From: Massilia sp. H-1
GTDB taxonomy: Bacteria; Pseudomonadota; Gammaproteobacteria; Burkholderiales; Burkholderiaceae_D
Assembly: GCA_024703915.1 (NCBI GenBank)
Contig: CP087969.1
Span: 1,240,001 to 1,304,000, forward strand
DNA length: 64,000 nucleotides
Direction of reading: 5' to 3'
Part shown: positions 1 through 64,000 of the stretch, piece by piece
How positions within the stretch are numbered: the first letter of the stretch is position 1
How the letters are laid out: the number at the start of each line of letters is the position of its first letter
Position numbers and translations under genes: made by a program
The notes under the pieces: model-generated
Databases searched by the model: none
What the model was told of the DNA's origin: nothing
What the model saw: only the letters and a program-made list of their open reading frames with translations

Positions 1-194
1 CGCCGCAGGAAACGGCGATCACTTCGGTCACCTTGCTTGGCTTCTTTCAGACGCATCGCTTCTTCGAGTGCGATCTCGTCGAAAGGATTCATCGACATCT
101 TGACGTTGGCGATATCGACGCCGCTGCCATCGGACTTGACGCGTACTTTGACGTTGTAGTCGACAACGCGTTTGACGGGAACCAGGACTTTCAT
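1..194 (-). CDS. etfB: Electron transfer flavoprotein subunit beta, N-terminal part (runs off the window)
   Basis: The first 60 or so residues begin [19 protein letters not shown] and continue through the EtfB-type [20 protein letters not shown] segment. EtfB pairs with EtfA to carry electrons from acyl-CoA dehydrogenases to the membrane quinone pool. The start is the ATG complementary to 192-194. The frame breaks at 35-41 (GCTTGGC); reading GCCGGC there restores [15 protein letters not shown]. The rest of the gene lies left of the window. Identification rests on the conserved N-terminus only. Confidence 0.88.
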
Positions 195-388
195 AGGTAT
201 GCCTTTGGGAAATGGAATTGGTGACGTTTGCTAAAGTGGCCTAGATTATAAGAGGAAAATGCTTTCAACACTAAATTAAAGCACGATCGTGCGATTTTTA
301 ACTAGAGGAAAACGCCTAATAGTCGGGGCCTCTTCGTGATGTGGAAAACGATGTGGGGAAGGACCATGCCTGCCCCATTGAACAAAGC
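195..388. other. Intergenic region upstream of etfB
   Basis: AT-richer than its surroundings, with poly-A/T tracts around 245-300. It probably holds the etfB promoter, reading leftward, and the end of the tusA-like transcript. No convincing gene on either strand. Confidence 0.4.
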
Positions 389-646
389 TTATTTGCGGCG
401 CATCAAAAACGTGAATTCGTAGCCGTTTTGGGAGTGCGACAACAGGGCGTTGCCGGTTTGCTTCATGAATGCCTGGAAGTCGCGCACGGAACCGGAATCG
501 GTTGCGACGATTTTCAGTACTTCGCCGGTTGCCATCTCGGCCAGCGCCTTCTTGGCTTTCAAGATAGGCAGTGGGCAATTGAGACCGCGCGCATCAAGTT
601 CCTTTTGGAAGTCCATGATTTCGTTGTCGAACGTGGTATCGCTCAT
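389..646 (-). CDS. TusA/SirA-like sulfurtransferase family protein
   Basis: A protein of about 85 residues with the family signature LDARGLNCPLPILKAKKAL near residue 17. The cysteine of the CPxP motif is the persulfide-carrying residue in TusA proteins, which relay sulfur for tRNA thiolation or other sulfur-transfer routes. The start at 646 (MSDTTFDNEIMDF) gives the usual family length; an in-frame upstream ATG at 706 would add 20 residues without homology character. The C-terminus, GYEFTFLMRRK, is typical of the family. No other sulfur-relay gene is adjacent, so the partner is unknown. Confidence 0.85.
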   Translation of the reverse strand: MSDTTFDNEIMDFQKELDARGLNCPLPILKAKKALAEMATGEVLKIVATDSGSVRDFQAFMKQTGNALLSHSQNGYEFTFLMRRK

Positions 647-706
647 CGAATGCTCTGCTGGGTTGGTTGTCGTGCTCACAGAAGTCAATATACCTGAAAT
701 CGGCAA

Positions 707-1011
707 ATTTGACGCACCGCACCAATATATAGTTTTTTTGTTGCATGGTCACAACGACAATGGACATGTCGCAATGGCCACGATCTAAAACAGTTTACAT
801 AGGGGAGACAGCGGAGGGGAAGGCGAAAATGCAGGAGGCATAAGACGCTAGGTAAAACCTACTAATTGCGAGGCGGTAAGTACATTGTACGAGCCGCCAG
901 CACATCGCCCTCGCGCCAAGGCGGCCCTCGGCGGGGCCCATAGCACATATGCTTTACCTTGGCGCTAGCGTGCTATGGGTCCCCGCCTGCGCGAGGACGA
1001 TGTGGTGGTGT
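707..1011. other. Intergenic region between tusA-like gene and alaS
   Basis: About 300 bases with no supported gene. The left part (707-830) is AT-rich and likely contains the tusA-like promoter. The right part carries the long palindrome described separately at 930-987. Confidence 0.5.
930..987. repeat. REP-like imperfect palindrome, possible alaS terminator
   Basis: The arm at 930-946 (GGCGGGGCCCATAGCAC) pairs with 970-987 (GTGCTATGGGTCCCCGCC), with one extra base in the right arm and a loop of about 23 bases. It lies just past the alaS stop, so it could end that transcript. It lacks a T-tract. The GTCCCCGCCTGCGCGAGGAC flank looks like a dispersed extragenic palindrome. Confidence 0.6.
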
Positions 1012-3620
<2,609 letters not shown>

Positions 3621-3706
3621 GTCGTTTGGGCGAGAAAGAGCAGCATGCTATAAAAAAACGATTATAGCCTAGTCGTCAGGAGGGATATAGAGGGCAGCGT
3701 CGGGCT

Positions 3707-4469
3707 TCAGCCCGGCCCTGCAGGGCCGATCAGGTCGATCCGGTCGGTACACATGCCGTCCACGCCCCAGCCCATGATCTCGGCGGCGCGGGCGGCGTCG
3801 TTGACGGTGTAGCAAAAAAGCCCCAAACCGGCGTCTTTCACCTGTTGTGCCAGGGACGGCGTCAGGTGCTTGTGGTTGGTGTGGATCGCGACCGCGTTCA
3901 GTGCCCGCGCCTGGGCCAGCCAGTCGGACGGCACTTCATCGATCAGGAAGGCGCGCGGCAGGTCGGGCGCGGCCTCCTGGGCGGCTGCCAGCGCCACCAC
4001 GCTGAACGAGGACAGCAGCGGCACCATCGGATCGCCGCGTCCGATCTCGGGCCCGAACATGGCGCGCGTGAGTTCGGCCACCACCCTGCCCGTTTGCTCC
4101 TCGAAGCCGTCAGCTAGCTTGATCTCGATGTTCATCCAGATCGCATTGGCGCGGCAGAACGCCACGAATTCGGTAAACAGCGGCACCGGCTCGCCCTGGA
4201 AGCGCGCGCCGAACCAGCTGCCCGCGTCCATGGTCACCAGTTCGGCCGCATCGTAATCGAACACATTGCCGCTGCTTAGCCACGGTGCGTCCAAGGTAAG
4301 GGTCGTGCATCACGACGGGCACGCCGTCGCGCGCGAGCATGACGTCGAATTCGACCGCACGGTAGCCGTGATCGAGCCCGCACTGCAAGCCTGCGATGGT
4401 GTTTTCGGGCGCCAGCTTGCCGCCGCCCCGGTGAGCGAGAAATCGAGGGTAGGTCCACATGGCCGTCAT
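3707..4469 (-). CDS. ugpQ: Glycerophosphodiester phosphodiesterase
   Basis: Hydrolyses glycerophosphodiesters to glycerol-3-phosphate and an alcohol. The GDPD signature is clear: LAHRGGGKLAPENTIAG near the N-terminus, then EFDVMLARDGVPVVMHDP with the metal-binding Glu, Asp and His. Later blocks are MNIEIKL, FLIDEVPSDW and CYTVNDAARAAEIMGWGVDGMCTDRID, typical of the cytosolic UgpQ type. No signal peptide, so it should be cytoplasmic. The single break at 4274-4280 (GCTTAGC on plus) is repaired by GCCGGC, giving RTVAGSGNVFDYD. Start ATG at 4469 or 4460. It lies 7 bases after the GlxA-type regulator and may be co-transcribed with it. Confidence 0.9.
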
Positions 4470-4476
4470 GCTAGCA

Positions 4477-5478
4477 CTATTGGCCGGGGCCCGTCCGGAA
4501 TCGGCGCCGGTACTCAGCCTAAGCGTCTGCCCCACATGGCGCTTGAACAGCGCGCCGAAGGTGGCCACGTCGCCATACCCGACCGCCTCGGTCACCTGCG
4601 CCACGCTGCGCCGGTCCGATTCGAGCAGCAGCTTGGCCTTGCCGATGCGCGCCTGCTGCAGGTGCGCCAGCGGCGACTGCCCCGTCTCCTCCTTGAAGCG
4701 GCGCAGCAGTGTGCGCTCGCTGACATGGAAAGCAGCTTAGCCAGCGCCGCCAGGTCGTAAGGGTCGGCCAGACGCAGCTCGAGCCAGCGCGCCACGCTGC
4801 CGCCAAAACTGGCCATGCCGGCCGCGGCAGCAGGCGCGCGTCCACCCACGCCGCCTGGCTGCTGCGGTCGCCCAGAAGCGCCATGCGCGCCACGGCCCGC
4901 CGCACCCGGGCGCTGGCGGTGGCGCCGATCAGGTGCAGCGCCAGGTCGAACGCGGCGCTGAAAGAACCGGTGGTGGCCACGCCGCCATCGTCCTGCAGCA
5001 GCGCGGCCGGATCGACTTTGGCCTGCGGGAAGCGCTGCGCCAGTTCGGCCGCGAACATCCAGGACGTGGTGGCGCGGCGCCCGTCGAGCAGGCCTTAGCC
5101 TCGCCCAGCAGGAAGGCGCCCACGCACACGCTTAGCCACCCGGCTGCCGCGCGAAGGCGCGGGCGATGTACGCCACTTCGGGCGCCAGATGTTCCTGCGG
5201 CGCGAGGCAGGCGGCGCGGTCGCCCAGGTCCATGCCGGGCACCACCAGCAGGCCGCGCGGCTGACGCGGCGCGCGCTGCGTGCCGAGCCGCAGACCATGC
5301 CGACGGCGGCGATCTCGCCTCCGGCCAGGCTGATCACGCCCACCGTGAACAAGGGCGGCATGCCCGGCTCCATCGCCTGCGCCACCCGGTTGGCCAGCAG
5401 CAGCGTGTCGGACAGGCCGAACACTTCCATCCCCATGCAGCCGGGGTACGCAAGCAGTGAAATATGCTGTGTCGTCAT
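4477..5478 (-). CDS. GlxA-family transcriptional regulator (DJ-1/PfpI-like domain plus AraC HTH)
   Basis: The N-terminal DJ-1/PfpI-like sensing domain begins MTTQHISLLAYPGCMGMEVFGLSDTLLL; a conserved CVGAFLLGEAGLLDG block follows after repair. The C-terminal AraC domain reads SERTLLRRFKEETGQSPLAHLQQARI and then VTEAVGYGDVATFGALFKRHVGQTPAEYRRRF. About 333 residues, normal for the family. Interruptions lie near 5250, 5134 and 5094 (CTTAG scars), 4816, 4735 and 4519 (GCCTAAGC). Restoring GCCGGC at the last site produces the expected C-terminus and the TAG at 4477-4479. It is divergent from the PfpI-type gene at 5571, which it may control. Confidence 0.85.
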
Positions 5479-5570
5479 GCTGGCGATAATGCCATAAAAC
5501 TTGGCGACTCCGCCACTACCTTTGGATGGGCTTAGCCATCGACAATGGCTGCATCAACCACAGGAGAACC

Positions 5571-6239
5571 ATGATGCGACTTTCAATTTTGCTGTTCGAC
5601 GGCTTTACCGCGCTGGACGTGGTGGGCGGCTACGAAGTGCTGGCCAACGTGCCCGGCATGACGCTCGACTTCGTGGCGGCGGCGCCGGGTCCGGTGGCGT
5701 CCGACAGCGGCGCGCTCGGCCTGATGGCGAGCCTGTCGTATGCCGGGCTGGCCGCGACCGACATTCTGTATGTGCCGGGCGGGCCCGGGGTGGAGGCGAG
5801 CTGCGCGACGAGGCGCTGATTGACTGCATCCGGCGCGTGGGCGCGGCCAGCGCCTGGACGGTCGGCATCTGCAACGGGGTGGTGCTGCTCGGCGCCGCTG
5901 GCATGCTGGCAGGACAGCGCGTCACGACCAACTACTTTGCCCACGACCAGGTGCGCGCCTTCGGGGCCGCGGTGCTGCCGGAGCGGCACGTGCGCGATGG
6001 CTTAGCTGCTGACCGGCGCCAAGCGTTTCGAGCAGCATCGACACCGCCCTCTGGCTGGCTAGACTGAACTTGGCGGCGAAACGATGGCCCGCGCGATCCA
6101 GCTGGGCATCGAGTACTTCCCCGCACCGCCGTTCGGCAATGGCACGCCGGACGTCCAGCCGCAGGCCCTGAAAGACCTGGTGGCGCGCGCCGAACAGACA
6201 GGCGCGCAGCGGCTTGCCGCGCGCCGGATTCCCTTTTAA
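5571..6239 (+). CDS. DJ-1/PfpI family protein, isonitrile hydratase-like
   Basis: DJ-1 superfamily protein of about 222 residues starting MMRLSILLFDGFTALDVVGGYEVL after an AGGAG ribosome-binding site. The Asp of FDGFTALD and the nucleophile-elbow Cys of VGICNGVVLLGAAGMLAG match the isonitrile hydratase pattern, although the residue after Cys is Asn where Thr is usual. After repair the LLTGAGVSAGIDTALWLA segment is present, followed by FPAPPFGNGTPD. Breaks occur near 5801, 6000 (GCTTAGC) and 6012-6040. Some family members are regulators or chaperones, so the enzymatic role is inferred. It is divergent from a GlxA-type regulator, a common pairing. Confidence 0.85.
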
Positions 6240-6255
6240 CGAAAGGCGCCACACC

Positions 6256-7090
6256 ATGCACATCACCCAACTGCGCAACGCCACCATCATCATCGCTACC
6301 GGCGCGCACCGGATCCTGGTCGACCCCATGCTGGCCCCGAAAGACGCGCTGCCGCCACTGCGCCTGTTCGACGGCAAGCGCCTGCGCAATCCCATCATCG
6401 ACCTGCCCGAGAATGCCGCGCAAGCGCTGGCCGGCGTCACCCACTGCCTGATCACGCACTGCCAGAAAGGGCATTTCGACCACCTCGACCGGGCTTAAGC
6501 AAGCACTTCCTGCGCGAGCGCGCCATCCCCGTGTTCTGCACCGCGCACGACGCGCCCTATCTGCGCGAACGCGGACTGAACGTGCAGGTGCTGGAAGGCA
6601 GCCGGCGCGGCGCCCGTTCCCTTCCTGGGCGGCAGCATCCAGACCGTGCGCTGCACCCATGGCCGCGGCCTGGTCGGGCGCATGATGGAGCACGGGGTCG
6701 GCTATCTGATCCGCATGCCGGGCGAGCCGACCCTGTACCTGAGCGGAGACACGGTCCTGTCGGACCCGGTGCGCGAAGCGCTGCTGGCGCACCAGCCGCA
6801 GGTGTGCGTGATTCCAGTGCATGGCGCGCATGGACCTGGGCGGTGAAATCATCATGGGGCCGGACGAGGTGCTCGCATTCGCGCGCCTGGCCACCGGCAT
6901 CGTGGTCGCCAACCATCTGGAAGCGCTCAGCCACTGCCCGCCGACCCGCGCGCAACTGGCGGCAGCGGCGCACGCGGCCGGCCTGGGGGCGCGCCTGCGC
7001 GTGCCGGGCGACGGCGAAACGCTGGTGTTTACAGCAGATGCCGCAGCGGCGACAGGGGCGACACCAGCCAGGCAAACGCGCTCACGTTGA
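6256..7090 (+). CDS. Metallo-beta-lactamase-fold hydrolase (UlaG-like)
   Basis: MHITQLRNATIIIATGAHRILVDPML opens a metallo-beta-lactamase fold of the UlaG/YcjG type. The metal-binding segment is ITHCQKGHFDHLD, followed by LYLSGDTV, VCVIPVHGA, DLGGEIIMGPDEVL and VVANHLEAL. About 275 residues. Breaks at 6494-6501 (GCTTAAGC; repair gives DRAGKHFLRE), near 6600 and near 6832. The C-terminal 60 bases overlap the end of the DUF1294 gene on the other strand, so the exact stop is uncertain. It starts 17 bases after the PfpI-type gene and probably shares its transcript. The substrate is unknown. Confidence 0.82.
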
Positions 7091-7382
7091 GCACGATCGT
7101 GACCCAGAAGCGGGTCCGGAACGAGCGCTTGCTGGACTTGTGCCGCAGCAGCGCCTGGGCCAGGATCGCGCCTGGCCAGCCGCAAGCCATGCCTGCCAGC
7201 AGCAACAGATTCTCGGAGGTGCGCCAGCGCCCGGCACGGGCGGCAGCCTTGTCCATCATGTACATGGCAAAACAGACCACGCTGGCCACCGCATACGGCG
7301 CGGCGACCCACGGCGTCAGTCCCCACCATTCGATGGCGCTAGCCACGGCCGCGGCGAAGGCTATCAGGGCGAGAAAGAGCAT
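7029..7382 (-). CDS. DUF1294 family membrane protein
   Basis: An intact frame of 117 residues. The DUF1294 pattern is easy to see: YMMDKAAARAGRWRTSENLLLLAGMACGWPG followed by LLRHKSSKRSFRTRFW. At least three hydrophobic segments (N-terminal about 20 residues, VAAPYAVASVVCFAMYMM, and a C-terminal VLNVSAFAWLV segment) place it in the inner membrane. Function unknown in the family. Convergent with the hydrolase gene, with tail-to-tail overlap. Confidence 0.88.
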   Translation of the reverse strand: MLFLALIAFAAAVASAIEWWGLTPWVAAPYAVASVVCFAMYMMDKAAARAGRWRTSENLLLLAGMACGWPGAILAQALLRHKSSKRSFRTRFWVTIVLNVSAFAWLVSPLSPLRHLL

Positions 7383-7526
7383 GATGGGTTATTGATGCGA
7401 GGAAACTTCAAGTGTATGCCGCTCGGCAATGTCTGTCCAAACATTCCACGCAAGCCGCGTATCCCTGTTGCCGACTGGGCGGCTTTATGCGATATTTGCC
7501 TTTTAAATAAGATTAAACTTCGAACC

Positions 7527-8192
7527 ATGAAATCACTGACCCGCACCGCCCTTCTGCTCGCCCCCTTGCTGCTCGTCGCCTGCGGCAAGAAAGAGGCGGA
7601 GACCGCCGCACCTGCCGTGCCGGCGCCCGCCCCGGTTAGCGCCCCGGCCGCGCCCGCCAATCCCGCCGAACTGAGCGACGAACAGCGGGCCCAGCAAGAG
7701 AAGCAAAAAGCGCTCGAATACGCGACGCTGGAAGACAAATACATCAACGACCCGCGCGCCCAGTGGGCCAGCACGGCCAGCGCCAGCAGCACCTTCGGCG
7801 ATCCGGAACCGGCGGAAAGCAATATGGCCAAGAACACGACCGGCAAGGTCGACGGCAGCGACTGGAACAACAACAACCAGACCATCGGCTTCGACACCCT
7901 CGAGCTCGGCTACGAAAAACCGGTCGCCGCCACCGAAGTGCGGCTGGTGGTGCCCGAGGGCGAAGGCGTGGACACGATCAGCAAGATCGAACTGCAAGAT
8001 ACCGACGGCAAGTGGAATGTGATCTGGTCGGGCGTGCCGGACGGCAAACGCGACGAGCGCGGCCCGCGCACCTGGTACGTGCGCAGCTTCGACAAGACCC
8101 TGTACAAGGTCAAGGCCGTCAGGTACACGATCGCCAACAACTTGCACCATGGCTACAAGCGCGTGGATGCCGCGCAACTCGTCGGCGACTGA
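7527..8192 (+). CDS. Lipoprotein with discoidin-like C-terminal domain
   Basis: An intact 221-residue protein. The signal sequence MKSLTRTALLLAPLLLVACGKKE has a lipobox (LVAC), so the mature protein should be lipid-anchored at a Cys. A Pro/Ala-rich linker (residues 25-50) and a short charged helix precede a beta-rich domain beginning near PRAQWASTASASSTFG. That domain, with its QTIGFDTLELGYEKPVAATEV and DGKWNVIWSG blocks, resembles discoidin/galactose-binding-like folds of secreted proteins. Ligand unknown. No partner gene is evident. The frame extends far upstream in shadow, but the lipoprotein signal fixes the start. Confidence 0.82.
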   Translation: MKSLTRTALLLAPLLLVACGKKEAETAAPAVPAPAPVSAPAAPANPAELSDEQRAQQEKQKALEYATLEDKYINDPRAQWASTASASSTFGDPEPAESNMAKNTTGKVDGSDWNNNNQTIGFDTLELGYEKPVAATEVRLVVPEGEGVDTISKIELQDTDGKWNVIWSGVPDGKRDERGPRTWYVRSFDKTLYKVKAVRYTIANNLHHGYKRVDAAQLVGD

Positions 8193-8319
8193 TTCGCCTT
8201 TTTGTCGCCTGTGCGTGAGATGCCGAACAGATCGATCCGGCATCGCAGGCTAGTCTCCCCTGTTGATGACGGCGCGCCTGGCGCGCCGAAGTTTCTTTGT
8301 CACACAAGGGAGGCACACA

Positions 8320-8842
8320 ATGGCATTCGATATCGGCAACTTACTGCAGCAATATCTTGGCGGCACGCCCAATGCCAACAGCTTACCGCGCGCTCGATGA
8401 TTTCGACCAGGTCGCGCAAAACGCACCGCGCAGCAGCGTGGCGCAAGGGGTCACCGAAGCGCTGCGCTCGGACCAGACGCCGCCGTTTTCCCAGATGGTC
8501 AGCCAGCTGTTCGACAAGAGCGATCCGACCCAGCGCGCCAAGCATGCTCAATCAATTGCTGCGCGGCGTAGCGCCGGGCGGTCTTGCCGCAGTCATGCGG
8601 CATGCGCGCTCGGCCAGCTGTTCCGCGACCACGACAGCCCGGCTGCCATCACCCCAGAACAGGCCGCGCAACTGACGCCCGACCAAGTGCGCCAGATCGC
8701 CGAAACCGCCGAACAACAGAACCCCAGCATTGTCGACCGCATGGGCGACTTTTATGCTGAACATCCGACGCTGGTGAAAACCATCGGCGGCGCAGCGCTG
8801 GCAATCGTCCTCGGCCGCGTGGCCGAGGGAATGCGTCACTAA
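8320..8842 (+). CDS. Conserved hypothetical protein (helical, C-terminal hydrophobic segment)
   Basis: Begins MAFDIGNLLQQYLGG after a GGGAGG ribosome-binding site at 8308-8313. The middle contains ALDDFDQVAQNAPRSSVAQGVTEALRSDQTPPFSQMVSQLF, and the C-terminus has ITPEQAAQLTPDQVRQIAE and a hydrophobic TLVKTIGGAALAIVLGRVAEGMRH. Two or three frame changes (near 8382, 8545 and 8580) interrupt it. It looks like an alpha-helical stress-type or YidB/DUF937-like protein, but I do not recognise the family. It sits 23 bases before a DUF3597 gene, suggesting co-transcription. Confidence 0.7.
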
Positions 8843-8865
8843 TCCACTCACCAAGAGGTCATATC

Positions 8866-9272
8866 ATGGGTATCCTCAGCAATATTTTCCGCAAGATCTT
8901 CCCGTCCTCCCATCCGGCCGTGCAGGCGCCATGCAGCGGCGCCCGGTTCGATGCAGTCGACCACGCCGCAGGCCGCGCCGCAGCAGCGCAGCGCCCCGCC
9001 CCCTGCCGCCCCGATGGAGCAAGTCGATGTCGAAGCGATCCTGAGCGCCATGCCGCAAAGCCAGTCGCTGAACTGGCGCAGCTCGATCGTGGACCTGCTC
9101 AAGCTGCTCAATCTCGACAGCAGTCTGCAGGCGCGCAAGGAACTGGCCGCCGAGCTCGAGTACAAGGGCGATACCGCCGATTCGGCCGCCATGAACATCT
9201 GGCTGCATCGCCAGGTGATGAACAAGCTGGCCGCCAACGGCGGCAAGGTGCCTGCCGACCTGGAAGGATTAA
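8866..9272 (+). CDS. DUF3597 domain protein
   Basis: Starts MGILSNIFRKIFP with a low-complexity Pro/Ala/Gln linker, then the DUF3597 core: VDVEAILSAMPQSQSLNWRSSIVDLLKLLNLDSSLQARKELAAEL and a C-terminal helix VMNKLAANGGKVPADL. These short proteins of unknown role are frequent in Burkholderiales and resemble LysM-less YgaU-type envelope stress proteins only superficially. A frame change lies in the linker near 8930. The stop is uncertain: TAA at 9270-9272 fits the usual length but needs one more indel. A GAGGTC ribosome-binding site precedes the ATG. Confidence 0.78.
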
Positions 9273-9276
9273 TCCC

Positions 9277-10324
9277 TCAGTCGGCCAGCACCACCTGCCC
9301 GGTGTGCCGCACGCGAAGCAAAAGCGCGCAAAGGCGCTCTTGCGCGTGTGGCACTTGGCGCAGCCTTCGAACAGGCCGATGCCGCAGTGGGGGCAAAAGT
9401 CGATCGCCGGGTTGTTCAGGTCGACCGGACGCTCGCAGCCGGGGCAGACCGACTTGGCCAGGCGCGTGTAGACCAGGTCGTAGCGCAAGGTTTCGCGCCG
9501 CTGCGCATCGGGCAAGGCTTCACTGAGCTTCTGGCGCGCCAGATAGCGCTGCAGCGCGGCGATGGAAAAACGCCCGGCCAGCACCGTCACCACAATCCCC
9601 ACGACATAGCGCACATAGCCGCCGTAACTCGGCATGTAGGGCACCAGCTCGACAAAAAACGCGAACAGCGCGAAGAAAATAAATCCCCACACGAACGGCC
9701 AGGACGCCGTCTGGCGCTTCTTGGCGAACAGCCACCCGGCCAGCACCAGCAAGGGCAAAGTCAGCGCCAGCCGGTACAGGAAGATGCGCAGGTCGCGCGC
9801 GCGTGGCGCTGGCCAAGGCCGCCTGCGCCGGGCGTTCCAGGCTGGCCTGGGCGTCCGCGGCGCGCTCGCTTGCCTGGCGCGCGTCGAGCAAGGCTTGCTC
9901 CTGGGCTTCGACCCGCGCGAGCGCGCCCCCGTTCGGCCGCCTTGATGTTGTCGAGTTCGCGCGTGCGTGTGACCAGCTCGGCGTCCTGCTCGGGGCGCGC
10001 GGTGGCGTGGCGGGTCGAGAGCCAGTTGCCGAAGGTCTGTTGCGCCAGGCGCGAATTGGCGCGCGTCACCTCGTGCTTCTGGCGCGCCTGGTCGCGCTCG
10101 TCCAGCGCGCTGCGCATGGCCTTGTCGGCCGCTTCGGCGGCCTGGCGCACGGCCGGGCCGCGCACCGGATCGATAAATTGTTCCAGCGTGAGCGGCGCCT
10201 CCACGCCCCACAAGTCATCGACCAGCTTGCCGCCGAGACCGATCAGAAAACCGGCAAACACAAATGCCACCAGCCATAATCCGCGCTGCATCCATTGCTG
10301 CGTCAGACGCAATCCCTTGCTCAT
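9277..10324 (-). CDS. Zinc-ribbon membrane protein with coiled-coil
   Basis: About 350 residues. The N-terminus MSKGLRLTQQWMQRGLWLVAFVFAGFLIGLGGKLVDD is a membrane anchor. A long charged helical stretch (residues about 60-150, AADKAMRSALDERDQARQK.. and EQALLDARQASERAADAQ) is probably a periplasmic coiled coil. Two or three further membrane helices follow (YRLALTLPLLVLAGWLF, WGFIFFALFAFFVELV, YVVGIVVTVLAG), then a C-terminal double zinc ribbon with CPGC, CPHC, CAKC and CFAC pairs. A GGGGG ribosome-binding site favours the ATG at 10324. Breaks near 9930 and 9300. Function unknown; the layout suggests a membrane scaffold with a cytoplasmic metal-binding tail. Confidence 0.78.
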
Positions 10325-10500
10325 GTCCATCCCCCGATAGCGTAAAGACTGCAGCATCCCACGCGCATGAGGCAGCGGCCAGCGCGGCGGCGAAGGCAGC
10401 GCCTGCCGCCACGGGCGGGATCGCAATCCGATACCGGCCGCGGCTTGACCGTGGGAAGTGCACGTGGAATACTCGCGTAACCCATTTACCATCGAGAACC

Positions 10501-10957
10501 ATGAAACCATTGCTGCTTGTACTGCTGCTGGCATCGACGCCGGTCTTCGCCAACGACGATGCTGTCATGACCTGCCGGAACCTCAAGGATTCGGCGCTGC
10601 GCCTGGCGTGCTACGACAACATCGCCATTCCCGTGAAAACAGCAGCGAGCGCCCCCACGCTGCCAAGCCGCGCCACCGTCGGCGGCAGCCATCAAGGCGG
10701 CCGAGCAATCCTTCGGACAGCAGCAAAAGGCCGTGGTCTCCGCCATCGAAAGCACGATCCCGGGCAAGTTCGAAGGCTGGGAACCGAATCAGCAATTCAC
10801 GCTCGCCAACGGCCAGGTATGGAAGATCGTCGACGGCAGTTCGGCCTACTTTGTCGGCAACGACCTCAAGGTGCGGATCGAAAAAGGCACCTTCAGCGCC
10901 CACTTCATGAAGGTGGAAGGCAGCTCGCAATATCCGTCGGTGCGCCGGGTTAAATAA
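10501..10957 (+). CDS. Small periplasmic protein with LACYD motif
   Basis: MKPLLLVLLLASTPVFA is a cleavable signal peptide. The mature N-terminus CRNLKDSALRLACYDNI matches the C..L.D...RL.CYD motif that begins many small proteobacterial periplasmic proteins, including type VI-associated ones. The C-terminal half (SIESTIPGKFEGWEPNQQFTLANGQVWKIVDGSS) is beta-rich. About 150 residues, one frame change near 10675. No secretion genes are adjacent, so no specific role is assigned. Confidence 0.78.
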
Positions 10958-11051
10958 GCGTCGACAACAATGGCCGGGCCGCCAGCGGCCCCGGTCCATG
11001 TCACCCGCGCGGTAGAATGCCTGCCAGACAACATTACAAGGCCCGACCACC

Positions 11052-12826
11052 GTGCAAGAGCAACACGCCTTCCCCTACCTGCGCGAAATCCTGCTGTTCC
11101 TGACCCTGGCCTAAGCATTCTCATTCCCACCCTGGTCCGCTTGCGCATCAATCAGGTGCTGGGCTTTCTGGCGGTCGGCGCGGTGCTCGGCCCTTTCGGC
11201 CTGGGCCTGTTTGCCGCCGATGTGCTTAGGCCCTCGCCTATCTGACCTTCCCGCGCGCCGAGGGCGTGGTCGCGCTGGCCGAGCTGGGCGTGATGTTCCT
11301 GATGTTCATGATCGGCCTGGAGCTGTCGGCCGCGCGCCTGTGGTCACTGCGGCGCTGGGTGTTCGGCAGCCGGCACGGCCCAGGTCTGCGCCAGCGCGGT
11401 GCTGATCGGCGCCGCCTGCTGGCTGCTCACCGGGCGCGTCGACAGCGCCGTCATCCTCGGCTTCGTCCTGTCGCTGTCCTCGACGGCGGTCGTGATGCAG
11501 CTGATGACGGCCCAGCAAACCACCACCAGCCCGCTCGGCCAGGCCGCGTTCTCGGTGCTGATGCTGCAGGATCTGGCGGTGGTGCCGCTCTTGATCCTGA
11601 TCGGGGCCCTGAGCCAGGATACCCAGGGCAGCGTCGGCATGCTGGTGGGCCTGGCCATGTTCAAGGCGGCACTGGCGATCGCGCTGATCTACCTGGTCGG
11701 CGGGCGCATCGTCCATCCGCTGTTTCGCGCCTTTGCCCGCCACCGCCAGCCGGACGTGTTCATGGCCCTCATCCTGCTCACCACGCTCGGCATCGCGGGC
11801 CTGTCGGCCGCCATGCCAGCCTGTCGATGGCGCTCGGCGCCCTGATCGCTCGAGCCTGCTGCTGGCCGAGACCGAATTCAAGCACGAAGTCGAGCTCATG
11901 ATCGAGCCCTTCAAGGGCTTGCTCATGGGGCTGTTCTTCATGACGGTCGGGATGAACATGGACGTGCGCCAGATCGTGGCCAACCCGCTCTGGCTGGCCG
12001 CGGCGGTCTGCGCGCTGATCGCGCTCAAGGCGGTCGTGGTGGCGCTGCTGTTTCCTTGCCGGCAGGGCCTGAACTGGGGGCGCGCGGTCGAGGGCGGCCT
12101 GCTGCTCGGCCAGGGCGGCGAATTCGCCTTCATCGTGATCGGCTACGCGCCATGGTAGAGCAAGCTGCTCGATCCGGCGCTGGGACAGCGCATCATGCTG
12201 GCCGTGGCGCTGTCGCTGTTCGTCACGCCGCCGCTGGCGCGGCTCGGGCGCAGCATCGGCGACCGCTGGGAGAGCCAGCGCGATCTGGAGCAAGCCTCGC
12301 ACGACCACGCCTCGCTCGAATCGGCGCGCGGACGCATCATCATCATCGGCTTCGGACGCGTGGGGCGCCAGCTGGCCAAGCTGCTCACGGCCCAGGGCAT
12401 GGAATTCGTCGCCTTCGAAAACGATGCGCGCCTGGTGGCCCAGCTGCGCGCGGAAGGCTTCCCGGTCTACTTTGGGGACGCCTCGCGCGCCGAGCTGCTG
12501 CGCCGGGTCGATGCTTAGGCGCGCCGCGCCGGCCATCGTGCTGACCATGGACCACGCCGCCTCGGCCCTGCACGCCGTGCGCGGCATCCGGCGCGAATTC
12601 CCGCACGTTCCGCTGTACGCCCGCTCGCGCGACGAAAAGCACGCGCGCCCTCAAACAGGCCGGCGCCACCATCGTGGTGCCGGAGACCCTGGAGGCGAGC
12701 TTGCAGCTGTCGGCCTTCGTGCTCGAGACCATGGGCATGGACGCCGCCCACGTCGACCGCATCGTCGACACCGAGCGCGATCTGTTCCTGGCGGCGCTGG
12801 CCGACAACCCGCGCCGTCCCCGGTGA
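11052..12826 (+). CDS. CPA2-family monovalent cation/proton antiporter with RCK (TrkA-N) domain
   Basis: A KefB/KefC/YbaL-type transporter. Residues 1-390 form the membrane domain, with helices such as REILLFLTLAGILIPTLVRL, NQVLGFLAVGAVLGPFG, VALAELGVMFLMFMIGLELS, SLSSTAVVMQLM and GLLMGLFFMTVGM. A cytoplasmic RCK-N Rossmann domain begins GRIIIIGFGRVGRQLAKLL and ends with a C-terminal helix bundle. About 590 residues. The start is GTG at 11052, directly before QEQHAFPYLRE. Breaks at 11109-11116 and 11224-11231 (both repaired by GCCGGC), 11370, 11816, 11848 (GCTCGAGC), 12055, 12145, 12515 and 12650. It should exchange K+ or Na+ for H+; glutathione control cannot be judged. Confidence 0.9.
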
Positions 12827-12838
12827 TATGATGCACTC

Positions 12839-13578
12839 ATGAAAACGATCTGCGCCTGGCTGCTGATGGTGTCGGCTTTGCTGCTGACCGGGACCGCGCG
12901 CCGAAACCGTCTACAGCCTCCACCTCGGCCAATTTCGCCCCCCTGCTGCTGGGCGACGGGCGCGGCGTCTATCCCGACCTGGTCGCATGGCTGAACCGCC
13001 AGAAGCTGGGCGACCTGACCTTCGAACTGCGCTTCATGCCGCGCAAGCGCCTGCAGGTCAAACTGGAAGACGGCAGCCTCGATGGCATCGTGATCGGCAT
13101 GATGCCCGCCTGGATGGGCGACGAGCGCCAGCGCAAATACCTGTGGACCGCCCCCTTCGATGTCGACCATTTTGCGCTGGTGTCGCTGGCATCGAAGCCG
13201 ATCGACCCGGTCCGTCCGCGCACGCTCAGGGACGCCACGATCGGCGTGACGATGGGGTATGTCTATCCGGGCCTGGACGACTGGATCGTGCGCACCGGCC
13301 TGCGCCGCAGCGGCGGCGTGAGCGACGAGAAAAATATCGAGAAACTGCTGCGCGGACGCGTCGACAGCGTGATCGTGGCCGAATCGATGGCCCGCTACTT
13401 CATCCGCAGCCACCAGCTCGAACACCGGCTGCGCGTGTTCCAGGTGCCGGGCCAGGCGACCGAACGGCGTTTCCTGGTCCAGCACCGGGACGCTTCCATC
13501 TTCGCCCTGCTGGCCCCGGCCATGCACAAGCTGCACGACGACCCGTCCTGGCAGCGCGCGATCCACGCCTACCAGTAA
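12839..13578 (+). CDS. Periplasmic solute-binding protein, family 3 type
   Basis: The N-terminal signal MKTICAWLLMVSALLLTGTAR precedes a type II binding-protein fold of about 225 residues: YSLHLGQFAPLLLGDGRGVYPDLVAWLNRQ, LQVKLEDGSLDGIVIGMMPAWMGDERQRKYLWTAPF and TIGVTMGYVYPGLDDWI. The order (ligand domain, YLWTAPF, hinge, LLRGRVDSVIVAE) is that of SBP_bac_3 proteins without an adjacent ABC transporter, often amino-acid sensors or orphan receptors in this order. It begins 12 bases after the antiporter stop. One or two frame changes lie in the signal-peptide region near 12900-12925. Confidence 0.83.
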
Positions 13579-13587
13579 CGGGCCGGG

Positions 13588-15205
13588 TCAGGCCAGGATC
13601 TTGCAGGGCCGCTTCGCAGCCCCACCAGGCCGCCTCTTCGAATACCGAAAAACCGGACAGGTCGGCATGCGCGAACAGGATCGGGCCGTCCGCCTCGCGC
13701 AGCAGCGCGCAGGCTTAAGCATTGCCGCGAAAACCCGGCAAGGGCGCGGCCATGGCATGCCCGCGCAGCGTGATATCGACCCGTTCCACATTGGCGCCGA
13801 ACTTCCAGCCGTAGGCGGTCTTGAGATCGACGCTGGCCAGGTCCACCAGCTGCTTCGGGCTGGCCGTCATCATCCATTTGCGCGCCTGGTCGGGCGTGCG
13901 GTCCGACAGCGCAATGTAAGCCGAGAACACGGTCTTGCCGGGCGGCGCGGCGCGGATGTCCTGGTGCGTGGAGACCACATAGCCCAGGCCCGGCTCCTGG
14001 TACACCACGTTGTCCCAGGCCAGGGGCGCTTCCGGCAGCTCGGCCGGAAAATCCTTCATCAGAAAATTTGCCACCATCCACGGCGCATAGACCGGGGTAT
14101 GCCGCTTGGGATCGAATCCGAATGCGGCGATGTCCTGCACCACGCGCGGGCCACGTAGACCGGCATCGCGCACACCGCCTTGCGGGCCCGCACCAGGTAG
14201 GTTTCGGGAACGCCGCTGGCGAGCGTGAAGCACAGCGCCTCCACGCCCGCAGCCGCAGCGCCTGAGCGAGACGGCCGTGCCGCCGATCCGCCGCACGCCC
14301 GACGCGGCCGCCATCTTCTCGGCCACCGGCTGCATGCCGCCCGGCCAGGTGAGCCAGGCGCCGTTGCTTAGGCATTGGCGGCCTTGCCCCAGCGGCTGCA
14401 GTAGTAATGCAGGCCTAGCCCAGGCGGAGACCTTGTCGTAGCGCGTGCCGTAGTCGTCGCGGCAGCAGTAATTGAGGTACCAGTGCAGGGTCGGCGAACG
14501 GTAGCCGTTCTGGTCCAGCCAGTCCTTGAGGGTGATGCGGTCAAGGCCGTCGTAGGCCGGGTCGCGCGAGGAATGCACGGTCGGGAACACGAACACGCGC
14601 TGGCCGTCGGCACCGCGCAGCTGGCGCAGGCGCTCGACTTCGTCGAAAAAGCGGCGGTGTTCGGCCAGTTCCGCCGCGTCCACGCCGTGGGTAGGCAGAA
14701 AGCCGTCCTGCCACTCGCCCTTGAACAGCAACCGCTCTTCCGGACCGTGCAGGATGAAGCGTTCGTCGTAGGTCGGCTTTTCCGCGAACGGATCGCGTTC
14801 GATGATGCCAAGGTCGAACAGGATCTCGCGCACGTGCACCGATTCGGGCGACGGCAGCGGCAGGTAGTGGCCGCCGGTCGGATAGGCCAGCTCGCCGAAG
14901 TGGCCATGCTTACCGCATTGCCGAACGGCTGGGGACCGTCGATCATCAGCGCGCCCGTGTGGCCGCCCTTGTTCAGCTTCCAGGCGGCGGCCAGGTAGGC
15001 TGATGCCCGAACCGAGAATGACGACGTCGGTGTCGATCACGCGCGAAGGCGGCGGCAGCGCGCGCCGGTCGCGCAGGAAGTGGCCTTCGGCGCGGCCCGG
15101 ATAGTGCACGGTCGGCGTGACTTCCTGCCAGCGCAAGAAGCCCCAGTCGGTCGCGGCGGCGGCGCCCACGCCGCCCGCCATGGCCAGAAAGGAGCGGCGA
15201 TCCAT
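13588..15205 (-). CDS. FAD-dependent oxidoreductase with Tat signal, linked to polyamine genes
   Basis: MDRRSFLAMAGGVGAAAA is a twin-arginine-like signal (DRRSF), implying export after cofactor loading. The dinucleotide motif follows at DTDVVILGSGIS.YLAAAW after repair of a lost GC near 14998. The C-terminal half has flavin-amine-oxidase character (GGMQPVAEKMAA, HADLSGFSVFEEAAWWG). About 530 residues. Breaks near 14913, 14414 (GCCTAGCC), 14369 (GCTTAGGC), 14262, 14155 and 13713 (GCTTAAGC). Its ATG overlaps the stop of the aminopropyltransferase gene (TGATG), so the two are translated together. A polyamine or polyamine conjugate is a reasonable but unproven substrate. Confidence 0.84.
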
Positions 15206-16719
15206 CAGCGAATCACCTTGCGCCAGTCCTGCTCGAATTCGTGCACCAGCGACTGGGTATTGAGGCGGTTGGGCGGCAGGTCGCGCCGCTGCATGTCGGG
15301 CGGGAAGTCGAACATCTCGCGCGTGGTCGCTTCATTCAGGTAGCGCATGGGGAGCCGGTAGCTGGTAGATGGGCGTGTAGTCGTTCTGGGGCGAGGCCAT
15401 GATGAAGCCCCACTCGCCGAACGAAGGCACGTAGGCGTGGTAAGGCCAGGTACGCATGCCAACGTCGCGCAGCGTGGCGTCGATGGTCCAGAAGGCGTTG
15501 GGGGCAAAAAACGGCGAGGTCGATTGCACCACCACCAGCCCCTTGGCCGCCACGTGTTTTTTCACCATGCCGTAAAACGGCACCGAGTACAGCTTGCCGA
15601 GCGCGAAACTGGACGGATCCGGGAAGTCGACGATCACGGCATCGAACATCTCCTGCGTCTGCTGCAGCCAGATGGCGGCGTCGGCATTGATGACGGTGAC
15701 CCGCTTGTCCGACAGCGAGCGCGCATTGAGCGCGGTCAGCTCGGCGCGGTCGCGGAAGGCCGCCGTCATGGCCGGGTCCAGGTCGACCAGCGTGACCGCC
15801 TCGATGTTCGGATAGCGCAGGATCTCGCGCAGCGCCAGGCCGTCGCCGCCGCCCAGCACCAGCACCCGCCTGGCCCAGGGCAGCGCCTGCAGCGCCGGAT
15901 GCACCAGCGCCTCGTGGTAGCGGTATTCGTCGCGCGAAGAAAACTGCAGGTTGCCGTTGATGTACAGGCGCATGTCGTCCTTCCAGCGCGTGATCACCAG
16001 CCGCTGGTAAGGCGTGGTGGTGGCATACACCACCTGGTCGCCGAACAGGCCATGCTCGCCCCACTGCACCATGCGGTCCGACAGGGCAAAGCCGGCCACC
16101 AGCGCCAGCATCACGGAACTGGCGCGCAGCACGCGCCCGCCCGTGTTCTTGAGCTCATGGCGAAACACGTACAGGGTCCACATGCCCACGCCCACGTTGA
16201 GCATCCCGAACAGGAAACCGGTGCGTACCAGGCCCAGATACGGCGCCAGCACCAGCGGGAACAGCAGCGACACGGCCAGCGCGCCGAGGTAGTCGAAGGT
16301 CAGCACGCGGCTGACCAGTTCATTGAAGGCGGTGTCGCGCGGTTCAGGGCCCGCATCACGAGCGGCACTTCCATCCCCACCAGGGCGCCGATCATGAAGA
16401 CCAGCACATAGAGCAGCGTGCGAAACGGCGCCGTCATCCACGAGAACGACATGAACAGCAGCGCAGGCCGAGACGCCGCCGATCAGGCCGACCGCCAGTT
16501 CGATGTCGATGAAGCGGGCCAGCACGTCTTCCTCGCTCACATACTTGGACAGGTGGGCGCCAACCCCCATGGCGAACAGGTAGCAGCCGATAATGGTGGA
16601 AAACTGCAGGATCGAGTCACCCAGCAGGTAACTCGAGAGCGCGCTTAAACGATCAGTTCGTAGGCCAGGCCGCAAGAGGCCACGACAAACACGGAAAGGA
16701 TCAGAATTCGTTTGGTCAT
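15205..16719 (-). CDS. speE: Membrane-anchored polyamine aminopropyltransferase (spermidine synthase family)
   Basis: About 500 residues. The N-terminal half has roughly seven hydrophobic helices (MTKRILILSVFVVASCGLAYELI, ILQFSTIIGCYLFAMGVG, VLTFDYLGALAVSLLFPLVL and others). The C-terminal half is a spermidine-synthase fold: FSSRDEYRYHEALVHPAL, RRVLVLGGGDGLALREILRYP, TLVDLDPAM, VINADAAIWL and the catalytic-region DFPDPSS. It transfers aminopropyl from decarboxylated SAM to an amine acceptor. The matching SAM decarboxylase is 3 kb away on the other strand. Breaks lie near 16645, 16465, 16345 and 15350. The fused membrane domain suggests the acceptor or product is membrane-associated. Confidence 0.9.
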
Positions 16720-16786
16720 GTAAGGTCTTTTAAACTATGATTCGCCAATGCTGTCAAATTGACTATTTTATCTTGGGGAGGACCGC

Positions 16787-17178
16787 GTGCCCGCCATCCT
16801 AAACTATCTGCTCCATCTTTCAACGGCCGCTGTGCTGGTCATGGCGTTTTTCGTCATTTACACGCGCATCACGCCGTATAACGAAGTGGAACTCATCCGC
16901 CAGGGCAACCAGGCGGCCGCGCTGTCGCTGGGCGGTACCCTGATCGGGTTTTCGCTCACCATCGCGTCGGCCCTGCTGCACACGCCCGACTATGCCCAGT
17001 TCCTGGGATGGGCTAGAGCGGCGCGATGCTGGTCCAGGTCCTCGTGTTCCACGTCGCCACGCGCCTGCTGAAAATGTCGCAGGACCAGATCGAAAGCGAA
17101 CAACGCGGCCTTCGGCGGCCTGCTGGGCGCACTGTCGATTTCCATCGGCCTGGTCAACGCTTCAGCGCCATTTCCTGA
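16787..17178 (+). CDS. DUF350 inner-membrane protein
   Basis: GTG start at 16787 behind GGGGAGG. The protein, about 130 residues, has the DUF350 signature YTRITPYNEVELIRQGNQAAALSLGGTLIGFSL and about four membrane helices (LLHLSTAAVLVMAFFVIY, LGGTLIGFSLTIASALL, MLVQVLVFHVATRLL, AFGGLLGALSISIGLVN). Breaks near 17014 (GCTAGAGC), 17090 and 17165 make the C-terminus approximate. It is the first gene of the plus-strand arm of the polyamine module and is divergent from speE, with 67 bases between start codons. Confidence 0.84.
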
Positions 17179-17210
17179 TTTTTCCGATTCAATCCGCACG
17201 GGAGGCTGTC

Positions 17211-18250
17211 ATGTCATTGGGCTCATTCATCAAGAAGCAGTTTATCGACGTCCTGCAATGGAACGAGGAGACCGAGGGCGTGCTCGCCTGGCGCTTCCCG
17301 ATGCAGGACTTTGAAATCCAGAACGGCGCCATCCTCAATGTGCGCGAATCGCAGATCGCGGTGTTCGTCAACGAAGGCGTGATCGCCGACGTGTTCGGCC
17401 CCGGCACCCACAAGCTGACCACCCAGACCCTGCCGGTGCTGACCAATCTGAAAAACTGGGACAAGTTCTTCGATTCCCCGTTCAAGTCGGACGTCTACTA
17501 CTTCCAGCACGCGCGTGCAGACCGGCCGCAAGTGGGGCACCCCGCAGCCGATCACGATCCGCGACAAGGACTTCGACATGATCCGCGTGCGCGCCTTCGG
17601 CATGTTCTCGTACCGGGTGGCCGATCCGCGCAAGTTCTTCACCGAGATCAGCGGCACGCGCGAAGTCTACACCCGCGACGAGGTCGAGGAACAGCTGCGC
17701 GGCCTGCTGATGGCCACCATGGCTTCCTCGCTGGGCGGCGCCAATGTGGCCTTCCTCGACATGGCGGCCAACCAGGCCCTGATGGCGCAGTCCGTCAAGG
17801 GCGACCTGGCCGCCGCCTTCGCCCGCTACGGCATCGGGCTCGATGAATTCAACGTCGCTTCCGTCAGCCTGCCCGAAGAACTGCAGGCCGCGCTCGACGA
17901 GCGCATCTCGGCTTAAGCATGAAGGGCGGCCTGTCGGCCGACAAGATGGCCTAGCTTCACCAAGTTCAATGTCGCCAGCAGCATTCCGCTGGCCGCGCAG
18001 AACGAAGGCGGGCTGGCTTAAGCATCGGCGCCGGTCTCGGCGCCGGCTGCCATGCTGGGCCAGGCCATGGCCCAGGGCATGGCCGGCACGACCGCCCAGC
18101 CGGCCGCCCCTGCCGCTCCCGCGGCACCGGCCAGAACTGCCGATCGAGGAACGCCTGGCCAAGCTCAAGGGCTTGCTCGACAAGGGACTCATTTCGGCCG
18201 CCGATTACGACAGCACCAAAGCGGAGCTGCTCAAGAAACTGATCGGCTGA
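17211..18250 (+). CDS. SPFH/Band-7 domain protein with C-terminal SHOCT-like segment
   Basis: MSLGSFIKKQFIDVLQWNEETEGVLAWRFP is the start of the YdjI/virion-core-like SPFH family. The SPFH domain (residues about 30-250) includes QIAVFVNEGVIADVFGPGTHKL, MIRVRAFGMFSYRVADPRKFF and ANVAFLDMAANQALM. A Gly/Ala linker leads to a C-terminal ELPIEERLAKLKGLLDKGLISAADYDSTKAELL, the SHOCT oligomerisation motif. About 345 residues. Breaks at 17512, 17911 (GCTTAAGC), 17951 (GCCTAGC), 18017 (GCTTAAGC) and 18133; the CTTAA/CCTAG ones are repaired by GCCGGC. It probably assembles as a membrane-associated ring together with DUF350. Confidence 0.88.
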
Positions 18251-18260
18251 CCGGACCTCC

Positions 18261-19723
18261 ATGCAGACAGTTTCCTGCCCGAGCTGCGGCGCCCCGGTCG
18301 AATTCCGTTCGCACGCCTCCGTCATGGCGGTGTGCGGCTACTGCCGCGCCTCGGTCATCAAGGACGCCGACCAGGTCAAGGACCTCGGCAAGATTTCGGC
18401 CGTCCTCGAAGACTTCTCGCCGATCCAGATCGGCACGGCTAAGCCTGCACGGCGGGCGCGGCTTCACCGTGGTCGGCCGCATCCAGCTGCGTTACACCCA
18501 GGGACTGTGGAACGAATGGTATTTGCTGTTCGACGATGGCAGCGGCGCATGGCTGGGCGACTCGTCCGGCCTGTTCACGCTGACCACCGTGCGCGAGATG
18601 GCACAGCCCCTGCCCGGCTTCCACGAGATCGTGCCCGGGCAGCCCACCCAAATCGGGACCGAACACTATATCGCGTCCGAAAAGCGCGAAGCCGAATGCA
18701 TAGCTATGAAGGCGAACTGCCGTTCCGGGTCGGGGACGGCTGGGCGATCCGGGTGGCCGACTTCCGCGACGGCGCCGCATTCCTGACGCTCGATTACACC
18801 GACGGCCCCACCCCGGTGGTCTACAGCGGCCAGTCGGTGCAGCTGCCGGAACTGCGCTGCCAGCTGCTGCGCGACGACGAGCAGATCAAGGCCAGCAGCC
18901 AAGCAAATACCGCGCCCGCCTGGACACGCTGGACTGTCCTTCCTGCGGCAGCGCGATCAACTACGTTCCCGGCAGGACCAGCTCCCTGGTGTGCCCCGGC
19001 TGCGCCACCACACTCGACGCCTCCGGCCCCCAGGCGACCGTACTGGCCCATGCCGATGAGTCGGTCAAGCGCATCTTCAACACGCTGGCGCTGGGCGCGA
19101 CCGGGAACATCATGGGCAGCGCGCACACCGTCATCGGCGCCATGGTGCGCACCGACGAGGAAGGCAGCGAATGGACCGAATACCTGGTCTACAGCCCCGC
19201 GCGCCGCTTCTTCTGGCTGGTCGAAACCGACGAAGGCTGGTTCCGCGCGACCGTCTTGCCGACCTGGCCCGAGACCGGCTCATCGGCGGCCAATTCCACG
19301 CGCCTGGAAAGCCAGACCTACACCAAGCTGTATGACTACACCGCGACGGTGCGCCACGCGGCGGGCGCCTTCAACTGGCGCGTGTCGGTGGGCGACCAGG
19401 TGCGCGTGTCGGAATTTGAAAGCGGACAGACGACACTGGCGGCGGAACTGACTGACGCCGAGCTGACCTGGTCGCGTTCGACGCCGGTCGCCTTCGACCA
19501 GATCAAGACCTGGTTCGGCACCGGCGTGGAAGGCGCGGGTCCCGCCAATGCGGCCAAGCCCTCCTCGCTGCTGTCGACCCAGATGAAATTCGTGTGGTGG
19601 ATCCTGGGCCTGAATGCCATTCCCACCCTGTTCGCCTTCGGCGACACCTTCTTCATGACCATCGCCGCACTGGTCGCACTGTTTTACCCGGCCAGCTACT
19701 TCCAGAACGGCGAGGACAAATGA
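18261..19723 (+). CDS. DUF4178 protein with zinc-ribbon repeats and C-terminal membrane helices
   Basis: Starts MQTVSCPSCGAPVEF with a CxxC...CGYC zinc ribbon. Two DUF4178-type modules follow (FTVVGRIQLRYTQGLWNEWYLLFDDGSGAWLGDSSG and MGSAHTVIGAMVRTDEEGSEWTEYLVYS), each introduced by a ribbon; the second is LDCPSCGSAINYVPG..CPGC. Two C-terminal membrane helices (FVWWILGLNAIPTLFAFG and FMTIAALVALFYPASYF) follow. About 485 residues. Breaks at 18438 (GCTAAGC), 18702 and 18905. It begins 10 bases after the SPFH gene. DUF4178 proteins regularly travel with SPFH, DUF350 and speD genes; the biochemical role is unknown. Confidence 0.88.
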
Positions 19724-19890
19724 ACGGCAGATACTTCGCATACGCGGTCGTGGTGACCATCGTGGTCACCGCGATCAACTGGTTCAGCTTCCTCGACTCG
19801 GCCACCAGCCGCAGCAGCAGCCGCGGCAGCGGCTGGAGTTCGCACAGCAGCGGCGGCGGCTGGGGCGGCGGCGGGGGCGGCCACAAATGA
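19720..19890 (+). CDS. Tiny membrane protein with Gly/Ser-rich tail
   Basis: 56 residues: one membrane helix (YFAYAVVVTIVVTAINWFSF), then a Ser/Gly-rich tail ending GGGGGGHK. Its ATG overlaps the TGA of the DUF4178 gene, and its own stop overlaps the speD start (ATGA on both sides), so translational coupling across three genes is visible. The overlaps and the membrane helix argue for a real gene despite its size. Function unknown. Confidence 0.75.
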   Translation: MNGRYFAYAVVVTIVVTAINWFSFLDSATSRSSSRGSGWSSHSSGGGWGGGGGGHK

Positions 19891-20259
19891 GCCATGGGGC
19901 GCACCGCCCGGCCTAAGCACCCACCTGCTGGCCGACTTTTACGGCGTCGACGCCGCCTCGCTCGTGTCCTGCGACGCGATCGACGCGCTGCTGCGCGAGG
20001 GCGCGCAGGCGGCCGGCTGCGCGCATCCTGCACAGCCACTTCCACAGCTTCGGCGCGGCCCAGGGCGTGACCGGCGTGCTGCTGCTGGCCGAATCGCATA
20101 TCTCGATCCACACCTGGCCCGAATTCGGCTTTGCCGCGGCCGACATCTTCATGTGCGGCGACGCCCGCCCGGCGCTGGCGCTGGACGTGATCGAACGCGC
20201 TGGGACCGGCGTCCTCGATCGTGCAAACGATCGCCCGCGGCGGGGCCGTCCCGCTATAA
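19887..20259 (+). CDS. speD: S-adenosylmethionine decarboxylase proenzyme
   Basis: Supplies decarboxylated SAM, the aminopropyl donor for the spermidine synthase at 15205-16719. The prokaryotic short-form signature is intact: [44 protein letters not shown]. Self-cleavage at the Glu-Ser bond of AESH would create the pyruvoyl group, and the Cys of FMCGD is the conserved proton donor. About 124 residues. Breaks at 19912-19919 (GCCTAAGC; repair gives [13 protein letters not shown]), 20024 and 20200. Start ATG overlaps the preceding stop. Confidence 0.92.
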
Positions 20260-20260
20260 T
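20230..20260 (+). promoter_or_regulatory. Possible promoter for the CaiB-type gene
   Basis: A consensus -10 hexamer, TATAAT, lies at 20255-20260, overlapping the speD stop codon and 34 bases before the CoA-transferase ATG. No convincing -35 is seen 17 bases upstream in the GC-rich speD tail, so the strength is uncertain. Confidence 0.4.
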
Positions 20261-20293
20261 TGCTGCCTCTTTAGCAATAAACCACGCACACCG

Positions 20294-21546
20294 ATGACAC
20301 AAGCATTCGAAGCCATGCCCAAGGCGCTGGGCCACATCCGCGTACTCGATCTGTCGCGCGTCCTGGCTTCTAGCCCCTGGTGCTCGCAGAACCTGGCCGA
20401 TCTCGGCGCGGACGTGATCAAGATCGAACGTCCCGGCGTCGGCGACGACACGCGCGCCTGGGGCCCGCCCTACGCCAAGGATGCCAACGGCAACGACACG
20501 ACCGAAGCGGCCTACTACCTGGCCGCCAACCGCGGCAAGCGCTCGGTCACGGTCGATATCGCCAGCGCCGACGGCCAGGCCCTGATCCGCGAGCTGGTGC
20601 TGCATGCGGACGTGGTGCTGGAAAATTACAAGGTCGGCCAGCTCAAGCGCTACGGCCTCGATTACGACGCGCTCAAAGCGCTCAAGCCGGACCTGGTCTA
20701 CTGCTCCGTGACCGGCTTCGGCCAGGATGGCCCGTGCACGCGCACCGCGCCGGCTATGACTTCCTGATCCAGGGCATGGGCGGGCTGATGTCGGTTACCG
20801 GCGAGCGCGACGACCTGCCCGGCGGCGGCCCGCAAAAAGCCGGCGTCGCCCTGACCGATCTGATGACCGGCATGTACGCCACCGTCGCCGTGCTGGCCGC
20901 CCTCACCCACCGCGACCGCAGCGGCCAGGGCCAGCACATCGACATGGCGCTGCTCGACACCCAGGTCGCCATGCTGGCCAACATGGGCAGCAATTACCTC
21001 AACAGCGGCAAGGCGCCCAAGCGCTGGGGCAATGCGCACGCCAACATCGTCCCGTACCAGACCTTCGCCTGCGCCGACGGCCATATCATTGTCGCCACCG
21101 GCAACGACGGCCAGTACCAGAAGTTCGTCGAGGTGGGCGGACGCGCCGAACTGGCCAGCGACCCGCGCTTTGTCACCAACCCGCTGCGCGTCAAGCACCG
21201 CGATGTGCTGGTGCCGATCCTGGCCGAGATGGTCAAAACGCGCACCCGCGACGAATGGATCGCGCAGCTGGAAGCGGTGAACGTGCCTTGTGGCCCGATC
21301 AACGACATTGGCGAAGTGTTCGACAATCCGCAGGTCAAGGCGCGCGGCGTCGCCTTCGAAATGGACCATCCGGCCATGCTAAGCAAGGTCAAGCTGGTGC
21401 GCAGTCCCATGAAAATGTCGGTCACGCCGGCCGACGCAAGCCTGCCGCCGCCGATGCTGGGGCAGCACACGGACGAAGTGCTGCGCGACGTCCTGGGACG
21501 CAGCGCCGAGCAGATCGCCGCACTGCGCGCTAAGGGCGTCTTATAA
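20294..21546 (+). CDS. CaiB/BaiF-type CoA-transferase family III
   Basis: About 415 residues. Family III CoA transferases move CoA between carboxylic acids through an aspartyl-CoA intermediate. Blocks: [84 protein letters not shown] and [16 protein letters not shown]. Breaks: 20368-20376 (GCTTCTAGC where GCCGGC restores the conserved AGPW) and near 20740. The substrate cannot be read from sequence; Burkholderiales homologues are often annotated as succinyl- or glutaryl-CoA related. Convergent with DUF1223, the two stop codons abutting in TTATAA. Confidence 0.9.
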
Positions 21547-22314
21547 GGCGCCGCTGCAGGCGTTCAGTGTCAGCGCCTGCAGCACCTCCCCCTGTTCCGA
21601 CTGCACGAAGGCGCTCACGCCCAGACTGGCCGCGGCCGCCCCGGCCTTAAGCAACGGCAGCGTGCGCGTGATGTCCGCTTTGCCATCCCTGCCCAGCAGC
21701 ACCGGCTGCGCCCACTCGCGCCACAAAATCGTGGTGCAGCGTGCGCCCGCTGTTTTCATGCGGCAGGCCACCCTGGTCGCGATCCCGTTTTGCACCAGCG
21801 CCAGGTACAGCGACGCTCCCGGCTGGCCGCTGGCCCGCACCTGCACCGGCAGACCGGCCGCAGCCATGGCTGCTGCCAGCGCGATCGCGATCGCGGCCCC
21901 GCGCCGAGCATGGCGTTGATGCGCCGCACTTCGGCAGCCAGTCCGCCGCTCCAGTCGCGCAGCTCCTTGCTTAAACGACGAAAAACTCGGGCGTGTAGAT
22001 GGTGCGCGTGTGCGCCAGGTCCGACAGTGCCCGCTGGCGTTCCGTGAACACTTTGCGCGAATACGGGTCCTTCCAGCCGATGTAGTTCCAGTAGTCGACA
22101 TGCATCGACAGCAGCACCGCCTGGTCGGCCCGCAGGCCGGTGGCGCGCCGGGCGCTGAGAAACGCGTCGGTAGAGCGGGACAGCTGCTGCACCCTTCCGA
22201 TGTGTACAGCTCCACCAGCGCCACGGTATGGGCCGGACTGACGGCGCCGCAGCCCAGCGCCAGCGCCGATTGCGCGGCCAGGCCCATGGCCGCCCCGATG
22301 ATCATGTTGTGCAT
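21541..22314 (-). CDS. DUF1223 thioredoxin-fold secreted protein
   Basis: Starts MHNMIIGAAMGLAAQSALALG, a signal peptide, at 22314; a GGGAG six bases upstream favours it over the ATG at 22332. The DUF1223 motif VALVELYTSEGCSSCPPAD contains a CSSC pair as in thioredoxin-like proteins. Further blocks: LSMHVDYWNYIGWKDPYSRKVFTERQR and TIYTPEFFVVAGKELRDWSG. About 255 residues. Breaks near 22185, 21970 (GCTTAAAC), 21905 and 21750. Located in the periplasm or secreted; the redox partner is unknown. Confidence 0.86.
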   Translation of the reverse strand: MHNMIIGAAMGLAAQSALALGCGAVSPAHTVALVELYTSEGCSSCPALPTRFSAPGAPPACGPTRRCCCRCMSTTGTTSAGRTRIRAKCSRNASGHCRTWRTRAPSTRPSFSSFKQGAARLERRTGCRSAAHQRHARRGAAIAIALAAAMAAAGLPVQVRASGQPGASLYLALVQNGIATRVACRMKTAGARCTTILWREWAQPVLLGRDGKADITRTLPLLKAGAAAASLGVSAFVQSEQGEVLQALTLNACSGAL

Positions 22315-22362
22315 GCGATTCTCCCAGGTCATGGTCCTTGGTCGGACGGCACCGGCAATTCC

Positions 22363-23034
22363 TTACAGCGGGCGATCGAAACGGTAGCCGACCCCGTACA
22401 CCGATTGCAGGCACTCGGCCAGCGCCGATGACGCCGCCAGCTTGCGCCGGATGTTCTTGACATGGGAGTCGACCGTGCGGTCGTTGACGTCGCGCTGGTC
22501 CTCGTGCGCCAGGTCGAGCAGCTGCTGGCGCGAGTAGACCCGTCCCGGGTGGTCGATCAGTTCCGACAGAATCCGGAATTCCACCGGCGTGAGCGGCAGC
22601 GCGGCCGCGCCGTGGCTGATGCGCAGGGCGGACCGGTCCACCGTCAGCGCCGCCATGCCGGCGCGGGCGCCGCGCGGCGCAGGTGGGCGCGCACCCGGGC
22701 CACCACTTCGCGCGGGCTGGAAGGGCTTGCACACGTAGTCGTCGGCGCCCGTGTCGAGTCCGAGCAGGCGGTCGACTTCATCGACCCGGGCCGTGATCAT
22801 GATGATGGGCGCCTGCGTGAACGCGCGCGCCTGGCGGCACACGTCGATGCCGTCCAGGCCGGGCAGCATCAGATCGAGCAGGATCAGGTCCACCGCACCG
22901 GACCTGAGCGCCTCCAGCGCCTGCAGGCCGTCGCCGATGCGGGTGGTGCGGTGGCCATCCGCTTCCAGGTAGTCGGCCAGCAGCGCCGCGATCTTGGCAT
23001 CGTCTTCGACAATCAGAATGTGGCGTGGCTTCAT
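22363..23034 (-). CDS. baeR: OmpR-family response regulator, BaeR-like
   Basis: Receiver domain: HILIVEDDAKIAALLADYLEADG with acidic pocket EDD, phospho-acceptor Asp in LILLDLMLPGLDGIDVC, then Thr and Lys switch residues in MITA and CKPFQP. The winged-helix output domain reads LTPVEFRILSELIDHPGRVYSRQQLLDLAHEDQRDVNDRTVDSHVKNIRRKL. About 223 residues, with compensating indels near 22680-22715. It overlaps the kinase start by a few bases. The helix order and the partner kinase resemble BaeSR, the envelope-stress/efflux system; the target genes are not evident here. Confidence 0.88.
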   Translation of the reverse strand: MKPRHILIVEDDAKIAALLADYLEADGHRTTRIGDGLQALEALRSGAVDLILLDLMLPGLDGIDVCRQARAFTQAPIIMITARVDEVDRLLGLDTGADDYVCKPFQPARSGGPGARPPAPRGARAGMAALTVDRSALRISHGAAALPLTPVEFRILSELIDHPGRVYSRQQLLDLAHEDQRDVNDRTVDSHVKNIRRKLAASSALAECLQSVYGVGYRFDRPL

Positions 23035-24498
23035 GCGCGCTCCCCCTCCAGCGGCAGGCGCAGTTCGATCCGCACTCCGCCCAGGGCCGACGGGAAGGCG
23101 CCGATGGTGCCGCCGTGGGCGCTGGCCAGCGCCTTGCAGATCGCCAGTCCCAGGCCGCTGCCGCCCCGCTCGCGCGAGCGCGCCGCGTCGACCCGGTACA
23201 GGCGTTCGAAGATCGAGCCCAGTTCGTGGGCGGCCACGCCGGGCGCGCTGTCTTCGACCACCAGCACGGCCCAGGCGCCGTCGCGCGCCAGGCTGACGGC
23301 GATGCGCCCGCCGCGGTCGGTGTAGCGCACGCTGTTTTCCAGCAGATTGACCAGCAGCTGGGTCAGCCTACCCCCGGGTCGGCGCGCACGCACAGCGGCT
23401 GGGGCGAGAGCACGGCGTCGAGCGGTGAGGCCGGCAGCCGCGGGCCCGTTCCTGCGGTAGCGCGCCGCCAGCGGCGCCAGCAAGGCGCCCAGTTCGACCC
23501 GCTGCCATTCGAAATGCAGGTCATGCCGGCGTCGGCCAGGGTCAGCTGGTGCAGATCGTCCACCAGTTTATTCAGGTGCAGCACTTCGGCGTGCAGCGAG
23601 ACCAGCGCGGCCGGATCGGCCTTGCGGATGCCGTCGATCAGCGCTTCGATCTCGCCCCGGATCACCGTCAGCGGCGTGCGCAGTTCGTGCGCCACGTCGG
23701 CCAGCATCTTGCGCCGGTGGCGTTCGCTCGCTTCGAGTGCCTCGGCCATGGAATTGACGTGCAGGGCCAGTTCGGCCAGTTCGTCGCGCGAGAGCAGCGG
23801 CGCGCGCGCATCGAACTGGCCCTGCGCCAGGCGCGCCGCAACGTCGCGCAGCGCAGCGACGGGCCGCAGCAGGTGGCGCGCCAGCCACACCGCGAGCAGG
23901 ATCGAGACCAGCGCCATCGCGCAGGCCACCAGTACGATGTCGCGCACCTGCTCGCGCAGGAACAGGCTAGGCCGAAGCGTCGGCGCCATGCCTACTGCAC
24001 CAGCGGGCGCAGGCGGATCGACGCCACCAGCTTGCCGTCGACCAGGACCGCGCGCTCGATCGTGCGCGGCACGTCGGGCGGGCCGAACAAGGGCTCGCCG
24101 TCGGCATCGAAAATGGAAATGCGGGGCCCGATGCCCATCGGGTCGCGCGCCGGGGGACGTTCGCGCGGCTCGGGCCGCATGGTCATCAAAACGGCCGGGC
24201 GGCGGGGGCGGACGGCGGCGCGCTTCGCCGCCCTCGGCCTGCAGCTGCGGGGTCAGCTGGGCCAGCAAGTCGCCCATGGCGCGCGGCCGGTGGCGCAGCC
24301 AGTCGAAGTTGCCCTCCTCGCGGTAGCTGCGGCCAGCAAGCTGCCCATCTGGTCCAGGTCGCGCGCCTGCATCTGGTTCAGGTAGGCGACGAAGCCGCGC
24401 TGCAGGTTGGCGCTCGTGACCCAGGCCATCGTGCCCAGGCACAGGATCACGATCGCGATCACGGCAAGGGCGATCTTGCGCGCGATCGTCAAGCGCAT
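23031..24498 (-). CDS. baeS: Sensor histidine kinase, BaeS-like
   Basis: Membrane kinase of about 485 residues. MRLTIARKIALAVIAIVILCLGTMAWV is the first helix; a periplasmic sensor region follows (Pro-rich, frame broken), then IVLVACAMALVSILLAVWL is the second helix. HAMP: RHLLRPVAALRDVAARLAQGQFDARA. HisKA: ADVAHELRTPLTVIRGEIEAL with the phospho-His. The ATPase domain includes NLLENSVRYTDRGGRI, DSAPGV and GGSGLGLAICKALASAHGG. Breaks near 24330, 24200, 23970, 23520, 23440 and 23370. It lies directly upstream of its regulator on the same strand. Confidence 0.88.
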
Positions 24499-24589
24499 GG
24501 CGATGTCTGCCTGGTCGGTTTCACTGCGGTCTGTTCCGTGGTCCGGTCAAGCCCCCATCATACCCGCCAAATGTGCAGCAATTGTGGAT

Positions 24590-25813
24590 TCAGGCTTAAG
24601 CAGCGGCTGCGCCAGCAGGGTTCCAGGCCGCGCAGGTGGAGCGCGATGGCCAGCGCCGCGCCCAGCACCAGCGCCAGCAGCACCACCACGCCCGGCCAGC
24701 CTTCGCTGCTCCAGACCACGCCGCACAGGGAACCGACCACGCTCGAGCCGACATAGTAGAAGAACAGGTACAGGGCCGAGGCCAGCGCATTCGCGCCCCG
24801 GGCACGCCGTCCGACCCAGCTGCTGGCCACCGAATGGGCGGCGAAAAAGCTGAACGTGAACAGGGCCATGCTTAAGCCACGATCAGCACCAGCTCGTCGG
24901 CCAGCGTCAGCAGCAGCCCGGCCAGCATGGCCGCCATCACCATCCACAGCACGTGGCGGCGGCCAATGCGATCGGCCAGGCAGGCCTAGCCCAGACCGCG
25001 CTGAACATGCCGATCAGGTACAGCACCGACAGCAGGCCGACCGCGCTCTGGCTGATCCCGAACGGGGCGCCCAGCAGGCGAAAGCCGATGTAGTTATACA
25101 GGCTGACGAAGGCGCCCATCAGCAAAAAACCCAGCAGAAACAGCCAGCGCATGCTTAGGCCTCCTTGCAGGTGCAGGCTTGGCGCCGCGCAGCAGCGCCA
25201 GCGTGCCGCCTTCGGCAGCCACCGCGCGCCGCGGTTCGGGCAGATTGCGCCAGAACTCGAAGGCCGCCACCAGGCTTGGCCCCGCGCCGATCACGGCCAT
25301 CGACAGGCGCCACGAGAAAAAATCGCTGATCAGCGACGCCACCAGGCGCCCGACCATGCCGCCCACCGCCGTGCCGCCGATATACACGCCCATCGACAGG
25401 CCGAGCGAGCATAGGCCTCGATTTCGCGCGCCAGGTAAGCCATCGCCACCATCGGCATGCCGCCCAGTGCGAAGCCGAGCAGCGCGCGCAGCACCAGCAG
25501 CTGGACGAAGTTGTGCGCCAGCGCGCCCAGGACGGTCAGCACGGCGGCCGCCGCCAGCGCGCCCGACATCAGGCGCCTGGAGCCGATCCGGTCCGCGGCC
25601 AGGCCGCTCAGCAGCAGCGCGATCGCCATGCACAGGGTCGACACCGACAGCGTCCAGCTGCTCTGGGCCGAGCGTGAGCGCGAACTCGTCGCCCAGCACC
25701 GGCATCAGCGGCTGCAGGCAGTACAGCAGCGCGAAGGCGGAAAAGCCGCCGTACAGCATGGCTTTGTTGATGCGCCTGAAGGCGAGGCTGGCGGCAGTGG
25801 CTGGCTGGGACAT
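24590..25813 (-). CDS. Major facilitator superfamily transporter, YnfM-like
   Basis: About 405 residues with a 12-helix MFS layout: RINKAMLYGGFSAFALLYCLQPLMP, TLCMAIALLLSGLAADRIGSRRLM, LVLRALLGFALGGMPMVAMAYLAREI, WLFLLGFLLMGAFVSLYNYIGFRLL and AGLADRIGRRHVLWMVMAAMLAGLLL. Breaks near 25665, 25410, 25153 (GCCTAAGC), 24985 (GCCTAGC), 24870 (GCTTAAGC) and 24597; most are repaired by GCCGGC. The divergent LysR regulator next door reproduces the ynfL/ynfM arrangement of enterobacteria, so it is probably a small-molecule exporter under LysR control. Confidence 0.88.
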
Positions 25814-25911
25814 GGGGCATTCCTTGAAGAAGTCAGTGCCATCTTAGGATTGCGGATTAATACTGTCCAATATATATTTGTCGAACATTTAATCTAATAA
25901 ATCGATTAGTC

Positions 25912-26812
25912 ATGGAACTACGCCACCTGCGCTACTTCATCGCCGTCGCCGAGGAACTGCATTTCACGCGCAGCAGCCGAGCGCCTCCACATCGGCCAGC
26001 CGCCGCTCAGCCAGGCCATCCAGGCGCTGGAAGCGGACATCGGCGCCCAGCTGTTCGAGCGCACCAAGCGCTCGGTGCGCCTGACCGGCGCGGGCCAGCT
26101 GTTCCTGGCCGACGCGCGCCGCATTCTGGCGCTGGCCGACGAAGCGACCGACACCGCGCGCCGCGCCCAGCGCGGCGAAGCGGGCGAGCTGCGGATCGGT
26201 TTCACGTTTTCGACCCCGCTCACGCCCCTGTTCGCGACCGTCATCAACCGCTACCGCCAGCAGTATCCGGCGGTGAGCCTCAAGCTGCACGAGATGGCCA
26301 CCCTGCCGCAGCTCGAGGCGCTGGCCCAGCGCAGCCTCGACCTCGGTTTCGTGCGCCCGCCGGAAACGCCGCCGGGGCCCGGCATCGCGCTCGACGCGCT
26401 GCGCGAGGACCAGCTGGTGGCGGTGCTGCTTACCGCCTCGCCGCTGGCGCGCGGCATGGCCGGTGTCGATCCGCGAACTGAAGGACATGCCGTTCGTGAT
26501 GTATCCGCCCGGCGCCTAAGCACCGGCATCTATCCGCAAATCTTCCGCCTGTGCCGCGCAGCTGGCTTCACGCCTGAGCGATCGGCCACGTGGCGGGCGA
26601 AGCGTCCACCATCATCGGCCTGGTGGCGGCTAGACTGCGGCGTGTCGGTGCTGCCCTCGGCGTTCACCCGCATCCACATGGACGGCGTGTGCTACCGCCC
26701 GCTGACCGACGCCGGCGCCACCACCACCCTGCTGCTGGCCCGGCGCAGCGACGACAGCAACGCCCTGATCGACGCCTTCGTGGCACTGGCGACGGCTGCA
26801 GCCGATGAATAA
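25912..26812 (+). CDS. LysR-family transcriptional regulator
   Basis: The N-terminal winged helix reads [61 protein letters not shown] after repair of an extra base near 25975. The effector-binding domain follows (ELRIGFTFSTPLTPLFATVINRYRQQYPAVSL, IGHVAGEASTIIGLVAAGCGVSVLPS). About 300 residues. Further breaks near 26465, 26515 (GCCTAAGC) and 26632. It is divergent from the MFS transporter with about 98 bases between start codons, an AT-rich stretch that should hold both promoters and the LysR site. Confidence 0.9.
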
Positions 26813-26875
26813 AATCCATTTTTGCTGCACATTTGGCCGTCATGCTTGGCTCCGTAAAGACAACCAGGAGCCAGC

Positions 26876-28377
26876 ATGTCACTGCAACAACCATCCCGCG
26901 CCACCGCCCCGGCGCTGCCGTTCACGATTCTGTTTTCACTCGTGCTGACCGCCTGCGGCGGCGGCGGCGCAAGTCCGGCCCCGGAAGTGCTGGCCGCGGC
27001 CCCTGCGCCCGCGCTTGCTGCCCGCACCAGCGCCCACGCCTGCCCCCGCCTTGAAGCGACTATCCTGGCCCAGCCCAACCCGGACGGCGCCGCCCTGACC
27101 TTCACCGCCGCTTCGCACCATCGACAAGGCCAATCCCTTCTTCAAGGCCTTCGGCAACGGCCGCAGCTGCGCCACTTGCCACGATGAAGGCGCTTAGCTG
27201 GAGCCTGACCCCGGCCAGCCTGCGCGCGCTTTGCCGCCAGCGCCGGCGCCGATCCCGTCTTTCGCCTGAACGACGGCGCCAATTCGCCGCGCGCGGCGGA
27301 CGCCACGCTCGACCAGAAGCGCGTGGCCTACAGCATGCTGCTCACCAAGGGCGTGATCCGGGTCGGCTTGCCGCTGCTTAAGTGGCGCTGCCGAGTTCAC
27401 GCTGGCCGCCGCCGACGATCCCTACGGCTTTGCCAGCGCCACCGAACTGTCGCTGTTTCGCCGTCCGCTGCCGAGCGCGAACCTGAAGTTCGCGGCCACC
27501 GTCATGTGGGATGCGCGCGAAACCCAGAGCGACGCGCAATCGGCGATCTGCATCCGCGATGCCGTGCCCGCACTGTGCTTCGCTCCGCTCGACACCAACC
27601 TGCTGCACCAGGCCAACAGCGCCGTGCGCGGCCACGCCGAAGCGGCCCAGGACCTGACGGCGGCCGAGCAGCGCGCCATCGTCGATTTCGAGTCATCGCT
27701 GTTCGCGGCCCAGTCGCAGTCCGGCGCGGCGGGCGACCTGGCGGCGAACGGCGCGCGCGGCGGCCCGGCCGCGCTGGCTAAACCAGAACTTCTACTTCGG
27801 GATCAACGATCCGATCAGCGGCGACTACCTCACCAACGCCCCCTTCAACCGCGCGGCCATGAACCTGTTCGGCGCCTGGCGCAATCTGCCGGCTGCCCGG
27901 CACCGCCCAGGACCAGGCGCGCAGTGCGATCGCGCGCGGCGAAAACCTGTTCAATACGCGGCCCATGAACATCGTCCAGGTGGCTTAAGCATCATCGCCG
28001 ACACGCGCGGCACTTGCACCACCTGCCACAATGCGCCGAATGCCGGTTCGCACTCGGTCATGCGCACCTTCGATTCGGGGTGTCTCGGCCGCGCTGCAGG
28101 CGCACGGCGGACATGCCGCTCTACACCTTGCGCAACAGCGCGACCGGCGTGCAGGTGCAGACCAGCGATCCGGGCGTGGCCATGGTGACGGGGAAGTGGA
28201 ACGATATCGGCAAGTTCAAGACGCCCAACCTGCAGGGGGGCGGCGCGCGCGCCCTTCTTCCACGACGGTTCGGCGCCGGACATGGAAGCGGTGGTGCAGT
28301 TTTACGACCGCAGGTTCAGGATGGGACTGAACCCGCAGGAAGCGGCCGACCTGGCCGCCTTCCTGAAGGCGCTGTGA
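26876..28377 (+). CDS. Di-haem cytochrome c / cytochrome c peroxidase-like lipoprotein
   Basis: [31 protein letters not shown] carries a lipobox (LTAC), so it should be membrane-anchored outside the cytoplasm. Two haem c sites are visible, [11 protein letters not shown] near residue 100 and [11 protein letters not shown] near residue 365. C-terminal blocks include [58 protein letters not shown], the arrangement of MauG/CCP-like proteins. About 490 residues. Breaks at 27119, 27193 (GCTTAGC), 27372, 27776, 27890, 27986 (GCTTAAGC), 28083 and 28245. Electron donor and substrate are unknown. Confidence 0.87.
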
Positions 28378-28381
28378 GCGC

Positions 28382-29281
28382 TTACGCGTAGTCGGCGTCG
28401 AGCTCGGAACCGGCGTAATTCTCCAGTTCCGCGAACAGCGTCTTCATGGCGGTGCGGGTCGGGATCTTCTGGATCACGGTGCAGTGGGTGCGGTAGGAGG
28501 CGATCCGCTCGGCGACCACCGGCTGGTGCTGGGCCGGGAGCTGGGCCAGCAGCGCGGCCCAGCCTACCTCGTAGTCCGGCTTGTTCTTGCGCACCGACTT
28601 GACCATCCGCTCGAACTCCTTCTGCCCGGTGCGCGCCACGATCCGCCCGCCGCCCTCGATGGCCGAGATGATGGCCACCGCGATCACGCCTTCGGCATTG
28701 AGGTCCGGATCGTTGATCGGACCGGCGTAGTGATGCTTAAGCGCAGCCAGCCGGCCCGCGCGCACGATCGCCTGCACCTGCTTGCGGGCGGTGTGCTGCT
28801 GCTCGTACTTGTCATGTAGCTTAGCCCAGTTCTGGCCCGGATCGGCGTGGCAGATGTCGACGAACAGCTCCTTCAAGCGGCGCTGCATGTAGACCGGGTC
28901 CTGGTCGTACTCGCCGACCAGCGAATCCTCGGGCAGCGACGCCAGATCGCGGATCAGGCGAAAGCCCGCCTGGAACACGTGCTCGGCGCCGTGCTCGATC
29001 AGGAAGTCGAGCGCCGCTTCGTCGCCCTCGTGCGTCAGCTCGTGCTCGAGCCCGAGCGAGACGCAGCCGGTGGTCAGGAACAGCGCCTTCTGGATGCCTT
29101 CGGCGGTTTTATCGTTGGTGAACTTCTCGGCCACCATCGCGTTGATACCGGCCAGTTCGTCGGCCAGGATCACGGCGTCGTCGCCGACTTCGCGCGTGCC
29201 CAGGACACGGATGGCCCGCACCAGGCGGGGCAGGCGTTCTGCGACGAGTGCTGGCAGCATGGCTGGCGCGGCCCCCGTCAC
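28382..29281 (-). CDS. Conserved hypothetical protein, last gene of the J-domain operon
   Basis: An intact 299-residue soluble protein starting [28 protein letters not shown]. It is largely helical, with [63 protein letters not shown] and an acidic C-terminus [16 protein letters not shown] do not recognise a family. Its start overlaps the upstream stop (ATGA), tying it to the same transcript as the J-domain protein. Unlike neighbours it has no frame errors, and its internal CTTAAG at 28738-28743 is in frame. Confidence 0.8.
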
Positions 29282-30059
29282 GAGAAGATTCCGGTGCCGA
29301 TGCTCTTGCGGGTGCCACGCTTGGGCACCGCGCTGCGCGCCGACGGCACCTGCTTGCGCAGGCGGTACAGCAGTTCCTTGGTGGAGCGCTGCAGGAATTT
29401 CGGTTCTTCGTCCGGGTCGTCCGAGAATTCGGCGTCGGCCAGGTCGCCGCTGTGGCGGAAGTCGGGGAACAGCTCGAACAGGGCGCGGTCCCAGCCGTCC
29501 TCGCTGGCCTTGGCCAGTTCGATCGCCAGCGGCACGACATCGCTGTCGGACGAGGTCTGGCCCGTGATGTACGGGCCCTTGGCCAGGATTTCACCGGCCA
29601 CTTCGAGAATTTCACGCGGCGCCATCGAGAACAGGATCGCGAACGCGGTCAGACCATGGTCGCTGGCCGAGGCCTCGGCCAGCAGCTCGTGGCGGCGCTC
29701 GACGTCGTCGGTCGAGAACACGATGCCGTGCACGTGCGCGAACAGCGACTCGGCCACGCGCTCGGGATCGTCCTCGATCATGTCGTCCGACCAGGTCGCG
29801 GCGAAGAAGGCCAGGCTGTCGGCCCAGGCCTTGGGCGGCACCAGCAGCGTGGCCAGGCTGGTCTTGCCGCCGTCGAAACCGGACAGGTGCAGCGCCGTGA
29901 CCTGCGGCGGCAGCTGGCCAAGCACGTCGACCACGGCCAGGTCGCCATGCTGCTCGACCGCTTCAGAAAACGCCTGCTCGGCGTGGTGCAGCGAGCCTAA
30001 GCCAGAACCAGCTCGGTGACCTGCTTGTGCAAGGCCGGGAGATTCGATTTGTCGCTCAT
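29278..30059 (-). CDS. Conserved hypothetical protein, third gene of the J-domain operon
   Basis: About 260 residues: MSDKSNLPALHKQVTELVLAGSLHHAEQAFSEAVEQHGD at the N-terminus, then VDVLGQLPPQVTALHLSGFDGGKTSLATLLVPPKAWADSLAFFAATW. The C-terminus is basic (RLRKQVPSARSAVPKRGTRKS). The frame breaks once at 29995-30002 (GCCTAAGC on plus); GCCGGC restores VLAGSLHHAEQ. It begins one base before the stop of the preceding gene's neighbour and overlaps the next gene's ATG. No recognised domain; tetratricopeptide-like helices are possible. Confidence 0.8.
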
Positions 30060-30560
30060 TTAGTCTCCTTCCTGATCGAACATGTTCGCGAAGTCGTCGG
30101 ACACGCCGTCGTCGTCGGCCACATCGTCGCCGTCATCGTTCTCGCCCAGCTGGTCGAAGGACTGGTCGTCCTCGTCCCACATGCGCGGGTGCTTGAACAG
30201 GAAGGCGGTGATGATGGCCTGGCGTGCCAGGTCGGGATGGTTTTCGGTCATGGCGGCGTACATGGCCGCGGCCTCCTGCCTTCGCAGGCGGCCATGGCGA
30301 ACACCTTGGACGGGTTGCCGCCCTCGTATTCGGCCGCCTCAAGCAGCAAGCCCTTGTTGTTGCTGAACGTGATGTGATCGACCAGCGCGAAGCTCATCAT
30401 GTTGACGTCTTCGATGCCGCCGCCGTCGGCGTATTCGCCGATCAGCGCCGCCTGCATCATCTGGTAATTCTTGCGGTTCGGCGGGTCGCCCAAAATGCCG
30501 TCGATCTGGCCGCCAAGCTCGCGCGACTGGTAGGCAAATTCAGGGATGTACTTTTCTCAT
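30060..30560 (-). CDS. Conserved hypothetical protein with acidic C-terminus, second gene of the J-domain operon
   Basis: About 165 residues. After a short start (MRKYIPEFAYQSRELGG once one A is removed near 30553) comes IDGILGDPPNRKNYQMMQAALIGEYADGGGIEDVNMMSF, then LVDHITFSNNKGLLLEAAEYEGG. The last 45 residues are strongly acidic (DEDDQSFDQLGENDDGDDVADDDG), a feature of client- or chaperone-binding tails. A second break lies near 30283. Lies between the J-domain gene and the third operon gene; family not recognised. Confidence 0.75.
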
Positions 30561-30581
30561 TTTCTGATCCTGTGGGTGATA

Positions 30582-30872
30582 TTAGGCGGGCAAAACCACG
30601 CCGTTCAACTGAAACACGGAGCGCCACAGCTCGAAGGCTTCGGCTTCGGCATCGAGGATGATGCGGTGGTTCACGCTCTGGTTGTATTCGTCGCGCTTGA
30701 CGGGGTCGGACAGGATTTCGTACGCCTTGGTGATGCTCTTGAAGCGCACCTCGGCGCCCGGGGCGTCGTTGCGGTCGGGGTGGTAGCGCATGGCGAGCGA
30801 GCGGTAGATCTTCTTGATCTCGTCATCGCTGGCATTGGGCGCCACTCCGAGGATAGCGTATAAATTTTCCAC
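30582..30872 (-). CDS. J-domain (DnaJ-like) co-chaperone, short form
   Basis: 96 residues, intact. The J domain fills residues 1-66: [63 protein letters not shown], with the catalytic HPD tripeptide that stimulates DnaK ATPase. There is no Gly/Phe region or zinc domain, only a short tail ([21 protein letters not shown]). It heads an operon of three uncharacterised proteins, so it probably recruits DnaK to them or to their target. Confidence 0.9.
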
Positions 30873-31034
30873 GAGGAAACTCCGGCGGCAGCCAAACTGT
30901 AAAGCAGGATTATCCTATAGAACGGGTTTGACCGGGAAATGCAGGCAATCCCGTACCTTATGCAAATGACAGCATGGTACCCAGCCGGGTACGGTAAAAT
31001 GCCCGCAACCTGATCATTTCACGCCTTATCCTCC

Positions 31035-32806
31035 ATGAGCAACGACAAAAACACTGCAGCTGCAGGCGCGGCATGAACGCGCCCTCGTCCAATTTCCTGC
31101 GCGGAATCATCGAAAACGACCTCGCCATGCTTACACCCACGTGCGTCCCGGCCTGCCACAAGTCATCACGCGCTTCCCGCCCGAGCCGAACGGCTATCTG
31201 CACGTGGGCCATGCCAAATCGATCTGCGTCAACTTCGGCCTGGCGCGCGACTTCAACGGCCGCTGCCACCTGCGCTTTGACGACACCAATCCGGAAAAAG
31301 AAGACACCGAATACGTCGACACCATCATCGACTCGGTCAAGTGGCTCGGCTTCGACTGGAAGCAGCCCGACCAGGAACACCTGTACTACGCCAGCGACTA
31401 CTTCGAAAAGCTGTACCTCATGGCCGAGTACCTGATCGAGAAGGGCTTCGCCTACGTCGACAGCCAGAGCGCCGACGACATGGCCAAAAACCGCGGCAAC
31501 TTCGGCACCCCGGGCACCAACTCGCCGTTCCGCAACCGCCCGGCCGCCGAATCGCTGGAATTGTTCCGCGCCATGCGCATTAAGCAAGTTCAAGGACGGC
31601 GAGCACATCCTGCGCGCCAAGATCAGCGAAGACAGCATGGCCTCGCCCAACATGAACATGCGCGACCCGGCCATCTACCGGATCCGCCACGCGCACCACC
31701 ACCGTACCGGCGACGCCTGGTGCATCTACCCGATGTACGACTACACGCACCCGATTTCGGACGCGTTGGAAAACATCACCCATTCGCTGTGCACGCTCGA
31801 ATTCCAGGACCACCGTCCATTCTACGACTGGCTGCTGGCCACGCTCGCGCCGGGCGGCTTCTTCGCCCAGCCTAGCCCCCGCGCCAGTACGAATTCGCGC
31901 GCCTGAACGTGACCTACGTCGTCACCAGCAAGCGCAAGCTGCGCCAGCTGGTCGATGAAGCCATCGTCAGCGGCTGGGACGATCCGCGCATGCCGACCAT
32001 CGTCGGCCTGCAGCCAAGCGGCCTACACGCCGGAAGCGATCCAGCTGTTCTGCGACCGCATCGGCGTTTCCAAGGCCGACAGCTGGATCGACATGAGCAT
32101 CCTGGAAGGCGCCCTGCGCGACGACCTCGACCCGAAAGCGCCGCGCGCCACCGCCGTGCTGCGTCCGCTCAAGCTGATCATCGACAATTTCCCCGAAGGC
32201 GAAAGCGTCGCGTGCACTTCGCCGGTCCACCCGCACTTCCCGGAGCGCGGCCTGCGCACCTTCCCCATCACGCGCGAGCTGTGGATCGAACAGGACGACT
32301 TCATGGAAGTGCCGACCAAGGGTTACTTCCGCTTCTTCCCGCCCAACGGCGACACGCCGGGCAGCCGGGTGCGCCTGCGCCACGGCTACGTGGTCGAATG
32401 CACGGGCTACGACAAGGACGCGGCCGGCGCCGTGACGGCCGTGCACGTGAAGTACTTCGAGGACAGCAAGTCCGGCACCGAAGGCTCGAACAACTACAAG
32501 GTCAAGGGCAATATCCACTGGGTCAGCGCCGCCACCGCACTGCAAGCCGAAGTGCGCCTGTACGACCGCCTGTTCACCGAAGCCCAGCCCGATGCCGGCA
32601 TGGGCAAGGACTTCATGGCCGCGCTCAATCCGAACGCGCTCGAAGTGGTGACCGCCTACCTGGAACCGGGCATGAGCGCGGCCGTGGCCGACCAGCGCTT
32701 CCAGTTCGAACGGCACGGCTATTTCGTGGCCGACCGCATCGACTCGCAGCCAGGCAAGCCGGTGTTCAACCGCGTCACCACGCTCAAGGACAGCTGGGCA
32801 AAATAA
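31035..32806 (+). CDS. glnS: Glutamine--tRNA ligase (frame interrupted)
   Basis: Charges tRNA-Gln. The class I HIGH motif appears as HVGH in [27 protein letters not shown]; the KMSKS equivalent is [14 protein letters not shown]. Other GlnRS blocks: [87 protein letters not shown] and the C-terminal beta-barrel ending [10 protein letters not shown]. About 590 residues. Start [13 protein letters not shown] at 31035. Breaks near 31070, 31130, 31572 (ATTAAGC), 31870 (GCCTAGC) and 32020. Confidence 0.94.
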
Positions 32807-32846
32807 GCGTCCGCACACGTCGCGCTCACGCGACGAATCGTCCCCG

Positions 32847-32883
32847 AATCCCGCTCCGGCTCACGCTGCAGCGGGATTTTTTG
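32847..32883 (+). terminator. Rho-independent terminator after glnS
   Basis: AATCCCGCT at 32847-32855 pairs with AGCGGGATT at 32870-32878, followed by a run of T to about 32882. It lies about 40 bases past the glnS stop. Confidence 0.85.
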
Positions 32884-33009
32884 ACGCTCATCAAATCTTT
32901 CAGTTTGGTAGCTATCAGTACCAATAGGTACTTTATTTGCCCGCCATGCGTTAACTTAGATCAAACCATGCATCGCCATTTGCGGCTACCGAAAGGATTG
33001 CAACGCGCA

Positions 33010-34860
33010 ATGCGTACCCTATTCTCATCAGTCAGAATGTTTTCCACCACGCGTCCGGCCATGTGGGTCGGCCTGCCCCTCTCGGTTGCTGTCGGGCTGG
33101 TGTTTTACTTCACCACCGCCAGCTCGATCGAATCGGACTCGCGCCAGCGCTTCACCGCACGCGCAAAACGCCAGCAACATCATCGTGGCGCGGATCAAGT
33201 CAGAGCCTCTCGACGTGCTGCGCGGGACCGCCAGCATTTTCCAGACCAGCTATCCGCTCACCCGGCGCCAGTTCCACGGCTATGTGAACGGGCTCGAGCT
33301 GCCCAGGAATTTTCCGGCAATCGAAGCGATCAGCTTTGCCGAATACGTCAAAGATGCCGACCGCGAAGCGTTCGAGCAGCGCATGAACCGCGAACTGACG
33401 ACCGACAATGACATGGGCCAGCCGTTCAAGATCCGTCCGCCCGGCCGACAAGTGCGCCGAGTACAGCGTGCTGACCTTCATCGAACCTCTCGACCTGGGC
33501 AACAAGGCGGTCGGCTTCGACCTGCAAGCCAATCCCCTGCAGCACGCCAACCAGATCGCTGCTGCGCGACGGCGGCCAGCTGATTTCCTCGGGCATGCCG
33601 ATCGCCGCCATGGCCGGACGCAACCGCACCGGGCTGGGCATGCGCCTGCCGATCTACCTGCCGCACGCACCGACCAATACCATGCAGGAGCGGCGCGACG
33701 CGTTTGTCGGCTCGGTCGGGATCGCCTTCTCGGTCGACAAGCTGGTGCTCGGCGTGATCGACGAAATGCCGGTCCGCAATGTGCGCATGACCCTGGTCGA
33801 CAACGCGGTCAGCATCGAAGGCAAGCGCGGCCGCATCCTGTTCGACACCGAAATGGAAACGGCGGCCAGTCGCGCCCGCCGCTGCTGCGTGGCGGGCGCT
33901 TTTCGAAAACGCTGCCGATCGACTTCAACGGCCGCGCCTGGGACGCCACCTTCAGCGTCGACGCGCGACCTGTACACGGGTTTCGAAGAATTCGTGCCCT
34001 GGCTGGCGATGCTGGCTAAGCTTCATCAGCACCATGCTGCTGTACGCGCTGTTCCACACGCTGACCTCGTCAGCTTGCGCAAGGCCATCAAGATGGCCAA
34101 GGGCATGACGCGCGAACTGCGCGAGAGCCAGGCCAAGCTGCAGCAATCGCACCAGAACCTGCGCCGCCTGGCGGCCCACGCCGACCAGATCAAGGAAGGC
34201 GAACGCAAGCGCATCGCGCGCGAGATCCACGACGACCTCGGGCAGAACTTGCTGGCGCTGCGGATCGAGGCCGACATGCTGGCCACCCGCACCCACGAAC
34301 GCCATCCGCGCCTGCACACGCGGGCCCGCTCGACCCTGTCGCAGATCGATGCCACCATCAAGAGCGTGCGCCAGATCATCAATGACTTGCGGCCCAATGT
34401 GCTCGACCTGGGCCTGTCGGCCGCCGTCGAATGGCAGATCGCCGAATTCAAGCGCCGCACCGGCATCGCCTGCGAGCTGATCGATGAACCGAAGGAAGTG
34501 CTGCTGGGCGACCACGCGGCCACGGCCTTCTTCCGCATCCTGCAAGAGTCGCTCAGCAACATCGTGCGGCATGCCCATGCCACCAGCGTGCGGGTCGAAC
34601 TGCGCTCGAACGGCCGCCTGCTGACCATGACGGTCAGCGACAACGGCATCGGCCTGGGCGCGCGCGAACGCTGCAAGGTCGGCTCCTTCGGCCTGGTCGG
34701 CATCGAAGAGCGCATCAATATCCTCGGCGGCAGCTTCTCGATCACCAGCACCGACGGCGAGGGCACCACCGTGTGCGTCTCGGTGCCGCTGCACGCCGAA
34801 CCCAACCATCAAGGAACGCCCGTCATGACGGCGCGCCACCATCACGAGGTCACTGTCTGA
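33010..34860 (+). CDS. Membrane sensor histidine kinase, CHASE-type sensor with NarX-type kinase
   Basis: About 615 residues. A first membrane helix ([20 protein letters not shown]) leads to an extracytoplasmic CHASE-like domain ([65 protein letters not shown]). A second helix ([20 protein letters not shown]), a coiled coil and the HisKA_3 motif follow ([27 protein letters not shown]), then the ATPase domain ([40 protein letters not shown]). Breaks near 33170, 33445, 33560, 33885, 33963 and 34015 (GCTAAGC). No response regulator follows, so its partner is elsewhere. An alternative in-frame ATG is at 32968. Confidence 0.88.
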
Positions 34861-35138
34861 CAAGCCTCTCGCATTGTCCTAAACAGACGCGGCGGCTTGG
34901 AGAAAGCGCGCTGTCGGACCTTGCCATATGCACTAGGAATAAACCATTTTGTTTGTTGAGTTAAGTCAAGTAGACCAGGGCGCACCGGCGCACCATCCTC
35001 ATCTAGTAACGGAAATCAATGTAATTAGGAAAAATTTTCCAGCTAGATACAGAAAGGAGGACGCCGGAAGCAGCACGCAGCACACGCCATACCAGGGATG
35101 CAGTCACCACAATCACACTCTAAAAAAGAGGTCCTATC
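34861..35138. other. Regulatory region upstream of the YCMLRPG repeat gene
   Basis: Non-coding, clearly more AT-rich than the flanking genes, especially 34930-35050, so it probably contains the promoter of the repeat protein. An AAAGGAGG string at 35053-35060 is a perfect ribosome-binding site but is followed by no long frame. The gene's own start is preceded by AAGAGG at 35125-35130. Confidence 0.45.
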
Positions 35139-35852
35139 ATGAAAAGCAATGCCACCTATAACGCGATCGCCGCGCTCGACCTGGAGCCGATCAAGACCAA
35201 ACTGATGCACGTCGCCTCGGGCGAAGGCTGGAGCCGGGCGCGCGCCGACGCGATGGACACCGAGTACCGCCGCTTCCTCTACCTGATGCATGCGTTCCCC
35301 GACGAACAGACCGCGCCGACCGTCGATGTCGACACCTTCTGGCACTACCATATTCTCGACACCATGAAATATGCGGCCGACTGCGAGCGCGTGTTCGGCC
35401 AGTTCATGCACCACTATCCTTACCTCGGCATGGAAGGCAATGGCGACGAGGGGGCCGAGCAGCGCGGCGCCGAGCGCATGCGCGAACTGTATGAAGCGAC
35501 CTTCGGCGAAGACTATATCCGCGCCGAAGCGTACGGCGAGGCTGCCGCCAGCGCCTACTGCATGCTGCGCCCGGGCGACAAGCAGGCGGCTAAGCGCCCA
35601 AGCCACGTATTGCATGCTACGACCGGGAAACACCAAGGCGCAGGGCGCGCAAGCGGCCTACTGCATGTTGCGACCGGGAGGCAAACCGGCCGACGGTGCG
35701 CAAGCGAGCTACTGCATGCTGCGACCGGGCGACAAGCAGGCTGAGGGCGCGACGCGGCCTACTGCATGCTGCGCCCCGGCAGCAGCGCAGCGCTGGCCGC
35801 GGCGGCCGCGCTGGCCACGGCCGCCTGCCACGACACGGCAGCGGCGATCTGA
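35139..35852 (+). CDS. GRDP-like domain protein with five YCMLRPG repeats; possible RiPP precursor or Cys-repeat protein
   Basis: About 237 residues. Residues 1-130 form a compact domain with VDVDTFWHYHILDTMKYAADC followed by FGQFMHHYPYLGMEG and ATFGEDYIRAEAYGE. This WHxHILDT..YA.DC..FG.F.HHYPY pattern is that of bacterial glycine-rich-domain-like (GRDP/DUF1399-type) proteins. From residue 140 on, the block YCMLRPG recurs five times at 17-residue spacing with a GAQA linker, ending in an Ala-rich tail and a final Cys. Two single-base errors (35589-35595 GCTAAGC; 35747-35752) interrupt the repeats; correcting them gives an exact 17-residue period. No signal peptide or membrane helix. Each unit offers Cys, Tyr, Arg and Pro in a fixed context, as in multi-core peptide precursors, but no modifying enzyme is adjacent. 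Confidence 0.82.
35556..35780 (+). repeat. Five tandem 51-bp coding repeats (YCMLRPG units)
   Basis: The Tyr codon of each unit starts at 35556, 35608, 35659, 35710 and 35760. Spacings of 52, 51, 51 and 50 bases become exactly 51 when the +1 scar at 35589-35595 and the missing base near 35750 are corrected. Synonymous changes between units (TAC/TAT, CTG/CTA/TTG, CGC/CGA) show the peptide, not the DNA, is being conserved. Confidence 0.85.
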
Positions 35853-35880
35853 GCGGCAGCAACAGCGCCCACCAAGCGAA

Positions 35881-35915
35881 CAGGCCCGGCAAGTGCAGCG
35901 CACTTGCCGGGCCTG
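35881..35915. terminator. Perfect 16-bp hairpin between convergent genes
   Basis: CAGGCCCGGCAAGTGC (35881-35896) and its exact complement at 35900-35915 flank a 3-base loop. It lies 28 bases past the repeat-protein stop and 20 bases before the end of the convergent HTH gene, so it can serve both directions. The T-tract is weak. Confidence 0.75.
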
Positions 35916-35934
35916 TCTGTTTGGCGGGGCCGGT

Positions 35935-36198
35935 TTAGCGAATGGCGTTGAACGGATTGATCGTCACGCCCATCAGCGACTTCCAGTTCGCGGATGCTGA
36001 ATTCGCTCACTTCGTGCATGCGCAGCAGGATGGTGGCGCCGATCGGCAGCGTGCGGTGGCGGATCTTGCTGATCACCGGCGGAGCCACTTCCAGCGCGAC
36101 AGCGCAGCGTCATTCTTCAGATTCAATTTTTCCATGATCGCGTCGAGGACGGCGTTCGGATCGTAAGTCGGTTCTGTGGGCACGTGGCGTATCGTCAT
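35935..36198 (-). CDS. Small Cro/CI-like helix-turn-helix protein
   Basis: About 87 residues: MTIRHVPTEPTYDPNAVLDAIMEKLNLKNDAALSRALEVAPPVISKIRHRTLPIGATILLRMHEVSEFSIRELK (shown to follow after repair). The NDAALSRALEV..PVISKIRHRTL core has the spacing of a lambda-repressor-type HTH. Two indels interrupt it: a shortened GC run near 36094 and an extra base near 35985. Convergent with the repeat-protein gene and separated from it only by the hairpin. DNA target unknown. Confidence 0.7.
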
Positions 36199-36520
36199 GA
36201 GTCAATTCTTTCAAAAAATCACATTCCGTGGCTTATTTGCCAGCGGCGCTAACTAACGGTGAAAAGCACGTTAAGTACCTGCGCTTCGCAGGATAAAGTG
36301 CGGCCTCTGCACGAACTGCAAGATCATACACGCTTGTGTTGACATTTGCTCAAGCCGTGACATTTTCACACAAAATAACACAGATTAGGAAATGTTTCTA
36401 TCGTGCGTGTTGAGGAAGATACAGCGCCCCATAGCGGCGAGGGCCCATTCGCATGCGATCCGGGTAGCGAGCTGGGAGTAAGAAGTGGGAATTAGATAGA
36501 ATTGCAGCAAAAGGGTGTGC
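36199..36520. other. Intergenic region upstream of the HTH gene
   Basis: About 320 bases, AT-rich in 36320-36400, probably holding the leftward promoter of the HTH gene. ACTTAACGTGCTTTTCACC-type half-sites are not clearly repeated. No gene supported. Confidence 0.4.
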
Positions 36521-36655
36521 TCATCGGCACGCTGCAAGCCAGCCGAGCTGGCGGCGGATTTCCTCGGGAGCGGGCGGTGGCTGGCGCGCGGCCTCGCGCG
36601 TGGCCATGTAGGCGCGGACCTGTTCCTTGGACGGTTGAATGATACGGTGCGGCAT
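36521..36655 (-). CDS. Small hypothetical protein, 44 residues
   Basis: MPHRIIQPSKEQVRAYMATREAARQPPPAPEEIRRQLGW followed by LAACR. The composition (amphipathic helix, Pro linker, RRQLGW helix) looks like a short conserved regulator-type peptide and not random antisense frame. No strong ribosome-binding site is seen, so the call is tentative. Same strand as the 67-residue protein upstream. Confidence 0.45.
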   Translation of the reverse strand: MPHRIIQPSKEQVRAYMATREAARQPPPAPEEIRRQLGWLAACR

Positions 36656-36759
36656 AGCGAGCTCTAGCACAAGGCCGGTTTCGTGTGACGATATGGCTCA
36701 CGATACGGCCCGCTGCCGCGCCGCCCTTGAGGCAACTCAAGTGCGCACCGCTGCCCTGC

Positions 36760-36963
36760 TTATTTCTTCTGGCTGGCCTGGTAGATGGTCTTGGCATCCT
36801 GGTGCGCGCGGTCGAGGTTGCGCAAGGCCTCGTCCTGGTCGTGGGCGACGAAGAATTCCGCGTCCTGGGCCTTGACCACCAGCTTGATCGCGGCGGCATC
36901 GCTCAGATTGTATTTCTCGGTGATCAGGGTGGTCACTTCATCGAGGTATTCTTCGTAGGTCAT
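36760..36963 (-). CDS. Small acidic hypothetical protein, 67 residues
   Basis: Intact frame MTYEEYLDEVTTLITEKYNLSDAAAIKLVVKAQDAEFFVAHDQDEALRNLDRAHQDAKTIYQ with a KK tail. Helical and charged, no membrane segment. It resembles short conserved Burkholderiales proteins of unknown role. Follows the epimerase gene on the same strand after 33 bases. Confidence 0.72.
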   Translation of the reverse strand: MTYEEYLDEVTTLITEKYNLSDAAAIKLVVKAQDAEFFVAHDQDEALRNLDRAHQDAKTIYQASQKK

Positions 36964-36996
36964 GGCGCTCTCATGGCATGGCGGGGTTCAGGGGCC

Positions 36997-37884
36997 TCAT
37001 TTTACCAGCGCCATGGCGGCCACCGCCGGACCGACGTGCGGATGGCGCAGGCGTACCCCGAGTTCCTGCTTGATGCGGGTGTTGGCCATGCGGCGCGATT
37101 CCGACATGAACGACAGCAGCATGGGCGAAACCGCCGCCGCCAGTTGCTCGCGCGCCACGCAGGGCAGGCGCAGCAGCGAATGCATCAGCAACCGTGTCGA
37201 AATAGTCGGCCATTTTCATGTGGGTGTCGTCCACCGCGTGATAGATCCGTCCAGGCAAGCCCCTGAACAAGGCCAGCGCCGCGATCCGCGCCAGATCGTC
37301 CGCATGGATATGGTTGGTGTACACATCGTCGCTTAGCCAGCAGGGCTGGCGTGCCCTGCTCCAGGCGGCGCAGCGGCAGCCGGTCGCGCGCGTAGATGCC
37401 CGGCACGCGCAGGATCGCCAGGTGGCCGCCGCGGCGCACGGCCCAGGCGCGCAGCACCCGTTCGGCATCGACCCGGCGCCAGGCGCGCCCATTGTGCGGC
37501 GCCACCGTGCGCGTCTCGTCGATCAATTCCCCGCCGCAATCGCCATACACGCCGCTGGTGCTCACATAAACCACGCGCGCCCCCTCAGGTAGAATGGCGC
37601 TCAGATGGCGCGTGCGGCGGTCGAGTACGCCTTCCGACTGGGGCGGCGCCAGGTGCACCACGTGCTGCGCCAGGCCTAGGCCAGGCGGGCCAGGCTGGCC
37701 GGGCGGTCGAGATCGGCCACCACCGGAATCGCCCCGGCCGCGCGCAGCTCGGCGCAGCGCGCCGGATTGCTGGTCACGGCAAACACGCGAAAGCGCGCAC
37801 CAGCGGCAGCAGGCGCATGCCGACATCGCCGCAGCCGAGGATAAGCAGGCGCGGCCGTTTCAATTTGTTCTTGTCTTGTTTCAT
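36997..37884 (-). CDS. NAD-dependent epimerase/dehydratase-like SDR (YeeZ type)
   Basis: About 295 residues with an N-terminal Rossmann fold, PRLLILGCGDVGMRLLPL, and later YVSTSGVYGDCGGELIDE, LRVPGIYARDRLPLRRLEQG, DDVYTNHIHADDLARIAALAL and GRIYHAVDD. This is the extended-SDR pattern with an SGVYG Tyr, as in YeeZ. Breaks near 37803, 37675 (GCCTAGGC), 37333 (GCTTAGC) and 37190. The start codon lies 11 bases from that of the divergent reductase. Substrate unknown. Confidence 0.83.
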
Positions 37885-37895
37885 GTAAGGATTGT

Positions 37896-38925
37896 ATGAC
37901 GTTCCAGATTACTGTTCAGCCCAGCGGCCACCAATTCGCCTGCGAAGCGGACGAAACCGTATTAAACGCCGCGCTGCGGGCTTAAGCATCGGCCTGCCCT
38001 ACGGCTGCAAGAATGGCGCCTGCGGCTCCTGCAAGGGCAAGGTCGTGTCCGGCACCGTCGAACACAAGGCCCACCAGCAGCGCCCCTGACGGACGAAGAA
38101 AAAGCGGCTAAGCTTCTCCCTGTTCTGCTGCGCCACCACCGGCGCCGACCTGGTGATCGAAGCGCGCGAAGTGGGCGGCAGCAGCGACTATCCGGTACGC
38201 AAGATGCCATCGCGCGTGGCCAGCATCGAAAAGGTCGCGCCGGACGTGGCCGTGATCACGCTGCAGCTGCTTAGCCAACGAAGCGCTCGCCTACCGTGCC
38301 GGACAGTATATCGAATTCCTGCTGCGCGATGGCAAGCGGCGCAGCTACAGCATGGCCAGCGCGCCGACGCTGGAAGGCCCGATCACCCTGCACATCCGCT
38401 ACATGGCGGGCGGCCTGTTCACCGAGCACGTCTTTGGCAGCATGAAAGAGCGCGACATCCTGCGCTTCGAAGGACCGCACGGCAGCTTCTTCCTGCGCGA
38501 AGAATCGGACAAGCCGATCGTGCTGCTGGCCTCGGGCACGGGCTTCGCCCCGATCAAGGCCCTGATGGAGCACCTGATCGACCTGAAATCGACGCGGCCG
38601 GTGAGTTTGTACTGGGGTGGGCGGCGTCCGCTGGACCTGTACATGCATGCCCTGTGCGAACAATGGGCGGCCACGCTGCCGCAGTTCCGCTACGTGCCGG
38701 TGGTATCGCACGCGCTGCCGGAAGACCACTGGACGGGGCGCACCGGCTTCGTGCATGAAGCCGTCATGGCCGACCTGCCGGACCTGTCGGCGCACCAGGT
38801 ATCGCCTGCGGCGCCCCGGTGGTGGTGGACTCCGCGCGGCGCGACTACGTCGCCCGCTGCGGCCTGCCGAAACGGACGAATTCTACGCCGACGCCTTCAC
38901 CAGCGAAGCCGACCTCCACAACTAA
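37896..38925 (+). CDS. Ferredoxin-type NAD(P)H/FAD reductase (CDP-6-deoxy-delta-3,4-glucoseen reductase-like)
   Basis: An N-terminal plant-type 2Fe-2S domain: MTFQITVQPSGHQFACEADETVLNAALRAGIGLPYGCKNGACGSCKGKVVSG with the CX4CX2C ligands, and a fourth Cys in FSLFCCA. The FAD domain has YRAGQYIEFLLRDGKRRSYSMAS, and the NAD domain VLLASGTGFAPIKALMEHL and YACGAPVVV. About 340 residues. Breaks at 37980-37987 (GCTTAAGC; GCCGGC restores the invariant AGI), 38081, 38107 (GCTAAGC), 38270 (GCTTAGC), 38805 and 38865. It passes electrons from NAD(P)H to an unknown acceptor or oxygenase. Confidence 0.9.
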
Positions 38926-38939
38926 AAAAATTTCTCCAA

Positions 38940-39134
38940 CACCGGGGTCAGACCTCAATTCTGCAATTCGGGGTCAGACCTCAATTTCACACGTTCTTGG
39001 TGCCGCACGCGGCCACCGGGGCGATTTGTCGCGCTCACATCACAAATCCATAGCAAGCGCAGGGCATGCCACAAAAGTCTTGCAGAATGGAGGTCTGACC
39101 CCGAATTGCAGAATTGAGGTCTGACCCCGGGGTG
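38940..39134. repeat. Large inverted repeat with paired GGGGTCAGACCTC motifs
   Basis: The arm at 38940-38988 carries GGGGTCAGACCTCAATT twice, separated by a CTGCAATTC spacer. The arm at 39089-39134 is its near-exact reverse complement. About 100 bases lie between the arms. The element fills the gap between the reductase stop and the convergent acyltransferase. No transposase frame lies inside, so it looks like a non-autonomous extragenic repeat that could also terminate both transcripts. Confidence 0.85.
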
Positions 39135-39137
39135 GGC

Positions 39138-39753
39138 TTAGCGGCGCTTGACGGTGCTGGCGTCGAACTGGTCGCTGTTCTTGCCGGTGATGCTTAGAGC
39201 GTAGAACTGCTGGATTTCAGCCATGTCGGCGCCGATGTCGCCGGTGGGGATGAACATGCGGCCGATGCCGCCGGTCTTGTGCTTGAAGTCGAGATAGGCC
39301 AGCGCGATCGGTACGCCCGCGCCATGCGCCATGTGGTAAAACCCGGTCTTCCAGTGCGTCACCTTGCCGCGCGTGCCTTCCGGCGCGACGATGATCGCCA
39401 GCCGCTCGCGCGCCCAAACGCGGCAATCGTGTTCTGCACCGTGTTGTTGGAGGCGCTGCGGTCGATCGCGATCCCGCCCAGCCAGCGCGAAAGCCAGCCG
39501 ATCGGCCAGCTGAACAGGCTGGCCTTGGCCATCCAGTACACGCGCAAACGCAAGACAAAGCACAGCATCAGGGTGATCGGGAAATCCCAGTTGCTGGTGT
39601 GCGGCGCGGCAATCAGGATGAATTTCGGATGCTGCTCGATTTCGTCCGGCGTCATCCCTTCCGTGCGCCAGCCCGTGGCGCATGGACATGGACGTGCGAG
39701 ACGGCACGCATGACGCGGTTGATGATCGGTGTTTCGAATATGGTGTGGTGCAT
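39138..39753 (-). CDS. 1-acyl-sn-glycerol-3-phosphate acyltransferase-like protein
   Basis: About 205 residues of the PlsC family. The catalytic HX4D-type motif is visible as APHTSNWDFPITLMLCFVLRLRVYWMAK, and the acceptor motif as IVAPEGTRGKVTHWKTGFYHMA. The form matches the short cytosolic or peripheral acyltransferases that lack a second membrane helix. Breaks near 39680 and 39412. It uses acyl-ACP or acyl-CoA on a lysophospholipid or related acceptor. The stop lies right next to the inverted repeat. Confidence 0.88.
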
Positions 39754-39851
39754 GACTGGACAGTCCCGGCGCAGCCACCCTCGGCAGGCGCGCGCAACAT
39801 CGGGCACAATAGATGAGGTCGTTCTCTAAAGCATCATTTTACCCCAGTCGC

Positions 39852-41138
39852 ATGCCTCCCCCGAAAGTTCTTATGTCGCTCCTGTCGCCGTCCCATGGTT
39901 TTGCCGTCCTGCGCCACCGCAATTTTTCCTTTTACCTCACGGCGCGCCTGCTCGGCACGCTGGCGGTGCAGATGCAAAGCGTGGCCATCGGCTGGCAGGT
40001 CTACCAGATGACGGGCAGCCTGTTCGACCTGGGCCTGATCGGCCTGGCCCAGTTCGCGCCCTTCCTGGTGCTGATCCTGCTGGCCTTAGCCACGTGGCCG
40101 ACCGCTTCAACCGCCGCAACATCATCATCGTCTGCCTGGCCACCCAGCTCGTGTGCGGCTTGCTGCTGCTCGGCTTCACGCTGTCGGGCACGCGCGGTGT
40201 GGCCGGTGTTCGCGATCCTGGTGCTGTTCGGCAGCGCGCGCCTTCATGATGCCTTAAGCCACCCAGGCCGTGCTGCGCAACCTGGTGCCGGACGAAGCCT
40301 TCGGCGCGGCCGTCGCGCTCAGCTCCTCGGCCTTCCACGTGGCCGTGATCGCCAACCCCGGTACTGGGCGGCCTGCTGTACCTGGCCTACCCCGTCCACG
40401 GTGTACCTGGTCGCCGCCGCCCTGCTGGTGCTGTCGGTGGCGCTGATGGCGCGCACCCGCGCCGCGCCCCAGGCGGTCAATAAGGAACCGGCCACCTGGC
40501 ACACGGTGCTCGAAGGCTTGCGCTTCGTGTTTTCGCGCCCGATCATGCTGGGCGCCATTTCGCTCGACCTGTTCGCGGTCCTGTTCGGCGGCGCCACGGC
40601 CCTGCTGCTTAAGCCTATGCGCACGACGTGCTGCAGGTCGGCCCCACCGCGCTCGGCCTGCTGCGCACCGCGCCCGGGGCCGGCGCGGCGCTGTGCTCGG
40701 TGGCACTGACCTTCTATCCGATCCGGCGCCATGTCGGCGCCTGGATGTTCGGCGGCGTGGCCGTGTTCGGCCTGGCCACGGTGACGCTGGGCCTGACCGA
40801 CAATCTGCTGCTGGCGCTGCTGGCCCTGCTGCTGCTGGGCGCCAAGGACATGGTCAGCGTGTATGTGCGGCACTTGCTGGTGCAGTTCGAAACGCCGGAC
40901 GCGATCCGCGGCCGCGTCAGCGCGGTGAACTCGGTCTTCATCGGCGCGTCTAACGAGCTGGGCGAGTTCGAATCCGGCGTCACGGCTTAGCTGGTTCGGG
41001 CTGGTGCGCGCCATCCTGTTCGGCGGGGTCGCCACGCTGGCCGTCACAGGCATCTGGATGTGGCGTTTTCCCGTGCTCTCGCGCATGGACCGCTTCCCCC
41101 ATCACGCGCAGGAAATCGGCGCCCGCAAGCAGGCCTAG
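39852..41138 (+). CDS. MFS exporter, EntS/YhaV-like
   Basis: About 425 residues with 12 membrane helices: HRNFSFYLTARLLGTLAVQMQSVAIGWQVYQMTGS at the start, then LGLIGLAQFAPFLVLILLAGHVADRFNRRNIII, a long inner loop and VGPTALGLLRTAPGAGAALCSVALTFYPIRR. The pattern is that of the EntS-type siderophore or drug exporter branch. Breaks at 40085 (GCCTTAGCC), 40198, 40254, 40362, 40608 (GCTTAAGC) and 40986 (GCTTAGC). A later in-frame Met at 39873 is an alternative start. If the GCCTAGC at 41133-41139 is also a scar, the protein extends to 41157. Confidence 0.87.
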
Positions 41139-41294
41139 CACCATGCGCTTTGCTTGAAGCTGAACAACACTGGCGAAAGGTGTAAGATAAAGCTGTGTGC
41201 GTCACGAAGTCACCGGCTCCGGCAGGGCGGCAGTCGCGCCCGCCGCACACGAACGGCCGGAGTTGGATTTTTTTGAACAACCGGGAGTGAGCTT

Positions 41295-41660
41295 ATGCAA
41301 ATTAACATCAATACCGACAAAACGATCGAACGCCATCAAGGTCTGGACGATCATGTGCAATCCGTGGTCTCGGCTGCGGTGCAACGTTTTGCGGACCACA
41401 TCACTCGCGTCGAAGTTCACCTCAGCGACGACAATAGCCAGAAATCTGTCGATGGCGGCAACCGCTGCCTGCTCGAGGCGCGCGTCAACGGCTACCAGCC
41501 GATCGCCGTCAGCGACCACGACGTCGCCCTGCACGTGGCCATCAGCGGCGCGGCAGACAAGCTCAAGCGCGCAATCGAAAGCGCACTCGGCCGCCTGCAC
41601 GACAAGAAGCTGCATGCCACGCCAACGCTGATCGATGAACCGGACGAAGTGAACGAGTAA
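41295..41660 (+). CDS. Hibernation-promoting factor/RaiA-like ribosome-associated protein
   Basis: Intact, 121 residues. MQININTDKTIERHQGLDDHVQSVVSAAVQRFADHITRVEVHLSDDNSQKS has the beta-alpha layout of HPF/YfiA proteins, and the C-terminal AISGAADKLKRAIESALGRLHDKKL completes it. The short form lacks the long-HPF extension. It should bind the 30S decoding region during stress. A GGGAG ribosome-binding site is seen at 41283-41287. Confidence 0.88.
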   Translation: MQININTDKTIERHQGLDDHVQSVVSAAVQRFADHITRVEVHLSDDNSQKSVDGGNRCLLEARVNGYQPIAVSDHDVALHVAISGAADKLKRAIESALGRLHDKKLHATPTLIDEPDEVNE

Positions 41661-41721
41661 GCATCCCCTTCCCTGGCGGCCGCGCAGGCTGCCAGGCTGA
41701 CTGCCTTGCCCTACCCCTGCC

Positions 41722-42514
41722 CTACCCCGCCCAGCGCTGCTGCGCGAGCATGCGCAAGTACGCCAGCCCCGCGACCGAGCGGCTGCCATACCACGACATC
41801 ATTTCACCATCGACCAACTGGACCGGCTTGCCGATCTGCTTTTCGAGCGCGTCCGCATGGGCCTCGGTAAAGCGGTAAGGTTCGGTCGACAGCAGCACCG
41901 CGTCGATCCCGGCCACCAATTGCGCGTTCCAGGTGAACGCGGGATAGCGCTCCGGCCCCAGAGCGGGAATCTTCCAGCCGATTTCGGCCAGCATGCGCGC
42001 GATGTAGGTGTCGCTGGAAATGCTCATCCACGGGTCTTGCCAGATGCAGTACAGCACCGTCGCGCCCGGCCCTGCTTAAGCATCGCCTTCCAGCAAGGCG
42101 TATTCATGCTCGAAGCGCGCACAAGGCCTCGGCTTGCTGTTCGGCGCAAAAGATGCCGCCCAACAGGCGCGCCAGGTCCAGGTTGTCGCGCGGCCCCAGC
42201 GGATGGGTGACGATGACGTTGGGCACGAACTCGGCCAGCGCGTCGGCCGTGGGCTTGGTGTTCTCGTCGATATTGACGACCACGTGGGTGGGCGCCAGCT
42301 TGCGGATCTTGTCCAGGTTCACGTCCTTGGTGCCGCCCACCTTGGCGATGGCGGCCACGCTGGCGGCCGGATGAATGCAGAAGCCGGTGCGCCCGACCAG
42401 CTGCGGCGCCAGGCCCAGGTCGCACAGCAGTTCGGTAATCGAGGGCACCAGCGACACGATGCGCGCGCCGGGCGCGGGAAGATGGACGGTACCGAGAGTA
42501 TCAATGAACGGCAT
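41722..42514 (-). CDS. Periplasmic-binding-protein-like (cobalamin/BtuF type) protein
   Basis: About 263 residues: RIVSLVPSITELLCDLGLAPQLVGRTGFCIHPA, VGGTKDVNLDKIRKLAPTHVVVNIDENTKPT, then WQDPWMSISSDTYIARMLAEIGWKIP. This is the TroA/BtuF-like helical-backbone fold. There is no obvious signal peptide, unlike true periplasmic carriers, so a cytoplasmic enzyme-like role is possible. Breaks near 42120 and 42074 (GCTTAAGC; GCCGGC restores LLEGDAGPGATV). Confidence 0.82.
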
Positions 42515-42608
42515 GGCAGGGGCTCAAAGCAGGCGAAGGCGCTATTGGAACACTGATATGATGCCATTGCCAAGCCATGGCACCCGGATTAATGAGAGAG
42601 AGACGACT

Positions 42609-43574
42609 TTGGAACAGACCGGCACCTTCGGACAATCGCGCTACACCATCGGCGAACTGCAGCTGTTTCGCGACGCCGACCATGCCCAGCTGGCGCCCCT
42701 GCTGGCCTGCCTCCCTGTCATGCGGGTTGCCGCCGGACGCCCGGTCGAAGACGCGGCCCACGCGCGCCTGTACATCGTGCTGGCGGGCGCGCTGGCGGTG
42801 GCGGCCGATACCCACAGCGGCATGACCGACGGCACCGTCAGCCGCATCCTGCCGGGCGAGAGCGTGGGCGAACAATCGGTGCTCGACGAATCGGTCAACC
42901 TGTCGGCCATTTCGGCGATCGTGGACTCGGAATTGCTGGTCATCGACGGCGCCCTGGTCTGGACCCTGATCGACCTGTCCGGCGGCCTGGCGCGCAACCT
43001 GCTGCGCATGCTCTCGTTCCGGATCCGCGCCGCCAACGCCCTGCTGCGGCGGCGCCAGAAGCTGGGCGAATTCTATCGCCAGCTGTCGATGAACGATGGC
43101 CTGACCGGCTTGTACAACCGTTCCTGGCTGAGCGACATGCTGCCCAAGATGGTAGCCACCGCGCACCGCGCGGGGACCTCGCTGGCCCTGGCCATGATCG
43201 ACCTCGACCACTTCAAGATCTTCAACGACACGCATGGCCACCTGACCGGCGACGACGCCCTGCGCGCGGCGGCCGGGGTGATCAGCGTGGCGCTGCGCCC
43301 GTCCGACTTTGCGGTCCGCTATGGTGGCGAAGAAATGATGGTGATTTTGCCCGAGACCAGCGAACTGCTGGCCGTGATGGTGGCCGAACGGCTGGTGGCG
43401 CGCATGCGCGAGGCGCCGATCTTCCCCGACATGCGCGTGCCGCTGCCGCACGTGACCGCTTCGGTCGGGGTGGCCGTGCTGGCCGAAGGCATGGACGACC
43501 TGGCCCTGATCGCTGCCGCCGATGCGGCCCTGTATCGCGCCAAGCACAGCGGGCGCGACCAGGTGTCGCTCTAG
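42609..43574 (+). CDS. GGDEF diguanylate cyclase with cyclic-nucleotide-binding-type domain
   Basis: Intact, about 321 residues. The N-terminal cNMP-binding-like domain reads LQLFRDADHAQLAPLLACLPVMRVAAGRPV with LPGESVGEQSVLDESVNLSAISAIVDSELLVIDG. The C-terminal GGDEF domain has DGLTGLYNRSWL, ALAMIDLDHFKIFNDTHGH and the active site written GGEEM (RYGGEEMMVILPE), a functional variant. It makes cyclic di-GMP. The start is TTG at 42609 behind GAGAGAGA; in-frame ATGs at 42558 and 42561 are alternatives. Convergent with the DUF5610 gene, the stops overlapping at CTAG. Confidence 0.88.
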   Translation: MEQTGTFGQSRYTIGELQLFRDADHAQLAPLLACLPVMRVAAGRPVEDAAHARLYIVLAGALAVAADTHSGMTDGTVSRILPGESVGEQSVLDESVNLSAISAIVDSELLVIDGALVWTLIDLSGGLARNLLRMLSFRIRAANALLRRRQKLGEFYRQLSMNDGLTGLYNRSWLSDMLPKMVATAHRAGTSLALAMIDLDHFKIFNDTHGHLTGDDALRAAAGVISVALRPSDFAVRYGGEEMMVILPETSELLAVMVAERLVARMREAPIFPDMRVPLPHVTASVGVAVLAEGMDDLALIAAADAALYRAKHSGRDQVSL

Positions 43575-44207
43575 ACCTTGGCCTTGGCCGTACTGTCCGT
43601 GCTTAAGCAATGCTGCCCGTTTCCTCGGCCGGTGCTTATGGGCTTGATGAAGTCCTGGTAACCCTTGAGGACCAGCTCGTAGGTCTTGTCGATGCTTAGG
43701 CCGCGATCTCGCCGCCCAGCACTTTCAAGCCTTCCAGCACGTCCTGGGCTTCCTTGAAGCCTTTTTCAAAGCCGCCCTGGATCACGTCGATGAATTGCTT
43801 GCGCGTTTCCTCGCTATCTTCCAGGCCTTTTGCTGGCGGAATGCATCGTAAAAGGCGGTCGAGAGCTGCACGATGCGCCCGGCGGTGGCTTCCGGCGAAT
43901 TGTCCTGGGTGGCGGCGGCATTCTGGATCGCATCCTTGCCCAGGGTCGGCGCCAGCGCTTCATTGACGCCCTCGATGGCCGAGCGCAGCAGCAAGGCCAG
44001 CGGGTCGTTGCTTAAACCGAAATGGCCACGTTCAGCGAGGTCTGGACGATCGCGCTGTTGCTCGAGGCGCGCCTTGGCGGTGGCCGAGGCCGGACTCTCG
44101 ACATCCTTGATCTTGTTCGAGTTCGACCCGTCCTTGACCTTGTTGTTATTCTCCAGCCCTGGTGGAGAGGAAAGTTTTCCATTGGAAACAGAAACAGGGA
44201 TTGACAT
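43571..44207 (-). CDS. DUF5610 domain protein
   Basis: About 210 residues. A low-complexity N-terminus (MSIPVSVSNGKLSSPPGLENNNKVKDG) leads to the DUF5610 helices: SVSGNDPLALLLRSAIEGVNEALAPTLGKDAIQNAAATQDNSPEATAGRIVQLSTAFYDAFRQQ. It is followed by TRKQFIDVIQGGFEKGFKEAQDVLEGLKVLGGEIA and DKTYELVLKGYQDFIKP. The AAGGAG at 44216-44221 is correctly spaced from the ATG at 44207, not the earlier one at 44213. Breaks near 44068, 44008, 43826, 43692 (GCTTAGGC), 43637 and 43600. Family role unknown, possibly flagellar or secretory. Confidence 0.86.
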
Positions 44208-44317
44208 GGCCATTCTCCTTAGTCCAGCATAGGCGCCAATTCGCGGCGCACCGCTTCGTCTCCTATTATCGGCACAAAAGCCAAAAGCTGTAGCCTTGCT
44301 GCAGGAACATTATTCCT

Positions 44318-45793
44318 ATGACCACCCACACTTTCCTCTGGCATGACTATGAAACCTTCGGCGCCCAGCCACGCCGCGACCGTCCGGCGCAGTTTGCCGC
44401 GATCCGCACCGATGCCGAGCTGAATGAAATCGGCGATCCGATCATGCTCTATTGCAAGCGGCGCCCGATTTCCTGCCCGACCCGGTGTCTTGCCTGATCA
44501 CCGGCATCACGCCCCAGCAATGCCTCGAATGGGGCGTGCCGGAACATCAGTTTGCCGCGACGGTCGAGGCGGCGTTCAGCCAGCCGGGCACGATCGGGGT
44601 CGGCTACAACACCATCCGTTTCGACGATGAAGTCACGCGCTTCCTGTTCTGGCGCAACCTGATCGATCCTTACGCGAGCGAATGGCAAAACAATTGCGGC
44701 CGCTGGGATTTGCTCGACGTGGTGCGCATGACCTATGCGCTGCGTCCGGAAGGCATCGAATGGCCGCTGCGCGAGGACGGCAAGCCCAGCTTCAAGCTGG
44801 AACACCTGGCGCGCGCCAACGGCTTGCTGCACGAAGCGGCGCACGATGCGCTGTCGGACGTGCGCGCCACGATCGCCCTGGCGCGCCTGATCCGCCAGCA
44901 CCAGCCCAAGCTGTTCGATTTCTGCCTGGCCCTGCACAAGAAAGACAAGGTCGCCGCCGAGATCGGCATGCACCTGGCGCCTGAGCAGCGCCAGCCCTTC
45001 CTGCATGTGAGCGGCATGTTTCCTGCCGAGCGCGGCTGCATCGGGCTGGTCTATCCGCTCGGCACCCATCCGACCAACAAGAACGAGGTGCTGGTCTGGG
45101 ATTGCCGCTACGATCCGGCCGAACTGTTCGCCCTCGATGCCGACACGATCCGCCTGCGCATGTTCAGCAAGACTGCCGACCTGCCCGAGGGCATGACGCG
45201 CCTGCCGATCAAGAGCATCCACATGAACAAGTCGCCGATGCTGGTGTCGAACCTGAAGAAGCGCTCACATGCGGCCATGGCGGCGCGCTGGGAACTCGAT
45301 CTTGAACAAGGTCGCGTGCACGCGCGCGCCGTGGCCGCGGGGCCCGACATGAACGCCATGTGGGAGCAGGTGTATCACCGCCCTGCCGCCGCCGAGACCG
45401 ATGTCGACGAAGACTTGTACGGCGGCTTCATCAGCCGGGACGACAAGCGCAAGCTCGAATCGTTGCGCGCCGACAAGCCGGAGCGGCTCAGTACCGCGCG
45501 TCCCGCATTCGACGACGACCGCCTGGGCGAGCTGTTCTTCCGCTACCGCGCGCAACTTCCCGCACACGCTGAGCCCCGAAGAAGCGGCCCACTGGGAACA
45601 GCATCGCGCGGCGCGCCTGTTCGACGGCGACGCGGGTGCGCGCACGATCGAGCAGTTATTCGGGGAAATCGACACCTTGTCGGAAGAAGCGGACGAGCGC
45701 GCCGAAAACATTCTCGGCGCGCTGTACGACTATGCGGAAATGATCCTTGCTCGCGCCATTAAGGCGCGGGGCCGGATCAGCGATACAGATTGA
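44318..45793 (+). CDS. sbcB: Exodeoxyribonuclease I
   Basis: About 492 residues. The DEDDh exonuclease starts TFLWHDYETFGAQPRRDRPAQFAAIRTD (D and E of motif I), with GYNTIRFDDEVTRFLFWRNLIDPYASEW as motif II and AHDALSDVRATIALARLI as motif III. The ExoI C-terminal SH3-like and helical domains follow (KSIHMNKSPMLV, RLGELFFRYRAQLP). It degrades single-stranded DNA 3'-5' and acts in mismatch repair and recombination. Breaks near 44458 and 45555. Its tail overlaps pyrF by 17 bases. Confidence 0.93.
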
Positions 45794-46600
45794 TCGCGTC
45801 GCGCGTTTCCAGCGCGACGCGGCGCGGCGGCGGCGGCGAAGTCTTCCTTACCCTGCGGCGCCGCATACAAGATGGCGCGCAGGAATTGATCATCATGCTT
45901 AGGCGCCGCTCGCGGTCTTGCCGGAGCGAACGGTCGCTTCCACGTCCCCGCCCTGCGCGCCCACGCCCGGCACCAGCAGCGGCATCTCGCCCACGATGGC
46001 GCGCACTTGCGCCAGTTCTTCCGGGAACGTGGCCCCCACCACCAGCGCGCACTGGCCGTTCCGGTTCCACTTGTTGGCCACCAGCGCGGCCACATGCTGG
46101 TACAGCGGCTTGCCGTCGACATTCAAAAATTGCAGGTCGGAGCCGCCCGCGTTCGAGGTGCGGCAAAGCACGATGGCGCCGCGGTCGGTCCATTCCATGT
46201 ACGGTTCAACGGAGTCGAAGCCCATATAGGGATTGACGGTCACGGCATCCGCGCCGTAACGGTCGAAGGCTTCGCGTATTGTATTGTTTGGCGGTGGCGC
46301 CGATGTCGCCGCGCTTGGCGTCGAGGATCAGGGGAATATGCGGGTAGGTCGCGCGCAGGTAGGCGCAGACATCCTCGAGCTGGCGTTCGGCGCCCAGCGC
46401 GGCGAAATAGGCGATTTGCGGCTTGAACGAGCAGGCCAGGTCGGCCGTGGCATCGATGATCGCCTTGCAAAAGGTAAAAATGCCGTCCGGTTCATTCTGC
46501 AAGCTGGCTTAAGCAGCCGGGCCACATCGGGGTCGAGCCCCACGCACAGCAGCGATTGGTTGGTGGTCCATGCGGCGGACAGTTTATCGATGAAATTCAC
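45777..46600 (-). CDS. pyrF: Orotidine 5'-phosphate decarboxylase
   Basis: Final step of UMP synthesis. The catalytic block is [16 protein letters not shown] (DxKRGDI with the Lys), and other motifs are [41 protein letters not shown] and [12 protein letters not shown]. About 274 residues, the type 2 bacterial length. The start is GTG at 46600, giving [11 protein letters not shown]. Breaks at 46508 (GCTTAAGC; GCCGGC gives [13 protein letters not shown]), 46275, 45899 (GCTTAGGC) and near 45880 and 45826. Convergent with sbcB. Confidence 0.94.
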
Positions 46601-46725
46601 GGCGGGCCCCTGTTGACTATTGCTAACCCGGCATTGTACCGCGTCCGTGTACACCGTTGAAATGGGCACATTGCGTGCAATTGGAGTATATTTTTGGTCA
46701 TTAGACAACTATTACGGAAAACATC

Positions 46726-47333
46726 ATGACGACACTTGTATTCAAGCGCTGGGCTCCCCTGTTGTTTGCCGCGCTGTTCGCGAGCCTGCTGTCCGGCTGC
46801 GGCTACAATGAATTCCAGACCAAGGACGAAGCCAGCAAGGCGGCCTGGGGCGAAGTGGTCAACCAGTACCAGCGCCGCGCCGACCTGATCCCGAATCTGG
46901 TCAATACCGTCAAGGGCTATGCCGCCCACGAAAAGGACACCCTGGAAGCGGTCACGCGCGACGGGCAGCGGCCACCAGTTTCCAGATCACGCCCGAAGTG
47001 CTGAACGATCCGGCCGCGTTCCAGAAATTCCAGCAGGTGCAGGGAGAACTGTCGAGCGCGCTGTCGCGCCTGATGGCGGTGTCCGAGGCGTATCCGAACC
47101 TGAAGGCCGACACCAGCTTCCGCGATCTGCAGTCGCAGCTCGAGGGCACGGAAAACCGGATCACGGTGGCCCGCCAGCGCTACATCGCGGCGGTCCAGGA
47201 TTACAACGTGCAGGTGCGCAAGTTCCCGACCAATCTGACCGCGATGATGTTCGGCTACAGCGTCAAGCCCTCGTTCACGGTGGAAAATGAAAAGGCGATC
47301 TCGACGGCGCCTCCAGTCAACTTCGGCAAATAA
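46726..47333 (+). CDS. LemA family protein
   Basis: About 202 residues. A lipoprotein-like signal, PLLFAALFASLLSGCGYNEFQTKDE, precedes the LemA helical repeat: [96 protein letters not shown], and a C-terminal FPTNLTAMMFGYSVKPSF. One break near 46965. It starts an operon with two TPM proteins, a widely conserved arrangement (LemA-YgcG) of unknown envelope function. Confidence 0.9.
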
Positions 47334-47334
47334 G

Positions 47335-48152
47335 ATGATGCTGCTGCGCATGTGGTGGGCGCTGGCACTGATGCTCGTGCTCAGTGGCGCGCAAGCCCAG
47401 GACCTGGCCCCGGTGCTTAAGCGCTGTCCGGCCACGTGACGGACCAGGCCGCCATGCTCAGCGCGGAGCAGCGCCAGCGGCTCGACGCCGTGCTGACCGA
47501 CTATGAAGCAAAAACCGGCAGCCAGATCGCGGTCCTGACCGTCAAGTCGACCGCGCCCGAACAGATCGAGCAATACAGCATCCGCGTGGCCGACAGCTGG
47601 AAGCTGGGGCGCAAGGGGGTGGACGATGGCGTGCTGCTGCTGGTCGCGCCGGGCAACACGGCCGCCATGCGGCGCCTGCGCATCGAAGCGGGGCGCGGCG
47701 TGCAAGGCGTGCTGACCGATGCCCAGTCCAAGCGCATCTTGCAGGACATCATCGCTCCCCACTTCCGCCAGCAACAGTATTACGATGGCCTGGTGGTAAG
47801 CGTGGGCGCGATCGCCACCCTGCTCGACAAGGAACAATTCCCGGCAGCACCGGCCCCGGCCACCGTGCTTAGGCCCGGCAGGACGACGGCGGCGGCACCT
47901 TCCTGCTGCCCTTGCTGTTTTTTGCTGCCATCATTCTGATGCGCATGATGCGGCCCCGGCGCAGCCAGCTGAGCGCGGCGGCTGGGGCAGCGGCGCCACC
48001 GGCTTCATCCTGGGCAACATCATCGGCAGCATGGGACGCGGTGGCAGTGGCGGCGGCGGTTTCTCCGGCGGGGCGGGTTTTCCGGCGGGGGCGGCGGCTT
48101 TTCGGGTGGCGGTGGCAGCTTTGACGGCGGCGGCGCCTCGGGAGACTGGTAA
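47335..48152 (+). CDS. TPM-domain protein, YgcG-like, with Gly-rich tail
   Basis: About 270 residues: signal peptide (MLLRMWWALALMLVLSGAQAQ), then the TPM phosphatase-like domain LSGHVTDQAAMLSAEQRQRLDAVLTDYEAKTGSQIAVLTVKSTAPEQIEQYSIRVADSWKLGRKGVDDGVLLLVAPGNTAAMRRLRIEAGRGVQGVLTD (in pieces). A membrane helix (FLLPLLFFAAIILMRMM) and a Gly/Ser-rich C-terminus follow, ending DGGGASGDW. Breaks at 47416 (GCTTAAGC), 47869 (GCTTAGGC), 47978 and several in the Gly-rich part. Directly after lemA. Confidence 0.88.
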
Positions 48153-48663
48153 TGGCAGGCATGACTGACCGGCTGCGGCGCCAGTGGCGCCACTGGACCA
48201 GCACCGCGGCGCGCGGACGGACCCTGTTCCCGGAGCCGACCCTGGCCGCCATCATGCCGCGCCATCACGGCCGATGAGCAGCGCCACCGGGGCGAACTGC
48301 GCCTGATCGTGGAAAGCGCGCTGCCGTCCGAACTGATCTGGGCCGATACCAGCATCCGCCAGCGCGCCGTGGGCCTGTTCGCCGAGTACGGCGTGTGGGA
48401 TACCGAAGACAATTGCGGGGTATTGATCTACGTCAATCTGGCCGAGCGCAAGGTGGAAATCGTGGCCGACCGCCAGATCGCGCGCCGCATCGACGCGTCA
48501 AGCTGGCAGCAAGCGTGCCGTACCATGACGGAGGGCTACGCCCGGGGAGAATTTCACGCCAGCACGCTGGCCGCGGTGGAACAGGTCAATACGCTGCTGG
48601 CCACGGCCTTCCCCGCCAACGGCGCGCGCCAACGAGCTGCCGGACCGGCCGATCGTGCTTTGA
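48152..48663 (+). CDS. TPM-domain protein, cytosolic short form
   Basis: About 170 residues: MAGMTDRLRRQWRHWTSTAARGRTLFPEPTLAA followed by ADEQRHRGELRLIVESALPSELIWADTSIRQRAVGLFAEYGVWDTEDNCGVLIYVNLAERKVEIVADR, the COG3762 form. Its ATG overlaps the preceding TAA. Breaks near 48258 and 48632. Completes the LemA-TPM-TPM set. Confidence 0.87.
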
Positions 48664-48724
48664 TTACATGAAACACGCGCGAGTGGGTAAAATTCGCACT
48701 TCACAACACGCTTGAAAGCATGCA

Positions 48725-49490
48725 ATGAGACTAGATCAAAAAGTGGCCATCGTGACCGGCGCAACCCAGGGTATCGGGCTGGCCTGCGCCCAGCGCCTGC
48801 TCAAGGAAGGCGCCCGCGTGATGCTGGTCGATATCAAGCCGGAAGGCGCCGCCGTGGCTGCCGCCCTGGGCGAACAGGCGCGCTTCTTTGCCGCCGACGT
48901 CAGCCTCAAGGTCGATGTCGATGCCATGATCGCCGCCACCATGGCCGCCTTCGGCCGGATCGACATCCTGGTCAACAATGCCGAGCGTGACCCACGCGGC
49001 CGACTTCCTCGATCTGTCCGAAGACGATTTCGACCGCGTGCTGCGGATCAACCTCAAGTCGATGTTCCTGTGCAGTCAGGCAGCGGCGCGCCAGATGGTC
49101 GCCCAGCACAGCGGCTGCATCATCAATATGTCGAGCGTGAACGCCGAACTGGCCATTCCGAACCAGGTGCCCTACGTGGTGTCCAAGGGCGGCATCAACC
49201 AGCTGACCAAGGTCATGGCCCTGAACCTGGCCCCGCACGGCATTCGCGTCAACGGCGTCGGTCCCGGCACCATCCTGACCGAACTGGCCAAGAAGGCGGT
49301 CCTGGCCAGCCCCGAAGCGCGCCACACGATCCTGTCGCGCACCCCGGCCGGGCGCTGCGGCGAACCGGAAGAAATCGGTTCGGTCGTGGCCTTCCTCGCG
49401 TCCGACGACGCGTCCTACATGACCGGCCAGACCATGTACGTCGACGGCGGCCGCCTGGCCCTCAATTACACGGTGCCGGTGAACGAATGA
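48725..49490 (+). CDS. Short-chain dehydrogenase/reductase
   Basis: About 254 residues. Cofactor motif TGATQGIGLACAQRLL (TGxxxGxG), structural NNAG after repair of one base near 48982, catalytic Ser in IINMSSVNAEL and the YxxxK pair in YVVSKGGINQL. The adenine-binding D at the end of beta-2 (VMLVDIKPEG) suggests NAD(H). The C-terminus GQTMYVDGGRLAL is that of classical SDRs. It overlaps the ohrR-type start by 4 bases, linking it to peroxide response. Confidence 0.9.
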
Positions 49491-49966
49491 GCGACCAGCC
49501 GAAGCAGACGGGCGCGCCCGAGATGAACTTGCTGGCCCTGGACAACCAGTTCTGCTTCGCGCTGTATTCGGCGTCGCTCGCCATGACCAAGACCTACAAG
49601 CCGATGCTCGACCAGCTGGGCCTGACCTACCCGCAATACCTGGTCATGCTGGTGCTGTGGGAGCAGGATGCGATCCTGGTCAAGGAGATCGGGGCCCGCC
49701 TGTTCCTCGATTCAGGCACCCTGACGCCCCTGCTCAAGCGGCTCGAGGCCAACGGTCTGGTCTCGCGCAACCGCGATCCGCACGACGAGCGCCAGGTGCG
49801 CATCGTGCTCACGGCCGAAGGCCGGAGCCTGCGCAAGGCGGCCCACGACATCCCCCGCCAGGTGCTGTGCGCCAGCGGCCAGGAAGTGGCGGCCCTGACC
49901 CGGATGCGCGCCGACCTGGCCCAGGTGCGCGACGACTTGTTCAAGTCCCTCGATGAGGCTGGCTGA
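49487..49966 (+). CDS. ohrR: MarR-family organic hydroperoxide sensor, OhrR-like
   Basis: Intact, 159 residues. The N-terminal reactive Cys stands in LDNQFCFALYSAS, as in OhrR, where peroxides oxidise it and release DNA. The winged helix follows: PMLDQLGLTYPQYLVMLVLWEQDAILVKEIGARLFLDSGTLTPLLKRLEANGLVSRNRDPHDERQVRIVLT. It lies directly upstream of ohr, whose promoter contains a fitting operator. Confidence 0.92.
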   Translation: MSDQPKQTGAPEMNLLALDNQFCFALYSASLAMTKTYKPMLDQLGLTYPQYLVMLVLWEQDAILVKEIGARLFLDSGTLTPLLKRLEANGLVSRNRDPHDERQVRIVLTAEGRSLRKAAHDIPRQVLCASGQEVAALTRMRADLAQVRDDLFKSLDEAG

Positions 49967-50007
49967 CAGCGCGGTAAACGATGCATCGCGCCGATAGGAA
50001 TAATAAA

Positions 50008-50036
50008 TTGCGTACAATTTAATTGTGCGCTATAGT
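50008..50036 (+). promoter_or_regulatory. ohr promoter with OhrR operator in the spacer
   Basis: A -35-like TTGCGT at 50008-50013 and a -10 TATAGT at 50031-50036 are separated by 17 bases. The spacer holds the palindrome ACAATTTAATTGT (50014-50026), the form of known OhrR sites. A second overlapping palindrome, AAATTGCGTACAATTT, starts at 50005. Binding would block RNA polymerase directly. Confidence 0.8.
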
Positions 50037-50083
50037 TCTTTCATCGGCAATCAAGCCGCCCTCACCCCAACCAAGGAGTCATC

Positions 50084-50507
50084 ATGCAAGTTCTCTACAC
50101 CGCACACGCAACCGCAACCGGTGGCCACGAAGGCCGCGCCGTTTCCAGCAACAACGCGCTCGACGTCGCCTTGTCGACGCCAAAAGAACTGGGCAGTGTA
50201 TGGCAGCGCCGGAACCAATCCTGAACAATTGTTCGCAGCCTACTATGCGGCTTGCTTCCTGTCGGCAATGAAATTGGTCGGCGGCCAGATGAAGACCCCG
50301 ATTCCCGCCGATGCCAGCATCAACGCCTCGGTCGGCATCGGTCCGAATGCGCAGGGCGGCTTCGGCCTGGCCGTGACGCTGGCCGTCTCGACCCCGGGCA
50401 TGGATCAGGCGGCAGCCCAGGCCGTGGTCGACAAGGCCCACCAGGTCTGCCCGTATTCGAATGCGACGCGCGGCAATATCGACGTGACGCTGACGGTCAA
50501 CGCCTGA
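50084..50507 (+). CDS. ohr: Organic hydroperoxide resistance peroxidase
   Basis: About 140 residues. MQVLYTAHATATGGHEGRAVSSNNALDVALSTPKELG and GTNPEQLFAAYYAACFLSAMKLVGGQ include the first redox Cys; the second lies in DKAHQVCPYSNATRGN. The two Cys reduce fatty-acid and other organic hydroperoxides with lipoamide as donor. One break near 50200. AAGGAG precedes the ATG by 7 bases. Expression should be derepressed through the OhrR site upstream. Confidence 0.94.
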
Positions 50508-50615
50508 GTTATGCCGATTTCGTATGTCTGATATGAGAAATGACAATTAGACATATATGATGCTGCGCACCATAATAGTGCCTGTCTCCACTATTCTCCT
50601 CCAAGAAGATAGTTT

Positions 50616-50645
50616 AAGCCCGCTTTCACCAGCGGGCTTTTTTTG
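50616..50645 (+). terminator. Rho-independent terminator after ohr
   Basis: AAGCCCGCT (50616-50624) pairs with AGCGGGCTT (50631-50639) around a 6-base loop, followed by seven or so T. Confidence 0.9.
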
Positions 50646-50994
50646 TCCATTTTTTGGCGGCGATTTCGTTCGTTAAAACAAGCGTGACATTGAGCTATGT
50701 CATAGCTGCGTCACATTCCCCTCCTATACTGGATTCCAGCTTCTGTACATGCAACCGATATGCGTGACAAGGCCAGGTGTGCCGACCTTCGACGGCGGCA
50801 CGCCAACCGATTTCATACTCTTGCCCGATTTCTTGGGTTTCGCCCGCCCCAAAAGCGGGCACTTTTTTCCAACTTGCACCAAAATGTGCGCCGTGCAATC
50901 GCTCGCAAATCACGCTTGAAGGCGGCGGGCAATCAACTATCATGAAGATCCTGCGGCATCTTTCCCACCATCGAGACATCAGGGGAGACATCGA
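50646..50994. other. Intergenic region after ohr
   Basis: About 350 bases. 50646-50720 is AT-rich; the remainder is weakly biased on both strands and holds only short frames without homology character. GGGGAGA at 50982-50988 is the ribosome-binding site of the next gene. Likely contains that gene's promoter. Confidence 0.4.
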
Positions 50995-51317
50995 ATGAGT
51001 GAGCATCTGCTGGAACCCGACGTGCAAGAACAGGCAAGCGAGCACGCCCGGCGCCATCCTCGGCCGGGCGCCAGCGACAGGCTGATCCTGACCGAACTGG
51101 CGCCTGGCGCCGTCATCGACCACCTCGACGACGACGGCAGCCCGGTCGAACTGATCACCTTCGGCACGGTCCGCGAGACCTGCCCCAGGTGCCGCCAGAC
51201 CCACCTGAAGCTGGTCCTGCGCCAGCGGCGCGGCGCCTGGCCCATCTGTTCTGTACCGAATGCCAGGGCTGCTACGACGCCCACTACGCCAGTGGCGCGC
51301 CAGCCCTGACCATTTGA
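50995..51317 (+). CDS. Zinc-ribbon hypothetical protein
   Basis: About 107 residues. MSEHLLEPDVQEQASEHARRHPRPGASDRLILTELAPGAVIDHLDDDGSPVELI leads to two Cys pairs, CPRC and CTEC, with FCTECQGCYDAHY after repair near 51240. The four Cys are spaced as in a rubredoxin-like zinc ribbon. Function not recognised; probably cytosolic. Confidence 0.75.
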
Positions 51318-51400
51318 GCGCTCGCAAGCGTGCGCCGCACGCTTGCCGCGTGCGCGGCGGCAGCGCGTGGTATCGTGGCGCCTTTCGCCACTGCAAGCCC

Positions 51401-51800
51401 ATGCAACAATTCCTGACTCTGCTCGTCCTCGACGAACGCCTGCGCAGCCGCCGCTACCAGGCCGCGCTGGCCCTGTTTGCCGTGATCGTGATTACCGGTT
51501 CGATTCCCGGCGCGCGCCGAGATCGGCCTGCTGGCCTCGGGCGCCATTCTGCATTCCATCGCCTATGCGATCCTGACCTTTCTGCTGTTTACCGGGCACC
51601 AGCGGCAGCCACGCGCTGCGCGCCGTGCGCCCGTGCTGACGGTCGCCGCCATGGGCGCGGCCGACGAACTGGTGCAAAGCATGCTGCCCTACCGGGTCGG
51701 CGCCGTGAGCGACTGGGTGGTCGACATCTGTGCGTCGCTGGTATGCGCCAGCCTGCTGTGGACCTTCATGCCCCCGCCAGTCGCGTCCGCTGCCCGCTAG
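51401..51800 (+). CDS. VanZ-like membrane protein
   Basis: About 132 residues. Helices ALALFAVIVITGSIPGAR, GAILHSIAYAILTFLLFTGH and ICASLVCASLLWTFM flank the VanZ signature MGAADELVQSMLPYRVGAVSDWVVDI (acidic pair, Gln, Arg and Asp at family positions). Breaks near 51515 and 51605. Inner-membrane protein of unknown biochemical role. Confidence 0.8.
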
Positions 51801-51977
51801 CCTGCCGCCGCGGCCGCCGCGCCGTGGCAAACATGCCCCGCAATCCCTGGATCCCTTGAGCTGCCTCAGGGGGCCTGAGTGCAATTGGAACGTCGTTCAA
51901 CATCCACCCTCTTACCCCAGTGGCACGCGGCATTGTCACGCACACACGGCAACATACCCAACCAAAAGGAGTGGATC

Positions 51978-52550
51978 ATGAAGCGGATCGATCAAAGCGT
52001 GCTGCTGGCGGGCTTGCTGGCACTGGGGCTGGCAGCATGCAGTTCCACCGGCACCAGCGGCAGCACGGGCAGCACTATGAGCATGGGCAACACCGAGACC
52101 AGCGTCCCGGCCGAGAGCGGCATGGCGGCCACCGGCAGCACCGCAACCAGCGGCAGCAGCAGCGGCAGCAGCACCAGCGGCGACAGCGCCAGCAGCTACG
52201 GCGGCACCGGCAGCACGGGCGCCACCGCCAGCGGCCAAAGCCAGTCCGCCCCCACCGGCAGCACCACGGACATGGCCGCAGCGGGTGCCGCCAACAGCAC
52301 CGTCGCCAGCATCGAGGTGGTGCAGCGCCAGGCCGGCAGCGCGGAACGGCCGCGGCCGCCACCACGGCCGGCTGCGGCAGTCGGGGGCAGCACGGGCGGC
52401 ACCACGGCCTCCGGCATGACGAGCGACCGCGTGTACCGCATCACGCTGCGCACCGACGACGGCCGCATCCAGGTCATCACCCAGGAATGGGCGCCCACCT
52501 TCGCCACCGGCGACCGGGTGCGCCTGGTCAGCGGCAACATTCAACGCTAA
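51978..52550 (+). CDS. Ser/Thr/Gly-rich lipoprotein
   Basis: About 190 residues. MKRIDQSVLLAGLLALGLAACSSTG has a lipobox (LAAC). The next 110 residues are low-complexity Ser/Gly/Thr (STGSTMSMGNTETS.., SGSSSGSSTSGDS). A C-terminal conserved part, DRVYRITLRTDDGRIQVITQEWAPTFATGDRVRLVSGNIQR, resembles the small beta-barrel of outer-membrane lipoproteins of the YcfJ/SlyB sort. Two compensating indels near 52340-52380. AAAGGAG precedes the start. Confidence 0.8.
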   Translation: MKRIDQSVLLAGLLALGLAACSSTGTSGSTGSTMSMGNTETSVPAESGMAATGSTATSGSSSGSSTSGDSASSYGGTGSTGATASGQSQSAPTGSTTDMAAAGAANSTVASIEVVQRQAGSAERPRPPPRPAAAVGGSTGGTTASGMTSDRVYRITLRTDDGRIQVITQEWAPTFATGDRVRLVSGNIQR

Positions 52551-52630
52551 GGCCAGTGCAGCAAGCTTAAGCACTGGCCACGCGGCCTGGTCCGGCTTCA
52601 TACCGTGCTCGCTGCGCCGGATAACGCCCG

Positions 52631-54126
52631 CTATTTTGCGAGCTCGACCATGACGGCGGTGACCATTTCCAGGTTCAGCCGCAATTGCTCGACGGTGATG
52701 AACTCATGTTCCGAGTGCCCCGTGTAGACCGTGCCCGGCATCGCGGGGCCGAAGGCCACCGCATGCGGGAACAGGCGCGAATTGGTGCCGCCGCCGATCG
52801 CGACCGGCTTCGGATCGGCCATGCCCGTGTAGTGCGAAAACACCGACAGCAGGGTCGGCACTTGCGGCGCATCGGTCTGCACCCACGGTTCGTTCAGCTC
52901 GACCGCCAGCTTGCCGTGATGCCGGTGGCGCGTCTGCCAGGCGGCCACGGCGCTCCGGATTTCGGCCTCGAGCACGGCGCCGCTCTTGCCGCGCGGACGG
53001 CGCAGATTGATGTTCAGCTCCTGGCCTTCGGGCGTGTCCTTGATCACGGTCGGCGCGAACGTCATCGGCCCCATGAAGTCGTCGCGGTAGGCAATCGTCC
53101 CGAAGCGCTCGCCGTACAGACCCGTGCCGACCAATTCGTTCAGGAAATTGACCAGCGCGCCGGGGCCGCGGTCGGGCCAGGTGGTGACCTTGAGCGCGTC
53201 GGCCAGCATGCTGATCGCGTTGACGCCATCTTCCGGCTTGGACGAATGGGCCGACACGCCGCGCGCCCGGATGCGCAACTGCTTGCCGGGAACGCTGAAG
53301 TCATACTGCATGCCCTGCTGGGCGGCGGCCCAGGCGCGCACGGCCGCCACCAGGGCCGGCGTGACGTTGTCGATCACGGCGCTGGCGTCTTCCGGAATCT
53401 GGCTGCCGAAAAAGCCGCCCTTGAACGCGGCAATCACCGGCCCTGGTGCGGGGCCCGCCTTCGCGCGCGGGAAACCGAGCCGCAACGCCCCCCAGCCCTT
53501 CTCGGCAATGACCACCGGATACTCGGCGTCGAAAGTCAGATTGATCTGGGGCGGCACGTGCGTCTTGAGGAACTCGGTGAGGGGATCCCAGTCGGACTCT
53601 TCCGCCATGTACACATACAGTTCGAGCCGCTTTTTCAGCGGCAGTTGCAGGTCGTGGATCGCCTTCATCGCCAGCATCGCGGTGGCGATCGAGCTCTTGT
53701 CGTCCTCGGTGCCGCGCCCAAGCAGGCGCCCCGGTTCGCTGGTCCTGTCGAGTTCAAACGGCGACTTCTTCCACTTGGCCGGATCGACCGGCTGCACGTC
53801 GCCATGCGTGATCAGGCCGACCCGCTCGCTGCCCGTGCCCATGCCGATCACCACCACCGCGCCGTGGTCCTTGAAATCAAGCCCCAGCCGGGCCGACTGT
53901 TCCTTCCAGGTACTGCTTGAAGCCCAGGTGCTGGGGATTGCGTTCGAGCGGCACGTCCTTGTCGGCCACCGTATTGAAGCTGACCATCTTCTCGAGGCTG
54001 TCCACCAGCGCCCCCTCGTAGGTCGTGCGCATGCTGGGCGGCACGCAGCGCCTCCGGCGACGGCGCGGCGGCCAGGACGGGCGCACTGGCGAGTATCAGG
54101 CTGGCAACAAGGGGAAGCAGGCGCAT
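52631..54126 (-). CDS. M20-family dipeptidase with signal peptide
   Basis: About 498 residues. MRLLPLVASLILASAPVLAAAPSPEALRA is a signal peptide. M20 metal ligands are seen in LITHGDVQPVDPAKW (His, Asp), LLGRGTEDDKSSIATAML (Asp) and YVYMAEESDWDPL (Glu pair); GVSAHSSKPEDGVNAISM is the dimerisation-domain His. The C-terminus VAFGPAMPGTVYTGHSEHEFITVEQL carries the last ligand His. Breaks only near the N-terminus (54040, 53900). Extracytoplasmic peptide hydrolase, PepV/dipeptidase-like. Confidence 0.92.
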
Positions 54127-54274
54127 GGGTAACGTTCCGTTGAAGTTCAAGCGGACAAGTCTAGCAGGGATAGGCCGCCCGCGCCCGCAAGGCGTGGCGC
54201 TTGGCCGACCGCGTTTTTGACGCGGCCGGGCATTCTGGCTACCATGGTCGCTCCTTTCCCACCGGACCTGCCCC

Positions 54275-55299
54275 ATGCTGCCAGTTCCCCTCGTCGAAAC
54301 CACGCGCGGCTATCCCGACACCGGCTACACGGTCGAAAACGTACACATGGGTTCGGTCGCGGTGGTCGATGCGCGCGGCAAGCTGCTCTGGTCGGCGGGC
54401 AATCCGGACGCGCTGGTTTTCACCCGCTCGGCGCTCAAGCCCTTCCAGGCCCTGCCCTTCGTCCTTGACGATGGCCCGGCCCGCTTCGGTTTCAGCAGCG
54501 CCGAGCTCGCCTTGCTGTGCGCCAGCCACTCCGGCGAAGAAAGCCATGTGCAGGCCGTGCTCGCGATCCTCGCCAAGACCGGGTTCGACGAATCGCAGCT
54601 CGAGTGCGGCTGTCATGCGCCGCTGTACTACGACAGCGTCGGCCTTCCCGTCCCGGCGGACCGCAGCTGGCGTCCCATCCACCACAATTGCTCGGGCAAG
54701 CACAGCGGCTTTCTCGCATGGTGCCGCCTGCACGACACGCCCGGCGCCAACTATGTCCATCCCGGCCACCCCTTGCAGCAGCGCATACGCAGCACGCTGG
54801 CCGCCTTGACGGGCATACCCGAACATCGGCTGCCTACTAAGCATGGACGGCTGCTCGGCGCCCAATTATGCGATGCCGCTGGCGCGCCTTGCCCAGCTGT
54901 ATGCGCGCCTGGCCCAGGGCAGCGCCGACCCGGTGCACGGCGCCGCGCTGGGCGACCTGCAAGCCGCCATGAGCGGCCATCCCGATCTGGTCTCGGGCCA
55001 GGCGCGCTGCGACCTGGCCTACATGCGCGCCGGACAGGGCGACTGGGTCAGCAAGATCGGCGCCGATGCCGTGCAAACGATCGGCATCCGGTCCGCTCGG
55101 CCTCGGCATCGCGATCAAGGTGGCCGATGGCGCCAAGCATGCGCTGCACAGCGTCACCTTCAGCGTGCTCGACCAGCTCGGCATGCTGGACGGCAGCCAC
55201 AGCGCCCAGCTCGAACAGTACCGCCAGCCGCCGCTCAAGAATGCGCGCGGCACGGTCGTGGGCGAGATCCGCCCCGTGTTCCGGCTGCAGCCCGCCTGA
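54275..55299 (+). CDS. L-asparaginase II family protein
   Basis: About 340 residues of the AnsA-type family (PF06089 pattern): VPLVETTRGYPDTGYTVENVHMGSVAVVDARGKLLWSAGNPDALVFTRSALKPFQALPFV, CASHSGEESHVQAVLAIL, HHNCSGKHSGFLAWC and MDGCSAPNYAMPLARLAQLY. The C-terminus is VVGEIRPVFRLQPA. Breaks at 54836 and 55090. It hydrolyses asparagine to aspartate and ammonia, by family. No neighbouring nitrogen gene shows its regulation. Confidence 0.9.
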
Positions 55300-55405
55300 A
55301 ACGCCATCGCTGGCGGCGACAATGGCAGAAAATCAGGGAGCACTGTCCTTCCGGTCCAGCGCAGGCGCACGATACTGGGCGCCTGTACTTCACCGCGAGA
55401 ACATC

Positions 55406-56492
55406 ATGCATCTGCTTGGAAAGATCTTACTGGCGCTGGTCCTGGTAGGCTGCGGCGCCGCCAGCGCCCACACCATCGCCCCCTACGAAGCGCGCTTCGG
55501 CCGCGCGAAGCCGGTGATCACGGTGGTCGGCGCCAATGCTTAAGCACCGAACTGAGCGACTTCATGGCCCCCTACGCCATCCTGGCCCGCGCCATGATGT
55601 CGACCTGCAAGCCCTGGCCACCGGTCCGGGTCCGATCCGGATGCGGCCCGCCCTGCGCGTGGCGCCGCACGACACGCTGGCTAAGCTTCGACCTGCGCTA
55701 CCCGGACGGCGCCGATTACGTGATCGTCCCGGCCCTGTCCACGCCGGACGATCCGGTCTTGCTGCCATGGCTGGCCGCCCAGGCCGCCAAGGGCGCCACC
55801 ATCGTCAGCATCTGCGACGGCGCCCTGGTTGCCGCCCGCGCCGGTGTGTTCAAGGGGCACCGCGCCACCGGCCACTGGGCCACCCACAAGCTGCGCGTGG
55901 AAAACTTCCCCGATACCGAATGGCTGGCCAACCGGCGCTATGTGGCCGACGGCAAGGTCGTCTCCAGCGCCGAGCATCAGCGCGGCCATTCCCGTGTCGC
56001 TGGCCCTGGTCGAAGCGATCGTTCTAGCCACGCGCAGGCCGCCAGGGTGGCGCAAGAGATCGGGGGCTTAAGCAGCTGGGGCGACCAGCACAACAGCGCC
56101 AGCTTCGGCCGCACGCCCGGCATCCTGTTCACGGCCCTGGTCAACAAGGCCTTCCACGGCACGGCCCGGCTCGGCATCGCGCTCGACGCCTAAGCACCGA
56201 CGAACTGAGCCTGTCCCTGTACGCCGATGCCGTCTCGCGCACCCTGCGCAGCCAGGCCTACACGGTGGCCGCTTCAAGCAAGGAAGCGGTGCGCACCCGG
56301 CACGGCTTGCTGGTCTACCCCGACCTCGATGAGACGGAACGGGCCAGCCTGTCCCACGTGCAAGCGGTGGGCCCGGAAATCGATACGCTGAGGAAAATCA
56401 TCGACCGCGTCCGCAGCAGTTACAGCGCGTCCACGGCGCACCTGGTCGCGATCCAGATGGAATACCCGGAAGCGGCCGAAGGCAACTTCTAG
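55406..56492 (+). CDS. Secreted DJ-1/PfpI family protein (long form)
   Basis: About 355 residues. MHLLGKILLALVLVGCGAASAH is a signal or lipoprotein sequence (GCGA). DJ-1/PfpI features: VITVVGANAGTELSDFMAPYAILARA, YVIVPALSTPDDPVLLPWLAAQAAKGATIVSICDGALVAARAGVFKGHRATGHW. The elbow Cys in VSICDGAL is in place. A C-terminal helical extension of about 100 residues (TDELSLSLYADAVSRTLRSQAYTVAASSKEAVRTRHGLLVYPDLD) is unusual. Breaks at 55539 (GCTTAAGC), 55605, 55679 (GCTAAGC), 55976, 56025, 56068 and 56190 (GCCTAAGC). Confidence 0.83.
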
Positions 56493-56986
56493 GCCTCGGT
56501 CGAAAGCACCAGCGTTTCCTTGATTTCTTCCATCACCACATAGCTCTTGGACTGCGCCGCCCCGGGCAGTTCCAGCAGCATGTCGCCCAGCAGCTTGCGG
56601 TATTCGGCCATCTCGTGGATGCGCGCCTTGATCAGGTAGTCGAAGTCGCCCGACACCAGGTGGCATTCCTGCACCTCGGGAATACGCAGCACTTCGCGCC
56701 GGAACTGTTCGAAGGCCGAGGCCGATTTCTGGTTGAGCGTGATTTCCACGAACACCAGCAGCTTGGCCCCCAGCGCGGCCGGGTCGACCCGCGCGTAATA
56801 GCCGCTGATCACGCCGTCGCGCTCCATGCGCTTGACGCGCTCGATGCAGGGCGTGACCGACAGGCCGACCCGCTCGCCCAGGTCCTTCATCGAGATCCGC
56901 CCCTCCTGCTGCAGCACGCGCAGGATGTGGCGGTCGAGTTTATCGAGTGTTCGGGTCGATTCTTTTGAATTCGCATGAAAATCCAC
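56489..56986 (-). CDS. Lrp/AsnC-family transcriptional regulator
   Basis: About 165 residues. HTH: LDKLDRHILRVLQQEGRISMKDLGERVGLSVTPCIERVKRMERDGVISGYYARVD. The RAM domain follows: LLVFVEITLNQKSASAFEQFRREVLRIPEVQECHLVSGDFDYLIKARIHEMAEYRKLLGDMLLELPGAAQSKSYVVMEEIKET. The start is uncertain: GTG at 56986 (VDFHANSKESTRTLDKLD) or a TTG further out at 57013, which overlaps likely promoter sequence. It is divergent from dadA, the usual control arrangement. Confidence 0.9.
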   Translation of the reverse strand: MDFHANSKESTRTLDKLDRHILRVLQQEGRISMKDLGERVGLSVTPCIERVKRMERDGVISGYYARVDPAALGAKLLVFVEITLNQKSASAFEQFRREVLRIPEVQECHLVSGDFDYLIKARIHEMAEYRKLLGDMLLELPGAAQSKSYVVMEEIKETLVLSTEA

Positions 56987-57079
56987 CAAATAATTGTATT
57001 TATACGTGAACAAACACTAGTGAAACATCAATAATATAGCGGAAATTCTTGAGCATCCACCTAATTCATTGGAGATAGT

Positions 57080-58379
57080 ATGCGTGTCGTGATTCTGGGC
57101 AGCGGCGTGATCGGCGTGACGAGTGCGTACTACCTGGCCAAGGCTAAGCCATGAGGTGACGGTCATCGACCGCCAGCCCGGCCCTGCGCTCGAAACCAGT
57201 TTCGCCAACGCTTCTAGCCAGATTTCCCCCGGCTACGCCTCGCCATGGGCCGCGCCCGGCATTCCGCTCAAGGCCATGAAATGGATGCTCCAGCGCCACG
57301 CGCCGCTGTCGATCACCCCGGACGGCACCAGCTTCCAGCTCAAGTGGATGTGGGAAATGCTGCGCAACTGCACCGCCGACCGCTATGCGACCAACAAGGA
57401 GCGCATGGTGCGCCTGGCCGAATACAGCCGCGACTGCTTCAAGGAATTGCGCGACGACGCAGGCATCACCTACGAAAGCCGCCAGCAAGGCACGATGCAA
57501 CTGTTCCGCACCGAGCAGCAATTTGCCAGCGCCCAGAAAGACATCAAGGTGCTTCCAGGATTCGGGCGTGCCGTACAGAACTGCTGACCCGCGACCAGCT
57601 CGGCAACGCCGAACCGGCCCTCGCTGCCATGCCGATGACAAGCTGGTGGGCGCGCTGCGCCTGCCGAACGATGAAACCGGCGACTGCCAACTGTTTACCA
57701 CCCGCCTGGCGGCCATGGCCGAACAGCTCGGCGTCAAGTTCCGCTACAACGTCGCCATCGACCGCCTGGCCGTGGCTTAAACAACAGCATTACCGGCGTG
57801 CATTGCGGCGACGAACTGGTCCAGGCTGACGCCTACGTGGTCGCGCTCGGCGCCCACACCACCACCCTGCTCAAGAACATCGTCGACATTCCCGTCTACC
57901 CGATGAAGGGCTACTCGATCACGGTGCCGATCACGGACGCGCAGCGCGCCCCGTGTCGACCATTCTCGACGAGACCTACAAGATTGCCGTGACCCGCTTC
58001 GACGACCGCATCCGCGTCGGCGGCATGGCCGAGATCATGCCCTTCGACCTGCGCCTGAACCCGCGCCGCCGCGCCACCCTGGAAATGGTCGTCAACGACC
58101 TGTTCCCCGGCGCTAAGCGACACCTCGCAAGCCTCGTTCTGGACCGGCCTGCGTCCGATGACCCCGGACGGCACCCCGATCGTCGGCCGCACGCCGCTCG
58201 GCAATCTGTTCCTCAACACCGGTCACGGCACGCTCGGCTGGACCATGTCCTGCGGCTCGGCCCAGATGCTGGCCGACCTGATGTCGGCCAAGCGCCCGGC
58301 CATTCCGTTCGACGACCTGTCGGTCAGCCGCTACAGCCACTGCAAGGGCGGCGGCCGCCTCGATCTGGCGAATGCCTGA
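57080..58379 (+). CDS. dadA: D-amino-acid dehydrogenase small subunit
   Basis: About 430 residues. FAD motif [44 protein letters not shown] after repair of GCTAAGCC at 57143-57150. Further blocks: [66 protein letters not shown] and the C-terminal [15 protein letters not shown]. Oxidises D-amino acids, notably D-alanine, to oxo acids and passes electrons to the respiratory chain. GGAG precedes the ATG. Breaks at 57558, 57632, 57776, 57950 and 58112 (GCTAAGC). Confidence 0.93.
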
Positions 58380-58405
58380 ACCCGGCAAGATTGTCTGAAC
58401 GAACA

Positions 58406-58437
58406 CAACAAATCCCGGCATGGTCCGGGATTTGTTG
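58406..58437. terminator. Perfect 13-bp hairpin after dadA
   Basis: CAACAAATCCCGG (58406-58418) and CCGGGATTTGTTG (58425-58437) enclose CATGGT. It follows the dadA stop by 27 bases and should end its transcript. Confidence 0.85.
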
Positions 58438-58510
58438 TTGGGCAAGTACTTGGCTTTTGCAGAACCATGAGTGACAATCGGTTGTCATCGATGCACTTGA
58501 TTGCCCGATC

Positions 58511-59337
58511 ATGTTCCGGTATCGCCTCTGCCGCGCTTGTCTGATCCTGGCCGGACTCGCCCTGCCCCTGCACGCTCAGTAGGCTGTTCGCGCCCGATCC
58601 AGATCCCGGCAGCACCGAGCGGCCACGCGGTCGTCAAGCAGGGCGACCAGATGGTCGGCCTGATTCCCGAAGTGATGAACCGGATCGGCGCCAAGATCGG
58701 CTGCACCTTCGTCTGGACGCCGGTGGCGCGCATGCGCCAGGAAAGCATGTTCCAGAGCGGCACCGCCGATATCCTGATCGCCGCGGTCAGGGTCGAACGG
58801 CGCGATCACGACGGCATCTTCGTTCCCCTGATTGAAACGCGCGCCACCCTGATCTCGCTCGCGAGCGACCGTGCACCGGTCCACTCGATTGAAGAATTGC
58901 TGGCGCGGCGCGAACTGCGCGTGGCGCTGGTGCGCGGCTACGACTACGGTCCGGCCTACCAGGCCATGGTCGCCCGGCTGACCGCCCAGGGGCGCGTGTC
59001 CCTGCAGCCGCAGCCGGGCAAGGTGGCGCGCATGCTGGCCGAAGGCATGGCCGACGTCACCGTCATGAGCGGCATCAGCTTCGTCGGCGGCCAGCTGACC
59101 GATCCCCACGTCGCGATCAACCCCGAGCGCATCCGCTCCGAGCCGCTCGCCGACCTGCCGTGGCAGCGCAGCGGCTTCTACCTGTCGCGCAAGGCGCTCG
59201 CTGAGCCCGACCGCCACCTGCTGGAGCAAGCCATCGCGGCCTCCGTCAAGAACGGCCAGTGGTGGCAGGCGTTCAAGCGCCACTACCCGGCCCACATCCT
59301 CGACATCAGCGCGCCCCCGCTCGCAGCGCAGCGCTAG
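58511..59337 (+). CDS. Periplasmic solute-binding protein, family 3 type (second copy)
   Basis: About 270 residues. MFRYRLCRACLILAGLALPLHA is a signal peptide. The binding fold shows VVKQGDQMVGLIPEVMNRIGAKIGCTFVWTPVARMRQESMFQSGTADILIAAVRVERRDHDG, LASDRAPVHSIEELLARRELRVALVRGYDYGPAYQAMV and QPGKVARMLAEGMADVTVMSG. Not followed by transporter genes, like the protein at 12839. One break near 58578. Convergent with the NHL gene, sharing CTAG at 59334-59337. Confidence 0.84.
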
Positions 59338-61460
59338 CGCACCGCAATCGCCAGATCGCGTCCTGCCAGCGCCACGTTGCTTAGGCGTAGTCGCTGGCCG
59401 TGATCCGGATGATGTAATCGCCTGGCGCGAGCGGGGCCGGGTCCCAGCTGCCCTGCGCCGCCGCGCCATCGCGCACGCTGTTGGTCACCACGTACAGGAA
59501 GCGCGTGGTCTTGCTGCCGTAGACGGTGATGCCGCTGCCGTTGGCGTAGGCCACCTGCACGCTTTCGCGGTCCGGCGGCAGCTGGTTGAATTCGATGTTC
59601 ACGCGCGGCTGCTCGAAAGCCGGCCAACGGCGTGCCGTCGGCCGCCAGGATCTGATAGCCCACCTTGTACAGGCCCAGCTTGCGGCGCGCCGCGTTGCCG
59701 TCGGTCTGATCGTAGGCATCGACCACGATCGCCAGCGGACCGCCCGTGCGCGGCACCAGCAGGCGCTTGCCTTCCTTCGCGGTCAGCCTGACCTCGGCGC
59801 GGTCGTGCAGCGCGATGCTGTCGATGCGGGGAATCACATTGTCTTCCAGTCCGGGGAAGGGCAGCGCCAGCGGATTGGCTTCGCCGTTCGGCGTGCGGTG
59901 CACCAGGTGGACATGGAACATGCGGTTGACGGTGCCGAGCGCATCGCCCACCGCAAAGCGGGTACCGCGCTTGATGCGCACCCGCTCGGTCTTGCCCGCC
60001 GCGTCGGCCAGCAGCGTGAAGCGGGCCGGATCGAGCGGCGCATTCTTGATGTCGCGCCCGACCCGCAGATGGATGTAGGCGAAGCTGTCGAGGCGCCACG
60101 CCTTCACCGAGTTCGCCGTAGCCCCAGTTGGGCAAAGGGCTGCTGATTTTTTCGCTGGCCACGGCCAGCACCGGCACGCCCATATTGCCCTGCACATCGA
60201 GGCCGTTGTGGAAGTGATGCTTAGGCTTTCGCCTTCATAGCTGCCGCGTACCTCGCCGAGAATGCCGACCACTTCGTGCTTGCCGAACTGGGGACGGAAC
60301 GGCCACGGAAAACTGCCACTGCCGCTGCCGGTGCTGGTGCAGGCACCGGCACGGCCACCGCCGCCCTGGCGGGCGCGGGCGGCGCACCGCGCGGCGCCAC
60401 CTTGCGCAGCACCTGCTTGACGGCGTCGGTCACATACAGCGAACCGTCGGCGGCGAGCGCGATGCTTAGCCGGGCGCGCAAAGCGCGGCGACACCGCGTC
60501 GCCGATCTGGATGTCGATTCCGATGCCGGTCAGCCCGCCCAGCTGCCCGGTGGGCGCGAGCTGCAGGATGCGGCCGCGCGCCATGTCGCCGATGTACAGA
60601 AAGCCGTCGTGCGTGAGCGCCAGCGACAGCGGCCGGCGCAGCAGCAGCGTCGTCGGCTTCGGGATCGGACAAGGCCAGCGTGGCGACCTGCCCGTCGGCG
60701 CCGATGCGCCGGATCGCGCCGAGGCGCGCATCGGCCACGTAGATCGTGCCGCGCGCATCGAGCACCAGCGCGGTCGGCGTATCGAAGGTGGCCTGGGCCG
60801 CAGGCCCGTCAAGGCCGCCGGGCACGCTGCTTAGCCACCGTGCTCACGGAGCCGTCCGGGGCGATCCGGCGCACCCGGTCGTTGTAGGTGTCGGCCACGT
60901 AGACATTGCTTAAAGCTTTGTCGAGCGCCACGCCCATCGGTCCGTTGAAGCGCGCCTGCGCTGCGGGACCGTCGGCGTCATGCGGCCGCGCCGCCACCGG
61001 CCAGCGTGGTGACCACGCCCTGCGGCGTCACTTTGCGGATCGCGTTGTTGCCGGTATCGGCCACCAGCAAATTGCCCTGCCCGTCGATCGCAATGCCGGA
61101 CGGCGTATGGAAGGCGGCCGCACTGCCGGTGCCGTCGGCGTAGCCTTCGGCGCCTCCGGCCAGCACCGTGACGGTGCCGTCGGGCGCCACTTTGCGAATC
61201 TGGTTATGCTCATGCTTACGTCGGCCAGGTAGGCGTTGCTTAGGCGCGGTCCAGCACCACGCCGAACGGATCGGAAAAGCCGCCCGCCACCTCGCTCACC
61301 GCCACCGGCCATCCCATCACGGTCGGCTTGTCCTTGACCGTCAGGCGCGCCACGCGCTCGCGTAGCGGCGCGCCCTTCTGGGCGAACAGGAGGTAGCCAT
61401 GGCGCCTGCAGCGGCGGCCAGCAGCACGGCTGCGACGAGCTTTTTGTGGTTGCGGTTCAA
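59334..61460 (-). CDS. NHL-repeat protein fused to an M23-peptidase-like domain
   Basis: About 710 residues. TTG start at 61460; a signal-anchor (KLVAAVLLAAAAGAMA) precedes at least four NHL propeller repeats: FHTPSGIAIDGQGNLLVADTGNNAIRKVTPQGVVTTLAG, RFNGPMGVALDKALSNVYVADTYNDRVRRIAPDGSVSTVA, TFDTPTALVLDARGTIYVADARLGAIRRIG and SIALAADGSLYVTDAVKQVLRKVAPRG. A Pro/Ala linker leads to a domain with FPWPFRPQFGKHEVVGILGEVRGSYEGES..HNGLDVQG, which looks like an M23/lysostaphin-type peptidase but appears to lack the full metal-ligand set, and then immunoglobulin-like strands. Breaks at 61237 (GCTTAGGC), 61205, 60985, 60905, 60828, 60640, 60465, 60330, 60220, 60115, 59620 and 59380. Confidence 0.8.
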
Positions 61461-61553
61461 ACGAGTTGTCCGGGTCTGTTAAACGAGATCCGAAGCTTAC
61501 CCGAACGCCTGCTACACTACCAGCAGGCGGTTAAACCAACTACCGAGGGGCCA

Positions 61554-61960
61554 ATGTCACCACATCCAATCAATGCCCTGATCGCGGCGGCCGACGAAGC
61601 GATCAACCGCGAGGACTTTGATTCACTGATGGATTTCTACACTGACGATGCCACGCTGGTCGTGGTGCCAGGCCGCGCCGCCAACGGCAAAGAGGAAATC
61701 CGCAAGGCCTTCGTCGCCATCGCCGCCCACTATCAGCACACCCTGTACGTCACGCAGGGCGACATGATCGTGATCGAAGCTTCATGGACACCGCCCTCGT
61801 GATCGCCCAGACCAATGTGCGCGCCAACATGAAATCAGCGGCGCCCACGCTTGAAACCCGCAACGCCAATTATGTCTTCCAGCGCGGGGCCGACGGCCAG
61901 TGGCGCTGCATCGTCGACAATTCGTACGGCGCCGCCCTGCTCAATCACGTGGGCGACTAG
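61554..61960 (+). CDS. SnoaL-like (DUF4440-type) small protein
   Basis: About 135 residues: MSPHPINALIAAADEAINREDFDSLMDFYTDDATLVVVPGRAANGKEEIRKAFVAIAAHYQHTLYV then, after a break near 61783, MDTALVIAQTNVRANMKSAAPTLETRNANYVFQRGADGQWRCIVDNSYGAALLNHVGD. The cone-shaped alpha+beta fold of the SnoaL/NTF2 group is clear; substrates cannot be inferred. GAGGGG at 61544-61549 is a good ribosome-binding site. Convergent with the PAAR gene, sharing CTAG at 61957-61960. Confidence 0.85.
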
Positions 61961-62673
61961 GCGTCCGTCGCGGGCACCGATTCCACCAGCGGCTTGTCGG
62001 CTAGGCTCGCGTGCTTAGGCTGCAGCCTGGCCGCGAAACGCACTTCCTTGACCCCGGCTTCGGCCATGCGGCGTGGTGCGGCGGCGCGCCCGGTGGTGCA
62101 GCACGCTGCCGGAGGGCGAGATCAGCGAGGCGGTCATCATCGGCCCCTGCGCAAAGATCTCCACGCATTCGGCCTGCGCCGTCGTCGACAGCAGGTGGGT
62201 ATGGCCATGCATGTCCGAGGTGCCGAATTCGAGCTTGCCGCTGGCCCGCACCACCGCATACTCGCGCCGCGCGAGCGGGGTGCCGTCATGCTCGTCGACC
62301 AGCACGAAGCGGTCGGTAAAGACCTGGGTCGGCGCACCGCGCGCCACCGCCGCGGCGACCGGATGCGACAGCGCCCGGCCCGCATCCTTGATGACCTGGC
62401 AGCGCAGATTCTGGTTCGGCAGCAGCTTGGGGGCGCTCTGGCAGCGGCAAATGCACAGGTCATTCTCCAGCGCGACGTTCTTGCCGTTCCAGGTTTCGGG
62501 AATGCGCGGTCCGACGCACTGGATCTTGCTAGCATGGTCCGGCACACCGGGCAGGTCACCAGGTCGCCTTCGAGCGCGATCGGCATGCCGTCGATGCTGC
62601 CGTCGCTGCTGGCGGCAATCACTTTGCCGCCCGCGGTGGTCGTCGCGCCCAGCGTGATGGTGTAGCGCCTCAT
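61957..62673 (-). CDS. PAAR-domain protein with C-terminal extension
   Basis: MRRYTITLGATTTAGGKVIAASSDGSIDGMPIALEGDLVTCPVC is a PAAR-repeat start: short beta strands with the GxxT..G..V..G and a Cys pair (CPVC). Such proteins cap the VgrG tip of type VI secretion spikes. The C-terminal 150 residues (ENDLCICRCQSAPKLLPNQNLRCQVIKDAGRALSHPV, VFTDRFVLVDEHDGTPLARREYAVVRASGKLEFG) resemble the spike-associated extension of VgrG-linked PAAR proteins and may be an effector-like cap. No other type VI gene is nearby. Breaks near 62550, 62095 and 62020. Confidence 0.82.
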
Positions 62674-63027
62674 GCGATCTGCCCCCTCGAAATGAATTGC
62701 ACCCTGCTCTCCCGTCCCGTCGTCCCGCCGGGATGGCGTAGCCGAGTAGTAAGGTTACGGTGAGTAACGTTTCCAGTTTTGATATGGGTCAATTGTTTTT
62801 AAGGCGAAAAATTGCAAAAACGACTTGTGGTACCAGCATGCCACTTGAAGAATTGCGTCAAATTACGTCAAGCAACATGAAAGAAATAAGCTTTTCCCCC
62901 GAGATTTGTTTATTTGTGTGAGAAATAGTGGTATTGTTGGTTATCAAATCAATTCCGGATATTTTTCGCCGCGCCCAAACCTTGCGCCGCAGTCCTCTTC
63001 TGAATTTTTACCAAAGAGAGATCTCGC
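62674..63027. other. Intergenic region upstream of the PAAR gene
   Basis: About 350 bases, AT-rich from 62760 to 63010. A short palindrome, GTTAC-GGTGA-GTAAC at 62754-62768, is followed by poly-T. No gene supported. AGAGAG at 63015-63020 serves the small gene at 63028. Confidence 0.4.
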
Positions 63028-63275
63028 GTGCAACAGCAAGACCGAACCAATACTGCCCTGTCGCTCATTATCGAGCAGGGATTAACACGCGACCTCCTGC
63101 ACGGATCTGTGGTCGCATGGAAATTCCTCGCTTCGCACAATGTGCCCGAACACGTCATTCTGCGGGTACTGACCGAGCCCACCATGCGCCTAAGCATACC
63201 GATACCGCGGCCGCCATCGGGGTGGCGCGGGCACTGACACCGCCCGACTTTCCACCCGATGCCGCGCCCGACTAG
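63028..63275 (+). CDS. Small conserved hypothetical protein
   Basis: GTG start at 63028. MQQQDRTNTALSLIIEQGLTRDLLHGSVVAWKFLASHNVPEHVILRVLTEPTMRRKHTDTAAAIGVA after repair near 63190 (GCCTAAGC). About 81 residues, helical, with a basic C-terminus; similar short proteins recur in this bacterial group. Function unknown. Followed by a hairpin near 63262-63287 that could be its terminator. Confidence 0.7.
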
Positions 63276-63379
63276 GCCGGGCGCGCTGCCAGGCCGAACT
63301 CTGCCGTAATCGTTGTCTTACACGGACACAGCTTTCGTGCCGATAGGCACGCAACTATGTCCGTTGGATAATTGATTCC

Positions 63380-63919
63380 ATGGCAATCATCGAACAGCGT
63401 TTTCTGCGCGGACCGAACCTGTGGAGCAGCGGCAGCTGCCTGTCCACGGTGCTCGAGCTCGGCAACCTGCGGCACGCGCTGAGCAGCGATGTGGCCTGCT
63501 TTCCGGACGCCCTGCTGGCGCTCCTGCCCGGCTTGCACGCGCATGCCGCCACCCTGCAGCGCGGCTGCTATCTGGCCGAGGCCGTGACCATGGTGATGCT
63601 GGAAGTGCAGCGCCTGTCAGGCGCGCTGCGCCGTCGTCGTTCGCGGCGATCGTGATGGGACGCGCCAGCCAGACCCGCATCCTGGTCGCCAGCGCCAGCC
63701 AGGCTGCTTAAGCATGCAGGCGTGCGCGATCGCGCTGGCCGTGGTGGCCGACCTGTACGCGGGCAAGCGCGCGACACTGCCGGATTACCTGGGCGCGCGC
63801 CGCAAGGCCCAGCCTGTGCGGCCTGCGCCGGACCAGGAACTGGCCGTCCTCGCGCTGGCGGCCTGCCTCAGTACACAAAGCGGCTGCGGCCGCGCTCTGC
63901 CCGTTGCCAGTCCGGTAAA
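63380..63919 (+). CDS. Stand-alone protein resembling the N-terminal domain of cyanophycin synthetase
   Basis: MAIIEQRFLRGPNLWSSGSCLSTVLELGNLRHALSSDVACFPDALLALLPGLHAHAATLQRGCYLAEAVTMVMLEVQRLSGA matches the RGPN.W...C....DLG.L......F...LL.LLPGL..H..........GHV.EHVALELQ.LAG order of CphA N-domains. After breaks near 63635, 63710 (GCTTAAGC) and beyond it continues AIALAVVADLYAGKRATLPDYLGARR, about 170 residues in all. The ATP-grasp and ligase domains of CphA are absent, so this would be a domain-only relative. The stop is uncertain; TAA at 63917-63919 fits. Confidence 0.55.
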
Positions 63920-64000
63920 GGTAATGCTGCGTTCATGCCTAAGCATCCCACCCGAACGGCTTGTCATCGTAGGGATTGCGCAGTTCCGCCGCCGCCAGCC
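63868..64000 (-). CDS. Partial gene, C-terminus only
   Basis: Reading from the right edge: LAAAELRNPYDDKPFGWDAGMNAALPLPDWQRAERGRSRFVY then TGA at 63868-63870, after repair of GCCTAAGC at 63938-63945. The NPYDDKPFGWDA stretch looks like the C-terminus of a secreted or periplasmic protein. Too little remains to name it. Its end overlaps the convergent CphA-N-like gene. Confidence 0.55.

Follow-up and report, generated by a model that had tools for sequence, protein, structure and literature searches.

The stretch of Massilia sp. H-1 DNA analysed here (64,000 nucleotides; the window) carries on its plus strand a gene for a protein in which five exact YCMLRPG units stand behind a module of the PF07173 (GRDP-like) type, which we term the WHxH module. 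The protein belongs to a family that is undescribed in the open-access literature searched, in which the tail behind the module is an array of short units, each usually made up of an Ala, an aromatic residue or His, and a Ser or Cys, in that order. We tentatively favour, with somewhat less than even confidence, the reading that it is a soluble precursor-type protein with many cores, probably induced at low oxygen, in which the WHxH module acts as a domain that handles peptide cores. This multi-core reading draws on the strict Ala-[YFWH][SC] motif, on arrays that switch while their modules stay nearly identical, and on the conserved residues of the module; it also draws on the Cys tails or adjoining Cys peptides, the fusions to TIGR04222 and the C39 exporters found with distant homologues. 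A neighbouring kinase gene, an FNR-type box and the exchange of Ser and Cys between arrays are new beyond what a preliminary description of this DNA had noticed.

The WHxH module and its unit array

The features of the window are as follows.

33022–34860, plus strand: gene for a CHASE–HisKA_3 sensor histidine kinase, its frame broken in the window assembly
34956–34969, no strand assigned: predicted FNR-type box TTGAGTTAAGTCAA, agreeing with 8 of the 10 positions of TTGATNNNNATCAA
35139–35540, plus strand: WHxH module (PF07173-like), helical, from Pfam match, alignment and predicted structure
35556–35607, plus strand: putative core unit 1, YCMLRPG-DKQ, preceded by Ala; exceeds the 51-base period by one base
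35608–35658, plus strand: putative core unit 2, YCMLRPG-NTK, Thr before it; shifted frame
35659–35709, plus strand: putative core unit 3, YCMLRPG-GKP, Ala before it; shifted frame
35710–35759, plus strand: putative core unit 4, YCMLRPG-DKQ, preceded by Ser; in the shifted frame and one base short of the period
35760–35852, plus strand: putative core unit 5, YCMLRPG-SSA, Ala before it, with the Ala-rich end and the stop; first frame again

The open reading frame runs on the plus strand from an ATG at 35139 to a stop at 35850–35852. The frame of this ATG and stop contains units 1 and 5; units 2–4 lie one frame off, flanked by two opposite one-base slips. The Tyr codons stand at 35556, 35608, 35659, 35710 and 35760, that is, 52, 51, 51 and 50 bases apart, so that the exact 51-base spacing given in the preliminary description holds only if the two slips are allowed for. 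The slips are probably assembly errors, because the genome (G000; 5.84 Mb in one contig, an indel-rich assembly) has a completeness score of 48%, because neighbouring frames are broken and because the array frame of the nearest relative is not. The tRNA-synthetase-like and kinase frames upstream of the array gene are both interrupted, and the CHASE part of the kinase is matched at G000:C1:1273022–1274014 with two stops. The nearest relative (L002), which shares 81% identity with the window protein in the best segment, has nine units in an unbroken frame, eight of them YCMI and one YCML. A tandem-repeat scan of the window also found a near-perfect 26-base tandem duplication at 39080–39129.

Against PF07173 the window module scores 25.6 bits, above the curated cut-off of 22.7, and the protein is therefore a GRDP-like match by that cut-off; the five exact repeats behind a GRDP-like domain reported earlier are indeed present. 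The match covers model positions 100–143 of 143 only (the last 44). Four of five members scanned pass the cut-off and the fifth scores 21.9. Scans of five array proteins gave no NCBIfam match and no BURP match in Pfam. The module is conserved, as had been claimed for its WHxH domain: eight residues (W68, H69, T75, Y78, C82, H91, H92 and P94) are invariant in 71 aligned relatives. A set of 64 divergent sequences was chosen for matching W[H/R] and [H/R]H. Each of the residues D, W, H, Y, C, H, H and P is kept in at least 61 of them, or in at least 60 with G included; before that selection, WH occurred in 57 of 58 frames and HHxP in 55 of 58. Judged from the alignment, the conserved residues look like an active or metal site. 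The module is predicted to be all-helical (mean pLDDT 85, lower around residues 91–100), a fold search of it against the PDB gave no match under E 0.001, and a sequence search for a solved homologue found none.

One scan of genome contigs yielded 129 relatives, of which the best 80 were kept, corresponding to 78 distinct loci whose titles are mainly Massilia, Duganella, Janthinobacterium, Rugamonas, Pseudoduganella and Telluria. These 78 loci (from the best 80 of 129) encode 105 module proteins, with one in 53 loci, two in 23 and three in two. Module matches, distant types counted in, were found in 122 of 294 sampled genomes of the window's family, representing 13 of 44 genera, and in 18 of 299 genomes sampled across the phylum. 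With the terms used, the open-access literature searched contained no description of the family or of the domain.

Tail counts cover 103 of the 105 module proteins, two being omitted for a short tail or the lack of an anchor; the window protein is not among the 103. Their tails contain 949 [YFWH][SC] pairs compared with 144 expected from shuffled tails, and a chance repeat is thus rejected. The consensus unit A-[YFWH]-[SC] is present in all 103 tails, with Ala at −1 in every per-protein consensus (103 of 103) and Gly or Ala at +2 in 95. At the level of single pairs, 918 of the 949 carry the preceding Ala and 812 carry Ala plus Gly or Ala. The window array has Ala before three of its five units and Met at +2. 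The A[YFWH][SC] triplet has no occurrence in the module parts of the same 103 proteins. By per-protein consensus (n = 103) the aromatic or His position is Tyr in 55, Trp in 18, Phe in 17 and His in 13, and the next position is Ser in 71 and Cys in 32. Ser and Cys types hardly mix, with one stray [YFWH]S in each of 4 of the 32 Cys-type tails. A C-terminal [FLM][YF]xxRPx[LI] motif accompanies all 71 Ser-type arrays (L002–L079), compared with 2 of the 32 Cys-type arrays. In 11 more divergent proteins (L135–L146) with 92 pairs, Ala precedes the pair in 65 cases, Ser in 17 and other residues in 10, and all 88 Cys of the same chains directly follow an aromatic residue or His.

The distribution of Cys bears on whether the repeated Cys could serve as a thiol or metal buffer. 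Such a role would suit the confinement of tail Cys to the motif (290 of 296 in the 103 proteins) and the frequent C-terminal Cys of distant homologues, but Ser takes the place of Cys in 71 of the 103 arrays, 70 of which have no tail Cys at all. A Cys-only metal array is therefore rejected as the general function, and the metal-binding alternative offered in the preliminary description fails as a general rule; any buffer role we regard as very improbable.

The units also seem to be maintained as peptides. Between adjacent units the ratio of nonsynonymous to synonymous change is 0.12 at +2, 0.29 at +3, 0.13 at +4 and 0.40 at +5; positions −1 to +1 are set by the search pattern, and the zero nonsynonymous change there was therefore left unused. 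Selection on the unit peptide, earlier argued from codon changes in the window, is thus supported by sequence comparison at positions outside the definition used to search for units. At the same time, the type of unit changes readily. Placing the seven unit types on a module tree of 113 rows, a tree with few columns and many unresolved forks, requires at least 26 changes, and the type can differ even between paralogues that are nearly identical: in L071 (YC/FC), L079 (YC/WC) and L020 (YC/FC), for example, the modules hardly differ but the arrays do.

Repeat number, for which a comparison between homologues had been proposed, ranges from 2 to 18 units per protein among the 103 relatives and reaches 24 in L152. 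Unit spacing is free, between 6 and 30 residues, and varies inside 86 of the 103 proteins, which led us to reject a structural solenoid. The tails are low in complexity (27% Ala, then Ser, Gly, Thr, Val, Pro and Gln), and in the predicted model of a full-length relative the tail lies mostly below pLDDT 50, with a low-confidence short strand at each unit; the low-confidence model is consistent with disorder. Such properties suit the main rival to the multi-core reading, an unmodified multivalent scaffold in which a docking motif or sticker in a disordered chain would gather a partner or other WHxH modules at low oxygen. A sticker would tolerate freely varying unit number and spacing and the exchange of Tyr, Phe, Trp and His or of Ser and Cys, and the scaffold agrees with the lack of a known enzyme among common neighbours. 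The Ala before the aromatic residue is, however, strict for a plain sticker, and a scaffold leaves unexplained why distant modules are paired with Cys-rich small peptides and C39 exporters. We consider it somewhat unlikely.

The neighbouring kinase and the FNR-type box

A CHASE histidine kinase gene is adjacent to the array gene, on the same strand, in all 76 syntenic loci that were scored out of 78. A class I tRNA synthetase gene is common to 75 of the 78, so these loci cannot be counted as independent. Outside this synteny, nine of ten scored loci have the kinase gene next to the array gene, divergently transcribed in all nine, the exception being L140; several of these loci share one context by reading, and L143, missed by the gene caller, also has the kinase. 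None of 23 distant module loci shows the adjacency. CHASE and HisKA_3 domains were seen in two intact relatives. In genomes that lack a module match the CHASE query still finds other CHASE proteins (best E 2.6e-26), so the query proves no strict co-occurrence of kinase and module. On the other side of the array gene, a gene reading like a diguanylate cyclase is found in the divergent loci L135, L136, L144 and L145.

The persistence of this adjacency, co-directional in the syntenic loci and divergent elsewhere, would be expected if the array protein gave rise to a peptide signal that the neighbouring CHASE kinase senses, a role that could be combined with the favoured multi-core one. We nevertheless think a kinase-read signal very unlikely: no export route was recognised, the link could simply mean that the kinase regulates the array gene, and known bacterial CHASE ligands include cytokinins (PMC7072313).

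An FNR-type box agreeing at 8 or more of 10 positions lies upstream of 96 of 105 array genes, compared with 86 of 1,050 shuffles, and in set 2 upstream of 12 of 12, compared with 13 of 120; the shuffles preserved only base composition, and because the sequences share ancestry the counts are not independent. Over the whole of the set-1 loci (1.51 Mb), the 300-base intervals upstream of these genes contain 72 of the 116 TTGAN6TCAA sites and 32 of the 44 TTGATN4ATCAA sites. Upstream of the kinase genes the signal is weaker (16 of 69 regions at 8 or more of 10), and among distant modules none of 24 has a box at 9 or more, with 7 of 24 at 8. The array box agrees with the FnrL consensus (T/C/A)TGA-N6-TCAA given in PMC4634722, and Fnr1 of Herbaspirillum seropedicae is described in PMC5934665 as recognising a canonical-like palindrome. 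The predicted box is an FNR-type site in a promoter region and as such qualifies as a predicted FNR-regulon site. Its presence suggests that the array gene is probably switched on at low oxygen.

Modifying enzymes and distant homologues

Representatives of the 20 commonest gene clusters around the 78 array loci were Pfam-scanned. A known RiPP or other peptide-modifying enzyme was not found among these 20 clusters, six of which had no Pfam match, and no RiPP-type exporter or protease was recognised among the common neighbours. A known RiPP enzyme is thus rejected as a common array neighbour, and the linked radical SAM, MNIO, YcaO or cyclase enzyme envisaged in the preliminary description was not seen among these common neighbours. 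Genome-wide, PF05114 (MNIO) is present in 39 of 55 genomes; it had no match at E 1e-5 in six that bear arrays (G404, G200, G366, G257, G348 and G293), and in the positions listed none lies within tens of kilobases of an array. The SPASM radical SAM is absent from 11 of 14 genomes with a strong module match (present in 3), and a LanC-like cyclase from 12 of 14 (present in 2). MNIO, SPASM and LanC enzymes are rejected as the general modifier on these counts, and the array protein is, by the tests made, not a burpitide, an MNIO substrate, a lanthipeptide or a SPASM peptide. Many family genomes have an MNIO-type gene some 54–104 kb away from the array gene (for example, G000:C1:1197159–1197851), which is perhaps ordinary synteny.

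We also considered a RiPP-type precursor with many cores that would rely on a modifying enzyme from another part of the genome. A constant leader-like domain with switching cores is what such a precursor would look like, a YcaO gene is present in 27 of 27 module-carrying genomes, and an azoline-forming enzyme would accept the exchange of Ser and Cys. However, YcaO is not among the common array neighbours, 10 of 16 genomes of the family that have no module match contain it too, and it gives a single match in 23 of the 27 carriers, which we take to be possibly the enzyme of a ribosomal-protein pathway; this argues against an enzyme encoded elsewhere, as do the genomes that lack MNIO, SPASM or LanC. 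We find this possibility distinctly improbable. The layout works like that of a RiPP precursor, but we have not filed the protein as one because no linked enzyme was found. The multi-core precursor of the preliminary description therefore stands in part: repeat number, selection, the conserved domain and the Cys peptides and C39 exporters near distant homologues speak for it, and the lack of a linked known RiPP enzyme speaks against it.

Distant homologues without arrays place the module close to Cys. Of 45 such proteins, 36 were scored as having at least two Cys near the C-terminal end, or 35 after discounting L201, in which the Cys are not in a tail; the endings are of the CWHDC..RCWHAC, HACHAP..CACR.PGACK, GQCSSC[ED]T-like and Gly-Cys types. 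Where the module protein has no Cys tail, a Cys-rich small open reading frame adjoins it in L166 (two proteins), L201, L202 and L203, in L204 a GG peptide in which two Cys follow the GG, and in L162 a separate TIGR04222 protein with a Cys-Gly end (L162:5028–6418, minus strand; E 1.9e-42); L157_7 has a Cys-tailed paralogue, and L149 and L151 have neither a Cys end nor an adjoining small Cys peptide. L161, L163 and L164 encode fusions of the WHxH module with TIGR04222.

The five strongest stand-alone modules (L166 and L201–L204) adjoin small peptides, four of them Cys-rich and four with GG: L166 has three GG-leader Cys peptides, L202 and L203 have one each, and the Cys-rich peptide of L201 is without GG. 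A C39-type ABC exporter and an HlyD-like gene are present in L166, L202 and L204, the C39 assignment resting on Pfam in the first two and on 48% identity in L204. The two L166 proteins served as queries against 394 genomes of the order they belong to (matches in 25, of which 21 were inspected further), and the result consequently favours the L166 type; in L216, one of the loci retrieved, gene calling gave no module frame. The small-peptide rule is loose: it picks out 4 of the 5 stand-alone loci but also 26 of 429 other genes in loci without such a neighbour (35 of 500 overall), so that single cases mean little, and the matches beside module genes in L157_7, L170 and L214 look spurious. The small peptides could also be ordinary bacteriocins, with the module as their immunity protein.

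Two of these loci are compact. L166:2777–7998 (minus strand) contains three tandem GG-leader peptides with Cys at about every fourth residue, two WHxH proteins, an HlyD-like gene and a C39-peptidase ABC exporter, and no other modifying enzyme was seen there. L202:7269–12070 (plus strand) has in one row a TauD-type oxygenase, a WHxH protein, a Cys-rich GG peptide, an HlyD-like gene and a C39 exporter. A TauD-type oxygenase gene adjoins the module gene in L155 and L220 as well as in L202, and the L202 peptide has a weak CefA-like match, below its cut-off.

In the multi-core reading that we favour, the N-terminal WHxH module would handle the cores and the tail would be a string of them. A core usually opens with Ala, followed by an aromatic residue or His and then by Ser or Cys; the next residue is mostly Gly or Ala. 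The module would hold, and might itself chemically modify, the Ser or Cys of each core in its own chain; acting on the cores in cis, it would need no separate adjoining enzyme gene. In other bacteria the module is accompanied by a separate Cys-rich small peptide or by its own Cys tail; the array would be a fused multi-core precursor, and the module could work in cis or in trans. With no known enzyme as a common neighbour and three enzyme families not general, the module is the simplest candidate to hold or modify the cores, by a chemistry that would have to accept both Ser and Cys after an aromatic residue or His. We infer that the gene would be expressed at low oxygen and that the module would bind the cores; the cores might also be modified, cleaved into peptides and exported, and the final role may be that of a signal or effector coupled to the neighbouring kinase. 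Against the multi-core reading, most arrays are of the Ser type yet the peptides beside stand-alone modules are Cys peptides, common array neighbours include no recognised RiPP-type exporter or protease, and no fold of known function was found for the module. Control by low oxygen would be odd if the module acted like an oxygen-dependent oxidase.

A bolder proposal, which we hold to be unlikely, is that WHxH is a new self-contained peptide-maturation enzyme. It would act in trans on Cys-rich peptides, often in the company of GG leaders and C39 exporters, and in cis on its own C-terminal cores. The Oxalobacteraceae would have built from it an autocatalytic multi-core system, under the control of oxygen and a CHASE kinase, in which a single chain carries as many as 24 cores.

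If the module matures cores, the family would represent a new class of peptide maturation that enzyme-centred genome mining would miss, since an array gene encodes both substrate and module and has no known enzyme for a neighbour. The exchange of Ser with Cys and of Tyr, Phe, Trp and His across natural arrays would amount to a ready-made substrate scan, and the FNR-type box and the kinase link offer a physiological context that can be tested in common bacteria of soils and plants. If the tail is a scaffold instead, the family offers a clean natural series for how a short motif is kept and copied in a disordered chain.

Comparison with known systems

The module passes the curated model PF07173, whose plant members are glycine-rich domain proteins; it differs from plant GRDP in that only the last 44 of 143 model positions match and in that the tail of the window type is an aromatic-Ser/Cys array. 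Loci with GG leaders and C39 ABC exporters, known for bacteriocins and RiPPs, resemble the family in holding distant stand-alone WHxH proteins (L166, L202 and L204), whereas array genes have no GG leader and no exporter was recognised beside them.

The MNIO-associated TIGR04222 and Buf_EGKCG/oxazolin precursors are alike in their Cys-bearing low-complexity tails or 17-residue repeats (PMC12452194), and WHxH is itself fused to TIGR04222 or, in one locus, adjoins it. Unlike those precursors, the arrays are not made of EGKCG units, have no DUF2063 or DoxX partner among their common neighbours, and occur without an MNIO gene within tens of kilobases in the positions listed or, in six genomes, without any MNIO match.

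Fused burpitide precursors, the BURP copper peptide cyclases of plants, differ in several respects. The five array proteins scanned have no BURP match and the module has no PDB fold match under E 0.001; the array has Ser or Cys after the aromatic residue, and its modification is a prediction. In addition, the burpitide cyclase studied is copper-based and dioxygen-dependent (PMC12186524), whereas the array gene seems tuned to low oxygen. The likeness lies in the layout: burpitide precursors combine a conserved His-containing domain with aromatic-containing cores in one chain, and multi-core precursors dominate (PMC12186524).
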